A stretch of 64,000 nt of DNA from Chloroflexota bacterium (GTDB lineage Bacteria > Chloroflexota > Anaerolineae > B4-G1 > DUEL01): assembly GCA_014874475.1 (NCBI GenBank), contig JADBJJ010000026.1, positions 186,001-250,000 of the forward strand, given 5' to 3'. Both the position numbers and the translations under genes were made by a program. Positions 1 to 64,000 of the stretch are shown in pieces (the stretch's first letter is position 1; the number at the start of each line of letters is the position of its first letter). The notes beneath the pieces are model-generated. The model saw nothing but the letters and a program-made list of their open reading frames with translations. It was not told where the DNA came from and ran no database searches.

Positions 1-144
1 GTTGGCCCCATGTTTGTGCTGGCCATCGCCGACCACGACTGGACTCCCGATGAAGAGCAGTACTGGTGGGCCATCACTGAACCGGGCTGGCCGTTGACGG
101 TCGTCCGTCCCGCCTATGAGGCGTTGAAAAATATGGAGAAGTAA
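1..144 (+). CDS. 3' end of a protein cut by the window edge
   Basis: An open frame runs from base 1 to a TAA at 142-144 and gives the last 47 residues of a protein. The tail is rich in tryptophan (DEEQYWWAIT, EPGWPLTVV) and ends RPAYEALKNMEK. A Pro-Ala-Tyr-x-Ala-Leu ending is often seen at the C-terminus of secreted TIM-barrel glycoside-hydrolase-like proteins of Chloroflexota, but that is a weak resemblance and the catalytic part lies outside the window. No function is assigned. The next gene is convergent, with 31 bases between the two stop codons. Confidence 0.5.
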   Translation, partial: VGPMFVLAIADHDWTPDEEQYWWAITEPGWPLTVVRPAYEALKNMEK

Positions 145-175
145 ACGCGCAGTTTCCCCTTTGTTGATCTGTCCT

Positions 176-1549
176 CTATTCGGGGAAACTCGCTTCCCGA
201 TTGAACCGGCTCCAGGCCAGAGAGAACGGTAGCGGCGGACGATGCCGCACCGGGGTGTTCGCGACAACCTCAACCCAGCGCTCCGTGGCCGTTGCTGCCC
301 GCTCAAAGGAGGAAGCGCTAAAGGCCCGCAAGGACTCCGCCCGCTCTGCAGGGCTCATTTCCTGATATCGGGCAACTATCTCTGCCGCTTCCTGCAAAAA
401 GGACGCTTCCAGGGCGTCCCGTTCTTTCCGATAGAGCGGCATACGGCTTGGGTAATCGCGAATCACCTGGCGGTGAAGACGTTCATGGCTCCACCACAAA
501 GTGCGGGGGTCATAGGTGCCCGTTGGCTCTCTATCCAGGCCCGGAATGGAAGGAAGCCCTGCGCCTCCCAGGAACACCGGCTTGAAGATACTCGTGCAGA
601 TGCCGGAGGTGCCCGTTACCCAAACGACGGGCATGCCCGGGATGAGATGGGCGACCATTGCGCCGACGGACTGGCTGGGGCGAGTTGGGCCCAGCCCAGC
701 ATGGACACAGATGGTATCCATTATCCAGCCCCGACCGGGATTCCAGAGAGGGTTCGCGGATGCCTCTGGCCCATGATCCCGGAGGGCGGCCATCATTGTC
801 TCCACGGTAATGCGGCCCTTCTCGGCTTCCAGGATGGCGGTAGAGCGGCGCTGGCGAGCCCGACAACCGTCCAGCCGGGTGTAGAGGAAATCAGAATAGC
901 AGCGGGCAAAGTGAAAGTCGTCCCGCGATTTGCACCATCCCTTCTTCACTGCATACTCCACCAGGCCGGGGGAGGCCTCATCCCATTCGGAACCGATGGT
1001 CAGGCCGTTGGAGATGGTTCGCACATCCCGTACCCGCTCCGCCGCCCATTGCTTTCCGACCGTCTCCAGCACCCAGGCTTCCTGGGGGTCGGCGATGATA
1101 TAGGAGTTGTGGTAATAGGTCTCGTGGCGGAAGCCGCAGTTCCCCCCTTGACCGTAGATTTCCAGTAACTGGACGATTATCTCCAGCGCGCGGCGGGCGG
1201 TGTCGGCCCGCTCCAGCGCCAGGCGAATGTAGTCCATTCCAATCAGTCCAGGGGCTTTATTATAGGGCTCTCTGGTGAAGACAGCCTCGTTGCCGATAGC
1301 CACTCCGTGTTCATTGACACCCATCTCGCAGCCCCAAATCCAGAAAGGCTTGCAGGGCAGAACTTCGTACGTTTCTGGTACCTGGGGCACTTCTATGTAG
1401 GTGCATTTCACCGTAGTTCCGGGTTCGTGATGGGCGCGGGGAATGTGGACCAGTACATGGGCCTCGTTGGGCTCCCGGTCGCTGTTTTTCGCCAGGATCG
1501 TTGTTCCGTCAGCCGTAGCGTTGCCGATCGCAACCAGTGTGTCGCACAT
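176..1549 (-). CDS. C69/secernin-family peptidase (Ntn hydrolase)
   Basis: This 457-residue protein begins MCDTLVAIG, so Cys2 becomes the N-terminal nucleophile once Met1 is removed, as in peptidase family C69 (dipeptidase A, secernin). The motif ILAKNSDREPNE at about residues 18-29 is the typical secernin substrate-pocket segment, and GVNEHGVAIGNEAV follows as expected. No signal peptide is present, so a cytoplasmic amide hydrolase or dipeptidase is likely; the substrate cannot be told. The ATG is well supported by GGAGGTAAAGG directly upstream on the minus strand. It appears monocistronic. Confidence 0.85.
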   Translation of the reverse strand: MCDTLVAIGNATADGTTILAKNSDREPNEAHVLVHIPRAHHEPGTTVKCTYIEVPQVPETYEVLPCKPFWIWGCEMGVNEHGVAIGNEAVFTREPYNKAPGLIGMDYIRLALERADTARRALEIIVQLLEIYGQGGNCGFRHETYYHNSYIIADPQEAWVLETVGKQWAAERVRDVRTISNGLTIGSEWDEASPGLVEYAVKKGWCKSRDDFHFARCYSDFLYTRLDGCRARQRRSTAILEAEKGRITVETMMAALRDHGPEASANPLWNPGRGWIMDTICVHAGLGPTRPSQSVGAMVAHLIPGMPVVWVTGTSGICTSIFKPVFLGGAGLPSIPGLDREPTGTYDPRTLWWSHERLHRQVIRDYPSRMPLYRKERDALEASFLQEAAEIVARYQEMSPAERAESLRAFSASSFERAATATERWVEVVANTPVRHRPPLPFSLAWSRFNREASFPE

Positions 1550-1847
1550 CCTTTACCTCCTGGCAAGTCGTATTTTTACCCCTCCCGGAATGATGAGCGG
1601 CAGCGGCCGAAGACTGCTGCCCTTCCCTCTCTCCCCCCGCTGCGCAGCAAGGGGAGAGGGGAAATGGAGGGAGGGGCGAAAAAGAAGTCTCTCCCATAGC
1701 CAGCAAAATTCCCATCGGCAAGTCCGAAGGGCAAGGGACAGGATGAGGGCGTTATATCCAAACTTATGCCCCGACCTCAGCCGTTTCCCTCATTGGAAAA
1801 CTGGAGTAAAATCTGCATGCAAGGGGCATCGCTGCTATCCAATTCCC
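1550..1847. repeat. Spacer with purine/pyrimidine-rich dispersed repeat
   Basis: No gene is seen here. Bases about 1593-1690 hold a segment built from CAGCGGCCGAAG followed by CCCTCTCTCCCC and, after GCTGCGCAGC, GGGGAGAGGGG, which can fold as a hairpin. A related copy in the opposite orientation lies at about 37605-37715. The element sits between two minus-strand genes, so it could act as a transcription end or RNA-processing site, but no clean T-run follows it. Confidence 0.5.
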
Positions 1848-2426
1848 TTATAACTCCGCCTGCAGGTCGGCCAGGGCCCGCCGGTAGAGGGTGGGGGCTT
1901 CCCGGCGCAACCGCTGGAAATCCGCTGCCACCCGTCCACCAGAGGCAAAGTAGGCCAGTGCTCCCAGGAGACTGATGCCGTTGACAGATGAGCCTTTCAG
2001 GACGCCGGTGGGGTCAAAAAGCAGAAGCGGGTAATCGGGATCAGCGATGACGAAGTCGCCGGGGAGGTCAAACTGGGTGGCGGCAAAGCAGATGGCCGTT
2101 ACTGCCTCGTCGGAGGCATCGGGGCCAGCGATCGCCAGAGGGTCAAAGCCGACGGCCTCCAGCAGGGATATGCGGCATGCCACTCCCCACCGCCGGACCC
2201 GGAGCACGCAGCCAGCCTGGCCGACCCGCACCGGTTCGCAGACGGCCGCATAGCCTGCTGGCAACTGGAGGACGACCGCATGCTCCCGCAGGGAGCCCTC
2301 TTCGGAGACGCTCCAGTAGCAGACGTGCCAGTTCTCCACCGGATACCGACCGGGCAGGTTGTTGAGCACCCGGGCAGTGGCCGGTGCCCGGCTGGGGCGA
2401 AATGCGTTTCCACCTCGCGGCGCCAT
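1848..2426 (-). CDS. Hypothetical protein, 192 residues
   Basis: I do not recognise this protein. From the ATG at 2426 it has 192 residues, an Arg/Ala/Pro-rich N-terminus, no signal peptide, no clear membrane helix and no cofactor motif. The middle (VADPDYPLLLFDP-like segment around residues 135-150) reads as an ordinary globular alpha/beta protein. I chose 2426 over an ATG at 2444 because GGAGGG stands five bases upstream of 2426, while the upstream ATG has no ribosome site. It is divergent from the E1-like gene at 2567. Confidence 0.6.
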   Translation of the reverse strand: MAPRGGNAFRPSRAPATARVLNNLPGRYPVENWHVCYWSVSEEGSLREHAVVLQLPAGYAAVCEPVRVGQAGCVLRVRRWGVACRISLLEAVGFDPLAIAGPDASDEAVTAICFAATQFDLPGDFVIADPDYPLLLFDPTGVLKGSSVNGISLLGALAYFASGGRVAADFQRLRREAPTLYRRALADLQAEL

Positions 2427-2566
2427 CGGCCCTCCAAATTCCATTATAGCATCAAACGGAGGCGGGGCAACCTGTCCGGCTATTCATCGCAATGGATATG
2501 GGGTCAGGGGACGGCAGCCGTTTGGGCTACCCCCCTACAAAACATTCTCTGGGCGAAGGGAGCAGA

Positions 2567-3322
2567 ATGCTGAGCGAAGAGGATCGGGAACGCTTTGCAC
2601 GGCAACTGGTTCTGGAGGGAGTCGGGGAGGCTGGTCAGGAGCGGCTGAAAGCCGCACAGGTGCTGGTGGTGGGGGCGGGCGGCCTGGGCTCGGCGGCTGC
2701 CTTCTACCTGACCGCCGCCGGCGTCGGTACTCTCGGCATTGTGGATTACGACACAATCTCCCTCTCCAACCTGAACCGGCAAATCCTCCATACTACTGCT
2801 GAACTGGGCCATCCCAAAACGGAGTCAGCCGCGCGGCGGCTGATGGCCCTGGACCCGGCAGTGAATCTGGTTCTCTATCCGGAAGCCCTGACATCCCGGC
2901 GGGCCGCCGAACTGGCGGCGGCCTATGATCTGGTGGTAGAATGCTCGGATAACTTTGAGACCAAGTTTCTGGTCAACGCAGCCTGCGTGGAGACCGGTAC
3001 GCCGCTGGTCTGGGCGTCTGTGCTGGCGTGGGAGGGGCAGATGTCCGTCGTGATGCCGGGAGCAGGGCCCTGTTACCGGTGCCTGTTCCCCCCATCCATC
3101 CAACTGGATAAGGTTCCCACCGCTCGGGAGGTCGGCATTCTGGGCGGCGTCGCGGGGACCTTCGGCGCGCTGGAGGCGGTGGAGGCGGTCAAGGTCCTGC
3201 TGAATATCGGCCAACCGCTTGTTGGCCGACTGCTGGTATGGGATGGTTGGAGGGGGACTTTCGACGTGGTGTCTTTTGCACCTCAACCGGGTTGCCCCGT
3301 GTGTGGGAGGACCCTGATCTGA
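2567..3322 (+). CDS. E1-like adenylyltransferase (MoeB/ThiF/HesA family)
   Basis: This 251-residue protein belongs to the ThiF/MoeB family, which adenylates the C-terminal glycine of a ubiquitin-like sulfur carrier for molybdopterin, thiamine or thiolation chemistry. The nucleotide loop is GAGGLG at 36-41, with Asp60, Arg71 in NLNRQ and CSDNF at 126-130. Two CxxC pairs (Cys169/172, Cys243/246) form the structural zinc site. The crossover-loop cysteine usually found in TC-x-E-x-G is alanine here (TAREVG, Ala186). The ATG at 2567 has AAGGGAG upstream; the frame remains open to 2492 but without a ribosome site. A candidate partner carrier is encoded at 38374-38562. Confidence 0.85.
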   Translation: MLSEEDRERFARQLVLEGVGEAGQERLKAAQVLVVGAGGLGSAAAFYLTAAGVGTLGIVDYDTISLSNLNRQILHTTAELGHPKTESAARRLMALDPAVNLVLYPEALTSRRAAELAAAYDLVVECSDNFETKFLVNAACVETGTPLVWASVLAWEGQMSVVMPGAGPCYRCLFPPSIQLDKVPTAREVGILGGVAGTFGALEAVEAVKVLLNIGQPLVGRLLVWDGWRGTFDVVSFAPQPGCPVCGRTLI

Positions 3323-3441
3323 TGCTGGGCTTATCCATTCTCCAACTCCCCTACTCTCACTCTCCGGCCTCTCGCCTCTCCCATTCCCTTTCGGCGGCAG
3401 GAGAGGAGAAGGGAATCAGCAAATGATGAACGAACCCCCAC

Positions 3442-3470
3442 TTGTCTTTAAATGAATTGTGTGGTAATCT
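3442..3470 (+). promoter_or_regulatory. Sigma-70-type promoter for the 3564 gene
   Basis: TTGTCT at 3442-3447 and TAATCT at 3465-3470 are separated by 17 bases. They lie about 94 bases upstream of the ATG at 3564, which has its own GGGGGA ribosome site. Confidence 0.5.
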
Positions 3471-3563
3471 TATGTATGAAATAGGAATCTTCCCAACCGG
3501 CTCCGCCACCGTCATCTTATTGCCGTGCAGCGAAATGACCGGTCTCTTACCTAAGGGGGAGTC

Positions 3564-4592
3564 ATGCTCAACAAATTACTGAACCTCTATAATACCCGCA
3601 AGACGACTTTGGCGTTTGCCTTTGGTGCCGTTCTTGGCCTGGCGGTGGGCCTCCTCTTCGCCTGGGTCATCTGGCCCACGTCCTACTATAACGCTACCCC
3701 GGCGATGCTCCGCCAGGACTTCCGGGATGACTATCTGGTGTGGGTTGCCCGAGAGTATGCCCAGAATCCGGATCTCCAGCAGGCCCAAACCCGGTTGGGC
3801 ATCGGCCTGTGGAAGAATGACCCGGTAGCAGTGCTGGAGGACCTGGCTGAGCGGCGCGGCGGTGCCGATGGGGAGAATTTGCGGGTGCTGGCTCAGGCCC
3901 TGAAAGAGGCACCACCCCCTGCGCCTTCCGGGCCCACTACCATCCAGCGAGTCCGTCCCTTCCTCCAGGTCTGCGGTATCGGGTTACTGGCGGCCGCGCT
4001 GGCAGCGCTTCTGTACTTCGTCTTCTCCCGTCTCCGCCGCCCCCGGGCTCGCCCCGTCTCCGAGCGGGCTATCGCCTACCGCCAGGTGGAACCGACTCGC
4101 TGGGAAGAGGAAGTCGCTCCGGCGCTCCAGTTCAACACCACCTATGTCCTGGGGGATGACCATTATGACCCCTCCTTCAGCATTGAACGGGGCACGGATT
4201 TCCTGGGGGAGTGCGGAGTGGGCATTTCGGAAGCCATTGGCGTGGGTGACCCCAAGAAAGTGACCGCGCTGGAAGTGTGGATGTTTGACAAGAGCGACAT
4301 CCGCACCGTGACCAAAGTCCTGGCCAGCGGGTTTGCGTACCAGGACCCGGCGCTGCGGGCCAAACTGGCGGCGAAAGGGGAGATCGTCCTGGCTGAGCCG
4401 GGTGCCGAAGTCATCCTGGAGACAACCAGCCTGGTCTTGCGAGCGCGAGTAGTCAATATGGAGTACGGGATTGGGCAACTCCCTCCGGAGAGTTTCTTCC
4501 AGCGGATTTCTCTGGAACTGGGTGTATGGTTTAAAGAAGGAGAAGGGGGAACGTCTCTGTCTGATGAGTTCGCCTTCCCGCCCACTTTATAA
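3564..4592 (+). CDS. Membrane protein of unknown function, two helices
   Basis: This 342-residue protein has one hydrophobic helix at about residues 16-38 and a second at about 132-155. The region between is a helical, probably extracytoplasmic segment (YYNATPAMLRQDF to a Pro-rich stretch), and a cytosolic C-terminal beta-rich domain of about 180 residues follows. That layout suggests a membrane-anchored adaptor. I know no named family for it. It is transcribed alone, with a promoter at 3442-3470 and a strong terminator directly after its stop. Confidence 0.7.
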   Translation: MLNKLLNLYNTRKTTLAFAFGAVLGLAVGLLFAWVIWPTSYYNATPAMLRQDFRDDYLVWVAREYAQNPDLQQAQTRLGIGLWKNDPVAVLEDLAERRGGADGENLRVLAQALKEAPPPAPSGPTTIQRVRPFLQVCGIGLLAAALAALLYFVFSRLRRPRARPVSERAIAYRQVEPTRWEEEVAPALQFNTTYVLGDDHYDPSFSIERGTDFLGECGVGISEAIGVGDPKKVTALEVWMFDKSDIRTVTKVLASGFAYQDPALRAKLAAKGEIVLAEPGAEVILETTSLVLRARVVNMEYGIGQLPPESFFQRISLELGVWFKEGEGGTSLSDEFAFPPTL

Positions 4593-4611
4593 GGTGGGAA
4601 GAGGAGAAGAG

Positions 4612-4657
4612 AAAAGGGGATTCCGCAGCGGTCGATTGCTGCGCAATCCCCTTTTTT
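4612..4657 (+). terminator. Rho-independent terminator
   Basis: Bases 4612-4629 pair with 4638-4655 in an 18-bp stem with a single C/C mismatch (4623/4644) and an 8-base loop, and the 3' arm runs into six T residues. It closes the transcript of the membrane protein ending at 4592. Confidence 0.9.
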
Positions 4658-4704
4658 GTCTTGCCAGGACCTGATAGCGTGCGATCCGCGATGCGCAGAC
4701 CGCG

Positions 4705-5346
4705 ATGAACCGTATGCGATGGGTGACCTCTCTCCTGCGCCTTTTTTTTCGTCTGCTCTATGGCCCCTTCGCCTGGACGTATGACGTCGTCGCCTGGGTG
4801 GTCTCCCGGGGGAAGTGGACGGCGTGGGGCGCGGCGGTCCTCCCCTCCATTCCCAGCGGGCCAGTGCTGGAACTGGCCCACGGTCCGGGCCACTTGCTCC
4901 TGCGGATGGCCCGCCAGGGGCTCCGGCCAGTGGGCATAGACCTCTCTCCGCAGATGGGCGCGCTGGCCCGCCGTCGCCTCCGCCGGACCGGTTTCCCTCT
5001 GCGACTGGTACGGGCACAAGCCCAGCGTCTTCCCTTCCCGGACGGCACCTTCCAGGCCGTCGTCTCCACCTTTCCCACAGAATTCATCTTGGACCCTGCC
5101 ACCGCACGGGAGGCCGCGCGCGTGCTGGCGTTGACGGGATCGGTCATCATCGTGCCGGCCGCCGTGCCTGGCGGGGGGGACCTTCTGGCTCGCGCTCTCC
5201 GTCTCCTCTACCGCGTCACCGGACAGAACCGTTTCTCACCTGAAGACTCCTTCTCAGCCTGGCGGGACGCTGGATTTTCCCTCCGCACCGAATGGCAGCA
5301 GGTAGGCCCCGACGCGGTCCTGCTTATCCGGGGCACCCGGCCCTGA
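4705..5346 (+). CDS. Class I SAM-dependent methyltransferase
   Basis: This 213-residue protein has a Rossmann methyltransferase core. Motif I is VLELAHGPGHLL at about residues 54-65, where the usual acidic-Gly-x-Gly-x-Gly is relaxed to Ala-His-Gly-Pro-Gly. VGIDLSPQMG follows as the acidic post-I region and RLPFPDGTFQAVV as motif IV. It is closest in feel to the UbiE/Methyltransf_11 group. An N-terminal hydrophobic stretch (LLRLFFRLLYGPFAW) suggests peripheral membrane contact and perhaps a lipid or quinone-like substrate, which is inference. An alternative ATG lies three codons downstream. Confidence 0.75.
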   Translation: MNRMRWVTSLLRLFFRLLYGPFAWTYDVVAWVVSRGKWTAWGAAVLPSIPSGPVLELAHGPGHLLLRMARQGLRPVGIDLSPQMGALARRRLRRTGFPLRLVRAQAQRLPFPDGTFQAVVSTFPTEFILDPATAREAARVLALTGSVIIVPAAVPGGGDLLARALRLLYRVTGQNRFSPEDSFSAWRDAGFSLRTEWQQVGPDAVLLIRGTRP

Positions 5347-5381
5347 TTCGCGTTTCCCGTTTCGCGTTTCCCAACCCCCTC

Positions 5382-8300
5382 TCACGCCATCATTTCCCCC
5401 AATTCCTGCAGTGTCCGCACCACCTCCTTCGGCAGGGTCGGCGGCTTCTTCCCTGCTGCGTAGCACCCCCAGATCAGTTGCGCCGTCCGCTCCACCACCT
5501 CCAGGATGTTGCAGGCCCGCCGCAGGCTCGTCGCCGCCACCACTATGCCGTGGTTCTGGAGCAGAGCGACGGGATTGCGGCCCATCGCCTTCACGACGGC
5601 TTCTGCCAGTTCCTTCGTCCCCGGCATAATGAACGGAACCACCGGCACCTCCCGGAAGAAAGCGGCTTCGGTGGTGATGGGCAGGAACGGGAGCCCGCTC
5701 AGGGCCAGAATCGTCGCGTAGGGTGCGTGGGCGTGGACCACAGCCTGCACCTCCGGGCGGGCCCGGTAGATGGCAGTGTGCATCGGCCACTCCGACGATG
5801 GCGCCGGTACACCCTCATCCAGGACGTTCCCTGCCAGGTCTATCCGCACCATCAACTCAGGCCGCAGGTCGCCCTTATAGAGTTGACTGGGCGTGATCCA
5901 GCACTCCTCCCGACCCTCCACCCGGACGCTCACATTCCCGCCGGTGGCGGTGATGAGTCCCAACTGATAGAGTTCGTTGATGGCTCGGACCATCTCCGCG
6001 CGCGGGTCTTTCTCCGTCGGGGTAGGGGGCAGACCGACAGCCGGCGCCCTGCCGGCAACAGCCGGGGCCGGTGCGGCTGCAGGGGTGTAGGGCAGACTAT
6101 CCGTCGGCGCTATGCCCACCTCCTCCCGCGCCGCCGTATAGAGGCGAACCAGGTCGCCCTGGACCCGCTGGACACCCATCGCGATCCGGACATCTCCGCT
6201 GAAGGAGAGTTTGCCGCTCATGGCCGCCTTCTGCCCGCTGATGCGGCCGGTGAGGATGTCGTCCAGCACCTGTGCTGTCGCCTTCATACGGACCTCTGCC
6301 GGCGTGGGCGATGGGCCCAATCCAGCGATCACTTCCCCGTCCTGGAAGCCGATGTAGAACTCCAGTCCTAGGTCGGTCACCGTGTAGTGGGTAGTCACCC
6401 GCCGTTTGGCGGCGAAAGCCCGCAGCGCCGGGTCAGCGACGGCCTTCTCGCAGAACCGGCGCAGGATTTCCTCAACCGTATTGCGGATCGTCTGTTCCGT
6501 ACTCCCTGCGACTTGCGACATGCGACTGGCTCCTTGTTCCTCTGCTCCCTGCTCCGTGCGACGGGCGACCTGTAGGTCTACAATCGCCGGGCCGGGGCGC
6601 TCTGCGATGCTCTCTAGGGCCTGCTGATCGGCGCTCCGGCGCGGGCCTGTCCAGGAGAACCCTTCCAGCGTCTGCGGGTTCAGGATATGGCGCGGTCGCT
6701 CCCCCGCCAGCATCCGCCGCAAGTCCTCCACGATGATGCGGCCCTGGTGGGCCGCTACCTCCTGCGTGTTCCCCCCGATGTGCGGCGTGGCGATGACGTT
6801 GGGTAACTGGAGAAGGGGGTGGTCCGAGGCCGGCGGCTCCACGGAGAAGACGTCCACCGCTGCCCCCGCCAGATGACCGCTCCGCAGCGCTTCCGCCAGT
6901 GCCTCCTCGTCCACCAGCGCGGCTCGGGCGGTGTTGATCAGAAACGCCCCCTGCTTCATCCGGGCCAGCGCCTCCTGCCCGATGAGCCCGCGCGTCTCGT
7001 CGGTGACTGGCGCATGCAGGCTGACGAAGTCACTCTGGGCCAGCAGGTCCTCCAGGGAGACCCGATCTGCATCGTACCGCGCGGCGTCTTCCGGGCGGAT
7101 GTACGGGTCGTAGACCAACAGACGGACGCCGAAGGGCGCCAGCCGCCGGGCGACCTCCCGCCCGACGGCGCCCAGTCCGACCAATCCCACCGTCTTCCCC
7201 CAAAGTTCCCGGCCCAGGAAGGTCTGGTACGCTTGTCCCATACGACCCATATCTTCCGCCTCGCCGCCCGGCTGGCGCAGGAACTCGTTGGCGGGGATGA
7301 GTTTGCGTGCCAGTGCCAGCATAAAGGCCACCGTCAGGTCGGCGACGGCGTCGGCGTTGCGGCCGGGTGTGTTGAGGACGGGGATCCCCAGCGCACTGCA
7401 GGCCTCCACATCCACGTTCACCACCTGCCCCCGGCAGGAAGCGACAACCCGCAGGTCCGGCAACTCCCTCAGCGCCTCCAGGTCTACGATATCTGCCTCA
7501 GTGATGAAGACGTGGACCCCCTGCAGGGCTTCCACCAGGTCATCACCGGTCAGAATCCGCAGCCCTTCCCGATAACTGGTGTGCTCTACTTCTCCCAGAC
7601 GGCGGAGTTCGGCCAGACTCTCCTCGTCCATCTGCGCGGTGACCAGAATCTTCGGGCGGAAGGCGATGCGTACGGGCGTGGCGGCCTGGGCTACAGCGGC
7701 TTCTATCATCCGGGCGGCGACCCGGTCGTGACCGTCCGCCAGAGCGGCGCGCAGGTCCCGCCATTCGTTGTAGAGGGCTTCGTATATCCGAGCATTCTCT
7801 TCGTTCGGGTGGACGGTGCGGATAGGGGCCAGGCGCGCTGCTCCCTCCGCCAGGTCCGCGAAGAGTCCGGCGCCGACCCCGGCGCAAATGGCCGCGCCCA
7901 GGGCCGTTCCCTCCGGGATTTCGGGGACCCGAATGGGCTGCCCCAGGACATCGGCGACCAGTTGGGCCCAGAAGGGGTTACGGGTGAGGCCGCCGGTTAA
8001 CCCGTAGCGCGGGCGGCCAGCCTGTGCCCCCGTATGCAGGCTGACGGCCTGCGCTACGACCGCCGCGACCTGCTCCACGTTGGCCCGTAGGACGAAAGCC
8101 AGCCCCTCCAGGACGGCCCGACAAAAGTCGGCCCGGCGGGAGGGGCCGTCGCCGCCCAGGAAGGGAGAGAGGGTGAGGCTTCCCACAGGGAAAGCCATTG
8201 CGCGAGCGTTGAAGACCTGTCCACCGAAGGTGGAAAGGATGCCCCCGGCGCCAGGTCGGGCCATTGCAGCCTCCCCGACCATCCGGGCCGCCGGTCGGGG

Positions 8301-9245
8301 TGACTCCGGGAAGAGGAGCCCGGCCAGCCAGTCCAGTGCTTCCCCCAATGGCCCCCCGTTGCTTTCCACGACCCAGCGGTCGGGCAGCAGGTGGGGCCGG
8401 GTCCAGAGGCGGCCTTCCGGGTCCAGGGTGGGGCGGTCGGCGACGCCCTGCACCGGCCCCGTCGTCCCGGCGACGATACCCACGTCACCGGGGCCAGTGG
8501 CGCCCAGAGCCAAGAGCGCGCACTGGGTATCGGCCCCGCCCACGCTCACGGGGATCCCCGGCACCAGTCCCAGGTCGGCGGCGGCAGAGGCCATCAGCCG
8601 TCCCAGGAGCGTCCCCGCCGGGCGGATGGGCGGGAGAAGCGATGCCGGGAGCCCCAGTTCCGCCAGGAAATTCGTCATCCACTCCCGCCGGGCGACGTCC
8701 AGGAGCATGCTCTCCCCAGCGTGGGAGAAATCAGTTGCGGCCTCCCCGCAGAGGCGGTAAGCGGCCCAGTCGCCGACGGTGAGCGCCACTGCGCCTTCCA
8801 GCCACTGGGGATGACGCGCGGCCAACCAGACCAGGCGCGGGGCCATAAACATCGGCGCGGGCCAGCAGCCAGTGCGGCTGCAGACCCGCGCGCCCAGTCC
8901 GGCGGCCATCTCCATCCCCTCGGCGGCCGCGCGGGCATCCCTGTTGGGGGCAGCGAAGAGGACCTCCCCACCTCGCACCAGCACCAAACTGTGGCGCATA
9001 GAGGCGGCGGCGATTCCGGCGACATCTGCGGGGGCGGCGCCGGCGCGCGCCAGTGCTTCCCGGACCGCCTCCGCTAACAGAGCCCAGTTGCGCTCCGTGT
9101 CAAAGTCATACGCCCAGCCCCCGTCGCCGGCGGGCGGATGTTCCCACCGGCGGACAGTGAGAGTTGTCCGTCCGTTCTCCGTATCCACCAGTAAGGCCCG
9201 GATGGAGCCACTACCGGCATCCAGGCCAAGAAGGTATCGGGGCAT
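5382..9245 (-). CDS. Four-domain fusion: FGGY kinase - 2-hydroxyacid dehydrogenase - SCP2-like - class II aldolase
   Basis: One uninterrupted 1287-residue frame holds four domains. Residues 1-515 are an FGGY sugar kinase (LGLDAGSGSIRALLVD; GGADTQ; GLTGGLTRNPFWAQ). Residues 525-855 are a D-isomer 2-hydroxyacid dehydrogenase with G690-L-G-A-V-G695, Arg774, Glu803 and His822. Residues 915-1038 resemble an SCP2 lipid-carrier fold. Residues 1078-1287 are a class II (fuculose-phosphate type) aldolase with Glu1152 and zinc ligands His1171, His1173 and His1232. All four look intact. Linkers are polar (856-915) and Ala/Pro-rich (1050-1078). An adjacent kinase-dehydrogenase pair is known in Bacillus subtilis (yoaC-yoaD), and such kinases phosphorylate xylulose or AI-2-like sugars. 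I infer a channelled phosphorylation, redox and retro-aldol route for a sugar acid or branched polyol. AAGGAG precedes the ATG. Confidence 0.88.
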   Translation of the reverse strand: MPRYLLGLDAGSGSIRALLVDTENGRTTLTVRRWEHPPAGDGGWAYDFDTERNWALLAEAVREALARAGAAPADVAGIAAASMRHSLVLVRGGEVLFAAPNRDARAAAEGMEMAAGLGARVCSRTGCWPAPMFMAPRLVWLAARHPQWLEGAVALTVGDWAAYRLCGEAATDFSHAGESMLLDVARREWMTNFLAELGLPASLLPPIRPAGTLLGRLMASAAADLGLVPGIPVSVGGADTQCALLALGATGPGDVGIVAGTTGPVQGVADRPTLDPEGRLWTRPHLLPDRWVVESNGGPLGEALDWLAGLLFPESPRPAARMVGEAAMARPGAGGILSTFGGQVFNARAMAFPVGSLTLSPFLGGDGPSRRADFCRAVLEGLAFVLRANVEQVAAVVAQAVSLHTGAQAGRPRYGLTGGLTRNPFWAQLVADVLGQPIRVPEIPEGTALGAAICAGVGAGLFADLAEGAARLAPIRTVHPNEENARIYEALYNEWRDLRAALADGHDRVAARMIEAAVAQAATPVRIAFRPKILVTAQMDEESLAELRRLGEVEHTSYREGLRILTGDDLVEALQGVHVFITEADIVDLEALRELPDLRVVASCRGQVVNVDVEACSALGIPVLNTPGRNADAVADLTVAFMLALARKLIPANEFLRQPGGEAEDMGRMGQAYQTFLGRELWGKTVGLVGLGAVGREVARRLAPFGVRLLVYDPYIRPEDAARYDADRVSLEDLLAQSDFVSLHAPVTDETRGLIGQEALARMKQGAFLINTARAALVDEEALAEALRSGHLAGAAVDVFSVEPPASDHPLLQLPNVIATPHIGGNTQEVAAHQGRIIVEDLRRMLAGERPRHILNPQTLEGFSWTGPRRSADQQALESIAERPGPAIVDLQVARRTEQGAEEQGASRMSQVAGSTEQTIRNTVEEILRRFCEKAVADPALRAFAAKRRVTTHYTVTDLGLEFYIGFQDGEVIAGLGPSPTPAEVRMKATAQVLDDILTGRISGQKAAMSGKLSFSGDVRIAMGVQRVQGDLVRLYTAAREEVGIAPTDSLPYTPAAAPAPAVAGRAPAVGLPPTPTEKDPRAEMVRAINELYQLGLITATGGNVSVRVEGREECWITPSQLYKGDLRPELMVRIDLAGNVLDEGVPAPSSEWPMHTAIYRARPEVQAVVHAHAPYATILALSGLPFLPITTEAAFFREVPVVPFIMPGTKELAEAVVKAMGRNPVALLQNHGIVVAATSLRRACNILEVVERTAQLIWGCYAAGKKPPTLPKEVVRTLQELGEMMA

Positions 9246-9258
9246 AATCGATCTCCTT

Positions 9259-9366
9259 TCAGGGTGTCACCGGGTTTCAGTTCGCCACTGAGAATCTGCC
9301 GTCGGAGTTGCTCACGAAACTGGTAGATGGGGATAGGGCTTTGGGGGGGTCTACGCGCAAAATCAT
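9259..9366 (-). pseudogene. Remnant of a GntR-family regulator N-terminus
   Basis: Directly upstream of the fusion gene, the minus strand encodes PIPIYQFREQLRRQILSG followed by ELKPGDTL. This is the start of the GntR winged helix, but the frame then runs into the fusion gene's ribosome site and the rest of the regulator is gone. Starting from the ATG at 9366, a run of seven C residues (9343-9349) throws the frame off; five or eight would restore it. The promoter at 9396-9423 presumably once served this regulator. Confidence 0.65.
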
Positions 9367-9395
9367 AGCGTTCCTCATGTGGAACCTTTATAGGC

Positions 9396-9423
9396 ATTAT
9401 ACCATACAAAGGCAACGGTACAA
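9396..9423 (-). promoter_or_regulatory. Promoter for the fusion gene
   Basis: On the minus strand TTGTAC (9423-9418) and TATAAT (9401-9396) are 16 bases apart. The predicted start, near 9388, leaves a leader of about 140 bases that contains the GntR remnant. Confidence 0.65.
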
Positions 9424-9517
9424 ATACCCCGCGGGAAGAGGGTGTGTCCCAAAATGGTTGGGCTTCCTTTGCCCGGTGATGAAATGGGGACCACCCGGCG
9501 ACCAGCGGGCAACGGCC

Positions 9518-9545
9518 TTGACATCTGCCCGGATTGCGGTAGAAT
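9518..9545 (+). promoter_or_regulatory. Promoter for the tRNA-Ala pair
   Basis: A perfect TTGACA (9518-9523) and TAGAAT (9540-9545) are separated by 16 bases and lie 13 bases upstream of the first mature tRNA nucleotide. Confidence 0.75.
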
Positions 9546-9557
9546 ATATGCTTGGAA

Positions 9558-9630
9558 GGGGCTGTAGCTCAGCTGGGAGAGCGCTTCAATCGCACTGAAG
9601 AGGCCAGGGGTTCGAATCCCCTCAGCTCCA
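9558..9630 (+). tRNA. tRNA-Ala (anticodon CGC)
   Basis: The full cloverleaf can be drawn. The acceptor GGGGCTG pairs with CAGCTCC (one G-U), the D-stem is GCTC/GAGC, and the anticodon stem CTTCA/TGAAG holds the loop ATCGCAC. The T-arm is AGGGG-TTCGAAT-CCCCT and the discriminator is A. The anticodon CGC reads GCG. CCA is not encoded. Confidence 0.95.
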
Positions 9631-9634
9631 TCGT

Positions 9635-9707
9635 GGGCCCGTGGCGCAGCTGGGAGCGCGTCTCAATGGCATTGAGAAGGCCGAGGGTTCGAATCCCTCC
9701 GGGTCCA
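9635..9707 (+). tRNA. tRNA-Ala (anticodon GGC)
   Basis: The acceptor GGGCCCG pairs with CGGGTCC, the D-stem is GCGC/GCGC, and the anticodon stem TCTCA/TGAGA holds the loop ATGGCAT. The T-arm is GAGGG-TTCGAAT-CCCTC. It lies four bases after the preceding tRNA-Ala and shares its promoter. The anticodon GGC reads GCC. Confidence 0.95.
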
Positions 9708-10178
9708 CCTCTGTCCCCTCTTTCCCCTTGACCTCGGCGAGATGATGGCTCGGGGAGAGAAAGAGCCCCCATCGGTGAACGCCACCGAACCATCCGCCGT
9801 TGAAAGAGGTCTCTTCCAGAAAGGTATCAGTTACGTTTCAGGTCGCTGAGGTGCCTCCATATTTTTACTGGAGCGCTTCTTTCCTTGCCAACATGACCCC
9901 TCATAAGGAATGACTTCGCCCCGGCATCGGCATTCTCCTCCCTGCCCTCAGCGCAATACTGGCTTCCTATACTCGTTGCGGGTATCCGTTGCACGGCCGA
10001 TAGCGGCGTGCGCGCCTTTCGCGAGCGCGCTGGCTACCGCTGGTTCATCGCCTACGGCGCGCTCAACTTACACCCCCCCGCGGTTCTGCCAGGCTGCCCG
10101 GTGAGTGGACAAACGGGCTTCCTTACTCCCAGGCCCTGGGTGCCCTCTGAAATATGGGTAAGTTAAGAAACCAGACGG
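9708..10178. other. Intergenic region without a recognised gene
   Basis: About 470 bases after the tRNA pair hold no convincing gene. Bases about 10065-10165 (CTTACA, then CGCGGTTCTG, CCAGGCCCTGGGTGCC and CTCTGA) align by eye with about 62848-62950 upstream of dcd, so this is one copy of a diverged intergenic repeat. The remainder is low-complexity and shows no clear RNA fold. Confidence 0.5.
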
Positions 10179-10207
10179 TTGCGCTGTTCGTTGAGGTGTG
10201 GTATACT
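10179..10207 (+). promoter_or_regulatory. Promoter for the ECF sigma factor gene
   Basis: TTGCGC (10179-10184) and TATACT (10202-10207) are spaced by 17 bases. The TTG that opens the longest possible reading frame is part of this -35 box, which argues against an upstream translation start. Confidence 0.6.
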
Positions 10208-10268
10208 TGAATTGCTGTCAGTCTACCGATTTGATTTGAACTTTTTGCCTCTCAACGCAGTATATTAT

Positions 10269-10862
10269 ATGGGGTCTCAAACTTCCGATCAATCGGCCGT
10301 TCCAGATGGCGTGCTGGTCGCCCGGATGCGTCAGGGAGATACAGCGGCGCTGGCCGAATTGTATGAGAGGTATAAAACTCCCATCTTCCGCACCGCCCTG
10401 GCGATTACCCGGGACCAGGGAGCCGCAGAGGACATTCTTCAGGAGTGTTTCGTTCGGCTCCTCATCCACGCTGACCGTGTCCGCACGGATGCTCCAGTGG
10501 GCCCGTGGCTTTATCGGGTGGCGATCAACCTGAGTTGCGATTGGGTGAACCACCGGCAGCGATGGTCGGTTCTGCTGGGCAAACTGGTGGAACGCTGGAC
10601 CGCTTCTTTCCACGTGGAAGGGACGGTGGAGGAGCGGGAAATCCAGGAAAAGGTCCGAGAAGCCATCGGTACCCTTCCCCTCCTCCAGCAAGTGGTGATT
10701 GTGCTCTATTATCTGGAAGGTTTGAGCCTGAAAGAGATCGCCGAGATTCTGGAGGTGCCGGAGGGAACCGTCAAATCCAGACTCCATTATGCTCGGGAGG
10801 CGTTGAAGGAACGTCTGCTGGAATGGCGGCCCCGGCGCGGCGTGGTGTATGAGTTGACGTGA
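10269..10862 (+). CDS. ECF-type RNA polymerase sigma factor
   Basis: This 197-residue sigma factor has region 2 at about residues 15-85 (ALAELYERYKTPIF, then EDILQECFVRLL) and region 4 at about 130-185 (LPLLQQVVIVLYYLEGLS, EIAEILEVPEGTVKSRL). It lacks regions 1.1 and 3, as ECF factors do. I start it at the ATG at 10269 because the upstream extension crosses its own promoter. No strong Shine-Dalgarno precedes it. ECF genes are commonly followed by an anti-sigma gene; here only a short frame follows, at 10879. Its regulon is unknown. Confidence 0.88.
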   Translation: MGSQTSDQSAVPDGVLVARMRQGDTAALAELYERYKTPIFRTALAITRDQGAAEDILQECFVRLLIHADRVRTDAPVGPWLYRVAINLSCDWVNHRQRWSVLLGKLVERWTASFHVEGTVEEREIQEKVREAIGTLPLLQQVVIVLYYLEGLSLKEIAEILEVPEGTVKSRLHYAREALKERLLEWRPRRGVVYELT

Positions 10863-10878
10863 GCCGATATAGGGATAA

Positions 10879-11133
10879 ATGGACACCCTGGATGTCTTGA
10901 TTGCTCAATCTTTACAAAGCCGTTGGGGCAGCGCTGTGCCATCTTCGCGTGTATGGCGGCGAATCATCCGGCGCGTTGCCTCTTTATTCTCCTCGTCAAT
11001 CCCTCTTGCCTGGAGCAGCAATTCCTTTCATTATCAGAGATATTCGCTTGAGCCCACTCCTATCGCATCATTCTCCTCCGCCGGCAGCCTGCTGCTGTGG
11101 CGGTATGACCTTCTGTTGATGCGGGTCGCATAG
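10879..11133 (+). CDS. Small protein after the sigma factor, possibly a broken anti-sigma
   Basis: This 84-residue frame starts 16 bases after the sigma gene. Its first 33 residues (MDTLDVLIAQSLQSRWGSA, then VWRRIIRRVA) resemble the N-terminus of short putative anti-sigma partners found behind ECF genes in Chloroflexota. What follows is serine-rich and does not form a clear membrane helix, so the gene may be frameshifted after about residue 35. The evidence is position plus this N-terminal pattern; a chance frame is possible. Confidence 0.4.
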   Translation: MDTLDVLIAQSLQSRWGSAVPSSRVWRRIIRRVASLFSSSIPLAWSSNSFHYQRYSLEPTPIASFSSAGSLLLWRYDLLLMRVA

Positions 11134-11138
11134 ACCCG
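11122..11138 (+). other. Small hairpin ahead of the oligopeptide operon
   Basis: CGGGTC (11122-11127) and GACCCG (11133-11138) form a 6-bp stem with loop GCATA, 27 bases upstream of the first ATPase start. It could be an operator or a leader hairpin. No T-run follows. Confidence 0.3.
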
Positions 11139-11165
11139 GCTACACCTTCAGGATAAGGAGTCTTT

Positions 11166-12158
11166 ATGGCCATCTTGATGGACGTCAGGAACCTGGTCAC
11201 CCGTTTCTACACCCAGGACGGGGTCGTCCATGCCGTCAACGGTATCTCCTACACGATGGAGGAGGGGGAGATTCTGGGCGTGGTCGGCGAGAGCGGATGC
11301 GGCAAGAGCGTCCACGCCCTTTCTATCATGCGTCTTATCCCCAGTCCCCCGGGGAAGATTGAGAGCGGCGAAGTTTGGTTTGACGGGCGCGATCTGATGC
11401 AATTGAGCGAGGCCGAGATGCACCATGTGCGCGGCGCGGAGATTGCAATGGTCTTCCAGGACCCGATGACCTCGTTCAACCCTGTCTTCACGATCGGCTT
11501 CCAGATTATGGAAGCCCTGAAACTCCATCAGGGGATGGACGATAAACAGGCCCGGGAGCGGGCCGAAGAGTTGTTGACTATGGTAGGCATTCCGGAGGCG
11601 AAGACCCGTCTGGACGATTATCCCCATCAGTTCTCCGGCGGTATGCGCCAGCGGGCGATGATCGCAATGGCCCTTTCCTGCAACCCCAAACTCCTCATCG
11701 CCGACGAGCCCACCACCGCCCTGGACGTAACGATTCAAGCCCAAATTATTGACCTGGTGAAGCGACTTCAGGAGCAATTGGGCATGGCGGTGATGTGGAT
11801 CACTCACGACCTGGGGGTGGTGGCCCGGCTGGCTCAACGGATCAACGTGATGTATGCTGGATTCATCATTGAACGGGGCTATGTAAAAGATATCTACAAG
11901 CGGCCCTGCCACCCCTACACGATGGGCCTTTTGGGGTCGCTGCCCCGGCTGGACGAGGCGCCGGGGACCAAATTGGTTTCCATCCCTGGCCTCCCGCCCG
12001 ACCTGATTGACCTGCCGCCGGGCTGTCCCTTTGTCCCCCGCTGCACGTACGCGGTGGACCGGTGTGTGGGAGAGATACCGTCTCTCCAAGAGGTGGACGG
12101 AGCGAATCATCTGGTCGCCTGCTGGCGCTGGGAAGAGATTTCAGGGAGGAGCCGATAA
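11166..12158 (+). CDS. Oligopeptide/dipeptide ABC transporter ATPase (OppD/DppD type)
   Basis: This 330-residue nucleotide-binding subunit powers peptide import at the inner membrane. It shows Walker [10 protein letters not shown] at about 38-46, signature [15 protein letters not shown], Walker [13 protein letters not shown] and the H-loop WITHDLGVV. The C-terminal extension with the [10 protein letters not shown] cysteine motif is the oligopeptide/dipeptide C-terminal domain typical of OppD, DppD, OppF and DppF. AAGGAG precedes the ATG. Its stop overlaps the start of the next gene by one base (TAATG), so the two ATPases are translationally coupled. Confidence 0.93.
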
Positions 12159-13141
12159 TGGCCGCTGAACGAGTCCCTCTGGTCCAGGTCATCCATCTGA
12201 AAAAGTATTTTCCCATTACCCGTGGGGTCATTTTCCAGCGGCACATCGGGGATGTCAAGGCTGTAGACGATGTCAGTTTTGATATCTACAAGGGCGAAAC
12301 GCTGGGGCTTGTGGGCGAGACGGGCTGTGGGAAGACCACCGTCGGGCGTACTATCCTGCGCCTCTACGAGCCAACTTCCGGCGAGGTCATCTTTGACGGT
12401 GTGGACATTATGAAATTGAAGGGCAACGAACTGCGCCGGATGCGCCGCCGGATGCAAATTATCTTCCAGGACCCCTACGCCTCTCTGAACCCCCGGATGA
12501 CCGTGGGGGCCATCATCGCTGAGCCGCTGGAGGTCCACGGCGTCGCCCGGGGCAAAGAGAAGGAAGAGCGGGTGCAGGAATTGCTGCGGGTGGTCGGGTT
12601 GAACCCGTACTTCGTAAACCGCTACCCCCACGAGTTCTCCGGCGGTCAGCGACAGCGCATCGGCATTGCCCGCGCCCTGGCTCTCAACCCCGACCTGATT
12701 GTCTGCGATGAGCCCATCTCCTCGCTGGATGTCTCCATCCAGGCTCAGGTGGTCAATCTGCTGGAGGACCTCCAGGAACAGTTCGGGCTCACCTATCTCT
12801 TCATCGCCCATGACCTGAGTATGGTCCGCCACATCAGCGACCGGATGGCGGTGATGTACCTGGGCAAGATTGTGGAGTTGGCCGACCGGGATGAGATTTA
12901 CTTGAACCCGTTGCATCCCTACACTCAGGCACTGATGAGCGCAGTGCCGGTTCCAGACCCAGAGATTGAGGAGAAGCGGCAGCGCATCATCCTGAGGGGC
13001 GAAATCCCCAGCCCGGCCAATCCGCCGAAGGGCTGCAACTTTAACACCCGCTGCCCGGTGGTGATGGACGTCTGCTACGAGGCCGACCCGGAGTACCGGG
13101 AAGTGAAGCCGGGCCACTGGGTGGCCTGCCATCGGGTGTGA
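12158..13141 (+). CDS. Oligopeptide/dipeptide ABC transporter ATPase (OppF/DppF type)
   Basis: This 327-residue second ATPase carries Walker [10 protein letters not shown], signature [15 protein letters not shown], Walker [13 protein letters not shown] and the [13 protein letters not shown] cysteine-bearing C-terminal motif. It pairs with the preceding OppD-type subunit to form the ATPase heterodimer of the peptide importer. I start it at 12158, where GGGAGG lies eight bases upstream and the ATG overlaps the previous stop. The membrane and binding-protein genes of the same system resume at 14435 after an inserted unrelated gene. Confidence 0.93.
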
Positions 13142-13327
13142 CAGCAGACGGCTGACGACGGACGATGGAGCACAGACAATCAGGGGAAATGGGGCTGATT
13201 TTCACCGGTTGTTCTGGGAGGGCCTGGAGATGACCCCCTCTTGGGCACCGTGACGCGGGGGATTCTTGGGCTGGTCTGGAATCCGTTCACCCGTGCTTTA
13301 CAACTGATGCAGTAAGGAGATGGGGGG
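13142..13327 (+). other. Spacer between ATPase gene and the broken coiled-coil gene
   Basis: No gene is assigned. A start-less open stretch ends at a TAA at 13314-13316 and would encode a hydrophobic tail (GILGLVWNPFTRALQLMQ). It may be the residue of a lost gene end, and there is nothing further to support it. Confidence 0.25.
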
Positions 13328-14302
13328 ATGTTCCGGCCTGAAGGAGGCACTGGGGCCACCGAAATCACCTGGGAGGACCTGATCCGGGTTCTGGAGGAGC
13401 GCCCGGAGTGGCTGGCGCGCGTCCGCCAGGTAGTGCTCACTCCGGACCTGCTCTCCCTGCCGGAACAGGTCCGGCAACTGGTGGAGGCCCAGCAGCAAAC
13501 CACCCTCCAGATTCGGGAACTGGTGGAGGTCCAGCGGCGGCACGAAGAGCGGCTGGCTGGCGTGGAGGAGCGGCTGGGCCGCCTGGAGACCACCGTTTAG
13601 GAACTGCAGGAGGCCCAGGAGCGAACCAACCTCCAGATTCAGGAACTGCGGGAAGCCCAGGAGCGAACCAACCTCCAGATTCAGGAACTGCGGGAAGCCC
13701 AGGAGCGAACCAACCTCCAGATTCAGGAAATCTGGAAGGTGCTGGAAGAGACCAACCTCCGGATTCAGGCCCTGGAAGCCATTGTTCGGGATTTGGTCAA
13801 AATAGTCAGTACACTAGCCAAGTCGGTTCGGGCTCTTGGTGTGGATATGGCCCGGATGAAGGGCTTCTACCTGGAAATGCAATATCGGCAAAAGGCTTCC
13901 GCTTATTTTGGTCGCCTTCTGCGTTCTATCCGGGTCATGATGCCCGCGGATATAGAGGACCTGCTGGAGCCTAACCTGACACCTGAAGAGGTGGAGGACC
14001 TGATGCTGCTGGACCTCCTCATCTCGGGGCGGCTCCGCCGGGATCCCCAGCGGCCGGAGGTGATGCTGGCACTGGAGATTTCCTTCACAGTGGGCAAAGA
14101 GGACATCCGACGGGCGCGGGAGCGTGCAGGCTTGCTCCGGAAAGCGGGTTTCCGGGCCGTCCCGGCCGTGGCGGGGGCGGAAGTCTCCCTGGAAGCATTG
14201 GACCTCGCCCGGGCAGAGCGGGTCGTCGTGTTTGAGGACGGACAGGTTTTCCTGTGGGATGAAGCCCTGCAGCATTATCTGGGAGGAGGGCCGGCAAGTT
14301 AG
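13328..14302 (+). pseudogene. Coiled-coil PD-(D/E)XK-like protein broken by an in-frame TAG
   Basis: The reading frame from ATG 13328 to stop 14302 would encode 324 residues but is cut by TAG at codon 91 (13598-13600). The same frame continues without shift, and the expected residue is Gln (TTV-Q-ELQEAQ), so a single CAG-to-TAG change explains it. Residues about 50-150 are coiled coil, including three 14-residue repeats (ELREAQERTNLQIQ). The C-terminal 110 residues (EVMLALEISF, EDIRRARERAGLLRKAG, then VPAVAG) resemble the degenerate PD-(D/E)XK nuclease-like domain found with such coiled coils in Chloroflexota and cyanobacteria. It could be a true pseudogene, suppressed, or a sequencing error. 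It interrupts the peptide transporter genes. Confidence 0.75.
13601..13726 (+). repeat. Three tandem 42-bp repeats in the coiled-coil gene
   Basis: Units at 13601-13642, 13643-13684 and 13685-13726 are nearly identical, and each encodes one 14-residue double heptad. The first differs at two bases. Such repeats change copy number by slippage. Confidence 0.9.
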
Positions 14303-14434
14303 CGGATTGCTGACTTGCTGATGCTCCGACTCTCCGAAAGGAGGTGATGTCTATCGGTGAGGCGAGGAGACGTTCCCAACTCTCTGCGTTACTCTTCAAA
14401 ACTGTACCCAACATCCATTAACAGGAGGAGAAAG

Positions 14435-16216
14435 ATGTCCAAGAAGTGGTCTATTGCGGCCATCGTAGCCGTGGTGGCTATGCTGGTGGTCACCGCCTGC
14501 CAGCCGACGGAGGTGGTGAAGACCGTGGTGGTGACCGTTCCTGGCGAGGCCAAAGAAATCGTGGTGACGGCGACTCCGGAGCCGGTGGGCCGTCCCAACA
14601 TCCTGCGCGTCAACCTGGGCCCGGGCGATGTCCCGACGCTGGACCCAGCCCTGGCGACCGACACGTCCTCCGTCCAGGTGATTGATATGCTCACTGTGGG
14701 TCTCACCCGCCTGGACGAGGTGACGCTGGAACTGAAGCCGGGCATGGCCGAGAAGTGGGATGTCTCCGAGGACGGGTTCACCTATACCTTCTACATCCGC
14801 CAGGGCATCCCTTGGGTGGGCTGGAATGGCCAGGCAGTGGAGCAGGTCGTGGATGAAGAGGGTAATCCCCGCATGGTGACTGCTCATGACTTTGAGTACG
14901 GCATCAAGCGGACCTGCAACCCCGAGACCGCCTCGGACTATGCTTACGTCCTGGCCTATGCCGTGAAGGGCTGCAATGAACTCCTGAATGCGGAGGGCTT
15001 TGCCGAGAAGACCTCCGAGGAGAAGCAGGCCCTGATTGACGGCGTGGCGGCCAAGGCGCTGGATGACTACACCCTCCAGGTCACCTTCACCACCCCAGCC
15101 GTCTACAACCTGAACATCATCGGGATGTGGGTGGCCCATGCTATGCCGAAGTGGCTCATTGAAGAGCGGGGTGACCGCTGGACCGAGACGGGCTTCAACC
15201 AGTCCTACGGGCCTTACGCTCTGAAGGAGTGGGTGCACGACTCCTACATCACCATCGTCAAGAACCCGTTCTGGCCCGGCATTGAGAGTTCCCCGCAGGC
15301 CAGCATTGAGGAGATTAAATTCACAATGCTGGATGCGTCCCCGGCCTTCGCTGAGTACGAGGCGGGCAACCTGGATGTGGCGGGCGTTCCTCTGGCCGAT
15401 ATGGATCGCGTGAAGGCCGACCCGGTCCTCTCCAAGGAACTGGTAATCGGGCCGATGGCCTGCACCTACTACTATGGCTTCAACACCTCTAAGACGCCGA
15501 CGGATAACGTCCACCTACGCCGGGCCCTCTCGCTAGCCATTGACCGCCAGGGGCTGGTTGACAACGTCCTCAAGGGCGGTCAGCAGCCGGCCCAGTGGTT
15601 CTGTCGGCCCGGTATGGCGGCCTGCCCCACGATGGATAAGTATCCGGACCTGGGCGTCAAGTACGACCCGGAGAAGGCCAAGGCGGAACTGAAGGCCTAT
15701 ATGGACGAGATGGGCTTCACGGACGTGAGCCAGATCCCCGAGATCATCCTCATGTTCAACACAGCCGAGGGCCACAAGCGGATCGCTGAAGCCATCTCGG
15801 CGATGTGGAAGGAGGTTCTGGGCATCCAGGTGACCATCACCAACCAGGAGTGGAAGGTCTACCTGAAGACGATCCAGGAAGACTCCCCCAACGTCTGGCG
15901 GCTGGGCTGGTGCATGGACTACCCGGATGCCAACAACTGGACCCGGGAAGTCTTCGCCATCGGTGGGCATGAGGAAGCCGCCACCCAGTGGCGCAACGAG
16001 GAGTTCACGAAACTCCTGGAGGAGGCGGCCCTGGAGAAAGATCCGGCCAAACGGCAAGATATGTACGCTCAGGCCGAGCAGATTCTGGTCTGGGAGGACG
16101 CGGCCATCGCTCCCATCTACTGGTACACTCGCGTCACCTGCACCAAGCCGTACGTGAACCGCACCTTCTCCCAGCACGGCCACGAGATGTTTGAGAAGTG
16201 GAGCATCCAGCCGTAG
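14435..16216 (+). CDS. Oligopeptide-binding lipoprotein of the ABC transporter (SBP family 5)
   Basis: This 593-residue extracytoplasmic receptor delivers peptides to the permeases downstream. It starts with a lipoprotein signal (MSKKWSIAAIVAV) ending in the lipobox VVTAC, so Cys22 is the lipidated residue. A Val/Thr-rich spacer (VVKTVVVTV, EIVVTATPEP) follows, as is common in Chloroflexota binding proteins. The body is family 5: LDPALATDT near the start, then YTFYIRQGIPW, and GWCMDYPDANNW near the ligand cleft. I start at 14435 because AGGAGGA precedes it; the frame is open upstream. Confidence 0.92.
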   Translation: MSKKWSIAAIVAVVAMLVVTACQPTEVVKTVVVTVPGEAKEIVVTATPEPVGRPNILRVNLGPGDVPTLDPALATDTSSVQVIDMLTVGLTRLDEVTLELKPGMAEKWDVSEDGFTYTFYIRQGIPWVGWNGQAVEQVVDEEGNPRMVTAHDFEYGIKRTCNPETASDYAYVLAYAVKGCNELLNAEGFAEKTSEEKQALIDGVAAKALDDYTLQVTFTTPAVYNLNIIGMWVAHAMPKWLIEERGDRWTETGFNQSYGPYALKEWVHDSYITIVKNPFWPGIESSPQASIEEIKFTMLDASPAFAEYEAGNLDVAGVPLADMDRVKADPVLSKELVIGPMACTYYYGFNTSKTPTDNVHLRRALSLAIDRQGLVDNVLKGGQQPAQWFCRPGMAACPTMDKYPDLGVKYDPEKAKAELKAYMDEMGFTDVSQIPEIILMFNTAEGHKRIAEAISAMWKEVLGIQVTITNQEWKVYLKTIQEDSPNVWRLGWCMDYPDANNWTREVFAIGGHEEAATQWRNEEFTKLLEEAALEKDPAKRQDMYAQAEQILVWEDAAIAPIYWYTRVTCTKPYVNRTFSQHGHEMFEKWSIQP

Positions 16217-16230
16217 CGTATGGCTCCGAA

Positions 16231-16258
16231 GGGCAGGGCCCCAAAAGGGGCCCTGCCC
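16231..16258 (+). other. Perfect 12-bp hairpin between binding-protein and permease genes
   Basis: GGGCAGGGCCCC (16231-16242), loop AAAA, then GGGGCCCTGCCC (16247-16258). No T-run follows. Position and shape suggest an RNA-stabilising or attenuating hairpin that leaves more binding-protein mRNA than permease mRNA. Confidence 0.7.
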
Positions 16259-16280
16259 ATCCTTCATCCGGAGGTTCTGA

Positions 16281-17336
16281 ATGGGTCGGTACATCGCCCG
16301 TCGTTTCTTATGGACATTGGTGGTGTTGTTGGTTCTCTCACTAGTGACATTCGCTCTGCAACGCGCTGTACCGGGTGGTCCTTTTGACCGCGAGAAAAAA
16401 CTGCCGGAAGAGATTATCCGCAATCTGGAAGCCAAATATCACCTGGATGAACCCTACTGGAAGCAGTATCTGCGGTATCTCAGTGACGTGCTAGTTCCGC
16501 GTATCGTCAAAGGGGAGCCCAAGTCGCTGCTGGAGGAATCCTTGTTTGACATTAAGTTGTGGGATGATTATCACCTGCGCTGGGTCAACCTGGGCCCCTC
16601 CTATAGTTCCCGCAGCCGAACGGTCAACGATATCGTTCGGGAACAACTTCCGGTCTCCTTTCAGTTGGGCGTTGCTGCCCTCACCATTGCCGTTCTCATC
16701 GGCATCCCGATGGGTATCATCGCCGGGCTCAAGCAGAACACCATCTGGGACTATCTTGGCATGAGTGTCGCCATTTTTGGCGTCTCGGTGCCCGTTATCG
16801 CGATGGGTCCGATCCTGGTCTGGATCTTCGGCGTGATGCTCAAGTGGCTCCCGCCTACCGGCTGGGGAGCCAAGCCACCGTATATCCTGTTCTTCATTCC
16901 CAGCGACCTCTCCTGGAACTTCTGGCGCTACGTCCTGATGCCGGCCTTCGCGCTGGGTCTGGGGCAATCCGCTATCATCGCCCGCCTAACCCGCGCCAGC
17001 CTGCTTCAGGTCATTCGGGAAGACTATATCCGCACAGCCCGGGCCAAAGGCTTGCCGGAGCGGCTGGTCGTCCTGCGGCATGCCCTGCGCAACTCTCTTA
17101 TCCCTGTTGTAACGGTGCTGGGCCCGATGTTTGCCGCAGTGGTCACCGGTACCTTCGTCACCGAGCAGATTTTCGGCATCCCGGGTCTGGGCAAGTATTT
17201 TGTCACCAGCGTCACTAACCGGGACTACCCGGTCATTATGGGGACCATCCTGCTGTACGCGATTTTCCTGGTTCTGGCCAATCTGGTGGTGGATATCACG
17301 TACGCCTGGTTGGACCCGCGTATCCGGTACGAGTAG
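16281..17336 (+). CDS. Oligopeptide ABC transporter permease (OppB/DppB type)
   Basis: This 351-residue inner-membrane subunit has an N-terminal helix (RRFLWTLVVLLVLSLVTF) starting right after MGRYIA, as OppB/DppB proteins do. It also has a periplasmic loop of about 100 residues, five further helices and the ATPase-contact EAA loop (RTARAKGLPERLVVLRHAL). GGAGG lies upstream of the ATG at 16281. It forms the translocation channel with the OppC-type protein that follows ten bases later. Confidence 0.93.
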   Translation: MGRYIARRFLWTLVVLLVLSLVTFALQRAVPGGPFDREKKLPEEIIRNLEAKYHLDEPYWKQYLRYLSDVLVPRIVKGEPKSLLEESLFDIKLWDDYHLRWVNLGPSYSSRSRTVNDIVREQLPVSFQLGVAALTIAVLIGIPMGIIAGLKQNTIWDYLGMSVAIFGVSVPVIAMGPILVWIFGVMLKWLPPTGWGAKPPYILFFIPSDLSWNFWRYVLMPAFALGLGQSAIIARLTRASLLQVIREDYIRTARAKGLPERLVVLRHALRNSLIPVVTVLGPMFAAVVTGTFVTEQIFGIPGLGKYFVTSVTNRDYPVIMGTILLYAIFLVLANLVVDITYAWLDPRIRYE

Positions 17337-17346
17337 GAGGATGGGT

Positions 17347-18366
17347 ATGGCAGAGTCCAGTCGTGTAGAGGCATTGCGGACCGCCCTTCCCCAGCGGCGC
17401 AAGACAGCCAGCCTGTGGGCCGATGCCTTGTATCGGTTGAGCCGAAACAAAGCCGCCATTCTGGGGGGGACTCTGGTCATTCTGTTGACACTTACTGCTA
17501 TCTTTGCCCGTTACATCGCGCCCTATCCGTACGATGTACAGGACCGGAATGCCGCCAACGCGATCCCGACCTGGATGCTGGAAATCTTCCCGATGATGAA
17601 ATCCTACGCGGTCATCTCGGATAAGTTTCCTCTGGGGGCGGATTACGTGGGGCGGGATATGCTGAGCCGCCTGATTTACGGCACTCAGATTTCCCTTGCT
17701 GTCGCTTATGTGGGTCCCATTATCGCTCTGCTGGTAGGAACGATCTATGGCTTGATCTCGGGCTATTTCAGCAGGTGGGTGGATAATATTATGATGCGCT
17801 TCGTGGACCTGATGTATGCCTTTCCCAGCCTGCTGCTCATCATCCTGATGATGGCGTTCTTCCGATCCACCTTTGCCCAGAGCGAGCCCGGAACGTTTGC
17901 CTATGTGATGAACAAGATTGATGAGCGCTTCGGCGGGATGCTCTTCATATTCATTGGCATCGGTCTGACGGCCTGGATGGGCACGGCTCGGCTGGCCCGG
18001 GGGCAAGTCCTCTCTATCCGGGAGCAGGATTTCGTGCTGGCTGCGCGAGCAGTAGGTGCCAGCCACCTGCGCATCATCTTCTCTCACATCATGCCCAACA
18101 TTCTGGGCCCTCTGGTCATCACGGTTACGCTGGCGATTCCCGGCTACATCACCACCGAGGCGTTCCTGAGTTTCATCGGCCTGGGCGTCAATCCGCCGAC
18201 TCCCAGTTGGGGCTCCATGATTTCCGACGGGAGCCAGGCCATCCGCACCTACCCGCCGCAGGCCATCCTCCCAGCGCTGGCTCTCTCCATCACGATGTTC
18301 GCCTTCAACTTCCTGGGAGACGGTCTGCGGGATGCGCTGGACCCGCGCTTGCGGGGGACGCAGTAG
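17347..18366 (+). CDS. Oligopeptide ABC transporter permease (OppC/DppC type)
   Basis: This 339-residue partner permease has the OppC N-terminal helix (KAAILGGTLVILLTLTAIF), a long periplasmic loop, and the EAA loop (LAARAVGASHLRIIFSHIMP) before the last helices. The C-terminus AFNFLGDGLRDALDPRL is diagnostic of OppC/DppC. AGGAGG touches an ATG at 17341, but a second in-frame ATG at 17347 has correct spacing, so I use that one. A terminator follows at 18383. Confidence 0.92.
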   Translation: MAESSRVEALRTALPQRRKTASLWADALYRLSRNKAAILGGTLVILLTLTAIFARYIAPYPYDVQDRNAANAIPTWMLEIFPMMKSYAVISDKFPLGADYVGRDMLSRLIYGTQISLAVAYVGPIIALLVGTIYGLISGYFSRWVDNIMMRFVDLMYAFPSLLLIILMMAFFRSTFAQSEPGTFAYVMNKIDERFGGMLFIFIGIGLTAWMGTARLARGQVLSIREQDFVLAARAVGASHLRIIFSHIMPNILGPLVITVTLAIPGYITTEAFLSFIGLGVNPPTPSWGSMISDGSQAIRTYPPQAILPALALSITMFAFNFLGDGLRDALDPRLRGTQ

Positions 18367-18382
18367 CCAGCGCGCTGGCAAC

Positions 18383-18419
18383 AAGGGGGGGCGGTCTGTG
18401 GGCAGGCCGTCCCCTTTTT
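18383..18419 (+). terminator. Terminator of the oligopeptide operon
   Basis: A G-rich arm starting at 18383 pairs with GGCCGTCCCCTT (18405-18416), with a small bulge, and ends in five T residues. Confidence 0.8.
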
Positions 18420-18468
18420 CATTCGCCGATTCTCTGCTCTCCGACTCTCTTTGATTCTTAGATTTCCT

Positions 18469-19425
18469 ATGTCATCTGTCCAATCTTTCGCCGAACGGCT
18501 CATCGCCAACGTGGAGCGGGTGATCGTCGGAAAGCGGGAGGCTGTAGAGTTGACCATCATCGGCCTCCTCTGCCAGGGCCATCTGCTCATTGAGGACGTC
18601 CCCGGCACCGGCAAGACTATGCTGGCCCGGAGCATCGCCCGCTCCCTGGGTTGTTCCTTCAGCCGCATCCAGTTCACGCCGGACATGCTTCCCAGCGATG
18701 TTACCGGCGTCTCCATCTACAACCAGGCCACCCGCCAGTTTGAGTTCCGTCCCGGCCCCATTATGGCCCAGATCGTCCTGGCGGACGAGATCAACCGGGC
18801 CACGCCCAAGACCCAGGCGGCGCTCCTGGAGGCGATGGAGGAGCGGCAGATTACTGTGGACGGCGTCACCCGGCCCCTGCCCCGTCCCTTTATGGTGCTG
18901 GCCACCCAGAACCCCATTGAGTACGAGGGGACCTTTCCCCTGCCGGAGGCGCAACTGGACCGCTTCCTCCTGCGCATCCGCCTGGGCTACCCGGTGGTGG
19001 AGGACGAAGTGCGCATTCTGGAGCGCCAGCAGTACCGCCACCCGATAGAGGAACTGGAGACGGTCGCCTCGGTGGAGGAGTTGCTGGAGGCTCAAGAGGC
19101 CATCCGGACCGTCTACGTGGCGCCCGCGGTGAAGCGGTACATCGTGGAACTGACTCGCCGCACTCGCGAATATCCTGACATCTATCTGGGGGCCAGTCCG
19201 CGCGGGAGCCTCACTCTCTACCGGACCGGGCAGGCCCGGGCCGCCATCTCCGGGCGGGATTTCGTCCTCCCCGACGACGTGAAGGCACTGGCTCTCCCAG
19301 CCCTGTGCCATCGGGTCATTATCGGCCCTACGGCCCGGATGCGGGATGTGACTGCCGAGGAGATGGTAGCGGAAATCCTTCGCCAGGTCCCCGTCCCCGG
19401 CGGCGATGTCTCCCCGGATAGATGA
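18469..19425 (+). CDS. MoxR-type AAA+ ATPase
   Basis: This 318-residue AAA+ chaperone-like ATPase has Walker [12 protein letters not shown] at about 45-55, Walker [21 protein letters not shown] (MoxR signature), and sensor 1 in [11 protein letters not shown]. MoxR ATPases usually act with DUF58 and von Willebrand proteins to mature enzyme complexes or respond to envelope stress. The next gene is indeed a DUF58 protein. I use ATG 18469; a TTG at 18451 is in frame but has no better ribosome site. Confidence 0.92.
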
Positions 19426-19438
19426 TGCTTTATGCCCT

Positions 19439-20689
19439 ATGCCCACCCTCTGGCTCCTCCTGATCCTCCTTGTCGCCAGCGCGGCCGCCCTGGCCCTGAC
19501 CGGCAATCCTCTCTACGCCCATCTGACTTATCTTTGGATCCTTGTCCTGCTGGTCAGCCGGATATGGTCGGCGCTGGTTCTGCGCGGGGTGGAAGTGCGC
19601 CGTCAGGCCCGCACCCTGCGCGCCCAGATGGGCCAGGTCTTTGAGGAACGGTTTGAGGTCCTGAACCCTGGCCGCTGGACCCGGTTGTGGCTGGAGGTCC
19701 GGGACTGCTCTTCGCTTCCTCATTCTCGGGGCTCGCGGGTGCTTTCTATGATCGGCCCTCGCCAGCGGTACCGCTATCTGGCCCGCGCCCGTCTGACTTC
19801 CCGGGGCGTCTTCCCTCTGGGACCCACCGAAGTCCGTTCCGGCGACCCCTTCGGCCTCTTCCCGGTCCGACGGGAGTTCCCCCCCACGGCCACTCTCGTC
19901 GTCTATCCGATGACGGTGGAGGTGCGGGCGTTTCCGTCCCCGTCGGGGCTTCTGCCGGGCGGGGAGGCGCTCCGCCGCCGGACTCATCAGATCACTCCCA
20001 ACGCCGCCGGAGTGCGGGAGTATGCTCCCGGCGACCCCCTGAACCGCATCCACTGGCCTAGTACGGCCCGCCGAGACCGGCTCATCGTCAAAGAGTTTGA
20101 ACTGGACCCTCAGGCAGAGGTCTGGATTTTTGTGGATGCCGAACGCGCCGTCCACCATGCCCTTCCTTCCGTTCCGATCGTTCCGGCGGACGAACTCCTC
20201 TGGCGGCCCCTCGGCCCGGTCACCCTGCCGCCCTCCACAGAGGAGTATGCGGTGACGGTCGCGGCTTCGGTGGGGCAGTACTTCCTGCGCCGGGGGCGGG
20301 CCGTAGGGCTGGTTTGCCAGGGGGCCGGGCTCACCGTCCTTCCCCCGGACCGGGGCGGGCGGCAACTGCGGAAGATTCTGGAGGCGTTGGCCCTGCTTCG
20401 GGCCGATGGCGACCTTCCCTTTTCGGCGCTCCTGGGCGTCCAGGCCCGCCATCTCCCGCGGGGGAGCACCGTCGTCTTGATTACTCCTTCCGCCCGGCGG
20501 GATGTCGCGGTGGCGGCGGACCAGTTGGTTCGCCGGGGACTGCGCCCGGTGATGGTCTTGCTGGATGCCGCCACCTTCGGTGGCCCGCCCGGGACGGAGG
20601 AATTGGCGGCGGCGCTGCGGGCACTGCAGGTGCCCGTCTTGCGGGTGGCCTGCGGGGCTGACTTGACCGTGGCTCTGAGCAGCGGCTGA
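19439..20689 (+). CDS. DUF58 membrane protein, MoxR partner
   Basis: From ATG 19439 the protein has 416 residues. Two closely spaced N-terminal hydrophobic segments (LWLLLILLVASAAALAL, then YLWILVLLVS) are followed by a beta domain with RSGDPFGLF and by the DUF58 hallmark VREYAPGDPLNRIHWPS at about residues 196-212. A von Willebrand-like half follows (VWIFVDAERAVHH). It is translated right after the MoxR gene. An in-frame ATG at 19406 would overlap moxR by 20 bases; neither start has a clear ribosome site. A role in envelope maintenance is inferred from the pair. Confidence 0.88.
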   Translation: MPTLWLLLILLVASAAALALTGNPLYAHLTYLWILVLLVSRIWSALVLRGVEVRRQARTLRAQMGQVFEERFEVLNPGRWTRLWLEVRDCSSLPHSRGSRVLSMIGPRQRYRYLARARLTSRGVFPLGPTEVRSGDPFGLFPVRREFPPTATLVVYPMTVEVRAFPSPSGLLPGGEALRRRTHQITPNAAGVREYAPGDPLNRIHWPSTARRDRLIVKEFELDPQAEVWIFVDAERAVHHALPSVPIVPADELLWRPLGPVTLPPSTEEYAVTVAASVGQYFLRRGRAVGLVCQGAGLTVLPPDRGGRQLRKILEALALLRADGDLPFSALLGVQARHLPRGSTVVLITPSARRDVAVAADQLVRRGLRPVMVLLDAATFGGPPGTEELAAALRALQVPVLRVACGADLTVALSSG

Positions 20690-20861
20690 CCCGATAAGAT
20701 CTCTTCTGTTCCTCTCCCCTTTCGTTGGAGTGAGCGTATAAAGAGGCGTCCCGGACCTGGAGTAAGAGGCCTGCGGAGGCTGAAATCCGGCTTGTCCAGG
20801 GGCTCCATAGCCCGAGGGGCCTCGTTTTCTGGGCCCGGACGTTTCCCGCATCGGGCTTCTC
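20690..20861. other. Spacer with possible RNA folds, no gene
   Basis: Bases 20720-20850 hold several GC-rich complementary stretches (for example CCCGGAC at about 20751 and GTCCGGG read from the opposite strand near 20835). I cannot assign a known RNA family or an open frame. Confidence 0.25.
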
Positions 20862-20889
20862 TTGACAAATTGATTAGAAGTTCTATAAT
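20862..20889 (+). promoter_or_regulatory. Consensus promoter for the DUF4870 gene
   Basis: TTGACA (20862-20867) and TATAAT (20884-20889), both perfect, with 16 bases between. They lie 46 bases upstream of the ATG. Confidence 0.85.
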
Positions 20890-20934
20890 TAGGATGTTAT
20901 CGTTTCCCCCTATCTACCAATAAAGGAGAACGCC

Positions 20935-21261
20935 ATGGCCGAGGCAGGATATGGAGAAGTCACTCAGGACGATAAACTGTGGGCCCTTCTCTCATGGCTC
21001 ATCTGGATCATCGCCCTGATCGCCCTCTTAATGGAAGACAAAAAGTCCCGCCCCTTCATCCGCTACAATGCTGTCCAATCCCTGGCGCTGGCAGTGGTCG
21101 GCTGGGTACTGTCCCTCGTCCTCAGTTTCGTCGTCGTCGGCTGCATCGTCGGCGTTGCCTGGCTGGTCTACGTCATCGTCCTGGCCATCCAGTCCTACCA
21201 GGGCAAGTGGGTCACCATTCCTTTCCTGACCGATTTCTGCAAGAAGCAGGGCTGGATTTAA
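20935..21261 (+). CDS. DUF4870-family small membrane protein
   Basis: This 108-residue protein has the DUF4870 pattern: a short polar start (MAEAGYGEVTQDDKLWALLS), a first helix, then EDKKSRPFIRYNAVQSLAL (the conserved basic/Asn-Ala-Gln stretch) and two further helices. The C-terminus is soluble and basic (CKKQGWI). The function of the family is unknown. AAAGGAG precedes the ATG, and a perfect promoter suggests strong, constitutive expression. Confidence 0.85.
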   Translation: MAEAGYGEVTQDDKLWALLSWLIWIIALIALLMEDKKSRPFIRYNAVQSLALAVVGWVLSLVLSFVVVGCIVGVAWLVYVIVLAIQSYQGKWVTIPFLTDFCKKQGWI

Positions 21262-21283
21262 ACCCCACCTGTATGAAACCGAA

Positions 21284-21314
21284 GGTGCCAGGCATTTCAG
21301 AAATGCCTGGCACC
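21284..21314 (+). repeat. 31-base palindrome before the deacetylase start
   Basis: GGTGCCAGGCATTTC and its exact complement flank a single A (21299). The 15-bp palindrome ends six bases before the ATG at 21320, where a ribosome site would be expected. A related word (AGTGCCTGGCC) forms the terminator at 50031-50066. Confidence 0.85.
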
Positions 21315-21319
21315 CACAG

Positions 21320-22273
21320 ATGTTGATGCGCGTCTCCTGGCTGACCCGTTTTCTGTTCCCCATCGGCGTGCTGGCGGCGGTGACCTTTTTTGTCGCCCGT
21401 GTGCCGCCCGTCTCGCTGGAACATTTGTTTCCCACCCTGACGCCTCCGCCGACGGCTACTCTGCTCCCGCCCACCCCCACTCCATCGCCTACGCCGACGC
21501 CGACTCCTACGCCCACTCCTACCCCAACGCCGATGCCTACTCCCACGCCAACCCCAACACCTACCCCGACCCCCGGCCCTCTGCCGGATTTCGCGGAGGT
21601 CCCCATCCTGATGTACCACTATGTGGAGGACCCGCCGCCGAACGCGGACCGCATCCGGCGAGACCTGACCGTCCGCCCTGAAATGTTTGAGGCTCAGTTG
21701 CAGTACCTGGCCGAAGCCGGATACCATACCATCACCCTGACCGATCTGTACCTCCACCTGACGGAAGGGCGTCCCCTGCCGGAGAAGCCCGTCATCCTGA
21801 CCTTTGACGATGGCTACCGGGATGCCTATACCGTTGTCTTCCCCCTGCTGCAGAAGTACGGGTTCGTGGGGACATTCTTCGTTCTGGCGACCCCCGCTCA
21901 CTACGGGAGTCCGCTGTATCTGGACTGGGGGATGATGAAGGAAATGGCGGACGCCGGGATGGAGATTCAGGGGCACGGACGGGATCACGTGGACCTGCGC
22001 GGGAAGTCCTACGAATTTCTGGTCTACCAGATTCTGGGGATCAAGGAGGCGGTGGAGTACCACACAGGTCGGCCGGTGCGGTTTTTCTGCTATCCGTCCG
22101 GCCAGTACGATGCCAGCGTGATTGCTGTTGTGCGCTCTGCCGGGTATTGGGGTGCGGTGACGACTGAGTATGGCCGCATCCACACCCGCGAAGACCTCTA
22201 CACTCTCCACCGCATCCGCATTCGCGGCTCCGACACGCTGGAAAGTTTCATCGCCAAAGTGGAGGGGCCGTAA
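21320..22273 (+). CDS. Polysaccharide deacetylase (NodB family) with Thr-Pro linker
   Basis: This 317-residue envelope protein has an N-terminal membrane anchor (RFLFPIGVLAAVTFFVA), a Pro/Thr repeat linker at about residues 40-85 that spans the wall, and a NodB deacetylase domain. The metal Asp and catalytic Asp lie in ILTFDDGYRDAY. The two His of the HxxxH motif are in GHGRDHVD, and YHYVEDPP lies near the start of the domain. It probably removes acetyl groups from a cell-surface glycan. ATG 21320 has no ribosome site because a palindrome fills that place; ATG 21326 is an alternative. Confidence 0.85.
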   Translation: MLMRVSWLTRFLFPIGVLAAVTFFVARVPPVSLEHLFPTLTPPPTATLLPPTPTPSPTPTPTPTPTPTPTPMPTPTPTPTPTPTPGPLPDFAEVPILMYHYVEDPPPNADRIRRDLTVRPEMFEAQLQYLAEAGYHTITLTDLYLHLTEGRPLPEKPVILTFDDGYRDAYTVVFPLLQKYGFVGTFFVLATPAHYGSPLYLDWGMMKEMADAGMEIQGHGRDHVDLRGKSYEFLVYQILGIKEAVEYHTGRPVRFFCYPSGQYDASVIAVVRSAGYWGAVTTEYGRIHTREDLYTLHRIRIRGSDTLESFIAKVEGP

Positions 22274-22299
22274 TTGACCCCCCATAGCCATAAAGGGCA

Positions 22300-22344
22300 C
22301 ACAAAGGGCACGAAGTCATATTTTAAACCTGCGTGCCCTTTGTG
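22300..22344. terminator. Bidirectional terminator between convergent genes
   Basis: CACAAAGGGCACG (22300-22312) pairs with CGTGCCCTTTGTG (22332-22344) in a perfect 13-bp stem between two convergent stop codons (22273 and 22356). T/A-rich bases lie inside the loop. The words belong to a repeat family seen in other spacers of the window. Confidence 0.7.
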
Positions 22345-22355
22345 GTTTCAGATAA

Positions 22356-23246
22356 TCAGTAGTTCGTCGTCTGGTCTATCAGGCCCTTCTCCCGGGCCTG
22401 CCGGTCACACAGGCGGAAAGCGACGACCGCCAGTAACCCAAAGAGAACGGACAGGCCTGCCAGAATGCCCAGGAGTTGGCCGTTCGTGAAACCGGAGAGG
22501 GTGGCGAAACCGCTGGCAATATCCCCCAGTAGGGAGCGGCGGATCAGTTCCAGCCAGTAGGTGATCGGCATCGCGAACCCCAAAGGCCGTAGCCACGGCG
22601 GAAGGACCTCCAGCGGGAAGATGGCCCCACTGAGAAGATAGAGCGCCCCCGCTACCGCCTCGCCGATAAGGAAAAAATGATGGGCGATCATCAAACTTAC
22701 GCTGGCCAGTACCAGCCCCATTAGGGCCAGCATCATCACCCCCAGGGTTAGCGACAGCAAAAAGAGAGGCCAATCCACCCGGTCGGGGTGGAACGGCACG
22801 TGGAGGAAGAGTACTCCAGCGGCCAGGGTGATGAGGACGGCGAAAGAGCCGGTCAGGAAGCGGGCCACCCCTCGCCCCAGCCAGTAGGCAGGGATGCGGA
22901 TAGGGGCGACGTAGATGTACTTCAACGTTCGGTAGTGCTCCCGGTCGTCTATCACTGCCCAGGAGACTCCCGTCATCACTGCGCCAACGTAGATGTAGAA
23001 AGCATTGCCCAGGTAGATGTACGGGAAGACCGGATTCTCAAACTGGCCGTTTGTGATGACGCCGTACATCACTACCAGGATGGCTGCCGAGGCCAGCGGC
23101 TTCAACATGGAGTAGATGGCAAACAGGAAGGGGTCGGTCCAGTTGGACTCAATCTGCCAACCCAGCCACGCGGCAACGCGGAACGACCGCCAGGCGGCGG
23201 CCCATCGCTCTGGCAAACGGGTGTCCCGATAACTGGCAGCCCTCAT
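22356..23246 (-). CDS. ABC-2 type permease, second subunit
   Basis: This 296-residue protein has six predicted helices in the ABC-2 layout, with an amphipathic N-terminus (WAAAWRSFRVAAWLGWQIE) and a late conserved stretch LLSGAIFPLEVLPPWLRPLG followed by ITYWLELIRRSLLG. It is the last gene of a three-gene exporter operon (ATPase, permease, permease). Its ATG overlaps the preceding stop as ATGA. The substrate may be a drug, lipid or polysaccharide; the sequence does not decide. Confidence 0.85.
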   Translation of the reverse strand: MRAASYRDTRLPERWAAAWRSFRVAAWLGWQIESNWTDPFLFAIYSMLKPLASAAILVVMYGVITNGQFENPVFPYIYLGNAFYIYVGAVMTGVSWAVIDDREHYRTLKYIYVAPIRIPAYWLGRGVARFLTGSFAVLITLAAGVLFLHVPFHPDRVDWPLFLLSLTLGVMMLALMGLVLASVSLMIAHHFFLIGEAVAGALYLLSGAIFPLEVLPPWLRPLGFAMPITYWLELIRRSLLGDIASGFATLSGFTNGQLLGILAGLSVLFGLLAVVAFRLCDRQAREKGLIDQTTNY

Positions 23247-24100
23247 CTCCGGCTCTCCAGCAGCCGTCCCTCCCGGACGGCGATCCGCTCCATATATCCC
23301 AGCAGCCATCGCGCGGCGGCCAGGAAGAGGACACACAGGACCGCCAGCACGCCGATCTCCACGGGGACCGATAGAAACCCCAGTGCCGCACCGGATGGGA
23401 AGAGAAGTTGCCGCATCGCGTCCAGCCCCAGTGTCAGTGGGATGATGGAAGCCCCCACTGCCACCCAGAATCCCAGGTTCTTGACTGGGAAGTAGAAACC
23501 GGAGAGGAGGTAGATGGGCTCCTGGGCCAGGTTCGCCAGGTGCCACGCCTCCCGCCCCCACAGCAGGAAGAGAGACGCGCTCATCATCCCCAGCCCGTAG
23601 AGGGCCGCCAGGGTGAGGATGAAGACGGCCACCAGCGCGAGGATGTTTCCCACCGCGTACTGAACACGGAAGATGAGGCTGCCGACCAGGAGGATAGCCC
23701 CTGCGCGGAGGGCCGTTGCGATGATGCCACCCAGGGCCATTCCCAGCAGGATGGCCATCATAGAGTTGGGGGCCATAATGTAGAGGGCCAGGTTGCCGGA
23801 TTCTTTCTCCCAATAGAGTTGGCTGGACATACTCCAGAGGACGTTGAGCCAGAAGGCGGTCATCGCTCCGCCGACGACGACGAAGCCCACATACTCCTCT
23901 GGTGCCCCGATGGCCCGATAGACGAAGACGTAGGCGGAGACGGCCAGGATGGAAAGGAAAACGTCAAAGAAGATCCACGACCGCTCCCGCTGCTGGCCAA
24001 CTACTCGGGGGTAAGCCCGGGCGACCACCGTCTTCAGGAACAGGCGCCAGCCAGTGGCTTTGGGGACGGGCGTGAAAAAGGGGCGGGCCTCACTGCTCAT
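23243..24100 (-). CDS. ABC-2 type permease, first subunit
   Basis: This 285-residue protein has six hydrophobic helices, with RAYPRVVGQQRERSWIFFDV as the amphipathic entry helix and YLLSGFYFPVKNLGFWV as the ABC-2 signature region. It forms a heterodimeric channel with the permease encoded at 22356-23246. ATG 24100 lies inside the end of the ATPase gene (11-base overlap), which indicates translational coupling. Confidence 0.85.
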   Translation of the reverse strand: MSSEARPFFTPVPKATGWRLFLKTVVARAYPRVVGQQRERSWIFFDVFLSILAVSAYVFVYRAIGAPEEYVGFVVVGGAMTAFWLNVLWSMSSQLYWEKESGNLALYIMAPNSMMAILLGMALGGIIATALRAGAILLVGSLIFRVQYAVGNILALVAVFILTLAALYGLGMMSASLFLLWGREAWHLANLAQEPIYLLSGFYFPVKNLGFWVAVGASIIPLTLGLDAMRQLLFPSGAALGFLSVPVEIGVLAVLCVLFLAAARWLLGYMERIAVREGRLLESRR

Positions 24101-25106
24101 CGCGGCCCTCCTCCTCCGCCAGCGGGCGTCCCACCAACTCCACGAACACATCCTCCAGCGTGGGCTCCCGTTTGGTCAGATGGCGGACCTGGACCGCGCG
24201 CTCGGTCAGGACGCCGATGACGCTGGGCAGGGCGGAGTCCTCCGCCAGGACTAATTTCAATAGTGCGCCGCCGCTTGCGTCGGTCAGCACCGCCTTACGG
24301 ACCCCAGGCAGGGCCTCCAGTGCCGCCGCTGTCAGGCCATTGGGGGCGGTAATCTCTATGTCAAAGAGGGCCTCCCGCTGGAGGCGGCGCTTCAGCGCCT
24401 CGGGGGAATCGCAGGCCAGCACCCGCCCCTGGCTGATGATGGCCACCCGGTCGCAGAGTTCGTCGGCCTCTACCATGTAATGGGTGGTCAGGAGGACGGT
24501 GCGGTCGGGGTGGGCATCCAGCCACTCCCGGACGAATCGCCGGACATCCCGCGCGGCGTTCACATCCAGCCCCAGCGTCGGCTCGTCCAGAAAGAGAATC
24601 TCCGGATCGGTGAGGAACCCCCGGACGATGTTCATCTTCTGGCGCAAGCCAGTGGAAAGGTCGGAGGACTTAGTGTGGATACGGTCGGCCAGACCGATGC
24701 GACGCAGCAGATCCTCAATGCGGCGGTTCGCCTCCCGGGAAGGGAGGCCGTAGAACTGGGCGAACATCCAGAGGTTCTCCCGTACCGTGAGCAGGCCGTA
24801 GCCGGAGGCCTCACCGCCGGAGACCATATTGATGCGGGGACGGATTTTCTGGGGTTCCCGCACCACGTCATACCCGGCCACCCGCGCCCAACCGGTGGTG
24901 GGGGCCAGCAGGGTGGTCAGAATCTTGATGAGCGTCGTCTTTCCGGCGCCGTTGGGGCCCAAAAGGCCAAAGAGTTCGCCCCGGGGAATCTGCAGGTTCA
25001 CATCCTGCAGGGCGATAATCTCTTTGCGGATGCGCCGCTCCCGCCGGTTGCGAATGGTGTAGATACGCCCTAAGTTGTGGGTCTCAATCGCTAGGTCTAT
25101 GGACAT
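24090..25106 (-). CDS. ABC-2 type exporter ATPase
   Basis: This 338-residue ATPase is of the DrrA/NodI/CcmA group. It shows Walker A LGPNGAGKTTL at about residues 49-59, a Q-loop region in VSGGEASGYGLL, signature LSTGLRQKM, Walker B ILFLDEPTLGLD and H-loop TTHYMVEADEL. The signature is LSTG rather than LSGG, a variant seen in this subfamily. The C-terminal about 100 residues form the regulatory extension of drug exporters. I start at ATG 25106, five bases after GAGGAG; a TTG at 25118 is less likely. Confidence 0.9.
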   Translation of the reverse strand: MSIDLAIETHNLGRIYTIRNRRERRIRKEIIALQDVNLQIPRGELFGLLGPNGAGKTTLIKILTTLLAPTTGWARVAGYDVVREPQKIRPRINMVSGGEASGYGLLTVRENLWMFAQFYGLPSREANRRIEDLLRRIGLADRIHTKSSDLSTGLRQKMNIVRGFLTDPEILFLDEPTLGLDVNAARDVRRFVREWLDAHPDRTVLLTTHYMVEADELCDRVAIISQGRVLACDSPEALKRRLQREALFDIEITAPNGLTAAALEALPGVRKAVLTDASGGALLKLVLAEDSALPSVIGVLTERAVQVRHLTKREPTLEDVFVELVGRPLAEEEGRDEQ

Positions 25107-25647
25107 CGGACTCCTCAAACGGACTACCGGTCCGCCAGCATCAACCAGCAGCGAATCGGAGTCCTATTGTACCTCTTTCCAGGGATTCGCGCCAGTTGCC
25201 CTATCCGGGAGGCGTGTCATGATTTGCTCGGCTTTCTTCGCCCGGCGGTATTGCAATTTTCTGGCTCACCAGGTCCCTGCCCAGGACCAGGAGGGAAGTT
25301 CAATGGGGAGACTACAATGAAGGTCAGGGAGGGAGGCAATGGGCAGACCATTCAGGCGCAAGGGGGGGCTTGCAGTGGAATCTGTACAGGTTTCAGGCCC
25401 AGACATAGGGGTTCCACGAGCGGGGCCTGCAGGAATCCGCTCGCGCATGCAGGGTAAGCGGGGGTCTCCCGAAATAGTCGGGCTTCCTTGCCCGGCGGTG
25501 AACACTCCGGCCGGGTGGCTTGTCTTATCCTCCCGGAGCCTCACAAGTCTGGAAAAAGCGACGGCCGCGCCTCCGCAGACCCGTTGGAGAAATTGCCGCC
25601 GCTCCCTTCTATGTCGTCGTTGGCCGTCGGCTGCCTTTGCTCCCCAT
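25107..25647. other. Non-coding stretch upstream of the exporter operon
   Basis: About 540 bases with no believable gene. Two short near-copies of CGGGCTTCCTTGCCCGGCGG lie at about 25228-25252 and 25477-25500, with a third relative near 9460. Open frames here lack ribosome sites and have unnatural composition. On the minus strand this region lies downstream of the 6S-like RNA. Confidence 0.4.
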
Positions 25648-25826
25648 AAAAAGACCCCGCCGTGCCGTGTGCCGCAAAGTTTTGAACCCGCTTTCGCAGG
25701 TGGGAACCTACCCAGCAGGTCTGCCTTGCCCGCAGGGCTACCGCATTCCTGTCCGCGAGATCGGTTCCCGTTGTATAGGTGTTGGCTCAAAACCCCAGTT
25801 CGGCGATCACCAGCACAGCAGGGTTA
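25648..25826 (-). ncRNA. ssrS: Probable 6S RNA
   Basis: A promoter on the minus strand (TATAAT at 25837-25832, TTTGCG at 25860-25855, 17-base spacer) would start an RNA of about 179 bases. Its 5' bases CCCTGCTGTGCTG pair with the 3' bases CGGCACGGCGGGG, closing the whole molecule, and the 3' arm runs straight into TCTTTTT. Internal words such as TTTTGAGCCAACACC in the 5' half and GCGGGTTCAAAACTT in the 3' half lie on opposite sides of a central region, as in bacterial 6S RNAs. 6S RNA binds the housekeeping RNA polymerase in stationary phase. No covariance search was possible. Confidence 0.7.
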
Positions 25827-25831
25827 CCCAT

Positions 25832-25860
25832 ATTATACCATCTTTTGTCCAGAGCGCAAA
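25832..25860 (-). promoter_or_regulatory. Promoter of the 6S-like RNA
   Basis: TATAAT read on the minus strand (25837-25832) with TTTGCG 17 bases upstream (25860-25855). No ribosome site or open frame follows, which fits an RNA gene. Confidence 0.6.
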
Positions 25861-25978
25861 TCGCCCATCTCCCCACTATCACCTTCGCCCCCTGCTCCCT
25901 TACTCCGCGACTTGCGCTATTGGCAGAAATGAGGCATAAATAAGGAGCGTGCTATTTCGCCCGGTTCGGGATGGTGAA

Positions 25979-27217
25979 ATGAGCAGTCAGGGTAAAATAA
26001 TCATCGGCGATAGTCGCAACATGGCCGAGGTGGCCGACGCCAGCATCGGCCTGGTGGTCACCTCGCCGCCGTATTGGCATCTGAAGGACTATGGCGTGCC
26101 GGGCCAGATCGGCTATGGGCAGACGCTCCATGAGTATCTGCTGGACCTCGGTCGGGTCTGGCGAGAGTGCTGGCGGGTCCTGATGCCGGGCCGACGGCTC
26201 TGTATCAACATCGGTGACCAGTTTGCCCGCGCGGTGATCTATGGCCGGTACAAAGTTATCCCCCTCCATGCCGAAATCATCGCCCAGTGCGAAACCATCG
26301 GTTTTGACTATATGGGCGCCGTCATCTGGCAGAAGAAGACGACGATGCGGACCACGGGCGGCGCGGTGGTCATGGGCTCATTCCCTTATCCGCCCAACGG
26401 CATTGTGGAACTGGACTACGAGTTCATTCTCATCTTCAAAAAGCCGGGCGGATCGGGACGAATCCCGCCTCATCTGAAAGAGAAGGCCCGGTTAAGTCGG
26501 GACGAGTGGAAGGAGTACTTCTCCGGTCACTGGACCTTCGGCGGGGAGCGACAGATTGCCCATGAGGCAATGTTCCCAGAGGAACTCCCCCGTCGCTTGA
26601 TTCGGATGTTCTCTTTTCCTGGAGAAACGGTTCTGGACCCTTTCCTGGGTAGCGGAACGACCGTTAAGGTCGCTCTGGAACTGGAACGCAACGGGATAGG
26701 CTACGAGATTCAGCCTGCCTTTCTCCCCGTAATCCGGCAAAAAATGGGCTTGCTCCTCTCAATGATTCATATAACTCAACGGGACCAGGCTCTCCCGCCA
26801 GTGGCCCCTCCCCAGGGATATACCCCCAGGGTGAAGGATGCCCGTCCCATGGTGAACCCTGATCAGTTGAGGTTGGGGACAGAATCTGTCCACCGGGTGA
26901 TGGCCGTTCGGGACGACCTCGCTCTGCAAATGGATAACGGCCTGGTGGTATCCTTGCTGGGAGTCTGTATCCCTGCGGACCACCAGGAGCGAGTAAAAGA
27001 GTACCTGCACCGGTATATCCTGGGGAAAAGGGTGCTTCTGCGCTTTGATCGCCCCCCTGAGGCTTCTGGTGCTCCTGTCCCCGCGTATCTCTACCTCACC
27101 AACAAACTGTTTGTCAACCGCAAGATGATAGAAATGGGCCTGGCCGATGCCGACCGTGCGGTCTGGCACCGGTATCGGGACAAATTCCTGGAAGCAGAGG
27201 CCCGCCGCAATGGCTAA
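25979..27217 (+). CDS. DNA methyltransferase (probably N4-cytosine) with SNase-like C-terminal domain
   Basis: This 412-residue protein has the beta-class motif order. Motif IV, TSPPYW, is at residues 28-33, and the SAM-binding motif DPFLGSGTT is at 220-228. The TSPPYW form is typical of N4-cytosine enzymes. Residues about 305-410 match the staphylococcal-nuclease/OB-fold pattern (VVSLLGVCIPAD, GKRVLLRF, PAYLYLTNKLFVNRKMIEMG). The nuclease arginines equivalent to Arg35 and Arg87 are not conserved, so that domain is probably a DNA-binding relic. It overlaps the next frame, a truncated MjaI-like restriction enzyme, by 8 bases. I use ATG 25979; a GTG at 25949 is possible. Confidence 0.85.
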   Translation: MSSQGKIIIGDSRNMAEVADASIGLVVTSPPYWHLKDYGVPGQIGYGQTLHEYLLDLGRVWRECWRVLMPGRRLCINIGDQFARAVIYGRYKVIPLHAEIIAQCETIGFDYMGAVIWQKKTTMRTTGGAVVMGSFPYPPNGIVELDYEFILIFKKPGGSGRIPPHLKEKARLSRDEWKEYFSGHWTFGGERQIAHEAMFPEELPRRLIRMFSFPGETVLDPFLGSGTTVKVALELERNGIGYEIQPAFLPVIRQKMGLLLSMIHITQRDQALPPVAPPQGYTPRVKDARPMVNPDQLRLGTESVHRVMAVRDDLALQMDNGLVVSLLGVCIPADHQERVKEYLHRYILGKRVLLRFDRPPEASGAPVPAYLYLTNKLFVNRKMIEMGLADADRAVWHRYRDKFLEAEARRNG

Positions 27218-27365
27218 AGAGTGGGTTCTGAATATCGCCTTCAACCGCTGGCAGTTGAATCGCCCCCGCTATGTTGGGCGAGTGGCAGAAGCCATCCGGG
27301 CTTGCGCCCCGAAGTCGCTGGACGAATGGGAGCGTTACTATGACCAAACTGCGCCTCACCCGTGA
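27210..27365 (+). pseudogene. Truncated restriction endonuclease, MjaI-like N-terminus
   Basis: A 51-residue frame starts inside the methyltransferase stop region (8-base overlap) and reads KEWVLNIAFNRWQLNRP, then VGRVAEAIRACAPKSLDEW and ERYYDQ. This resembles the N-terminus of MjaI-family restriction endonucleases (CTAG cutters), which follow an N4-cytosine methyltransferase. Full-length members have about 200 residues, so the catalytic part is missing; the frame is cut where the M20 peptidase gene begins at 27340. The family match is from memory of the pattern and needs a profile search. Confidence 0.6.
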
Positions 27366-28530
27366 CGAGCGGGCCCAACTGGTAGCCTTTCTGCAGGATT
27401 TGGTACGCATCCCCAGTCCCTCCACCCAGGAGGAGCCGCTGGCGAAGCGAGTGCTTCAGGAGATGGAACGGCTGGGCCTGCGGGATATCCGCACTGACCG
27501 CATTGGCAACGTCATCGGCTGGGTGGGCCGGGAGGATGGCCCCATTCTGATGCTCAACGGCCACATGGACACGGTGACCGTCAGCAATCCCGCTGCCTGG
27601 CGCCACGAGCCCTTCGGCGCAGTGGTGGAAGGCCGACGGCTTTATGGCCTGGGCGCCTGCGACATGAAGGGCGGATTGGCGGCTATGCTCTACGGTGCCT
27701 ATCTCCTGCGCCGCACTGGCCTCCCCGCGCGGGGACGGGTCGTCGTCGCTTGCGTTGTCCAGGAGGAGCCCTGTGAAGGGCTGGCCAGCCGGGTGCTCAT
27801 AGAGGAAGAAGGGGTCCGGCCCGACTGGGTGCTCATCGCTGAGCCGACGGATATGGCGGTCACCCGGGGCCAGCGCGGGCGGATGGAACTGGAGGTCACC
27901 GTCCACGGTCGGGCCGCCCATGCCTCCCGCCCCGCCCTGGGAGAGAACGCCATCTACGCCGCAGCGCGCCTGGTCTTCGGTCTGGAACTTCTGGCCGGGC
28001 AACTGGGAGATGACCCGTTCCTGGGTCCGGGCACCCTGGCTGTCACCGAAATCCGGAGCCACGCCAGCAGCCGCAACGCCATCCCCGACCGTTGCGACCT
28101 GGTCGTGGACCGCCGCTTGACTCTGGGGGAGACGGAGGCGATGGCGTTGGCGGAAATCCATCGGGTAATGGCCCGGGAGGCTGTCCGCGCCGACATTCGG
28201 GTGGCGGAGTTCTCCGCCACCAGTTATACCGGTTACCCCGGGTACATCCGCAAAGTCTACCCCTCCTGGGTCATTGACGAAACCCATCCTCTGGTGACGG
28301 CGCTGGTCCGGGCGGCGCGCTCCCGCCTGAGACACCGCCCTCCCATTGGCCACTGGGCCTTCTCCACCGAGGGTGCCTACACGGCGGGCATCGCCGGTAT
28401 CCCCACCGTCGGCTTCGGCCCCGGCGACCCCGACCGGGCCCACACCGTAGACGAGTGGGTGGATATAGACGACGTCTGCACGGCGGCAGAGGTCTATGCC
28501 CAACTGGCCGTGGAACTGATGGGAGGGTAG
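27340..28530 (+). CDS. M20-family metallopeptidase, YgeY/ArgE-like
   Basis: This 396-residue zinc hydrolase has the M20 metal ligands in order: NGHMDTV, then GACDMKGG, QEEPCEG, AEPTD, and the late GPGDPDRAHTVDEW histidine. The dimerisation domain lies between (GRAAHASRPALGENAIYAA). The order and the GHWAFSTEGAYTA region are closest to YgeY, a hydrolase linked with selenium metabolism, but ArgE/DapE-type deacylation is equally possible. ATG 27340 lies within the tail of the truncated restriction gene, and no good ribosome site is seen. psuG follows after one base, suggesting an operon. Confidence 0.85.
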   Translation: MTKLRLTRDERAQLVAFLQDLVRIPSPSTQEEPLAKRVLQEMERLGLRDIRTDRIGNVIGWVGREDGPILMLNGHMDTVTVSNPAAWRHEPFGAVVEGRRLYGLGACDMKGGLAAMLYGAYLLRRTGLPARGRVVVACVVQEEPCEGLASRVLIEEEGVRPDWVLIAEPTDMAVTRGQRGRMELEVTVHGRAAHASRPALGENAIYAAARLVFGLELLAGQLGDDPFLGPGTLAVTEIRSHASSRNAIPDRCDLVVDRRLTLGETEAMALAEIHRVMAREAVRADIRVAEFSATSYTGYPGYIRKVYPSWVIDETHPLVTALVRAARSRLRHRPPIGHWAFSTEGAYTAGIAGIPTVGFGPGDPDRAHTVDEWVDIDDVCTAAEVYAQLAVELMGG

Positions 28531-28531
28531 G

Positions 28532-29443
28532 ATGCCAGACATCCTGTTGGCCCCTGATGTCGCTCAGGCGCTCCGGGACGGCCACCCGGTCGTGGCCCTG
28601 GAATCCGCCCTCATCACTCACGGCCTCCCCCGGCCTCTCAATATGGACGTCGCGCGGGAGATGGAGGAGATGGTCCGGCAGGAAGGAGCCGTCCCCGCCA
28701 CGATCGCGGTGCTGGAAGGCCAGCCCTGCATTGGGCTGGAGCCGGAGCAGATGGAGCGTCTGGCCGCCGAACCGTCGCCGGTCAAAATTAGCCTCCGGGA
28801 CCTGCCCGCCGTTGTGGCCCGGAGAGCCACCGGCGGGACCACCGTCGCCGCGACAATGCATCTGGCCCACCGGGCCGGCCTGCGGGTCTTCGCCACCGGC
28901 GGCATCGGCGGAGTCCACCGGGGCCACCCCGAGGACATCTCTGCCGACCTGCCTGCCCTGGCGTCCATCCCCATAGTCGTTGTCTGCGCGGGGGCGAAGG
29001 CCATCCTGGACCTCCCCCGCACGCTGGAGATGTTGGAGACGCTGGGAGTGCCGGTGGTGGGCTATGGGACCGATACCTTCCCCGCCTTCACCAGTCCCAC
29101 CTCTGGCCTGCTGCTTTCTCTGCGCGCCGACTCGCCCGAAGAAGTCGCCGCGATGGCCCGAGCGCGAGACGACCTGGGCCTGCGCACCGCGATTTTGGTG
29201 ACCGTCCCCGTCCCCGAGGAAGACGGCATTCCCTGGGAGGAAGCACAGTCGGAGATAGAGACGATCGTGGCCCAGGCTGAGCGGGAGGGTATTCACGGGC
29301 CTGCCCTCACCCCCTATCTGCTGGCCCGTCTGGCCCAACAGACCGACGGCCGCTCCCTGCGGGCCAACCGGGCCCTGCTGCTCCAGAATGCCCGCGTCGC
29401 TGCTCGCATCACCCGCGCGGTCTCGAATTCTACCCAATTTTGA
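28532..29443 (+). CDS. psuG: Pseudouridine-5'-phosphate glycosidase
   Basis: This 303-residue enzyme splits pseudouridine 5'-phosphate into uracil and ribose 5-phosphate in pseudouridine salvage. The catalytic set known from E. coli (Glu31, Lys93, Lys166) is present as Glu24 in ESALITHGLP, Lys85 in VKISLRDLP and Lys156 in CAGAKAILD. ATGGIGGVHRG is the phosphate-binding segment. No pseudouridine kinase gene is adjacent, although the PfkB protein at 34378 is the same fold. It starts one base after the M20 peptidase stop. Confidence 0.95.
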   Translation: MPDILLAPDVAQALRDGHPVVALESALITHGLPRPLNMDVAREMEEMVRQEGAVPATIAVLEGQPCIGLEPEQMERLAAEPSPVKISLRDLPAVVARRATGGTTVAATMHLAHRAGLRVFATGGIGGVHRGHPEDISADLPALASIPIVVVCAGAKAILDLPRTLEMLETLGVPVVGYGTDTFPAFTSPTSGLLLSLRADSPEEVAAMARARDDLGLRTAILVTVPVPEEDGIPWEEAQSEIETIVAQAEREGIHGPALTPYLLARLAQQTDGRSLRANRALLLQNARVAARITRAVSNSTQF

Positions 29444-29464
29444 TTTTTATTTTCTGGAGGCGTG

Positions 29465-31105
29465 ATGACCACCGAAGCCCAATTCTACCGCATGGCCGAA
29501 GAATGGCTCTATCGGATGGCCGAACGGGAACCGGTCATGGCGACCCAGATCGGCATCCATCAATCCGACCACCGGCTGGGCGACCGGACCCTGGCGGCAC
29601 TGGAGGAGGAACAACAAGAAGTCCGGGCTGCGCTGGCCCAACTGCGGGCGATGGACCTCTCTGACTTTCGCTCCGATGCCCGCATTGACCACATCCTCTT
29701 CACCCACATCCTAGACTCCTTTATCCGCTCCTACGAGAAGTTCCAGGGCCACCTCCGGCATCCGGGCGGCTATCTGGAAGAGCCCCTGGGCGGCATCTTC
29801 CTGCTCATCGTCCGGGATTTCGCCCCACTGCCGGAGCGACTGCGGTCGGCCCTGGGGCGGGTCCGGGAGACCCCGCGCGTCCTCCGGGAGGGGATGGCCA
29901 ACATCATCCCGGAGCGAGTGCCTCGGGTATGGGCGGAGATTGCCCTGGAGCAGGCCCGCCAGGCCCCGGGCCTCTTCGTCGCTCTGCTGCCCGCCATCGC
30001 CGCCGAGGCTGCCCCCGACCTCCAGACCGATCTGACCCAGGCCGGACAGGCCGCCGCGCAGGCCGTCCAGGAGTACGCCGCCTTTATAGAACAGGATGTC
30101 CTCCCCCGCGCGGCCGGCGATTTCGCCGCTGGCCGATCCCTCTTTGACGAGATGCTGCGGGAGGAGCATATGGTGGATTACGATGCCGACCAGTTGCTCC
30201 AGGTCGGCTGGGAGCAGTTCCACCTCACCCGCCGCCAGATGGAAGAGGTGGCCCGGCAGATAGACCCCCATCGCTCCGTCCGGGACATCCTAGAAGAAGC
30301 CAAGAACGACCATCCCACCGCGGAGGGCCTTCTGGATGCCTATCGGGAAGCGATGACCTCCGTCCGCCAGTACGTGATAGACCATGAAATCGCCACTATT
30401 CCGGAGGGAGAACTCCTGGAGATTGTGGAGACCCCTCCCTACCTGCGGCCGGTCATCCCCTACGCCGCCTATATGCCGCCGGGCATCCTGGAGGAGCGGC
30501 AGGAGGGCATCTTCCTGGTCACTCCGGTGGATCCCAACGCCCCGCCGGAAGTGCAGGAACAGACGCTGAGAGGGCATAACTGGGCCAAAATGCCGGTGAC
30601 AGCGCTCCACGAGGCGTACCCGGGTCATCACCTCCAACTGGTCTGGGCCAACCGCCAGGAGAGTATCCCCCGGCGGCTGGGCTCCTTCCTGGCGACGCTC
30701 TTCATTGAAGGCTGGGCCTTCTACTGTGAGGAGTTGATGGAACAACTGGGCTATATCGCCGAGCCGATCCAGCGCCTGGGCCGCCTCGCCGACCAGTTAT
30801 GGCGGGCCGCGCGGATTATCCTGGACGTCTCCCTCCACACCCGGGGGATGTCGGTGGACGAGGCAGTGGACTTTCTGGTGCGGGAATGCCAGTTGGAACC
30901 GGCCAACGCGCTGGCGGAGGTCCGCCGGTACACTACCAGCCCCACTCAGCCCCAGTCCTACCTGATGGGCAAACTGGCCATCCTGGAGTTGGTGGCAGAC
31001 TACCGGCGGGCTTACCCGGAGGCCTCCCTGCGCCAGATTCACGACGCCATTCTGGGATGTGGTAGCCTCCCGCCCCGCCTGATGCGCCAGCGCCTGCTGG
31101 GATAA
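29465..31105 (+). CDS. DUF885 putative metallopeptidase
   Basis: This 546-residue, mostly helical protein has the DUF885 zinc motif HEAYPGHHLQ at about residue 380, a variant of HExxH, with the third ligand expected in FIEGWAFYCEEL. Proteins of this family are thought to be membrane-associated or cytosolic oligopeptidases; no signal peptide is present here. The ATG at 29465 has GGAGG four bases upstream; a GTG at 29462 is the alternative. It follows psuG by 21 bases and may be cotranscribed. Confidence 0.85.
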   Translation: MTTEAQFYRMAEEWLYRMAEREPVMATQIGIHQSDHRLGDRTLAALEEEQQEVRAALAQLRAMDLSDFRSDARIDHILFTHILDSFIRSYEKFQGHLRHPGGYLEEPLGGIFLLIVRDFAPLPERLRSALGRVRETPRVLREGMANIIPERVPRVWAEIALEQARQAPGLFVALLPAIAAEAAPDLQTDLTQAGQAAAQAVQEYAAFIEQDVLPRAAGDFAAGRSLFDEMLREEHMVDYDADQLLQVGWEQFHLTRRQMEEVARQIDPHRSVRDILEEAKNDHPTAEGLLDAYREAMTSVRQYVIDHEIATIPEGELLEIVETPPYLRPVIPYAAYMPPGILEERQEGIFLVTPVDPNAPPEVQEQTLRGHNWAKMPVTALHEAYPGHHLQLVWANRQESIPRRLGSFLATLFIEGWAFYCEELMEQLGYIAEPIQRLGRLADQLWRAARIILDVSLHTRGMSVDEAVDFLVRECQLEPANALAEVRRYTTSPTQPQSYLMGKLAILELVADYRRAYPEASLRQIHDAILGCGSLPPRLMRQRLLG

Positions 31106-31178
31106 GTGGACCACGGAAGAACACGGATGGGACGGGCTTTGTCCGTGTTCATCCGTGTTCATCTGTGTGCCATTCAGG
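31106..31178. repeat. Dispersed CACGGATGAACACGG-type hairpin
   Basis: Words such as GGACCACGGAAGAACACGG and CCGTGTTCATCCGTGTTCAT are mutually complementary and can form an imperfect hairpin between the DUF885 and glycosyltransferase genes. Very similar words are common in spacers of environmental bacterial genomes. They make the frame look open upstream of 31185, so an earlier GTG at 31155 should not be taken as a start. Confidence 0.6.
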
Positions 31179-31184
31179 ATGCGG

Positions 31185-33179
31185 ATGAAGGCGAAAACTT
31201 ACGGGGTTTTCCTCCCGGCGTTGCTTCTGGTTCTCCTCCTGGCCGCTGGTCTGCGCTTCTACCGGCTGGATACCCAGTCCTTCTGGAGCGACGAGGGGAA
31301 CGCCATCCGAGCGGCCCAGCGTTCCATCCCTCTGGTCATCGCAGCGGCGCGGGGGGACATCCATCCCCCGGGGTACTACCTGTTGCTCCATTTCTGGCGC
31401 ATTCCCACGGGCGATAGCGAGTTCGCCGTCCGGGCCCTCTCCGTCTACATCGGCCTGTTGACGGTCGCGCTCACCGGACGGTTAGGGAGACGGATGCTGG
31501 GACATGGCGTGGGGGTGGGGGCTGCGTTCCTGGCTGCTGTCTCCCCTCTGGCCGTCTACTACTCCCAGGAGGCGCGGATGTACAGCCTGCTGGGCCTGAT
31601 CTCCGTCGCCTCTACCGACCTCCTCTGGAGTCTCTTTCGTCGCCCCCGCCCGCTGACGGGCCTGCTCTACGCTCTGGTCGTTGCCGCAGGCCTCTACGTC
31701 CACTATTTCTTCCCCTTCATCCTGGTCGCCCACAACCTGCTGGTCTTCGGACGGTGGGGGTTACGGGCGGGCGATCGCTTCCGGGGCAGGGCTCGTTCCT
31801 ATCTCTCTGGGGACAACTGCCAGGATTGCTTCCCCGGCGATCCTGTTCCGGGGCCTGTCCCGGAAGGGCAACCGCGGGAAGAGTTGCCCCTGCGGAAGTG
31901 GCTTGCCCTCCAGGGGCTGGTGGTGCTTCTGTATCTCCCCTGGTTGCCCGCTGCGCTTCGGGCGACGGGGTGGCCTTCTGCCGGACGGGGGTACACCCTG
32001 GAAGCAGCGCTGTTGGATATTTTCCGTGTCCTGACGGTAGGCATCACCCAGGAGGCAATCCCGGCCCGCCCGGTGCTGATTGGTGCAGGGGTTCTGCTGG
32101 CCCTGGGGCTGTGGCCCCGCCGAAAAATAGCGCTTGTTCGGACGACATTGGCCCTCTGGCTACTGGTCCCCCTCGTCCTTATCTTCGCCTTTGATCTCTA
32201 CAAACCGGCCTACCTCAAGTTCCTGCTGGCCATTCTCCCCCCCTTTCACATCCTGCTGGCGGCAGGCGTCCACAACCTGGTCCGCCCTTTCCGGCGTTCC
32301 CGTCCTCCCCTCGCATCTGCACTCTACCCCTGCACGTTTCACGCTCTCATGTTTTACGCCCTCACGTTTTACGTCCTCCTCCCCTCCCTCCGCAACCTGT
32401 ACTTCAACCCCGCCTATGCGCGGGACAACTACCGGCAGATTGCTGCCGCCATCACATCACTGGGCCAGCCTGGGGACGGCGTCATCCTCAACGCTCCGAA
32501 TCAGTGGGAAGTCTTTACGTACTACTACCAGGGCGACCTTCCTCTCTATCCCGCACCGTATCACCCGACCCCGGAGCAGGTCGTGGACTGGCTATCGCCG
32601 ATCCTCTCTTCCCATCGGCGGCTCTTCGTCCTCTACTGGGGAGACCGGGAAGCGGATCCGGAGCGCCGGGTGGAGAACCTGCTGGCGGACAGGGCTTATC
32701 CGGCCTGGGGCCACTGGTACGGGCGGGTTCGGGTATCTCTCTACGGTCTGGGACCGTTGCCAGAGGAGCCCCAGGTGGTCGTCCGCGCCCGATGGGGCCC
32801 GGAGATACTCCTGCACGGCTACGCTCTTGGGGAGGGCCCTTTTGCGCCTGGCGACGTGGTACCCGTCACCCTCTTCTGGGAGGCGAACGCGCCGCCGGGG
32901 CGGTACAAGGTTTTCCTGCACCTGATGGACGAGGGGGGAACCCTGGTTGCGCAGAACGACGCCGAACCCCGGGGTGATCTCTCGCCGACCTTCATCTGGT
33001 CGGTCGGGGAACGGATAACCGACCGGCACGGGGTATACCTCCCGCCGGACCTCCCCCCGGGCCGGTACTGGCTGAAAGTCGGGATGTACCGCCCGGATAC
33101 CGGCGAGCGGCTACCCCTCTCTCTGGATGAGACCCCAGCGGGGGATTCCCTGGAACTAGGGGAATTGGTGGTCCGTTGA
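31185..33179 (+). CDS. GT39-like membrane glycosyltransferase
   Basis: This 664-residue integral membrane protein is of the ArnT/PMT type (GT-C fold). The first helix ([16 protein letters not shown]) is followed by [17 protein letters not shown], whose Asp-Glu is the catalytic acidic motif of the family. About ten helices run to residue 430, and then a soluble domain of 230 residues with a beta-sandwich end ([17 protein letters not shown]) follows. It would transfer a sugar from a lipid carrier outside the membrane. The helix at about residues 380-400 is encoded by a repeat-like stretch. ATG 31179 is an alternative start. Confidence 0.82.
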
Positions 33180-33205
33180 CCCTCTTTGCTCTACCTCCAC
33201 CGGGG

Positions 33206-33234
33206 TTGACAAAACTATCTCCCCATGCTACCAT
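33206..33234 (+). promoter_or_regulatory. Promoter of mtnA, nearly leaderless
   Basis: TTGACA (33206-33211) and TACCAT (33229-33234) are 17 bases apart. Transcription would begin near 33241, only a few bases before the mtnA ATG at 33245, and no ribosome site exists. Confidence 0.55.
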
Positions 33235-33244
33235 AACTTGGTCT

Positions 33245-34282
33245 ATGCGGACGGTAGAATGGAACGAAGAGAGAGTTTGTCTGATTGACCAGCGGGTCCT
33301 GCCCGCCGAATTCCGCGTCCTGCGGCTGGAGACGCCCGAGGAGGTCGCGCGGGCCATTCGGGATATGGCGGTTCGGGGAGCGCCAGCCATCGGTGCTGCC
33401 GCTGCCTTTGGCCTGGCGCTGGCTGCCCGCCGAAGTCGCGCTGCCGACCGAGCGGGCCTCTGGCGCGACCTGGAAGAAGCCGCCGCTATCTTGCGGGCCG
33501 CTCGTCCCACTGCTGTCAACCTGGCCTGGGCGCTGGAACGGGTGCTCCGGCGGTGCGCGGCTGAATCGGACCCCGATGCCATCCGTGGGGTCGCGCTGGC
33601 GGAGGCCCAGGCCATCGCCGATGAGGATGTGGAGGTGAACCGGCGGCTGGGAGAATTTGGCGCCGCCCTGATCCCCGACGGCGCCACCATTCTTCATCAC
33701 TGTAACACCGGCGCGCTGGCGACGGTGGACTACGGGACCGCCCTGGGTGTCATCCGCACTGCCCACGAGCAGGGAAAGCGCGTCCATGTCCTAGTGGATG
33801 AAACCCGCCCGCTCCTGCAGGGGGCCCGTCTGACCGCGTGGGAACTCCAGCAATTGGGCATTCCCTTCACCCTCATTGCCGATAATGCCGCCGGGCACTT
33901 CCTGCGCACCGGGCAGGTGAACCTGGTCCTGGTGGGAGCCGATCGGGTGGCCGCCAACGGCGATGTCGCCAACAAGATTGGCACCTACAAACTGGCGGTG
34001 GCGGCGAAGGAGAACGGCGTCCCCTTCTACCCCTGTGTCCCCACCTCCACCATTGACCTCTCCACCCCGACGGGAGACGACATCCCCATAGAAGAGCGGC
34101 CGCCGGAGGAAGTGACCGATCTGGTATTTCGGGGCATGCCGATCGCACCATCGGGGGTTCGGGTCGCCAACCCCGCTTTTGACGTCACCCCCCACCGCTA
34201 CGTCACGGGCATCATCACCGAGAAAGGTATCGCCTATCCGCCCTTTGGGGTGAGTTTACGCCGGATAGTGGAGACCCCCTAA
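33245..34282 (+). CDS. mtnA: Methylthioribose-1-phosphate isomerase
   Basis: This 345-residue enzyme converts methylthioribose 1-phosphate to methylthioribulose 1-phosphate in methionine salvage. It has [20 protein letters not shown] near the N-terminus, the catalytic-cysteine segment [14 protein letters not shown] and the catalytic-aspartate segment [19 protein letters not shown], all as in MtnA rather than eIF2B. I start at ATG 33245, which gives [11 protein letters not shown], the normal MtnA beginning. The same cluster holds a PfkB kinase and ahcY, so the region handles by-products of SAM use. Confidence 0.93.
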
Positions 34283-34325
34283 GTGAGATCAGCGCTCCAG
34301 GTTCTGAACGAACTACGAAAAAGGA

Positions 34326-34372
34326 CTCATCACGCATCACGCACCACGTTTCACTCATCACGTTTCACGGAG
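34326..34372. repeat. Imperfect tandem CATCACG/TTTCACG words
   Basis: Between mtnA and the PfkB gene lies CATCACGCATCACG, CACCACGTTTCACTC and ATCACGTTTCACG. Related words occur at 5345-5376, 32324-32381 (inside a gene) and 56457-56556. Confidence 0.75.
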
Positions 34373-34377
34373 TCCCT

Positions 34378-35343
34378 ATGAACATCGTCGTTACCGGTTC
34401 TATTTCCTATGACTACCTGATGCGCTTCCCGGGCCGCTTTGTGGAGCATATCCTGCCCGAACAACTCCATCGTATCTCCCTCAGTTTCCTGGTGGACGAC
34501 ATGCGCCGTCAGTGGGGCGGCTGCGCGGCTAACATTGCCTATAACTTGGCCCTTCTGGGGGAACGTCCCTACCTGATGGGCACCGTCGGGCAGGACTTCG
34601 GGGAATACCGGCAGTGGCTGGAGTCCCATGGAGTGGATACATCCCTCACCCGCGAGGAGCCCGACCTTTTCACCGCCTCCTTCTTTGCCAACACCGACCT
34701 GGACGGAAACCAGATTTGCAGTTTCTACACTGGCGCGATGGCGCGAGCGCGAGAACTCTCCTTCCATAGCCTGAACCTCCACCCTGTGGACCTAGTGGTG
34801 ATTTCCCCCAACGACCCGCAGGCGATGGTCCGCTACGCTGCCGAATGTCAGGAACTGGGCATCCCGTATCTTTATGACCCCAGCCAGCAGATCATTCGCC
34901 TGAGCGGGGAGGAGTTGAGAGCGGGGCTTTTCGGTTGTGACCTGCTGGTGGTCAACGCCTATGAGTTTGAGATGCTCCGCCAGAAGACGGGTCTGAGCAC
35001 CGACCAGATTCACGCTGCGCCCCATCGCGCCTGTGTGGTAACCTACGGCGCCGACGGCTCCCACATCTGGGCCGACGGGCGCCTCCATGAGATTCCTGCT
35101 GTTCCTCCCCACCACATCGCCGACCCTACCGGCGTGGGGGATGCCTACCGGGCCGGCCTGATCAAGGGGCTGGCGCTGGGCCTCCCCTGGGACCTGGCGG
35201 GGCGGATGGGGAGTTTGGCCGCCACCTACGTACTGGAGAACCCCGGCGGCCAGGGCCACTTCTACACCCCTGCCGAGTTCGTCTGTCGGTTTCGGGAGTA
35301 TTTTGATGACGAAGGGGGATTAGATTCGTTGCTAAGGGGTTAG
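34378..35343 (+). CDS. PfkB-family kinase, probably adenosine/nucleoside kinase
   Basis: This 321-residue ribokinase-fold protein begins MNIVVTGSISYDYLMRFPG. The N-terminal sugar-binding motif is in WGGCAANIAYNLALLGERP, and the C-terminal PfkB signature DPTGVGDAYRAG at about 254-265 carries the catalytic Asp. Ribokinase, fructokinase and adenosine kinase share these motifs. The location between mtnA and ahcY makes adenosine the most likely substrate, because ahcY releases adenosine that must be phosphorylated to pull its reaction. This is inference from context; pseudouridine (with psuG upstream) is the alternative. Confidence 0.82.
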   Translation: MNIVVTGSISYDYLMRFPGRFVEHILPEQLHRISLSFLVDDMRRQWGGCAANIAYNLALLGERPYLMGTVGQDFGEYRQWLESHGVDTSLTREEPDLFTASFFANTDLDGNQICSFYTGAMARARELSFHSLNLHPVDLVVISPNDPQAMVRYAAECQELGIPYLYDPSQQIIRLSGEELRAGLFGCDLLVVNAYEFEMLRQKTGLSTDQIHAAPHRACVVTYGADGSHIWADGRLHEIPAVPPHHIADPTGVGDAYRAGLIKGLALGLPWDLAGRMGSLAATYVLENPGGQGHFYTPAEFVCRFREYFDDEGGLDSLLRG

Positions 35344-35349
35344 AAGACG

Positions 35350-36228
35350 ATGATTTTTGAGACCATCTCGGCACAATGGCAGGATCAGTTTGAAGGCCTG
35401 GTGAGCCATATCAGAGAATACGGGCTTATCGTGTCGCCCTATATCACCACCCCTCCTGTTGAGCGCATTGTGGACATCCTGAGGAGGCAGGATGCCGCGT
35501 TGACCATCCGGCTGGATGTACTGACTGACCTCTCAACCCCTCATATCCTGTATGGCTCTACAGATCCTACGGCGATTCTTTTGCTGATGGACGCTGTCCC
35601 TGGTACCCGGATTACCTATCTTCCACGACTACACGCTAAAGTCTACATCGCCGACGAAAGTGAAGCTATTATCACGTCGGCCAATCTGACCGAGCATGGT
35701 CTATTGTGGAACTACGAGTATGGCGTTCGGATCGTGGACCCAACTTACGTACGTCAGATTCGGGAAGATATCCTTGCGTATGGACGACTTGGCAATCTCG
35801 TTTCCAGACCAGAGATTGAACGATTGGCGCAGATAGCTGAAGAATTGAGAGAAAAGAGGCAGCGTATTGAGCGGGAAGCAAAGGAAGAACTGTTAAAAGA
35901 ATTTCAGCAGCGCGTGAACGATGCTGAGAACGAGTTGATGGAAATCCGTGCCAGCGGCAAGACCACAAACGGCATCTTTGCTGATACCATCGTATACCTG
36001 CTGCGCAAGTATGGCCCGATGCGGACCGTTGAACTTCACCCCCGCATCCAGCAGATTCACCCCGACCTGTGCAATGATAGCATAGACCGGGTCATCAAAG
36101 GTGTGCATTTCGGCAAGAAGTGGAAGCATTATGTCCGGAACGCCCAGCAGACCCTCAAGCGTCAGGGGGTGATTGATTTTGACGGTCAGAAGTGGTACCT
36201 CATTCAGGAGAACTATGTCAACCAGTAG
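35350..36228 (+). CDS. Phospholipase D-like (HKD) protein, possibly a nuclease
   Basis: This 292-residue protein has one complete HKD motif, H95-x-K97-x4-D102, followed by S110-A-N112, in the order of PLD superfamily nucleases. A charged coiled coil follows at about 155-205, and the C-terminal 75 residues resemble a winged helix. Single-HKD proteins act as dimers; many are nucleases such as BfiI, and others are defence proteins. Base composition is noticeably more AT-rich than in the flanking mtnA, kinase and ahcY genes, which suggests transfer into the cluster. It starts six bases after the kinase stop and is cotranscribed with it. No secretion signal. Confidence 0.75.
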   Translation: MIFETISAQWQDQFEGLVSHIREYGLIVSPYITTPPVERIVDILRRQDAALTIRLDVLTDLSTPHILYGSTDPTAILLLMDAVPGTRITYLPRLHAKVYIADESEAIITSANLTEHGLLWNYEYGVRIVDPTYVRQIREDILAYGRLGNLVSRPEIERLAQIAEELREKRQRIEREAKEELLKEFQQRVNDAENELMEIRASGKTTNGIFADTIVYLLRKYGPMRTVELHPRIQQIHPDLCNDSIDRVIKGVHFGKKWKHYVRNAQQTLKRQGVIDFDGQKWYLIQENYVNQ

Positions 36229-37521
<1,293 letters not shown>

Positions 37522-37781
37522 GTGACGGTCTGGTTCTTTGAGAATCGGCGTGGTCGGCTGAGCCGCCGTTTCCCCCCAACGGTATAAACGTGCGGGGAGA
37601 GATAGACGTATGGGGAGGGGAAAGGAGAGGGCGGCAGCCTTCGGCCGCTGTTCTAAATCTCCTCTATCCTCTCCCATCCCCGCGTCACGAAGCAGCAGCG
37701 GGGAGAGGGCAGGGGGACTGACCCGTTTGCTTCAAGTGCGGGAAGGAGGGTCGGGAAGGCCGTCCTGCAGGGAGGAAAACC
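37522..37781. repeat. Spacer with dispersed hairpin repeat
   Basis: No gene. Bases about 37605-37715 carry GGGGAGGGG, GAGGGCGGCAGCCTTCGGCC and, later, CAGCAGCGGGGAGAGGGC, the reverse-oriented relative of 1593-1690. CGGCTGAGCCGCCG at about 37555 is a further small inverted repeat. The thpR ribosome site (GGAGG) is at 37771. Confidence 0.5.
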
Positions 37782-38405
37782 GTGGAAACCATCCGCACAT
37801 TTATTGCGATTATCCTTCCGGATGCCATCATTCGGCAACTGGCCCAGGTGCAGCGGCAACTGGAGCGACAAGTGCCGCCGGAGAGCGTCCGCTGGGTGAA
37901 ACCGGAGGGGATTCACCTGACCCTGAAGTTTCTGGGGGATACTCCGGTGGGCAAACTGGACGCCATCCGGGCCGCGCTGGGAGAGGTGGCATCCAGGGCC
38001 TCGCCATGTGCATTGACCGTCGGCGGGCTGGGATGTTTCCCCAACGCGCGGCGGCCGCGTGTTATCTGGGTGGGCGTTCAGGCTATGGGGGAAGAACTGG
38101 CTTCCCTGCAACGGGCGGTGGAACGGGCGATGAAACCGCTGGGGTTTCCCCCTGAAGGGCGAGATTTCACCCCTCACCTGACCCTGGGGCGGGTGCGGGA
38201 CCGCATTCCTCCGGCTGACCTCTCCCGCCTCGGTGCCCTGGTCTCTTCCACCGACATCGGGACGTTGGGAGAGGTTCAGGCGCGCAGTTTCGCTCTGATC
38301 CAGAGTGTCCTGAAGCCCTCCGGGGCCGAATACACTCCGCTGGCCGAGTTCCTGATCGGACCCGACGGAGCCGCTATCCTCCGGACACCACAGAGACCAG
38401 TTTGA
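37782..38405 (+). CDS. thpR: RNA 2',3'-cyclic phosphodiesterase (LigT/ThpR)
   Basis: This 207-residue 2H phosphoesterase has the two required HxT/Sx motifs, HLTL at residues 45-48 and HLTL at 132-135. It has the family N-terminus RTFIAIILPDAI and the internal FPNARRPRVIWVG segment. It opens 2',3'-cyclic phosphates on RNA ends. Translation starts with GTG at 37782, six bases after GGAGG. Its last 32 bases overlap the end of the convergent ThiS/MoaD-like gene. Confidence 0.92.
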   Translation: METIRTFIAIILPDAIIRQLAQVQRQLERQVPPESVRWVKPEGIHLTLKFLGDTPVGKLDAIRAALGEVASRASPCALTVGGLGCFPNARRPRVIWVGVQAMGEELASLQRAVERAMKPLGFPPEGRDFTPHLTLGRVRDRIPPADLSRLGALVSSTDIGTLGEVQARSFALIQSVLKPSGAEYTPLAEFLIGPDGAAILRTPQRPV

Positions 38406-38562
38406 CCGTATCTCCCGGCTCCAGTACAGTGTCCTCGGTGAGCAGTTTCCCATCCCGTACGGCCAGCACCGTTTCCGGAATCAATCCCACTTTCTCTATC
38501 GCCTGGCGGACGGTCATCCGCCCCTCCAGTTCCCATTCCCGGTCTCGGTAGATGAGTTTCAT
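38374..38562 (-). CDS. ThiS/MoaD-like ubiquitin-fold sulfur carrier
   Basis: This 62-residue protein has a beta-grasp pattern (MKLIYRDREWELEGRMTVRQ, PGDTVKLVSVVSGG) and ends with the diagnostic Gly-Gly. Such carriers receive sulfur as a C-terminal thiocarboxylate after adenylation by an E1-like enzyme; the MoeB/ThiF protein at 2567 is a candidate. I start at ATG 38562 because AGGAG is correctly spaced there. It lies 15 bases after the isoaspartyl peptidase stop on the same strand, and its 3' end overlaps the convergent thpR gene. Confidence 0.85.
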   Translation of the reverse strand: MKLIYRDREWELEGRMTVRQAIEKVGLIPETVLAVRDGKLLTEDTVLEPGDTVKLVSVVSGG

Positions 38563-38577
38563 GCTCACCTCCTGATG

Positions 38578-39489
38578 TCATCGGACGCGGATCCCTGCGC
38601 GGCAGGTGCCATCTGGGGTGACAACAGCCCAGGCCATATGCGGGGTGGTGTGGGCGATGCCGTAGCGACCGCGCGGGTCCAGCACGATCAGGCCGCCATA
38701 GCCGCCCGTCCGCTCCGCCAGCAGGGCCAGCACCTCCTCCGCGGCTTCCTGCGGACTCTTCCCCGCCCCCACTCGCGCGCAGACGGCGCCGGTCGCCAGG
38801 ATACGCATCAACGCCTCTCCATCCCCGGTGGCAGAGGCCGCTGCCGACCGGTCATCAGCGTAGGCGCCGCAGCCGACCAATGGCGAATCCCCCACCCGGC
38901 CCGGCCATTTGCCCGGTTTGCCACCAGTAGAGGTTGCCGCTGCCAGATGCCCTTCCCGGTCCAGCGCGACCGCCCCTACCGTTCCGGTGGAGTTGAAGAG
39001 TTCGGCCGCGTAGAGGCCCTCTCCGGCCCGCCAGGCTTCCCAGCGGGCCCGCTCCCGCTCCACCACCAGTTCCTCCGACGGGATCAGGCCCATCCCGTGC
39101 TGCCGGGCGAACTCCTCCGCGCCGGAATCCACCAGGAAGTTGTGTGGTCCCTTCTCCATAATCAGGCGGGCCAGTGTTACCGGATTGCGGATGCGCCGAA
39201 CGGCGGCCACAGCCCCCAGGCGCAGCGTCTGTCCGTCCATAATGATGGCGTCCAGTTCCACCTCGCCGATGGCGTTCAGGCAAGACCCCCGCCCAGCATC
39301 AAAGGTCGGGTCATCTTCCAGAAGGCGGACTGCCGTCTCCACCGCGTCCAGCGCTGAACCGCCCGCGCGCAGCACCTCCCATCCGGCGGCCGCCGCGCGC
39401 TGACACCCCTCCACGTGCGGCCCATGCTCTTCCTCTGGAATCTTCCACGCACCCCCGTGAACAACGATTACAGGTGTCCGGTTCATCAT
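38578..39489 (-). CDS. Isoaspartyl peptidase / L-asparaginase (Ntn type)
   Basis: This 303-residue plant-type asparaginase precursor begins PVIVVHGGAWKIP and cleaves itself before Thr170 in NSTGTVGAVALD. Thr170 then serves as the nucleophile of the beta subunit, and ATSTGG lies in the substrate pocket. Members hydrolyse isoaspartyl dipeptides formed by protein ageing, which is useful at high temperature, and sometimes asparagine. Two adjacent ATG codons (39489, 39486) are possible starts, with only a weak purine stretch upstream. Confidence 0.92.
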   Translation of the reverse strand: MMNRTPVIVVHGGAWKIPEEEHGPHVEGCQRAAAAGWEVLRAGGSALDAVETAVRLLEDDPTFDAGRGSCLNAIGEVELDAIIMDGQTLRLGAVAAVRRIRNPVTLARLIMEKGPHNFLVDSGAEEFARQHGMGLIPSEELVVERERARWEAWRAGEGLYAAELFNSTGTVGAVALDREGHLAAATSTGGKPGKWPGRVGDSPLVGCGAYADDRSAAASATGDGEALMRILATGAVCARVGAGKSPQEAAEEVLALLAERTGGYGGLIVLDPRGRYGIAHTTPHMAWAVVTPDGTCRAGIRVR

Positions 39490-39554
39490 CTGTCCGTCTT
39501 TCAAGCAGTGGTGCGAATGCAGCCGAAGGCCGCTTCCGCAAGCGCTCTCTTTCC

Positions 39555-40535
39555 TCACTTTTGCTGACAGATCATCGCCTGCCCGATGAGCGTGGGCAAA
39601 TCGGGCCGGTTGAAGCCCAGCGCCCGTGCGTATCGGAAGGCCGCTTCGGCATCCCCGCAGCGGCCGGTGTGCAGATACGCCGTCCCCAGCGCCAGGGCCA
39701 GAGTCGCTGCTGGGTTCCCGGAGACCACGCCCAGGGAGGAGTCTCCGGCCTCCATCAGCGCCTGCGCCTGTTCGTAGCAGATGAGGGCCTCTCGCCAGGC
39801 CCTCTCGGCGGCGTAGACCTCTCCCAGGACAAACCACAGCGCAGCCGGGCTCCTCTCCTGCTCTATGGTCTCCCCCAACACCCGGATGGCAACGCGGGGC
39901 AAGCCCTGAGCCAGCAGGGCCTGGCCCCGGTAATACATCCGCATCGGGTCGTCGGGATGGAGACGGGCGTACTCAGCGGCCAGTTCGGCCATCCGGTCGG
40001 AGCGGGCCGCCGCTACCGCACACTCCCAGCGGACCGGGAAAAGGGCCGGTGAAAGCGTTGGGTTCCGCTGCACTGCCGCGTTGTAGGCATCCAGCGCCTG
40101 AAGAGGGTCATTGAAGGCCCGGCGGAGGACCTCCCCCAGCAAAGCATAAGCCCCGGCGTCCTCCGGGGCCAGCATGATAGCCGTCTGCGAGTCCCGCAGG
40201 GCCGCTGGGCCATCTCCCAGGGCCAGGTGGACGGCCGCCCGTGCCCGGTAGGCGGGGGCGAAGCCCGGGTCCAGTTCCAGAGTACGGGAGAAAGTTGCCC
40301 GGGCACACTCCCAGTCCCCCGCCTGCTGGCAGGCCAGCCCCTGTTCGTAAAGGACGGCGGGGCCGGGCGTCGGTGTCGGCGACGGAACCGGCAGCGGAGA
40401 GATAGCAGCGGGAGAGGGCGCTACCGTACAGCCGGTGAGGGCCAGGAGCAATATTCCCAGAATGCTCTGAACCCGGTGACGGTCACCTCTGGTCGCCCGT
40501 AAGGTGACCGTCACCCTGCGAAGCGCAACCGTCAC
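39555..40535 (-). CDS. TPR-repeat lipoprotein
   Basis: This 326-residue protein has a lipoprotein signal ([13 protein letters not shown], Cys36 lipidated), a short Pro/Thr/Ser linker and then tetratricopeptide repeats from about residue 60 ([38 protein letters not shown] and similar units) to the end. It is probably an outer-surface scaffold. The GTG at 40535 overlaps the kbl stop as GTGA, which suggests coupling, although the 20-residue charged extension ahead of the signal is unusually long. A GTG at 40514 is an alternative. Two inverted 13-base palindromes lie in this 5' part. Confidence 0.8.
40475..40515. repeat. Inverted pair of 13-base palindromes
   Basis: GGTGACGGTCACC at 40475-40487 and GGTGACCGTCACC at 40503-40515 are exact complements, and each is nearly self-palindromic. 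They lie at the 5' end of the TPR lipoprotein frame and could be a hairpin or operator. Confidence 0.75.
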
Positions 40536-41716
40536 CCAACGACTCCCAGTTCCTTCCCGACCTTCGCGAACTTTTCCAGACCGTAGTCCAGATCATCTCT
40601 GCTCAGCATAGCGGAGACCATGACCCGGATGCGAGCCTGGCCCTTGGGGACGGTGGGGTAGCCGATGGCCATCGCGAAGACGCCTTCTTCAAAGAGGCGG
40701 CGGCTGAACTGCTGGGCCAGCGGGGCCTCTCCCAGCATCACTGGCGTGATGGGGGTCACACTGCGACCCACGTCAAAGCCCAACCGCTTCATCTCCCCCT
40801 TGAAGTAGCGGGTGTTTTCCCAGAGACGGTCCACCAGTTCGGTGGACTCGGAGAGGATGTCCACCGCCGCTATGCACGCAGCGGTATCGGTGGCGGTAAC
40901 GGCGTTAGAGAACAGGAAGGGGCGGGCCCGCTGACGCAGATAGTCTATGACCACCTTCTTGCCGGAGATAATCCCGCCGACGACGCCGAAGGCTTTGGAG
41001 AAGGTGCCGATCTCAATGTCAAACTTCCCGTGGAGGCCAAAGTGGTCCACAATGCCGCGACCGCCGTGGCCCAGGACACCCTCACCGTGGGCATCGTCCA
41101 CCATAGTGATGAGCCCGTAGCGCTCCGCGACCTCGTAGATTTTGTCCAGCGGGGCTATGTCGCCATCCATAGAGAAGACGCCATCGGTGATGACCATGCC
41201 GCGCCGGAAGTTGGAGAGATTCTCCTTGACCTTAGCCTCCAGGTCGTCGGGATCGCAGTGCTCATAGACGATGATTTTGGCCCCGCTGAGGCGACATCCA
41301 TCAATGATAGAGGCGTGATTCAGCCGGTCGGAGAAGATGACATCCTCCCGGCCCACCAGGGGCGGGATGGCGGCCTGATTGGCGCAGAAGCCGGACTGGA
41401 CGTAGAGGGCGTCTTCCACATGCTTGAACTCGGCGACCTTCCGCTCCAGTTCCACGTGGATGCTGAGAGTCCCAGCGATGGAGCGGACCGCCGTTGGCCC
41501 AACGCCCCAGTGGTCCAGCGCCTCGTGAGCCGCTTGGACCAGTCGGGGGTGGGTCGCCAGGCCCAGGTAGTTGTTGGTGCAGAGGTTGAGGACCTTTTTG
41601 CCGTCCACAATCATCCGTGGGCCGGGGGCCGAACCGATAGTACGCAGATGGATGAAGAGGCCAGAATCTTGCAGCGCGGCCATCTCCTCGCGGATGAAGT
41701 CAAATTTGTCGCCCAT
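40532..41716 (-). CDS. kbl: Glycine C-acetyltransferase (2-amino-3-ketobutyrate CoA ligase)
   Basis: This 394-residue PLP enzyme of the alpha-oxoamine synthase family joins glycine and acetyl-CoA, or splits 2-amino-3-ketobutyrate in threonine breakdown. The Schiff-base lysine is Lys241 in [12 protein letters not shown]. The cofactor ring is held by Asp208 in [12 protein letters not shown], and His134 in LNHAS stacks on it. It could also be an 8-amino-7-oxononanoate synthase, but the N-terminus and the absence of bio genes favour kbl. No threonine dehydrogenase is adjacent. AAGGAG precedes ATG 41716, and a consensus promoter lies at 41905-41933. Confidence 0.85.
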
Positions 41717-41904
41717 AGTCTTGCTCCTTAGTGGAACAGCGAATTTTTTCCACTTGTACGATTCGTACGGTTGCACCGCAAAGGACGAGAAAGTTGTGTG
41801 GATTTCTTTTGCGCCCTTTGTGGTCTTTAGTAAGGGACTCCCGCACCCGAGCGTCGCCGGGTAATCGTACAGGTAGAACTTTTCCCGTCGGGTCAGCGGA
41901 GGTC

Positions 41905-41933
41905 ATTATACAGAGGCAGAGTGATTCTGTCAA
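41905..41933 (-). promoter_or_regulatory. Consensus promoter of kbl
   Basis: Perfect TTGACA (41933-41928) and TATAAT (41910-41905) on the minus strand, separated by 17 bases. Confidence 0.85.
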
Positions 41934-42095
41934 TTTGCTACGGTGTAAAGAAAGGCAGGGGAACGCTCATCGGGCGTATTGCCCCCGGGCCCATTCCTCA
42001 TCCCTTCCTTGCCCTTTCCTTCCTGCTTGCCTGTCGACGGTCGGGAGAGGAGAACATCCTCCCTCAAACTCACACTTCCGGGCCCGTCTCGCCTA

Positions 42096-42124
42096 TTGTG
42101 AAATTGCAAAATTAGGGGTATAAT
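42096..42124 (+). promoter_or_regulatory. Promoter of the receiver-CpaE gene
   Basis: TTGTGA (42096-42101) and perfect TATAAT (42119-42124), 17 bases apart, 42 bases before the ATG at 42166. A ribosome site AGGAGG precedes the ATG. Confidence 0.8.
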
Positions 42125-42165
42125 TATAACAACGAGCGTCGCCGGGGGTAAATAGGAGGAGGGAC

Positions 42166-43290
42166 ATGGCCCGTATCCTGGTCATAGACGATAATGCCGA
42201 CTTGCTGCAGATGATCCGGATGTTGCTGGAAGAACGGGGCGGGCACGAAGTGATTCTGAGCGCCGATGGTGAGGATGGTCTGGCCAAAGCCCGCGCAAAC
42301 CCGCCGGACCTGGCCATCGTGGATGTGATGATGCCGGGGATGAACGGGTACGAGGTCTGTCGCCAGTTACGACAAAACCCTGCTACCGCCCAGATGCCGA
42401 TCATCATCCTCACCGCGCGCGGCCAGCCAGTGGACCGGGAGACTGCACTGGCAGCGGGTGCCGACGAATACATCCCTAAGCCGATCACGATGGCGGAACT
42501 TCTGGAGCGGGTCAATCGCCTGCTAACCAGGAAAGTCGTCCACCGCGCAGCGGGAGGGACGGTCGCCGTGTTGAGTCTGCGCGGAGGGGTGGGGGTGACC
42601 ACGTTGGCCGTCAATCTGGCTGTCATTCTGGGCCGCTCATCACCGAATCAGGTATGCCTGGTGGATCTCTCTCCCTCTTCCGGGCACGGTGCGCTTCAGA
42701 TGGGACTCCGGCCCGACCCCAACTGGTCTGCTCTGGCCCTCCTGACCTCCGGACCCGGCTCTGCGACTATCCGCAATTATCTTCTGACCCATCCCTCTGG
42801 CGTCCATCTGCTCGCTTCGCCCTTCGTCCCTGTCGTGGGAGGAGGGTTATCCCCGGAGATAGTGCTGGCGGTCCTGGCAGCCCTGAGGGAGAATTTCCTC
42901 TATGTGGTGGTGGACCTTCCTGCGATTCTCACCGAGGGAGTGATGGCGGTGCTGGGAAAAGCGGACACCATCCTTCTGGTCACTGCTGCCGACCCATCCG
43001 CGCTGCAGACCACGGTGGGAACCCTTCAGGTCTTGAAGCCCTATGCTTCAAAGGTCCGGCTGATCCTGAACCGGACGGGGCCGGAGCCGGCGCCCCCTGT
43101 GGAAACCCTCCAGCGGGTTCTTAAGCATCCCATCTCCGGGGTTATTCCCTTTGACCCCTCCCAGCTGCGGGCGCTGGCTCAGGGCAAACCCCTGGCTTTG
43201 AGTGCCCCTGACTCTCCTCTGGCGCAGGCGGTGGCTCATCTGGTGGCCGAACTGGAGAAGATGCCGGTGCCGAAGGGCACAACCGGATGA
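42166..43290 (+). CDS. Response-regulator receiver fused to a CpaE/MinD-like ATPase
   Basis: This 374-residue protein has an intact receiver domain at residues 1-120 (Asp8, Asp9, phospho-acceptor Asp53, Thr83, Lys105). From about 130 a ParA/MinD-superfamily domain follows, as in CpaE, which positions Tad pilus machinery. Its P-loop reads RGGVGVTT at 139-146 where ParA proteins have KGGxGKTT, so both the deviant lysine and the phosphate-binding lysine are missing. Nucleotide binding may be weak or absent. No pilus gene is near, so its partner is elsewhere. Confidence 0.88.
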   Translation: MARILVIDDNADLLQMIRMLLEERGGHEVILSADGEDGLAKARANPPDLAIVDVMMPGMNGYEVCRQLRQNPATAQMPIIILTARGQPVDRETALAAGADEYIPKPITMAELLERVNRLLTRKVVHRAAGGTVAVLSLRGGVGVTTLAVNLAVILGRSSPNQVCLVDLSPSSGHGALQMGLRPDPNWSALALLTSGPGSATIRNYLLTHPSGVHLLASPFVPVVGGGLSPEIVLAVLAALRENFLYVVVDLPAILTEGVMAVLGKADTILLVTAADPSALQTTVGTLQVLKPYASKVRLILNRTGPEPAPPVETLQRVLKHPISGVIPFDPSQLRALAQGKPLALSAPDSPLAQAVAHLVAELEKMPVPKGTTG

Positions 43291-43383
43291 AGGAACATCC
43301 CATGTTCTCAAAGATAACAAATCGCGCTGACGACAAACACAGGAGTACCCTTCCGCTTCGCTACATAGCGGACTACGAACATC

Positions 43384-43662
43384 TCATGGAGAGAACGGAA
43401 CGATCCGGCCGGTCATTACCAGGCACATACAGCCCAGAAGCGCAACGTTCAGAAACAACAGCAGTGCCAGCACGAAGCGCTGAAAGGGGGAGAGCATCCC
43501 GATAAGTCCTGCCAGCGCTCCAGAGGGCGTACGGGATGATCGCTTCCCGGGGCCTTTCTTTTGGCTCTTTTTCGGCCGTTCCGTCTCCTCGCCCCGAGTC
43601 TCCTCTTCCACCTCCCAGTCGGGCATCCATTGCCCGCGTCCCAGCCAGTCATCGCCCTGCAT
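43384..43662 (-). CDS. Small membrane protein, 92 residues
   Basis: The first 50 residues are acidic then basic (DWEVEEETRGEETERPKKSQ) and are followed by one or two tight hydrophobic segments (FVLALLLFLNVALLGCMCLV) near the C-terminus, so it is a tail-anchored or single-pass protein. I know no family. AGGAG stands three bases before the ATG. It lies 27 bases after the LysM-protein gene on the same strand and is probably its partner in an operon behind dnaN. Confidence 0.6.
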   Translation of the reverse strand: MQGDDWLGRGQWMPDWEVEEETRGEETERPKKSQKKGPGKRSSRTPSGALAGLIGMLSPFQRFVLALLLFLNVALLGCMCLVMTGRIVPFSP

Positions 43663-43689
43663 CTTCTCCTTCGCTCCTCTGCCTCTCTT

Positions 43690-44661
43690 CTAACCCACCC
43701 GCACTCGCCAGCCTTCCTCCAGATAGACATCATCTCTGGGTAGCCCTCGCTCGTCCCAGAGATGGCCGTTCCATTCCCAGAATTGGGCCTTGGAGATATT
43801 GTATCGCTTGCAGATGCTCCAGAGAGTATCGTTGACCGTTACGACATAGAACTGGGCAGTGGCGGGAGCCGGCTCTTCTTCGGCTGATATGAGCAGTTCA
43901 GAGGCTGCCTGAGGCACAGGTGGTGGCGCCGCCGGCCCCAGCGACGCCAGAATCGGCCACAGTTCCCGGCCCAGAAAACCGATGCCATAGATGCTCAGAA
44001 ACGGTGGATTGTGGGCCACCAGCGCCTGAACCCATTTCAAGAACTCCGGGACGTCAGGCCGGTGGGCGTCTTCCCCGTTGGCCCCGATGGCCAGGATAGG
44101 ATAGAGGGGGGGCATGTTGCCCCATTCCCGCCCCCAGCGGGCGTGTTCCCCATACGCCCACTTATCCACCACCGTCTTGGGCGTCCGCTGGGCGGTCAGG
44201 GAGCACCAGGGCATAAATCCGCTGCGACAGAAGTCGTTCATCTGCTGATAGGGAATCTCCGGATGCCGCCAGATGTCGGGCGGGGCGGAGTAAAAAAGAC
44301 GCTCCGGTTCTATCCCGGCCTCCAGGATGCTCCGCCCCAGTGTTGCCGCAGCAACGGTCTTCCCTGCCGTCGCGTCGGTCAGGTCCAGAATGATCCCCTC
44401 ATAGCCCACGCGTTGGGCTTTGACAACCAGTGCAGCCTCAGCAAAGGGATCGTCCAGAGAGAGGGGAATCCAGGCCAGGGGCATCAGCCCGGCCTGACGG
44501 ACACGGCGATCCACCCACCGGGCGGCCTCCACGAAGAACATGCCCCGTATGCCCACCCGGTAAATGAGATGGGTAGCGCCGACGGCCACGGCCATCTCCA
44601 GCGCGCCGTCCAGGTCGCCAGAGAAAGGAAGCCAGAGGCCTTTGCCGTGCAGTTCCCCCAT
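43690..44661 (-). CDS. LysM-domain protein with a barrel-like N-terminal domain
   Basis: This 323-residue protein ends in a LysM peptidoglycan/chitin-binding module at about 275-323 (FYVVTVNDTLWSICKRYNIS). The first 240 residues (GALEMAVAVGATHLIYRVG, GYEGIILDLTDATAG, PPLYPILAIGA) read like a TIM barrel, perhaps a glycoside hydrolase-like fold with Asp at the end of a strand. No signal peptide is seen, which is odd for a wall-binding module. It begins six bases after the dnaN stop, so it is in the dnaN operon. Confidence 0.7.
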   Translation of the reverse strand: MGELHGKGLWLPFSGDLDGALEMAVAVGATHLIYRVGIRGMFFVEAARWVDRRVRQAGLMPLAWIPLSLDDPFAEAALVVKAQRVGYEGIILDLTDATAGKTVAAATLGRSILEAGIEPERLFYSAPPDIWRHPEIPYQQMNDFCRSGFMPWCSLTAQRTPKTVVDKWAYGEHARWGREWGNMPPLYPILAIGANGEDAHRPDVPEFLKWVQALVAHNPPFLSIYGIGFLGRELWPILASLGPAAPPPVPQAASELLISAEEEPAPATAQFYVVTVNDTLWSICKRYNISKAQFWEWNGHLWDERGLPRDDVYLEEGWRVRVG

Positions 44662-44667
44662 TTGCCG

Positions 44668-45867
44668 CTACCGTTCCAGCGTCATCGGCATAACCACGTA
44701 GGTAAAGTCGTCCCCGCCGACAGGTCGGAGAACACCCGGGCTAGAGGGGGAGATGATGTCCATCATCACTTGCGGCGAGTTGACCACCCCCAGCGCGTCC
44801 AGAATAAACTTCACGTTGAAGGCAATCTCCACCGCCGCCCCTTCTATCGCCGCGTCCATTTCGGTCACATCGCTGCCCGTCTCGGCGGAGGTGGCGGAGA
44901 CGACCAGCCGCCCCGGCTCCAGGTCGGAGGCGGGATGGATGTGGAAGAGCAGGGTGTTGGTATTCTCGCGGGCGAAAATATGGGCCGTCTGGCAGGCCTT
45001 CAGCAGTTCCGCTGTCCCGACAATCAGCCGGGTGTTCCGGTCGCGCGGGATCAGTTGCTGGTAATCGGGGAAGGTGCCAGGGATCAATTGGGAGACCAGC
45101 ACAACCTCCATCGGGACCGGGGCATCGGGCAGGGTCTGAGCCTGGAACACGATGCGGTTCTGGTCAGGGGTAAAGGTGATGTGGACCGGTGGGCGTTCTT
45201 CGCGGCCCTTCGCCATTTCGCCGCAGATGCGGGCCCATTCGGTCATCGTACGGGCCGGGACGATGACGCTGAAGGGGCGCGCGACCTCGCTCTCAGGCAA
45301 CGGGACCCGCCGGACCGCCAGCCGGTACCCGTCGGCGGCGGCTAAGGTCAGGGTGGGGCCTGTGGCAGTCGCTTCCCACCGGAGGAGGACGCCGGTCAGA
45401 ATGGGGCGGGCCTCATCGGTCGCCGCCGCGAAGGCAACCTGGTTGATGGCGGTCCGCAATGTCTCCGGGTCCACGGAGATACCGTCTGCTGTACCCTCTT
45501 CAGGGGTCGGAATGGGCGGAAAGTCCACCGCGTCCAGGCCTTTGATGTTGGCCTCACTCCGCCCACAGCGGGCGTTGAGGGTCATCGTGCGCACTTCCTG
45601 GCGCAAGTCCACCCGGTCCGGCGGGAAGGCATTGACCAAGTCAACGATCGTCCGCGCCGGCACGGCAATAGCCCCCTCTTCCTCTACCCGTCCACCGATC
45701 CAGCAGTGGATACCCATCTCCAGATTTGTAGCGGAGAGGCGAAGCCGCCCCTTATCGGTGGTGAAGAGAATGTGGCTGAGGATGGGGAGAGCAGAGCGGG
45801 CGGATACCGCCCGTCCGGCAACGCTCAGACCACGAGATAGATTCTCCTGCAGGCAAGAAACCTTCAT
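44668..45867 (-). CDS. dnaN: DNA polymerase III beta subunit (sliding clamp)
   Basis: This 399-residue clamp has the usual three repeated domains. Recognisable segments are the start MKVSCLQENLSRGLSVAGRA, SARSALPILSHILF, and the third-domain end SPGVLRPVGGDDFTYVVMPM in place of the common P-V-x-MPxR-L ending. The ring encircles DNA and tethers polymerase. dnaA and recF, its usual neighbours, are absent here, so the origin is probably elsewhere. AGGAGGAG precedes the ATG. Confidence 0.93.
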   Translation of the reverse strand: MKVSCLQENLSRGLSVAGRAVSARSALPILSHILFTTDKGRLRLSATNLEMGIHCWIGGRVEEEGAIAVPARTIVDLVNAFPPDRVDLRQEVRTMTLNARCGRSEANIKGLDAVDFPPIPTPEEGTADGISVDPETLRTAINQVAFAAATDEARPILTGVLLRWEATATGPTLTLAAADGYRLAVRRVPLPESEVARPFSVIVPARTMTEWARICGEMAKGREERPPVHITFTPDQNRIVFQAQTLPDAPVPMEVVLVSQLIPGTFPDYQQLIPRDRNTRLIVGTAELLKACQTAHIFARENTNTLLFHIHPASDLEPGRLVVSATSAETGSDVTEMDAAIEGAAVEIAFNVKFILDALGVVNSPQVMMDIISPSSPGVLRPVGGDDFTYVVMPMTLER

Positions 45868-45955
45868 CCGCGCTCCTCCTGAGGGAATGGACGATTCATC
45901 CGGCTGGAAGTATACCGTATTGTCAGGTAACCGTCAACTCCAGAAGGTAAAGGGA

Positions 45956-47104
45956 TCAGCGAACGAGCAAAGCCCCGGTGGGCCGACCGGGCAGTTGTTT
46001 GTGCCGGATCAGCCACACCCCCAGACCGACTAGCCAGAGGGCCGTCGCTTCCAACTGGAAAGGCAGTGTTCCCAGTGTCCCGCGAGTCCTCAAACTATAA
46101 CCCGCTACGCCGGCAACCAGTACAGTGAGGGCAAGGAGGAGAAGGCCCAACATTCGTCCTTCCCGTCCCTTTAGGCTCAGCATACCAGCCAGCCCAATGG
46201 TTCCCAGGACCAGCCCCACCCACTTGGGCCAGAGCCCGGGGTCACAGGCAATAGCCAGGAGGGGGTAGGGTTGACGGGAGATTTCCAGGTGGACTCCATC
46301 TACTATCTGGGAGAACTGGTCCTCCTCCACAATCGCTTCCTGGACCCGCTCCCCTCCAGGGGCCCGGAAGATTTCCACCCGAATCGGGCTCTGCGCAGAG
46401 AGGTTGCCCTGGACCCCCAATCGGACCACCAGGCCGCTCTCCGGTATGGCGAGCGAGCGCTCCGGAGATGAAGGGGTCAGATACAGAACCAGTTCCGTTT
46501 GCGCCGGCTCGCGGGCGGTTTGCTGGAGTTTCAGGGGACGGTTGGCATCATCAGTGGCCCGAACGGTCAACGAAGGCCCGAACCCCATCAGGTATTGCTT
46601 CAGTGTCCTCCCTTCGTAGTTTGGAGACAAAGCGATCTCTGGGCCGACCAGGCCCTCTTCCCGCCATCCCCATCGGTGACCGATGAGCAGTCCGGCCAGC
46701 AGAACCAGCACTCCCAGACAGGCCAGAAGGAGGGATGCGATAGCCCACCACTGGCCCCGGTTATCTTTATCGCGGAGGTGAGAACGGAGCGCTTCTATCA
46801 GTTCTGCAGTCCATAGAAGCAACAGGAACGCCAGCAGGGAAAGGAGTACTGGGGTGACAGGAGATCTGGCCAGCGAGAAGAGTCCCAGTTGGTACATGGT
46901 GCTGGTCCATAGGCCAAAGCGGGTCTGAACCAGCCATCGGTCCGTCGTCGCCGGGCCAGGGGGGAACTGGGGAATCCATGCCATAAGCAGGAGATAGATT
47001 GCCAACGCGAAGAGGCATATCGCCAGCGGGATATTTCCCGTGGCCGTGCGCCAGGCCAGGCGCCAGGGATCCGGTCGGTGTGGAGGCGATACCGTCATCG
47101 TCAT
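45956..47104 (-). CDS. ResB-like multi-helix membrane protein
   Basis: This 382-residue protein has an N-terminal helix (IPLAICLFALAIYLLLMAW), a second and third helix by residue 160, a soluble loop of about 130 residues (LTVRATDDANRPLKLQQ, then VQEAIVEEDQFSQIVDG) and three C-terminal helices. This layout, and helix 1 with the following WIPQFPPGP, resemble ResB/Ccs1 cytochrome c assembly proteins, but no ResC/CcsA gene is adjacent and the haem-ligand histidines are not clear. Start ATG 47104 (or 47098) has a poor ribosome site. Confidence 0.55.
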   Translation of the reverse strand: MTMTVSPPHRPDPWRLAWRTATGNIPLAICLFALAIYLLLMAWIPQFPPGPATTDRWLVQTRFGLWTSTMYQLGLFSLARSPVTPVLLSLLAFLLLLWTAELIEALRSHLRDKDNRGQWWAIASLLLACLGVLVLLAGLLIGHRWGWREEGLVGPEIALSPNYEGRTLKQYLMGFGPSLTVRATDDANRPLKLQQTAREPAQTELVLYLTPSSPERSLAIPESGLVVRLGVQGNLSAQSPIRVEIFRAPGGERVQEAIVEEDQFSQIVDGVHLEISRQPYPLLAIACDPGLWPKWVGLVLGTIGLAGMLSLKGREGRMLGLLLLALTVLVAGVAGYSLRTRGTLGTLPFQLEATALWLVGLGVWLIRHKQLPGRPTGALLVR

Positions 47105-47182
47105 CCAGACAGGGGTTCCGCCCTTGCCCTGCAGGAGGGCCTGGAAAGGCCGTCCTAAGTAAACTGTGAGTCCTGACAGAAA

Positions 47183-47203
47183 AGGCCCCGGACTCCGGGG
47201 CCT
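47183..47203 (-). terminator. Terminator after tRNA-Thr
   Basis: On the minus strand AGGCCCCGGA, one central base and TCCGGGGCCT form a 10-bp stem that runs directly into TTTT. Confidence 0.8.
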
Positions 47204-47278
47204 GCTGGGAGTGTAGAGATGCCGGGGGCGGCCACCGGGGCATCGCTCCAGAGTTCGGGCACCCCCAGGGGATTCAGG

Positions 47279-47351
47279 AGCCACCCGTCGGAGTTGAACC
47301 GACAACCGGCCGCTTACGAAGCGGCTGCTCTGCCGATTGAGCTAGGGTGGC
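47279..47351 (-). tRNA. tRNA-Thr (anticodon CGT)
   Basis: Read on the minus strand, the acceptor GCCACCC pairs with GGGTGGC, the D-stem is GCTC/GAGC, and the anticodon stem GCCGC/GCGGC holds the loop TTCGTAA. The T-arm is GTCGG-TTCAACT-CCGAC and the discriminator is T. The anticodon CGT reads ACG. CCA is not encoded. Confidence 0.94.
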
Positions 47352-47361
47352 GCCAGGAAGA

Positions 47362-47389
47362 ATTATACCACATTTATGAACGCTGACAA
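47362..47389 (-). promoter_or_regulatory. Promoter of tRNA-Thr
   Basis: TTGTCA (47389-47384) and TATAAT (47367-47362) on the minus strand, 16 bases apart and about ten bases before the tRNA. Confidence 0.75.
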
Positions 47390-47444
47390 GTTTTGCGGTG
47401 AGATTCGGATATCAGTAAAATCTCTCATCCCCTTATCGGATAGG

Positions 47445-48455
47445 TCAGCAAATTCGCGGGAGCAACTCCCCCAGCGGCATGTCCACCACCCGTCGCCCGC
47501 CGATGCCGGTACGGGCCAGAACCAGGCCGGGATGCTCCGCCGTCGCCTGGCCGATGCGGGCGGCATCCCGACCCAGCGGGTGGGCTCGCAGCGCGTCCAG
47601 GGCCGCCTCCGCCTCTTCTGGCGGGACAAACGCGATCAGTTTTCCCTCATTGGCAACCGTCAAAGGGTCAAATCCCAGCATCTCGCAGGCGGCCATGACG
47701 GCCGGACGGATGGGGATGGCGGCCTCATCCAGTTCCACCCCCACTCCGGCGGCGACGGCCAGTTCGTTCAGCGCCGCCGCTACTCCGCCTCGCGTCGGGT
47801 CCCGCAGACAGTGGGTATGGGGAGCCGCCGTCAGTAGTGCCTCCACCAGGCCGTTCAGCGGCGCACTATCCGAAACCAGATCCGTTTCAAAACCCAACCC
47901 TTCCCGCTCGCTGAGCACGGCGATCCCGTGGTCGCCAACGGTGCCGCTGATCAGGATGACGTCGCCGGGGCGGATGCGATGGGGAGCCACATCCACCCCA
48001 TCGGGCACCACCCCGACGCCGGTAGTGTTGATGTATATCCCATCCCCATGGCCTCGTTCCACCACCTTCGTATCCCCTGCGACCACGGCGACCCCCGCCC
48101 GACGTGCGGCGTCGGCCAGAGACTGAACCACCCGCTGGAGGTCCTCTATCGGCAGTCCCTCTTCCAGAATGAAGGCGGCGGTGAGCCAGAGAGGATGGGC
48201 GCCGCGCATGGCCAGGTCATTCACTGTGCCGTGGACGGCCAGGGAACCGATGTCTCCGCCCGGAAAGAAGAGCGGTCGCACAACAAAGGAATCGGTGGAA
48301 ATGGCGATTCGGCCATTCCCGGCAAGGGCCAGGACAGTGGAATCGGCCAATTGGCGCAGGAGAGGATTATCCAGATGGCGGAGGAAGACCTCCTGGATGA
48401 GGTCCGCCATCATACGTCCCCCCGCGCCGTGGCTCATACGAATGGTCGTTTCCAT
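47445..48455 (-). CDS. hypE: Hydrogenase maturation protein HypE
   Basis: This 336-residue protein belongs to the PurM/AIR-synthase-like ATPases. It dehydrates a carbamoyl group carried on its C-terminal cysteine to make the cyanide ligands of [NiFe] hydrogenase. The required ending PRIC is present, with Cys336 last. SHGAGGRMMADLIQEVF is the usual N-terminus, and STDSFVVRPLFFPGGDIG and DPTRGGVAAALNELA are the ATP-binding segments. No other hyp or hydrogenase gene is near. ATG 48455 follows GAGGGG; a GTG two codons earlier is less likely. Confidence 0.94.
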   Translation of the reverse strand: METTIRMSHGAGGRMMADLIQEVFLRHLDNPLLRQLADSTVLALAGNGRIAISTDSFVVRPLFFPGGDIGSLAVHGTVNDLAMRGAHPLWLTAAFILEEGLPIEDLQRVVQSLADAARRAGVAVVAGDTKVVERGHGDGIYINTTGVGVVPDGVDVAPHRIRPGDVILISGTVGDHGIAVLSEREGLGFETDLVSDSAPLNGLVEALLTAAPHTHCLRDPTRGGVAAALNELAVAAGVGVELDEAAIPIRPAVMAACEMLGFDPLTVANEGKLIAFVPPEEAEAALDALRAHPLGRDAARIGQATAEHPGLVLARTGIGGRRVVDMPLGELLPRIC

Positions 48456-48553
48456 AAACACCCCTCAAGACGGAACAGGGCAGATTTTTGAGAGGATAGT
48501 AACCCAGTCTGTACATTTTGTCAACCGCGCATTGAACCAAAAATTGAACCCAC

Positions 48554-48581
48554 TTGCAATCTGGACAAAATCGGTTATCAT
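48554..48581 (+). promoter_or_regulatory. Candidate promoter of tyrS
   Basis: TTGCAA (48554-48559) and TATCAT (48576-48581), 16 bases apart. The predicted leader is about 215 bases and includes the hairpin at 48649-48702. Confidence 0.5.
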
Positions 48582-48648
48582 AATTACGACTCCCCAGGTC
48601 AGACGCAGGATATGAACCGCTGGAGAGCGCTCACCTACATCTACGTTA

Positions 48649-48702
48649 GCGGATTGTAGCGCGGCTTTCCGGGCCTGCTGGCCCCTCCGCGCTACAATCC
48701 GC
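48649..48702 (+). repeat. 54-base inverted repeat with perfect 16-bp stem
   Basis: GCGGATTGTAGCGCGG (48649-48664) pairs exactly with CCGCGCTACAATCCGC (48687-48702). The loop contains a smaller stem, GGGCC/GGCCC. No T-run follows. It lies in the tyrS leader; whether it regulates tyrS or is a mobile repeat is not clear. Confidence 0.85.
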
Positions 48703-48804
48703 CCTCGCTTGCCCCGCTCAACATGTGAGGCTCTTTCCCTTCAATCCTCGCTTCCCTGCTCCCGCATCTTTGTGCCCGTATATCCTTTCCGTAAGGAGCC
48801 GGCT

Positions 48805-50028
48805 ATGAAATCATTATCTGTAGACGAACAGGTTGCCCTGCTGATGCACGGGGCTGAATTTGGCGATGACCAGATCAAAGAGCGGATGGCTCAGGAACTC
48901 CGGGAGCGCTTAAAAGAAGGCCGTCCCCTGCGGGTCTACTGCGGGTACGACCCCACCGCTCCCGACCTCCACCTGGGCCACACTGTCACCATGCGCAGAC
49001 TGCGGCTGTTCCAGGAACTGGGGCATCAGGCCATCTTCGTCATCGGGGACTACACTGCCCTCATCGGCGACCCCTCCGGCCGCGATCGGGCCCGTCCTCG
49101 CCCCACGCGTGAACAGGTCCAGGCCAATGCCCGCACCTACGTCCAGCAGGCCTTCAAAATACTGGACCCGGAACGGACAGAAGTCCGGTACAACGGGGAA
49201 TGGCTCTCCAAACTCTCCTACGAAGAGTTTATCTTTCTGGCTGCGCAGGTGACCGTTCAGCAGTTTCTGGCGCGGGAGAATTTTGCCAAACGGTACGCTG
49301 AGGGGGACGCCATCTGGCTGCATGAACTCCTCTACCCTCTGGCCCAGGGGTACGACGCGGTGATGCTGCGGGCGGATGTCCAGATTGGCGGCACGGACCA
49401 ACTCTTCAACCTGCTGGTGGGCCGAAAAATCCAAGAAGCCTATGGTCTGCCTCCTCAGATCTGTATCACGTTTCCCATCCTGGTCGGCACCGACGGCAAA
49501 ATACGGATGTCCAAGAGTATGGGCAACTACATCGGCGTGGACGAGCCGCCGGAGGTGATGTATGGCAAAGTCATGTCCATCCCCGACGAGGCGATGCCGA
49601 ACTACTTTGACCTGGTGACCCGCTGGTCGCCGAAGGAGATTGCCCAGATCAAAGCGGCTATCGCTGATGGCTCCCTCCACCCGATGGAGGCCAAGAAGCG
49701 GCTGGCCTGGGAAATCGTGGACATCTTTCACGGACGGGAGGCCGCCGATGCTGCGGCAGAGCACTTCCGTCGCGTCTTCCAGGAACGACAACTCCCGCCG
49801 GATATGCCTATCTGGAAACTGCAGGAGCCGGTTAACATTGTAGACCTTATCTACGCTGCCGGGATGACGCGCTCCAAAAGTGATGCTCGCCGGTTAATCC
49901 AGCAGGGGAGCGTCCTGCTGGACGGGGTAAAAGTCACCAGCATAGAAACCGTCGTTGAGCCAGGGAAGGAGACCGTCCTGCGAGTTGGCAACCGGGGCTT
50001 CCTGCGGCTGGTGCCGACCCGTGAATAG
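48805..50028 (+). CDS. tyrS: Tyrosyl-tRNA synthetase
   Basis: This 407-residue class I synthetase has the HIGH-type motif HLGH in PTAPDLHLGHTV and the KMSKS-type loop RMSKSMGN. The tyrosine-specific pocket includes IGGTDQLFNLLVGR, and a C-terminal S4 RNA-binding domain covers about residues 345-405 (KSDARRLIQQGSVLLDGVKV). The length and sequence fit the TyrZ/TyrS2 branch. ATG 48805 follows AAGGAG with good spacing; upstream codons in frame run through the leader and are not used. Confidence 0.95.
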   Translation: MKSLSVDEQVALLMHGAEFGDDQIKERMAQELRERLKEGRPLRVYCGYDPTAPDLHLGHTVTMRRLRLFQELGHQAIFVIGDYTALIGDPSGRDRARPRPTREQVQANARTYVQQAFKILDPERTEVRYNGEWLSKLSYEEFIFLAAQVTVQQFLARENFAKRYAEGDAIWLHELLYPLAQGYDAVMLRADVQIGGTDQLFNLLVGRKIQEAYGLPPQICITFPILVGTDGKIRMSKSMGNYIGVDEPPEVMYGKVMSIPDEAMPNYFDLVTRWSPKEIAQIKAAIADGSLHPMEAKKRLAWEIVDIFHGREAADAAAEHFRRVFQERQLPPDMPIWKLQEPVNIVDLIYAAGMTRSKSDARRLIQQGSVLLDGVKVTSIETVVEPGKETVLRVGNRGFLRLVPTRE

Positions 50029-50030
50029 CG

Positions 50031-50066
50031 AAAAGGCCAGGTGCTTTCCGAAGTGCCTGGCCTTTT
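50031..50066 (+). terminator. Terminator of tyrS
   Basis: AAAAGGCCAGGTGCTT (50031-50046) pairs with AAGTGCCTGGCCTTTT (50051-50066), allowing two wobble or mismatch positions, and ends in TTTT directly after the tyrS stop. Confidence 0.88.
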
Positions 50067-50084
50067 GATTCTCTGGAGGAGCGT

Positions 50085-50873
50085 ATGCCCTACGTTCGGG
50101 TGGACGGTCTGCGTCTGCACTATCTGGTCCGGGGATTCGGACCGGCCACTGTGCTGATTCACGGTCTGGGCTCCAGGGCGGAGGACTGGTCCCTGTTGCA
50201 GGCGCCGGCTCTGAGCCAGCGCTATCGGGTCCTGATGCCGGACCTGCGCGGCCACGGCCGAAGCGACAAGCCCCCCGGCCCTTATACCGTGCCCCAGATG
50301 GCCGACGACATTGCAGGATTCTTGAGCGCCCTGGGGACGGATTCGGCCCACATCATCGGGCTCTCCCTGGGCGGCGCGGTGGCCCAGGCGCTGGCTGTTC
50401 GGCATCCGGAGAGAGTGCGCTCCCTGGTGCTGGTCAATACCTTTGCCTATCTGCGGCCAAAGGGATGGGCGGAGTGGCGGCTGACCCTGATCCGCTTGGG
50501 GGCCCTGCTGGTGAACCTGGCACTTCATGCTCGGCTGGAGGCGGAGAAACTGTTCCCCCGACCGGGCCAGGCAGCTTTACGACGAGTGGCCTATCACCGA
50601 CTCTGCACCAACGACCCCGCCGCCTACCGGGCGGCGATGATGGCGGTGGCCCGCTACGACGGCCGTGGGGACCTGGGACGCATCCGGGCTCCCACCCTGA
50701 TTGTGGCAGGCCGGGAGGATACCGTGGTCCCCTTGCGAGCCAAGGAGGAACTGGCCGCAGGCATCCCCGGCGCCCATCTGGTGGTCATTCTCCGTTCCGG
50801 CCATGCCACGCCGACCGACCAGCCGGTAGTGTTCAATCGCCTAGTGCTGGAGTTCCTGGATGAACACTCCTGA
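50085..50873 (+). CDS. Alpha/beta-fold hydrolase
   Basis: This 262-residue protein has the alpha/beta hydrolase catalytic triad: Ser in GLSLGGAVAQ, Asp in VAGREDTVVP and His in LRSGHATPTDQP. The oxyanion-side HGLGSRAEDW lies near the N-terminus. It resembles 3-oxoadipate enol-lactonase and haloalkane-type hydrolases, but the substrate cannot be named, and no aromatic-degradation gene is near. GGAGG precedes the ATG at 50085. Confidence 0.85.
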   Translation: MPYVRVDGLRLHYLVRGFGPATVLIHGLGSRAEDWSLLQAPALSQRYRVLMPDLRGHGRSDKPPGPYTVPQMADDIAGFLSALGTDSAHIIGLSLGGAVAQALAVRHPERVRSLVLVNTFAYLRPKGWAEWRLTLIRLGALLVNLALHARLEAEKLFPRPGQAALRRVAYHRLCTNDPAAYRAAMMAVARYDGRGDLGRIRAPTLIVAGREDTVVPLRAKEELAAGIPGAHLVVILRSGHATPTDQPVVFNRLVLEFLDEHS

Positions 50874-50904
50874 TCGCCTGGGCCCTGCGATGTTCATCGC
50901 GGGC

Positions 50905-50932
50905 TTGACAACTGGAATGGTTTCGCTATAAT
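50905..50932 (+). promoter_or_regulatory. Promoter of tRNA-Met
   Basis: Perfect TTGACA (50905-50910) and perfect TATAAT (50927-50932), 16 bases apart, eight bases before the tRNA. Confidence 0.85.
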
Positions 50933-50940
50933 ATGACACA

Positions 50941-51012
50941 GGCGACGTAGCTCAACGGTAGAGCAGGGGACTCATAAGCCCTTGGTTGGGGGTTCGAATC
51001 CCTCCGTCGCCA
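50941..51012 (+). tRNA. tRNA with anticodon CAT, probably elongator tRNA-Met
   Basis: The acceptor GGCGACG pairs with CGTCGCC, the D-stem is GCTC/GAGC, the anticodon loop is CTCATAA, and the T-arm is GGGGG-TTCGAAT-CCCTC. The anticodon stem GGGGA/GCCCT has a mismatch next to the loop. A paired first base and no GGG/CCC triplet argue against the initiator. A lysidine-modified tRNA-Ile with the same anticodon cannot be excluded by eye. Confidence 0.9.
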
Positions 51013-51034
51013 TTCAGAGATGTTTGTTTGTCCA

Positions 51035-51790
51035 CTATGGGGATTCTTCGCTCCCTGGGGGCTTGCGCCAGCCCAGACGGGCCAGGAAGGCCCGATCCTC
51101 CTCGGTCAGAGTGGCCCGCTCCAGCAGGTCCGGACGGCGTTCCAGGGTGCGCCGCAGCGCCTGCTCCCGCCGCCAGCGAGCAATGGCCGCATGGTTGCCC
51201 GAAAGGAGTACCTCCGGCACTCCCCATCCCCGGAAGACCGCCGGCCGGGTGTAGTGGGGATATTCCAGTAGCCCCCAGGCATAGGAATCCTCAAACGTCG
51301 CGCCGGGGTCCCCAAGAACCCCCGGCAGGAGGCGGGTAACAGCGTCTATGATGACCATTGCCGCCAGTTCGCCGCCACTGAGAACGTAATCCCCGATGGA
51401 AATCTCATCGGTTGCCAGATGCTCCCGCACCCGTTCGTCCACTCCCTCGTAACGCCCGCAGATCAGCACCAACCGGGGGTGACGAGATAGTTCCTTCGCC
51501 ACCTCGTGGGTAAAGAGCCGTCCCTGAGGGGATAGAAGAATCACGGGGACTCCCTTCTCCTCTCCCAGCACCGCCTCCACGGCGGCAAAAATGGGTTCCG
51601 GTTTCATCACCATCCCCCCACCGCCCCCATAGGGGGCATCGTCGGTGATGCGGTGACGACCGGCGGCGTAGTCCCGGATGTTGTGAAGGTGAACGGAGAT
51701 CAGCCCGCGCTCCTGCGCCCGCTTGATGATGCTCTCCTGCAGCGGGCCGGTGAACATCTCCGGGAAAAGCGTTAGCACATCAAACCGCAT
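51035..51790 (-). CDS. trmD: tRNA (guanine-37-N1)-methyltransferase
   Basis: This 251-residue SPOUT methyltransferase makes m1G37 next to the anticodon and keeps the reading frame. It begins [13 protein letters not shown]. It has the SAM trefoil-knot segments [13 protein letters not shown] and [18 protein letters not shown], then the [15 protein letters not shown] linker to the C-terminal domain. The usual rpsP-rimM-trmD-rplS neighbours are missing; it is the last gene of a minus-strand run. Confidence 0.95.
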
Positions 51791-51819
51791 AGGGAGCGCT
51801 TCTTTCAGCGACGCAGGGG

Positions 51820-54060
51820 CTACCCCTGTGTGCGATGGATGCCCTTCCAGACCCGCTCCGGGGTCAGCGGTAACTCATGGAACCAGACCCCCGTGGCATC
51901 GTGGACGGCGGCGACCAGGGCTGGCGCGGCAGGGAGGACCGGCATTTCTCCCACCCCCCGCGCCCCCCAGGGCCCGCGCGGGTCGGGCCGCTCCACAATG
52001 ACCGACTCCACCCGTTCCGGCACATCCAGCGCAGTGGGGATCAGATAAGTGCTCAGCCGGTCAGTGAGAACGTAGCCATCCCGCACGATGAAGTTCTCCA
52101 CGGTGGCCCACCCCAGACCCATAACCACGCCACCCTCTATCTGGCCTTTCACCTGCTGGGGGTTGACGGCGGTCCCCACATCATCGGCGCAGACGACGCG
52201 AGGGATTCGGATCTGCCCGGTCTCGGTATCCACCTCCACCTCCACGGCCTCGGCCACGTAGCCGTAGGCGAAGTTGGGGGTACCGAAGCCGGTTTCGGGG
52301 TCAAAGGGGGTGGTTTTCGGGGCCAGATAGGTATATTCGGCGATGGCGGGCCGCTCTTCCGCACGCCACTTTTCCAGCGCGGCCGCCGCCGCGCCCCGGA
52401 TGGTGTTGCCGGCCATAAAGGTGGTCCGAGAGGCAGAGGCGGAGCCGGAACTGCCAGGACTGGTGGCGGTATCGGAGGCGACCAGGCGTATCCGTCCTAC
52501 GGGAATCCCCAGCGCCTCCGCGGCCATCTGGACGATGACGGTATGAGCCCCCTGGCCGACTTCAGCACTGCCGATGTAGACGATGGCCTGTTCTATCTCC
52601 GCTTTTCCATGCAGTTCCACTTTCGCCCAGCAGTTCTCCTGGTAGCCGAAGGAGAAACCGATGTTCTTGAAGCCGGCAGATAAGCCGATCCCCCGACGGA
52701 TCGGGCCGGGGGACGGAGGAAATTGAGGCTTACGCCATCCGGCTTCCGTCTTTGTCCAGCCAGCGGCGACCGCGCATCGCTCCACTACCTCCACCAGGTT
52801 GACGCCGCCGGGTAGCGGAGTGCCCATCGCAGTCAGGCTTCCCTCTCGCAGGAGGTTGCGCATCCGCAGTTCCACCGGGTCCATCCCCAGCACCTCGGCC
52901 AGTTTATTCATTTGCGTCTCGGCCAGGAAGAGGCCCTGCGGCGCGCCGAAGCCCCGGAAGGCCGCGCTGGGCGGGTTGTTGGTGTAGTAACCGTCTACAT
53001 CCACTTTGATATTCGGGATTTCGTAAGGGCCTGTGCAGGTGACGGTGAGGTTGCCCAGCACCTTGTTGGTGGTATAGCAGTAGGCACCGCCATCGGCGAC
53101 GACACGCACTTCGGCGGCCACCAGTTTCCCCTCGCGCGTGGCGCCCCACTTGCAGCGGGCCCAGATTGGATGTCGCTTGCCGTGCCCGATAATGGACTCC
53201 TCCCGCGTCCAGACGATCTTCACCGGACGGCGCAATTTCCAGGCCGCCAGGGCCAGGACAATTTGGACGGACATATCTTCTCGGCCGCCAAAGGCGCCGC
53301 CGATGGCCGGGTAGACCACCCGGACCTGCTCCGGAGGGATGTTCAGCGCATGGGCGATCTGGTGCTGATCCTCCCAGGTCCATTGCCCGGCAACAATGAC
53401 GGTGATCCGTCCCTCTTCGTCTATATAGGCCAGGCCGGCTTCCGGCTGGAGGTACGCGTGCTCCTGGGAGGGGAGCCGGTATTCGGCCTCTACGATGACG
53501 TCGCACTGAGCCCAGGCAGCCTCTACGTCTCCCTTGCGGATCTGGTGGTGACTGATCCAGTTCCCCTCCGTTCGGAGTTCCGGATGGACGGGGTTGGGGG
53601 CGCGGGGCGGATGGATGGGGTAGGCGTCTGGCTTCATGGCCTCCAGGGGATCAGGGATGACGGGGAGGTCCTGGTACTCCACCCGGATCAGGTCCCGAGC
53701 GCGGGCGGCGGCCTCTTCCGTCTCGGCGACGATGAGGGCCACCTGGTCGCCCACCCAGCGGACGACGTCAGCGCCGGGTTTATCGGAGCCGGGCCCGCAG
53801 AGGACGGGCTGGTCGGGGGTCTGGAGGCCGTACTCGTTGACGGGCACGTCCTTTGCTGTGAATATCGCGATGACGCCGGGGACCTTCTCCGCCGCGGACG
53901 TATCTATGCTCAGGATGCGAGCATGGGGCCGCCCAGCGAAGAGAAGTTTGGCGTGGCACATTCCCGGCATAGAGAAATCGCCGGGGTACATTGCCTCGCC
54001 AGTGACTTTGGCTCGGGCATCTATCCGGGGGAGGGATTGGCCAACAATACGTTTGGTCAT
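51820..54060 (-). CDS. Molybdenum hydroxylase catalytic subunit (xanthine dehydrogenase family)
   Basis: This 746-residue subunit holds the molybdenum-cytosine/pterin cofactor. It has [20 protein letters not shown] at the N-terminus, [20 protein letters not shown], the cofactor-binding [12 protein letters not shown], and the base glutamate in GARGVGEMP. The small iron-sulfur and FAD subunits that normally accompany it are not encoded here, so electron partners must lie elsewhere or be replaced. The substrate (purine, aldehyde, nicotinate or carbon monoxide type) cannot be set; the CO-dehydrogenase cysteine motif is not evident. ATG 54060 follows GGAGGT. Confidence 0.9.
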
Positions 54061-54120
54061 AGAGACCTCCGGATTCACGAAAGTCGTTTTTACGGCAGCC
54101 TCCAGGCCGCCGCAAAAACC

Positions 54121-55218
54121 TTACGGGATCTCTTCCCACCGTCCCACCAGTTTTTCCATGACCTGGGGGAGTGTCGTGTATTCCATCTCCTCCATCGGCA
54201 ACCGGTGGGGCTCAAAGGGGCCGTGACGGCGGAAATGGTCGGCGATGACGTTGCATAGATGGCGCGCCTCGTCAAAGCCTGGGTCGTCAAACATATCCCG
54301 GGGCCCCACCAGCCGCCCCCCGGCAATCTGGAACCCCAGACAGACGACGCGCGGGGGGCCATCAAATCGGCTGGGGGTGGCATGATAGAGGGGGACGGGC
54401 ATCAGCGGGCCGTAGTGGGAGCCCCGCATCCAGCCCTCCACGATGTGGGGCATGGTGAACGGCTCCAACACCTCGCCGACAGCGGGGAAATCCCCCTGGC
54501 TGCGGACGATACAGACGGGGTCGTCCTTCCCCACGTACCGCCCGGCGATGAGGGAGAGGCGCTGGGTGGAGGAGACGGCCGCAATCTCGCCCTTTTTGGT
54601 GTACACCGCCTTGACCATATAGCGGCCCGGCGCGCCAATAAAGACCAGCAGGTCGTATAGTTCCTCCGGTGTATCAAAGAAGACCCGCTTGCTCTCCTTC
54701 ACGTCGTGGACCTCAAAGCGGAAGCCATCGTGCATTGCCGGGGAGATGACCAGACCGGCAGTGTTGAAGGGATCGGCGAACATACGGTAGAGAGGGAGGT
54801 TCCAGGCCCCGGCGGAGGTCTTATCGGCCATGAAGATCAGCACCGGTTCGGAGGGCCGCTCGGTGAATTCCATCTCCGCCACACCAGGGCCCATGCCTTT
54901 TACATTGCCGGAGAAAGCATCCGCCAGCAGGTCCTGCCCGGCGCCGTAGAGTTTCAGCCGTCTGGCGACTTCGGTGCAGGCCTCGAAGGTCTCCCAGGCC
55001 AGACGGTGAATGTTGGGGTTATCCACCCCCTGGCGATGGGTTATAATCAACTGCAAATCATCCCCACAGGCCGTCACATGGAAATCCACGATGATGTCCT
55101 CTTTGACCGCCGCTTCCAGCCGGTCTTCCGCTTCTTCTATAAGTTCATCGTGAACGCTGGAGTGGCCCACGAACCCGCCAACATCAGCCTTAATGACGCT
55201 GAGCGTGATGCGGTCCAT
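54121..55218 (-). CDS. Fructose-1,6-bisphosphate aldolase/phosphatase (bifunctional)
   Basis: This 365-residue class V FBP enzyme condenses triose phosphates and removes the 1-phosphate in one heat-stable step of gluconeogenesis. It has the magnesium site in SVIKADVGGFVGHSSVH and ACGDDLQLIITH. The Schiff-base Lys231 and nearby Tyr228 in GRYVGKDDP match Lys232 and Tyr229 of the archaeal enzyme. It is typical of archaea and deep-branching thermophilic bacteria. The gene lies 60 bases downstream of the FAD oxidoreductase and upstream of the molybdenum subunit, in one direction. Confidence 0.94.
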   Translation of the reverse strand: MDRITLSVIKADVGGFVGHSSVHDELIEEAEDRLEAAVKEDIIVDFHVTACGDDLQLIITHRQGVDNPNIHRLAWETFEACTEVARRLKLYGAGQDLLADAFSGNVKGMGPGVAEMEFTERPSEPVLIFMADKTSAGAWNLPLYRMFADPFNTAGLVISPAMHDGFRFEVHDVKESKRVFFDTPEELYDLLVFIGAPGRYMVKAVYTKKGEIAAVSSTQRLSLIAGRYVGKDDPVCIVRSQGDFPAVGEVLEPFTMPHIVEGWMRGSHYGPLMPVPLYHATPSRFDGPPRVVCLGFQIAGGRLVGPRDMFDDPGFDEARHLCNVIADHFRRHGPFEPHRLPMEEMEYTTLPQVMEKLVGRWEEIP

Positions 55219-55278
55219 TTTTCCTCCTTTCTGGACTGCCAGGTCTCAACTTCTTCCGGTGAATGTTGTCCGAGCGCC

Positions 55279-56436
55279 CTATTTCAGTTTCTCCTCCCCA
55301 CCGAAAAGCCGATACGGGCTCAGTTGATCCAGAATCTCCTGCTCTTCTGGGGTGATGGCGTTCTGGACCATATGGGTCAGAAGGACGCCGACGCCCGGTC
55401 CCAGCATGTACCCCTGCCCGCACATCCCGACGGCGTAGATGTACCCCTCCAATTCCCGCGCCCAGCCGATGATGGGGAAGCCGTCAGGGGTCATCGGGTA
55501 GAGGCCCCGCCAGGTGCGCCGTACTTTGATGTTGGCCAGTTTGGGCATCAGGTCCACCATCCGCTGGGCGATCATAGGCAGGAAGACGGAGGTCTCCCGC
55601 CGGTCGGTGCCGATGATGGGCGGCTCGGGCGTGATGCAGAAGACGACGGGGCCGGGTTTGTGCTGGTAGAAGTAGTAGTTCTTGGAGCCCTCAGCGGGGC
55701 GGATGTCTACGACCATCGGCTCCAGGAACCGGGCGACTGGCTCGGTGATGCCCGCCTCGTGGCAATCCGGCACCACGGGCACATCCAGCCCGGCCATCTG
55801 GGCGACGGCGCGCGCCCAGGGGCCAGCGGCGTTGACTACCACTTCGGTGGCGTAGCCGCCCCGGTCGGTGCGAACTCCCACCACCCGTCCCCGGCGGCGG
55901 ATGATACCGGTGACCCGCTCCCGGAAGTGGAACTCGGCGCCCCGCTCCCGCGCCCGCACATAGAAGGCGTGCGCCGTCAACAACGGGGAGGCGGAGCCGT
56001 CTCCCGGGGAGTACGTCCCGCCGATCAACCCGTCCGGATTCAAATCCGGGATGACCTGGAGAAGGTCGTCCCGGTCCAGCCAGCGGATGTTCAGCCCGTA
56101 GGAGTGCTGGATTTTCAGCAGGTTTTTGAGGACTTGCTCCTCCTGCTCCCGGTAGGCGACGAAGGAGTACCCGCCCTGGTACCACTCAATGTTGTCGCCG
56201 TAAATCTCCTCCCAAGTGGAGAAAATCTCTATGGACTTGAGACAGAGGCGGATTTTGGCGGGGTCGGAGTGGGTGGCGCGGATGCCACCAATGGCGGCCT
56301 TGTTGGAACCCTGTCCAGGGCTGGCGAACTGGTCAATGACCAGGACTTTCAGGCCGGCGTCGGCCATGAAGAATGCAGCAGGCAGGCCAATACTCCCGGC
56401 CCCGATAATCACTACATCGTAGGTCTGGGTGGTCAT
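55279..56436 (-). CDS. FAD-dependent oxidoreductase (DAO/sarcosine oxidase beta-like)
   Basis: This 385-residue flavoprotein begins with the dinucleotide fold VVIIGAGSIGLPAAFFMA. It ends with the DAO-family signature GWARELEGYIYAVGMCGQGY and LGPGVGVLLTHMV. Closest in character are sarcosine, glycine and N-methyl amino-acid oxidases or dehydrogenases, which keep FAD non-covalently and pass electrons to oxygen or a quinone. The ATG follows GGAGG by five bases. The real substrate is not visible from the sequence. Confidence 0.88.
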   Translation of the reverse strand: MTTQTYDVVIIGAGSIGLPAAFFMADAGLKVLVIDQFASPGQGSNKAAIGGIRATHSDPAKIRLCLKSIEIFSTWEEIYGDNIEWYQGGYSFVAYREQEEQVLKNLLKIQHSYGLNIRWLDRDDLLQVIPDLNPDGLIGGTYSPGDGSASPLLTAHAFYVRARERGAEFHFRERVTGIIRRRGRVVGVRTDRGGYATEVVVNAAGPWARAVAQMAGLDVPVVPDCHEAGITEPVARFLEPMVVDIRPAEGSKNYYFYQHKPGPVVFCITPEPPIIGTDRRETSVFLPMIAQRMVDLMPKLANIKVRRTWRGLYPMTPDGFPIIGWARELEGYIYAVGMCGQGYMLGPGVGVLLTHMVQNAITPEEQEILDQLSPYRLFGGEEKLK

Positions 56437-56464
56437 AAGGACCTCCGTGAATGTGGAGCGGGAA

Positions 56465-56553
56465 GCGGGAAGCGTGAAAAAAATGAAATGTGAAACGTGA
56501 AGCGGGAAGCGTGAAAAAAATGAAATGTGAAACGTGAAGCGGTGAAACGTGAA
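56465..56553. repeat. Tandem 37-bp repeat, AT-rich
   Basis: A 37-base unit (GCGGGAAGCGTGAAAAAAAT, then GAAATGTGAAACGTGAA) occurs at 56465-56501 and again identically at 56502-56538, followed by a 15-base partial copy. It is the longest member of the GTGAAACGTG word family of this window and lies between two minus-strand genes. Confidence 0.9.
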
Positions 56554-56556
56554 ATA

Positions 56557-57729
56557 TCAGGGAACGGTGCCGCCGCAAGAGGCGTAGTTGGCGTTGTGCT
56601 CCTCTTCTGTGCGGGCGAAGAGGTGGCTCCCGTCGTTCTTGTGGCAGTCGGCGATGAAGTAGAAGTAGTCGGTCTGGGCAGGGAAAGCCGATGCCTGGAT
56701 GGACGCCAGGCCCGGACTGCAGATGGGGCCCGGCGGCAGGCCGGGGTAACGGTAGGTATTGTACGGGTGGTCTATGTCGGCCAGGGAGTTAACGCCCAGT
56801 TCGTCAAAATAGAGCCGACGCCACCATTTCCCGGTCTTTTCGTCGTAGCCCAGGGCGTACTGGACGGTGGGGTCGGCGTTGAGGAGCCAGCCGTTCCGCA
56901 ACCGGTTCAGGAAGACGCCCGCGATGACGGGCCGCTCCTCCGGGACGACCGCCTCCCGTTCTACCAGCGAGGCCAGGGTGACCAGTTGGTGGACGGTCAG
57001 GCCCTGGTTGGCCGCGCCCAGCCGTATCTCCTCGGTCACCCGCGCGTCAAAGGTGGCCAGCATACGGGCCACCACGTCGTAGGCCGTCATCTCCTCCGGC
57101 AGACGGTAGGTCTCCGGGAAGAGGTATCCTTCCAGGGTGGTCCCCGGCGGCAGGTCGGCCAGGAAGGGGTAGTCCTTCAGGTCGGTCTCCCGCCAGCCAC
57201 GGGTCACCAGGGCGATAAAATCCGCCTCGGCGATACCGGTCTGCGCAGCGACGGCGGCCGCAATCTCCTCCAGACGCAGGCCCTCGCGGATGGTCACCAC
57301 CCGCTCCGGGCGGAGCCCCGTCTGAAGCGCTTCGGCAATTTCGGGAATGGTCATCGTCTGGCGCAGGGTGTAGGTGCCGGCCTCCAGCCCAGCGTCCATG
57401 CCCTTGTACTGCAGGTAGCGCCGGAAGAGTTCGGCGTCGGAGATGAGGCCGGCCTCCTGGAGGCGCTGGGCAACCGACGCCGCCGTCTCCCCGGGCTGGA
57501 CAACGAAGGTGACCGGGGTGTTGTCGGTGCCGGCGGGGCGCTGGAGTTCGTCGGCGTGCATCTGGATGTAGGTCTCCAGCGCGACCTCTTTGGGAGAGCC
57601 CGCCGCGCTGATGTTGCAGAGGGAAAGGCTCAGCCCGCTGGTCCGGTAGAGCGTCCACACGCTCCCGCCGATGATGCCAACAGAGACCAGCGCCAGCAGA
57701 AAGGCCACAACACGGATGGTTCGTTTCAT
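56557..57729 (-). CDS. mltG: Endolytic murein transglycosylase MltG
   Basis: This 390-residue inner-membrane enzyme cuts growing glycan strands. It has an N-terminal helix (VVAFLLALVSVGIIGGSVW), then a LysM-like small domain (FVVQPGETAASVAQRLQEAG) and the YceG catalytic domain with the glutamate in ASLVEREAVVPEERP. LNADPTVQYALG and YNTYRYPGLPPGPICSPG are diagnostic. AGGGGTG precedes ATG 57729. It lies next to ruvX and close to alaS, an order seen in many bacteria. Confidence 0.94.
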   Translation of the reverse strand: MKRTIRVVAFLLALVSVGIIGGSVWTLYRTSGLSLSLCNISAAGSPKEVALETYIQMHADELQRPAGTDNTPVTFVVQPGETAASVAQRLQEAGLISDAELFRRYLQYKGMDAGLEAGTYTLRQTMTIPEIAEALQTGLRPERVVTIREGLRLEEIAAAVAAQTGIAEADFIALVTRGWRETDLKDYPFLADLPPGTTLEGYLFPETYRLPEEMTAYDVVARMLATFDARVTEEIRLGAANQGLTVHQLVTLASLVEREAVVPEERPVIAGVFLNRLRNGWLLNADPTVQYALGYDEKTGKWWRRLYFDELGVNSLADIDHPYNTYRYPGLPPGPICSPGLASIQASAFPAQTDYFYFIADCHKNDGSHLFARTEEEHNANYASCGGTVP

Positions 57730-57732
57730 TTT

Positions 57733-57786
57733 CACCCCTTGTGAAACCACGAAGATACTGGGGTCTTCGTGTCTTTGTGGTTTTTA
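57733..57786. repeat. Hairpin of the ACGAAGA/TCTTCGT word family
   Basis: GAAACCACGAAGATAC and GTCTTCGTGTCTTTGTGGTT are complementary and form an imperfect hairpin between mltG and ruvX. Relatives occur at 22300-22344, 58201-58281 and 59818-59850. Confidence 0.7.
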
Positions 57787-58200
57787 CGCTTTTCGGGCTT
57801 CCAGGAATCCCTGGAGCAGGACGGCGGCGGCGACGGCGTCCAGGTTGCTGCGCCGGCGGCGCTTTCCGGGCCGGCGGACGGTCTCCAGAATCTCCTGGGC
57901 GGCGACGGTGGTGTAGCGCTCATCCCACAATTCCACCGGCACCGGCAGCGTCTCTGCCAGAGCCTGCGCGTACGCCTCCACCCAGCGGGCCTGAGGGCCA
58001 ACTTCGCCGCGCAGGGTCAGCGGCCGTCCGACGATGACCCGCTCCGCGCCATACTCAGCGACCAATCGGGCGATGGCGGCGAAGTCCTCGGCGCGGGACT
58101 TCCGCACCACCACCCCCACCGGTCGGGCGACCGTTCCGGTGGGATCGCTCACCGCCACGCCGATCCGCCGTTCTCCCAGGTCCAGAGCCAGAATTCGCAT
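57784..58200 (-). CDS. ruvX: RuvX/YqgF-type Holliday junction resolvase
   Basis: This 138-residue RNase H-fold nuclease has the first acidic residue in MRILALDLGERRIGVAVSD. The second strand motif is VIVGRPLTLRG, the acidic pair is in LWDERYTT, and the last aspartate is in RRSNLDAVAAAVLLQ. YqgF proteins also take part in 16S rRNA 5' processing. It sits between the mltG and baseplate-J-like genes. Start ATG 58200 has no strong ribosome site. Confidence 0.92.
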   Translation of the reverse strand: MRILALDLGERRIGVAVSDPTGTVARPVGVVVRKSRAEDFAAIARLVAEYGAERVIVGRPLTLRGEVGPQARWVEAYAQALAETLPVPVELWDERYTTVAAQEILETVRRPGKRRRRSNLDAVAAAVLLQGFLEARKA

Positions 58201-58281
58201 TATAAACGAACAGGACGCAAAGACATGAGGAAATGGGCCAGTGCCCCGCTCTTTGTCTCTTCGTGTCTTTGCGGTGAACCC
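58201..58281. repeat. Hairpin spacer with GACGCAAAGACATGAGG / CTTCGTGTCTTTGCGG
   Basis: The two arms at about 58210-58230 and 58255-58277 are complementary with few mismatches. It is the same word family as 57733-57786. Confidence 0.65.
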
Positions 58282-59817
58282 TTATGGCGTCACCTGGACG
58301 GTGATGCGCAGGGGGAGCAGGGGCATCTGCGGCAGCCACTGGGGCCAGACCTGTATCTGGGGCGGCTGGGCCAGCGGCCACTGGGCGGCGAGCAGGTCGG
58401 CGGCCTGAGCGATGCTCTTCCCGCGCACCGTCTGCCGGACGACCTCAGGGTCCACCTCTGCCGCCGCGTAGCCCACCGCCAGGACGGCGAACTGAATGAC
58501 GCCGTTCTCGGGGCCTGCCATCGGCTCCAGGATCTGAAAGTCGGCATCTATCAGTCCGTGCTCAGGCGGCAGACGGCGCACCAGGGCGGCGTAGCCTACG
58601 GCCTCGGCGTTATCCCGATCCACCGCCATCCCGGTGATCAGCAGTCTCATGTAGACCTGCAATGTATCCGCCTGCTCGTAGAGAAACCGGTCGTAGGAGA
58701 CTTCGCTGGCCTGGATCTCCAGCGATTGCCGGAAGAGTACCTCAGTCGGTTCCAGGTATGTCTGCAGGCCCTGGTAGGCTTCCTCCAGCAACCGGGCCGT
58801 CAACTGCTCCCGGGCCCGGTCCATATCTTCCTGAGAGACGGCGCGGACTTCCTTGAGGCCGCCGCCCCGCGTCGGTTCGGGGTTGATGACCCGCAGGGCC
58901 AGGGCACTAACGCCTTCCATCTGATTGATGAGTCCGGCGCCCACATTGCCCGCCGGCCCTTCCTCCAGGGCCTCTATAGGGGCTGGGGCCTGGCCGAAAG
59001 GCGGCACCGTTACATCCTGGGTGGTGGCGAAGCGGACCGGGAAGGCGCCGGCGGACGTGCGGACAATGGTGCGGGCGGGGACGGTAATCTCCTGGCCCAG
59101 CATATTAGTGAAGAGGACAGTTCCGGTGGCTCGGCCGGACTCGTAGGCGGCGGTACCGGTGGTCTCCACTGCCAGGCTGCCTGCAAAGTAATCTCCCACC
59201 CGACGGGCGGGAATCTGCCCGCTGGCGGCGTCCACCGCCTGCGTTTCCAGCCCGGCCCAGACGGAGACGGTCGCCCGGATGGTCTCCACGGTGGGGACCA
59301 GGGTGACGGTGGCCTGGGGGACGACGGCGTAGGCGAAGGCGATGATGACCAGTAGGGTGAAGATAAAGACGGTCAGCCGGGCACCCAGGCGGACGTTCTG
59401 GGCCCAGGGTGGGAGCGGGCGGGCCTGTGGCGGTCGGAGCGGGACTTCCTCTTCCCACCAGGCACGAGGCGGCGGCTCCATCGGCTTCTGCTCCGGACGA
59501 GGCCAGCGCGGGGCCGCTTCCGCCTCGGCAACGGACGCGAAGGCCGGCAGCCCGATCCAGCGGACGTAGGCCCGCCGGTCCGGGTCTTCGGATACGACGG
59601 CGACTTCGGCGCCCAGCCGCTCTGCCTCTCGGCGCACCCGTTCGCCATCCAGCGGATTGGAGAAGAGACGGGTCTCCCAGGGAAGGACGATGATGACCCG
59701 TCCGTCGGTATCTGCGGCATTTCGCTTTGCCCCGTGCCGGACTGCCAGCGTCTGGCGTAACTGGTGACGCAGGACGGTCAGGTCATCATCGGGGTGAAGG
59801 GAGATAATGTGTGGCAT
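58282..59817 (-). CDS. Membrane-anchored baseplate-J-like protein
   Basis: This 511-residue protein has an N-terminal alpha/beta domain of 130 residues (RVIIVLPWETRLFSN), a Pro-rich link, and one membrane helix at about 147-170 (LTVFIFTLLVIIAFAYAV). The outer domain carries the pattern TGTVLFTNMLGQEITVPART, then GPAGNVGAGLINQMEG, typical of the baseplate J / gp47 fold of contractile injection systems. No other tail genes are near, and similar single proteins occur beside alaS/ruvX in Chloroflexota, so a cell-envelope role is more likely than a phage origin. Confidence 0.7.
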   Translation of the reverse strand: MPHIISLHPDDDLTVLRHQLRQTLAVRHGAKRNAADTDGRVIIVLPWETRLFSNPLDGERVRREAERLGAEVAVVSEDPDRRAYVRWIGLPAFASVAEAEAAPRWPRPEQKPMEPPPRAWWEEEVPLRPPQARPLPPWAQNVRLGARLTVFIFTLLVIIAFAYAVVPQATVTLVPTVETIRATVSVWAGLETQAVDAASGQIPARRVGDYFAGSLAVETTGTAAYESGRATGTVLFTNMLGQEITVPARTIVRTSAGAFPVRFATTQDVTVPPFGQAPAPIEALEEGPAGNVGAGLINQMEGVSALALRVINPEPTRGGGLKEVRAVSQEDMDRAREQLTARLLEEAYQGLQTYLEPTEVLFRQSLEIQASEVSYDRFLYEQADTLQVYMRLLITGMAVDRDNAEAVGYAALVRRLPPEHGLIDADFQILEPMAGPENGVIQFAVLAVGYAAAEVDPEVVRQTVRGKSIAQAADLLAAQWPLAQPPQIQVWPQWLPQMPLLPLRITVQVTP

Positions 59818-59963
59818 AATTTAAAAAAACCGCAAAGGACACAAAATTTCAACACCATGTTGCAACAGCGGGAGAAGCCTCTCCGGTCATCTCGCCATCG
59901 CGCAGGATTTGGGATAACTCTTTGACGGCCACTCTGTGCGCTTGCTGCCCTCTGCGGGGGGAG
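59818..59963. other. Short spacer downstream of alaS
   Basis: No gene. AAAAAAACCGCAAAGGACACAAAATTTC at the left end (59822-59849, in two parts) belongs to the same dispersed word family as 57733-57786; the rest shows nothing. Confidence 0.5.
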
Positions 59964-62726
59964 TTATGCCCGGCCCAGTGTCTCCTGCAGGAGTTGCGGG
60001 GCCCGTCGGAGTGCCTCGTCCAGCCGGCGGGCGTCTTTGCCGCCTGCCTGGGCCAGTGTAGGCCGTCCACCGCCGCCGCCACCCACGACCTGAGCGATCC
60101 CGCGCACCAGTTTCACAGCGTCCACCCCCTGACGGGTCAGGTCTTGAGTGACTGCTACCACGAAGGCCGGGCGTCCTTCCAGCACTGTGCCCAGCACCAC
60201 CACGCCGGAGCGAATCCGCTCCCGATACCAGTCCGTCATCTCCCGCAGGGTCTCCATATCCGGAACATTCACCCGCGCCACCAGCATGGGCACTCCGGCT
60301 ATCTCCTGGACCTGGTCCAGCAGGTTCTCCAGTTGATGGCGGGCCAGTTGCCGCTGGAGACGGGCGATCTCTTTGCGGGCCGTCTGGAGTTCGTCTTGCA
60401 ACTCCAGGACTTTGCGGCTCACTTCCTCTGGCGAGCAAAGGAGATGGGCCGAAATGGATTCCAAGGAGCGCAGGCGTTTCTGAACCCAATCCACCGCGCC
60501 GCGCCCGGTGACGGCCTCAATCCGACGCAAGCCCGCGCCGATGCCCTGTTCGGAGATGATGTAAAAGAAGCCAATCTCGCCGGTCTCGTCCACGTGGGTG
60601 CCGCCACACAGTTCATGGCTGAAAGGCTCATCGGGCCAGCCGATGCGCAGCACTCGCACCACGTCGCCATACTTTTCGCCGAAGAGGGCGATAACGCCTT
60701 CCGAGAGCGCCTCTCGGTACGGTTTGTACTCCCAGGTGACCGGGTAGTTGGCCAGGATGGCCTCGTTGACCCCACGCACGACCCGGTCTATTTCGTCCTG
60801 GGTGAGCATAGCGCCGTGGGTGAAGTCAAAGCGCAGCCGGTCCGGGGCGACCAGGGAGCCGGCCTGCTGGACGTGTTCACCCAGGACGTAGCGGAGTTCG
60901 TTATGAAGCAAGTGGGTGGCGGTGTGATTGCGGGCAATATCCATGCGCCGCTCGTAGTCCGCTAGCGCCCAGGCCCGGTCGCCGACGCGCGGGGTACCCA
61001 GGGTGACCTCGCCGATGTGGACAATGAGACCGGGAACGGGCCGCCGCATATCGTCCACCCGAATCTCCCAGATCGGCTCCTCTGCCTCCTCGCTGGCGAA
61101 GGCGGCGATGTGGCCCGTATCGGAGACCTGACCGCCGGACTCCACATAGAAGCAGGTCTCGGGGAGGACGACCTCCACCTTGTCGCCGATGGAGGCGGCC
61201 TGGATCGGCTTGCCATCCCGCAGGATGGCCGCCACGGTTGTCTCCAGTTCCGTCGCCTCGTAGGGGTTGTGCAGGACGCCCTCCGGACCCAGCAGGCCTT
61301 TCTTCTGCAAAATCTCCAGCAGGTCCCGGTATACCCGGAGACTCTCTTCGTCTATCTCCTCAAACATTTCCGCCGCCCGGGCCCGCGCTCGCTGTTCTTC
61401 CAGCGCGATATGGAATCCCGCTTCGTCCACCGTCAGACCGTGCTCCTCGGCGACGTCCCGGATGATCTCCATCGGGATGCCCATAGAGTCGTAGAGGCGG
61501 AAGGCGTCCCGGCCGGGGATGATCTTTTCCCCGCGCTCTTTCACGGCGGCGATCACCTCCTCCAGGCGGGCCAGTCCCGCATCCAGCGTCTTCAGGAAGC
61601 GCAACTCCTCCTGGCGGATGGTAGTGAGGATGAATTCCCGTCGCTTCTCCAGTTCAGGGAAGACGTGGCTCATCCGCTCAATGACGACTTTGGCCATTTC
61701 ATCCATAAAGGGACGGGTGAAGCCAATTTTGCGCCCGAAGCGAACGGCCCGGCGGAGAATCATGCGCAGGACGTAGTTGCGGCCCTCGTTGCCTGGCAGG
61801 ACGCCGTCGCCGATGAGGGAGGTAACGGCGCGGGCATGGTCAGCGATGACCCGGTAGCCGACGATGTGTTTCTCCCGCTCCTCGTCGGTATGGCCCAGAA
61901 GTTCCTGGACCCGGTCCATAATCGGGGTGAAGAGATCGGTCTTGTAGTTGGAGTCCACGTCCTGCAAAATGGCCACCAGTCGCTCCAGACCAGCGCCGGT
62001 GTCCACGTGTTTGGCCGGTAGGGGATCCAACGTACCGTCCTCTTTCCGGTTGTACTGGATGAAGACCAGGTTCCAGAGTTCAAGGTACCGTCCACAATCT
62101 TGGTTGACACCGCAGACGTGAGTCGGGTCGTCCTTTTGAGAGCAGAACTGAGGCCCCCGGTCATAGTGGATTTCGCTGCAGGGACCGCAGGGGCCGGTGT
62201 CGCCCATTTCCCAGAAGTTGTCCTTGCGGCCGAAGAAAAGGATGTGAGAGGGGTCAATATCGGTCTCGGAGCGCCAGTAGCCGGCGGCCTCATCGTCGCG
62301 GGGGAGTTCACCCTTTTCGTCTTCAAAGCAGGTAACCCAGAGCCGCTCTTTGGGCAGGCTCCAGACCTGGGTGAGGAGTTCCCACGCCCAGGCGATGGCC
62401 TCTTTTTTGTAGTAGTCGCCAAAGGACCAGTTGCCCAGCATCTCAAAGAAGGTATGGTGGTAGGTATCCCGCCCCACGTCCTCCAGGTCGGCGTGTTTGC
62501 CGGAGACGCGCAGGCACTTCTGGGTGTCGGCGGCCCGCTTGTACGGGCGAGTACCGATGCCCAGGAAAACGTCCTTGAACTGGTTCATCCCGGCATTGGT
62601 AAACAGAAGGGTGGGGTCGTCCACCGGCACCAGACTGGAACTGGGGACAATGGTATGGCCCCGAGCGGCGAAGAAATCCAGGAAACTCTGTCGGACTTCA
62701 TCGCTGGTCCACTTTTTCTTGCTCAT
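59964..62726 (-). CDS. alaS: Alanyl-tRNA synthetase
   Basis: This 920-residue class II synthetase has the catalytic domain start SDEVRQSFLDFFAARGHTIV, motif 2 region around TYHHTFFEMLGNWSFGDYY, and the editing-domain zinc motifs HTATHLLH and CGGTHVDETGEIG. The C-terminal Gly-rich C-Ala domain has GGGGGGRPTLAQAGG. It charges the two tRNA-Ala genes at 9558 and 9635 among others. It is the first gene of the minus-strand block that continues with the baseplate-J-like, ruvX and mltG genes. Confidence 0.96.
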   Translation of the reverse strand: MSKKKWTSDEVRQSFLDFFAARGHTIVPSSSLVPVDDPTLLFTNAGMNQFKDVFLGIGTRPYKRAADTQKCLRVSGKHADLEDVGRDTYHHTFFEMLGNWSFGDYYKKEAIAWAWELLTQVWSLPKERLWVTCFEDEKGELPRDDEAAGYWRSETDIDPSHILFFGRKDNFWEMGDTGPCGPCSEIHYDRGPQFCSQKDDPTHVCGVNQDCGRYLELWNLVFIQYNRKEDGTLDPLPAKHVDTGAGLERLVAILQDVDSNYKTDLFTPIMDRVQELLGHTDEEREKHIVGYRVIADHARAVTSLIGDGVLPGNEGRNYVLRMILRRAVRFGRKIGFTRPFMDEMAKVVIERMSHVFPELEKRREFILTTIRQEELRFLKTLDAGLARLEEVIAAVKERGEKIIPGRDAFRLYDSMGIPMEIIRDVAEEHGLTVDEAGFHIALEEQRARARAAEMFEEIDEESLRVYRDLLEILQKKGLLGPEGVLHNPYEATELETTVAAILRDGKPIQAASIGDKVEVVLPETCFYVESGGQVSDTGHIAAFASEEAEEPIWEIRVDDMRRPVPGLIVHIGEVTLGTPRVGDRAWALADYERRMDIARNHTATHLLHNELRYVLGEHVQQAGSLVAPDRLRFDFTHGAMLTQDEIDRVVRGVNEAILANYPVTWEYKPYREALSEGVIALFGEKYGDVVRVLRIGWPDEPFSHELCGGTHVDETGEIGFFYIISEQGIGAGLRRIEAVTGRGAVDWVQKRLRSLESISAHLLCSPEEVSRKVLELQDELQTARKEIARLQRQLARHQLENLLDQVQEIAGVPMLVARVNVPDMETLREMTDWYRERIRSGVVVLGTVLEGRPAFVVAVTQDLTRQGVDAVKLVRGIAQVVGGGGGGRPTLAQAGGKDARRLDEALRRAPQLLQETLGRA

Positions 62727-63069
62727 GGGCGCTCCTCGTCAACGCTTTGTGATGTGTATTGTAGTCTAAAGGAGAGAAACTGTCAACTTTCCGCTTCATC
62801 CGGTGTTTCAGATACTCCCTTACCGTCGGGCGACTCGCGGCGGCCAGCATGCCTTACAAAACCCCACGCGGCTCGGCGGGGCTGCTCTGTGAGGGACAAA
62901 GAGGCCTCCTGATCCCCAGGCCCTGGATGCCTTCTGAGAGGTAGGTCCGGATTCTCTGCTGGCAAAAGATCGGGTTTGTGCTACAATCCAGTGGGTACGG
63001 GGGATTTCGCGGCGCTCCCACCTGCCCCCAAATCCTCCGGGTTACCAATCCTCTACAGGGAGTGGGACG
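62727..63069. other. Divergent control region of alaS and dcd
   Basis: No gene. About 62848-62950 is the second copy of the diverged repeat seen at 10065-10165 (GGGACAAAGAGGCCTCCTG, CCCAGGCCCTGGATGCC). An extended -10 element TGCTACAAT near 62975-62983 probably starts dcd transcription. Confidence 0.5.
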
Positions 63070-63630
63070 ATGGGTCTGAAACCTGACCACTGGATTCGCC
63101 GGATGGCGCTGGAGCGCCGGATGATAGAGCCCTTCGTGGACCACCAGGTCCGGGATGGCACTATCTCCTATGGCCTCTCTTCTTACGGCTACGACATCCG
63201 CGTCGCCGACGAATTCAAAATTTTTACCCCTGGTCTGGGTGATCTGACCGTCGTGGACCCGAAGCAGTTTGACACCCGGGCGATGGTGGATTTCAGGGGC
63301 AAGGTGTGCGTCATCCCACCGAACTCCTTTGCGTTAGGACGGTCCGTGGAGTACTTTCGGATTCCGCGCAATGTCCTGTGTGTTTGTCTGGGGAAGTCCA
63401 CCTACGCGCGGTGCGGGATCATCGTCAACATCACGCCTTTTGAACCGGAGTGGGAGGGCTACGTCACGCTGGAAATCTCCAATACCACCCCGCTGCCGGC
63501 CAAAATTTACGCCGGGGAAGGGATTGCCCAGGTCCTCTTCTTTGAAGCCGATGAAGAGTGTCAAGTATCTTACGCCGATAAGAAGGGCAAGTACCAAGCC
63601 CAACAGGGCGTCGTCCTGCCTCGGCTGTAG
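63070..63630 (+). CDS. dcd: dCTP deaminase
   Basis: This 186-residue trimeric enzyme turns dCTP into dUTP for thymidylate synthesis. Catalytic residues line up with E. coli Dcd: Ser110 and Arg114 in GKSTYARCG, and Glu135 (Glu138 in E. coli) in [13 protein letters not shown]. The tail [14 protein letters not shown] closes the active site. Bifunctional dCTP deaminase/dUTPases share the fold, and motifs alone do not exclude that activity. The ATG at 63070 has a weak site (GGGAGTGGGACG). Confidence 0.94.
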
Positions 63631-63666
63631 GCTTCCGCCGTCGCGGCTCGGAAGGGCTCCGTCGGA

Positions 63667-63695
63667 TTGACAATCCAGCATCGTCATATTATAAC
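63667..63695 (+). promoter_or_regulatory. Promoter of the response regulator gene
   Basis: TTGACA (63667-63672) and TATAAC (63690-63695), 17 bases apart, about 110 bases before the ATG at 63806. Confidence 0.65.
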
Positions 63696-63805
63696 AGCAT
63701 TGAATCGGGGGGCGGTCGCTCTACCGCTGCTCCCAGTCCCTTCGGGTTAACCTTTAACAGATTTCTGGTTGCGGAGATGTACCGATCCCTACTGAAGATA
63801 ATCCG

Positions 63806-64000
63806 ATGAATACCCCCTTCCGCGTTCTGGTCATAGATGATGAGGTCGGCATCCGCGAGGGATGCCGACGGGTGCTGGTCCCACAGGGGTTTGACGTAGA
63901 TATGGCGGAGAACGGCCCCACGGGCCTGCGCAAACTCCGGGAAGCCCGCTACGATGTCCTTCTTCTGGATATTATGATGCCCGGGATGAGCGGCATAGAG
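63806..64000 (+). CDS. Response regulator receiver protein, cut by the window edge
   Basis: The first 65 residues of a receiver domain are visible: Asp11 and Asp12 in VLVIDDEVGI, and the phospho-acceptor Asp55 in VLLLDIMMPGMSG. The output domain lies outside the window. The codons for residues 13-22 contain a perfect 10-base inverted repeat (GTCGGCATCC/GGATGCCGAC), possibly by chance. Confidence 0.88.
   Translation, partial: MNTPFRVLVIDDEVGIREGCRRVLVPQGFDVDMAENGPTGLRKLREARYDVLLLDIMMPGMSGIE

Follow-up and report, generated by a model that had tools for sequence, protein, structure and literature searches.

A single-chain kinase, dehydrogenase, SCP2-like and aldolase protein of Chloroflexota with a possible retro-aldol function

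In this study, we describe a gene within a 64,000-nucleotide stretch of Chloroflexota DNA (the window) whose single frame of 1287 codons joins an FGGY kinase, a D-2-hydroxyacid dehydrogenase, an SCP2-like domain and a class II aldolase. Every domain comes from a known family, and the four-domain single chain was not found in the published papers we searched. Its single origin and wide spread, over at least ten families of Chloroflexota, flag an uncharacterised pathway and suggest that the four activities are kept joined by selection. The substrate of this pathway may be sugar-like and bear a greasy tail. Our leading reading, to which we assign a probability of roughly 0.4, is that the protein would be a multifunctional retro-aldol pathway enzyme, its SCP2-like domain most likely holding the non-polar end of the substrate or product.

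The four-domain frame

The gene spans 5382..9245 on the minus strand, a strand that the preliminary description did not give and on which all features below also lie. It opens with an ATG, contains zero internal stops in the open reading frame and sits entirely within a single 288 kb contig; GC content of 0.80 at third against 0.51 at second codon positions gives it a coding-type composition. A ribosome-binding-like AAAGGAG, read directly from the sequence, lies upstream of the ATG at 9245 (9252..9258). Just before the gene, the truncated N-terminal remnant of a GntR regulator (SPIPIYQFREQLRRQILSGELKPGDTLK; 9257..9342) shows 71% identity over 28 aa and 58% over 33 aa to the GntR regulators heading the related operons of genomes G457 and G001.

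In agreement with the composition first proposed for this frame, every domain scored above its Pfam cut-off. The kinase comprises FGGY_N (PF00370; aa 4-245; 8511..9236; 117 bits, cut-off 28.8), with the phosphate-loop D9 and the catalytic D239, and FGGY_C (PF02782; aa 258-458; 7872..8474; 58 bits, cut-off 27). A palindromic repeat encoding about 18 aa lies in frame inside the kinase domain (VAQAVSLHTGAQAGRPRY; 8004..8057); this domain is 10-12 aa shorter in other Thermoflexus copies, and the repeat is missing from other families. A linker whose length hardly varies within the fused clade (about 30 aa; here aa 501-528; 7662..7745) leads to the dehydrogenase (aa 533-856; 6678..7649), in which both family domains (PF00389, 2-Hacid_dh, aa 533-856, 65.6 bits, cut-off 24.6; PF02826, 2-Hacid_dh_C, aa 639-824, 208.6 bits, cut-off 25.1) are accompanied by a GxGxxG motif at 690-695, an NAD-type D713 and the Arg-Glu-His triad R774, E803 and H822. 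The SCP2-like domain (PF02036; aa 927-1028; 6162..6467; 46.5 bits, cut-off 21.3) is flanked by two variable linkers, one before it (aa 861-915; 6501..6665; 47-143 aa in the fused clade, Pro/Ala/Ser rich in many copies) and one before the aldolase (aa 1047-1078; 6012..6107; 16-38 aa, Pro/Ala-rich). The class II aldolase itself (PF00596; aa 1084-1257; 5475..5996; 177.8 bits, cut-off 22.2) aligns with fuculose-phosphate (4c25) and DrdA-type (6btd) aldolases, with retention of the Glu and three His metal ligands of this type (E1152, H1171, H1173 and H1232, aligned to 4c25 and 7x78) as well as the phosphate-site motifs (N1104, S1150). The catalytic residues examined, which the preliminary description had seen in each enzyme domain, are all kept in the 12 complete fused copies, with the exception that the called start of the G587 copy falls after the first kinase phosphate motif.

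The same description singled out the SCP2-like part as the oddest, a judgement borne out by its distribution: it belongs to a conserved but sparse subfamily, present in 5 of 301 phylum genomes, whose members accompany this system and are also attached to some ketol-acid reductoisomerases. PF02036 exceeded its gathering score in three other fused proteins too. Sequence matches to solved SCP2 structures were weak (best E 0.039, to human MFE-2), and a structure prediction of the SCP2-aldolase part from five closely related sequences reached a pLDDT of 37.5, too low for a cavity to be discerned. In its placement between long variable linkers the domain resembles a mobile carrier, with a putative lipid ligand.

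Distribution and origin of the fusion

The same domain order is complete in 12 copies, which come from 10 families and two classes of Chloroflexota. Identity to the window protein is 85% in the full-length copy of the congener G012, 68% in G058, 67% in G452 and G587, 59% in G523, 52% in G151 and 51% in G199 and G704, and further complete copies occur in G665, G490 and G035. Three more genomes (G007, G011, G008) carry the same frame across the domain joints in copies ended by contig ends, and G371 shows an apparent frameshift in the dehydrogenase part, where its congeners G199 and G704 are intact. A search of genome contigs returned congeners and one archaeal aldolase as its only matches. SCP2 is present in all fused copies with a mean identity of 51%, equal to that of the kinase.

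In trees of the kinase and dehydrogenase parts, every fused protein falls into one clade with support of 100/100, indicating that the fusion arose by a single event and was then inherited. The sister-genus genomes G001 and G002 have separate genes, placed in a different clade; by the same trees, these are not a split version of the window locus. Separate genes in the sister genus and relatives cut by contig ends might speak for an assembly or frameshift artefact joining independent genes, but this explanation, whose probability we consider negligible, is refuted by twelve complete, independently assembled copies in one clade. With no stop or frameshift between the domains and with congeners that are fused too, the original view of one chain stands.

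Unfused operons and recurrent neighbours

In relatives, the homologous parts are found as adjacent separate genes, usually together with a GntR regulator and an aldehyde:ferredoxin oxidoreductase (AOR). Their order is GntR-SCP2-dehydrogenase-kinase-aldolase-AOR in G001, G457 and kin, and dehydrogenase-SCP2-kinase-aldolase in G449, G524 and G572. The operons of G484 and G546 hold kinase, dehydrogenase and aldolase without an adjacent SCP2 gene, and SCP2 is therefore not essential to the core chemistry. AOR adjoins the system in 7 families and an aldehyde dehydrogenase (ALDH) adjoins the fusion in G199, G371, G704 and G490; the window's own genome encodes an AOR orthologue, 74% identical, on another contig. 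The "self-contained catabolic machine" of the preliminary description was thus a fair first guess, given that the parts are also adjacent genes and that one fusion event joined them, but "self-contained" is too strong for a system that repeatedly has AOR or ALDH as a partner encoded by a gene of its own.

Some relatives add a rare class III aminotransferase, an M28-type peptidase and an HpnA-type reductase, which in G587 run head to tail as GntR-AOR-aminotransferase-M28-HpnA-fusion. The aminotransferase is found in 7 of 366 class genomes, six of which have the system (two of these unlinked), a co-occurrence with a hypergeometric P of about 1.5e-6 when shared ancestry is ignored. The aminotransferase is PigE-like and the reductase related to SdmB/OleD. 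In Thermoflexus, neither of these partners, aminotransferase or HpnA, has a close copy. A polyketide-cyclase/lipid-transport gene lies within the G449 and G524 operons. The neighbours that recur include no recognised isomerase and no recognised transporter dedicated to sugars. A peptide-type ABC transporter beside the window gene was considered as part of the system and rejected: although a similar set adjoins the G151 fusion, other genes occupy this place in the congener G012. Control by a SAM riboswitch or other RNA, as might be expected by likeness to yoaDC, was likewise rejected, RNA-family searches of the window having matched only tRNA and 6S, and those of seven related loci a single tRNA.

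A candidate pathway, its rivals and known systems

In the retro-aldol pathway we favour, the NAD-type dehydrogenase and LsrK-like kinase domains would act on a polyol, ketose or hydroxy acid to give a phosphorylated ketone, in the simplest case a ketose 1-phosphate, which the class II aldolase domain would then cleave into dihydroxyacetone phosphate (DHAP) and an aldehyde. The separate tungsten-type AOR or NAD aldehyde dehydrogenase would oxidise this aldehyde. The SCP2-like domain, probably mobile on its two flexible linkers, would most likely bind an amphipathic substrate or the aldehyde product by its non-polar end, and one fused protein would hold most of the proposed pathway. Supporting this model, unfused operons contain exactly the same parts as the fused chain, and a hydrophobic substrate is hinted at by SCP2, the polyketide-cyclase/lipid-transport gene, the PigE-like aminotransferase, the SdmB/OleD-related reductase and the linker pattern. 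The first step is a guess, as no gene that would point to the substrate, one for an isomerase for instance, is recurrent. Against the model we count that 2-hydroxyacid dehydrogenases normally act on acids rather than polyols, that the structural matches of SCP2 are weak and that the aminotransferase and HpnA partners have no close copies in Thermoflexus. Should SCP2 indeed shuttle substrate from one active site to another, sugar-phosphate chemistry would be added to the range of lipid-carrier domains, and the SCP2 tails that recur on other enzymes in these bacteria might be explained. A bolder version, which we regard as unlikely, is a bacterial analogue, in one chain, of sphingosine breakdown with its kinase, lyase and aldehyde oxidation, in which a mobile SCP2 domain would take an amphipathic polyol lipid from the sites of the dehydrogenase and kinase and deliver it to the aldolase, yielding DHAP and a lipid aldehyde for AOR; if true, this would be a lipid head-group pathway without a described equivalent.

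The ordinary catabolism of a soluble sugar, ketose or sugar acid (pentulose, deoxysugar or tetronate type), with SCP2 as a structural or dimerising spacer only, is a doubtful though serious alternative. FGGY kinase plus class II aldolase follows fucose/rhamnose logic, the aldolase scores best against ribulose-5-phosphate epimerase, fuculose-phosphate aldolase and 3-oxo-tetronate-4-phosphate decarboxylase models, AOR or ALDH would oxidise lactaldehyde or glycolaldehyde, a GH2 glycosidase lies near the fusion in G199, G371 and G704, and the core also exists without adjacent SCP2. However, every score is below equivalog cut-offs (for L-fuculose-phosphate aldolase, NF005302, 114 bits against 264), leaving the fuculose or xylulose identities considered earlier unsupported, and both the lack of a recognised recurrent isomerase or sugar transporter and the retention of SCP2, as conserved as the kinase, argue against a soluble sugar. 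Biosynthesis or remodelling, in which the aldolase would condense DHAP with a long-chain aldehyde while the other domains make a polar lipid head group, appears improbable. Class II aldolase equilibria favour condensation, as stated for DrdA (PMC6079011), unusual sphingolipids have been linked to Anaerolineae (PMC11334938), and the HpnA-type reductase, the PigE-like aminotransferase and MacB/HlyD exporter genes occur near several copies; yet the adjacent GntR/UTRA regulator and AOR or ALDH suggest catabolism, and the exporter neighbours may be chance.

Breakdown of AI-2 (DPD) or a similar signal, with dehydrogenase and aldolase in place of LsrG/LsrF, was among the initial suggestions and is now quite improbable. 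AI-2 kinase is the top NCBIfam model for the kinase and LsrK its top solved structure, and a SorC-type regulator related to LsrR and DeoR stands beside the G151 fusion. Nevertheless, the resemblance is confined to the kinase, whose 262.5 bits fall far short of the 528 required for LsrK; LsrK itself clusters with a different Chloroflexota kinase (G425) and not with the fused clade, the G151 regulator scores higher as DeoR (211) than as LsrR (156), and no LsrACDB, LsrF or LsrG was identified among the annotated neighbours of fused and unfused loci. Still less probable is the breakdown of bacteriohopanepolyol side chains, whereby kinase and aldolase would release DHAP and a C32 hopanal, AOR would form hopanoic acid and SCP2 would hold the hopane. 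The chemistry parallels the DHAP shunt (PMC6079011), an HpnA-family gene scores above its cut-off in operons, and HpnH adjoins HpnA in the fusion-bearing genome G035. But squalene-hopene cyclase occurs in 3 of 396 class genomes and in 0 of 31 system-bearing ones (G035 being covered in part), so that a cell-made substrate, which HpnA had raised, is not supported and only imported hopanoids are left.

To place the protein in context, it can be set beside several known systems. The LsrK of E. coli and LsrK-like FGGY kinases are the best family and solved-structure match to the kinase part and share with it the motifs SMR and N-x-DARA, which surround the substrate site, but the fused kinase scores below half the curated cut-off, sits on a separate branch and has no identified lsr operon genes nearby. 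YoaD-YoaC of B. subtilis, likened here by family description rather than sequence, are neighbours of the same kinase and 2-hydroxyacid dehydrogenase families, but are separate genes with no SCP2 or aldolase partner named; their role in cysteine degradation via glycerate is a published guess (PMC2885750). The DrdA/DrdK/DrdI DHAP shunt and the L-fucose/L-rhamnose pathways likewise use a kinase and a homologous class II aldolase to make DHAP and an aldehyde. Unlike the fused system, they need an isomerase and have no dehydrogenase-SCP2 fusion, and the shunt kinase is described as 5-methylthioribose-kinase type rather than FGGY, so the shunt's set of isomerase and such a kinase with the aldolase is not the one seen here. 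Peroxisomal multifunctional enzyme 2 (MFE-2) and SCPx are also multidomain enzymes with SCP2, but combine it with other enzyme domains for beta-oxidation, and the SCP2 domain of MFE-2 is terminal whereas that of the fused protein is internal. Within Chloroflexota, the unfused operons hold the same homologous parts as the fused gene, but as separate genes, in another order and outside the fused clade.

One gene for four domains

On the minus strand of the window, positions 5382-9245 form an intact frame of 1287 codons. Four domains on it pass their Pfam gathering scores: FGGY kinase and D-2-hydroxyacid dehydrogenase, both complete, followed by SCP2 and class II aldolase. This bears out the preliminary description, which had placed all four in one frame. 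A 288-kb contig encloses the frame, its codon-position GC is as in a real gene, and a ribosome-binding-like AAAGGAG closely precedes it on the same strand. The frame is one gene.

Each enzyme domain had also been said to hold its catalytic residues, and these are indeed nearly invariant across 12 complete fusions. Invariant are the kinase catalytic Asp, the GxGxxG, NAD-type Asp and Arg-Glu-His of the dehydrogenase, and the Glu and three His of the aldolase; the sole gap in the motif table is the first kinase motif of genome G587, upstream of its called start. In alignment, solved fuculose-phosphate aldolases share the aldolase motifs, as does 6btd, an enzyme of the type of DrdA, the DHAP-shunt aldolase. 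In these 12 fusions, mean pairwise identity is 68% for the dehydrogenase, 60% for the aldolase and 51% for both kinase and SCP2. The kinase-dehydrogenase linker is near constant at about 30 aa; those flanking SCP2 vary (47-143 residues on one side, 16-38 on the other) and are mostly Pro/Ala/Ser-rich, as expected if SCP2 were a mobile domain.

Within the kinase domain, a palindromic repeat (window 8004-8057) is read in frame. Its core motif recurs in other Thermoflexus copies (L037, L039, L040), both intergenically and within linkers, which suggests a repeat element that can enter coding regions.

Distribution and ancestry of the fusion

The same domain order had been proposed as something to seek elsewhere, and it was recovered widely when the order, the class and the phylum were searched. 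The congener G012 carries a full-length fusion (85% identity), and complete fusions were also found in G058, G452, G587, G523, G151, G199, G704, G665, G490 and G035, giving 12 copies in 10 families with the window's own; only G058 is from another class. All three complete fusions rechecked with Pfam kept the domain order. In G007, G011 and G008 the fusion continues over domain joints up to contig ends, which also cut some further relatives. The genomes compared are mostly metagenome-assembled; relatives in the contig scan were Thermoflexus/Thermoflexales and other Anaerolineae, and the search outside Chloroflexota consisted of a single pattern scan of genome contigs, whose reach is confined to close relatives. 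An apparent frameshift splits the fusion of G371 in its dehydrogenase part (L064 7287-11214); congeners G199 and G704 are intact.

A maximum-likelihood tree built from concatenated kinase and dehydrogenase sequences groups the 15 fused rows behind a branch of support 100/100, with unfused operons outside, for which a single fusion event is the simplest reading. Thermoflexus has the fusion, whereas in its sister genus (G001, G002) the genes are separate and belong to a different clade, which implies horizontal transfer or differential loss.

Genomic partners and a possible pathway

Neighbouring genes were predicted by a simple script based on codon usage, with annotation of representatives only. 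Unfused operons comprise GntR/UTRA, SCP2, dehydrogenase, kinase, aldolase and aldehyde:ferredoxin oxidoreductase (AOR) in G001, G457 and kin; dehydrogenase, SCP2, kinase and aldolase in G449, G524 and G572, preceded in the first two by a polyketide-cyclase/lipid-transport gene; and GntR, kinase, dehydrogenase and aldolase, with no adjoining SCP2, in G484 and G546. Directly upstream of the window's fused gene, a truncated GntR regulator N-terminus (9257-9342, minus strand) has first codons like those of GntR genes heading related operons, which suggests descent from a GntR-headed operon.

AOR neighbours the system (kinase, dehydrogenase and aldolase, mostly with SCP2, fused or adjacent) in seven families; the window's genome has an AOR orthologue (74%) on a different contig. 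An NAD aldehyde dehydrogenase (ALDH) adjoins the fusion in G199, G371, G704 and G490. G587 has a head-to-tail run of GntR, AOR, aminotransferase, M28-type peptidase, HpnA-type reductase and fusion. Of 366 class genomes, 7 have the PigE-like aminotransferase; six of these 7 also carry the system, with the aminotransferase on a separate contig in two (P ~1.5e-6, shared descent ignored).

The analysis establishes the parts, their conservation and their linkage. In the pathway inferred from these, kinase and dehydrogenase would prepare a phosphorylated ketone, which the aldolase would split into DHAP and an aldehyde for oxidation by AOR or ALDH. Since no isomerase was recognised as a recurrent neighbour among annotated representatives, a ketose would be reached most simply if the dehydrogenase oxidised a hydroxyl; the dehydrogenase may equally well act later, on the acid product. 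Together, SCP2 and neighbouring lipid-type genes hint, with modest confidence, at an amphipathic substrate.

Several further arrangements were observed. Putative ABC-transporter binding-protein and permease genes, read from first residues, follow AOR in G012 (L167 1567-5256, contig C98), and similar putative transporter and MoaA-like cofactor genes, likewise read, lie near aminotransferase and HpnA in G449 (L169 3045-8232, contig C28). Upstream of its fused gene the window carries an oligopeptide-type ABC transporter operon (11166-18366); in G151, ATPases and a binding protein resembling those of this operon adjoin the fusion. The window also holds a 6S RNA gene (25650-25827, minus strand, 77 bits). 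A related kinase-dehydrogenase pair, perhaps serving another pathway, accompanies a nucleoside-hydrolase-like gene, Zn-alcohol dehydrogenase and SorC-type regulator in G589 (L129 3780-9696) and G683 (L130 8503-14738).

The fusion's SCP2 subfamily also ends ketol-acid reductoisomerases of Thermoflexus G007 and, in another family, G041 and G045 (L070 3843-5357; L102 301-1887; L105 250-1869), and probably one on G009 contig C66. Two genes from the fusion, a GH2 glycosidase ends in an SCP2-like domain (L063 5284-7446, G199; L064 4170-6269, G371), of a different subfamily and scoring 23.5 bits in G199 (cut-off 21.3).

Comparison with known systems

Relevant comparisons include the logic of L-fucose and L-rhamnose breakdown, SCP2 fusions in MFE-2/SCPx, and sphingosine breakdown. 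HpnA suggested a hopanoid link, which was tested and is unsupported for hopanoids made by the cell. In G035 (L171 6605-11693, contig C153), HpnA is close to genes for a sulfotransferase and HpnH (404 bits, cut-off 225), although no squalene-hopene cyclase was found in listed genomes of its order or, within G035, on contig C153. The AI-2 kinase LsrK is the kinase's nearest by sequence, but the fused kinase falls below the LsrK cut-off and groups elsewhere; the aldolase domain missed the fuculose-phosphate aldolase cut-offs. The yoaDC pair of B. subtilis, cited in the preliminary description, are known kinase-dehydrogenase neighbours, their function being a published guess only (PMC2885750). The closest working analogy is the DHAP shunt (PMC6079011), which, unlike the system described here, has no dehydrogenase and requires an isomerase.
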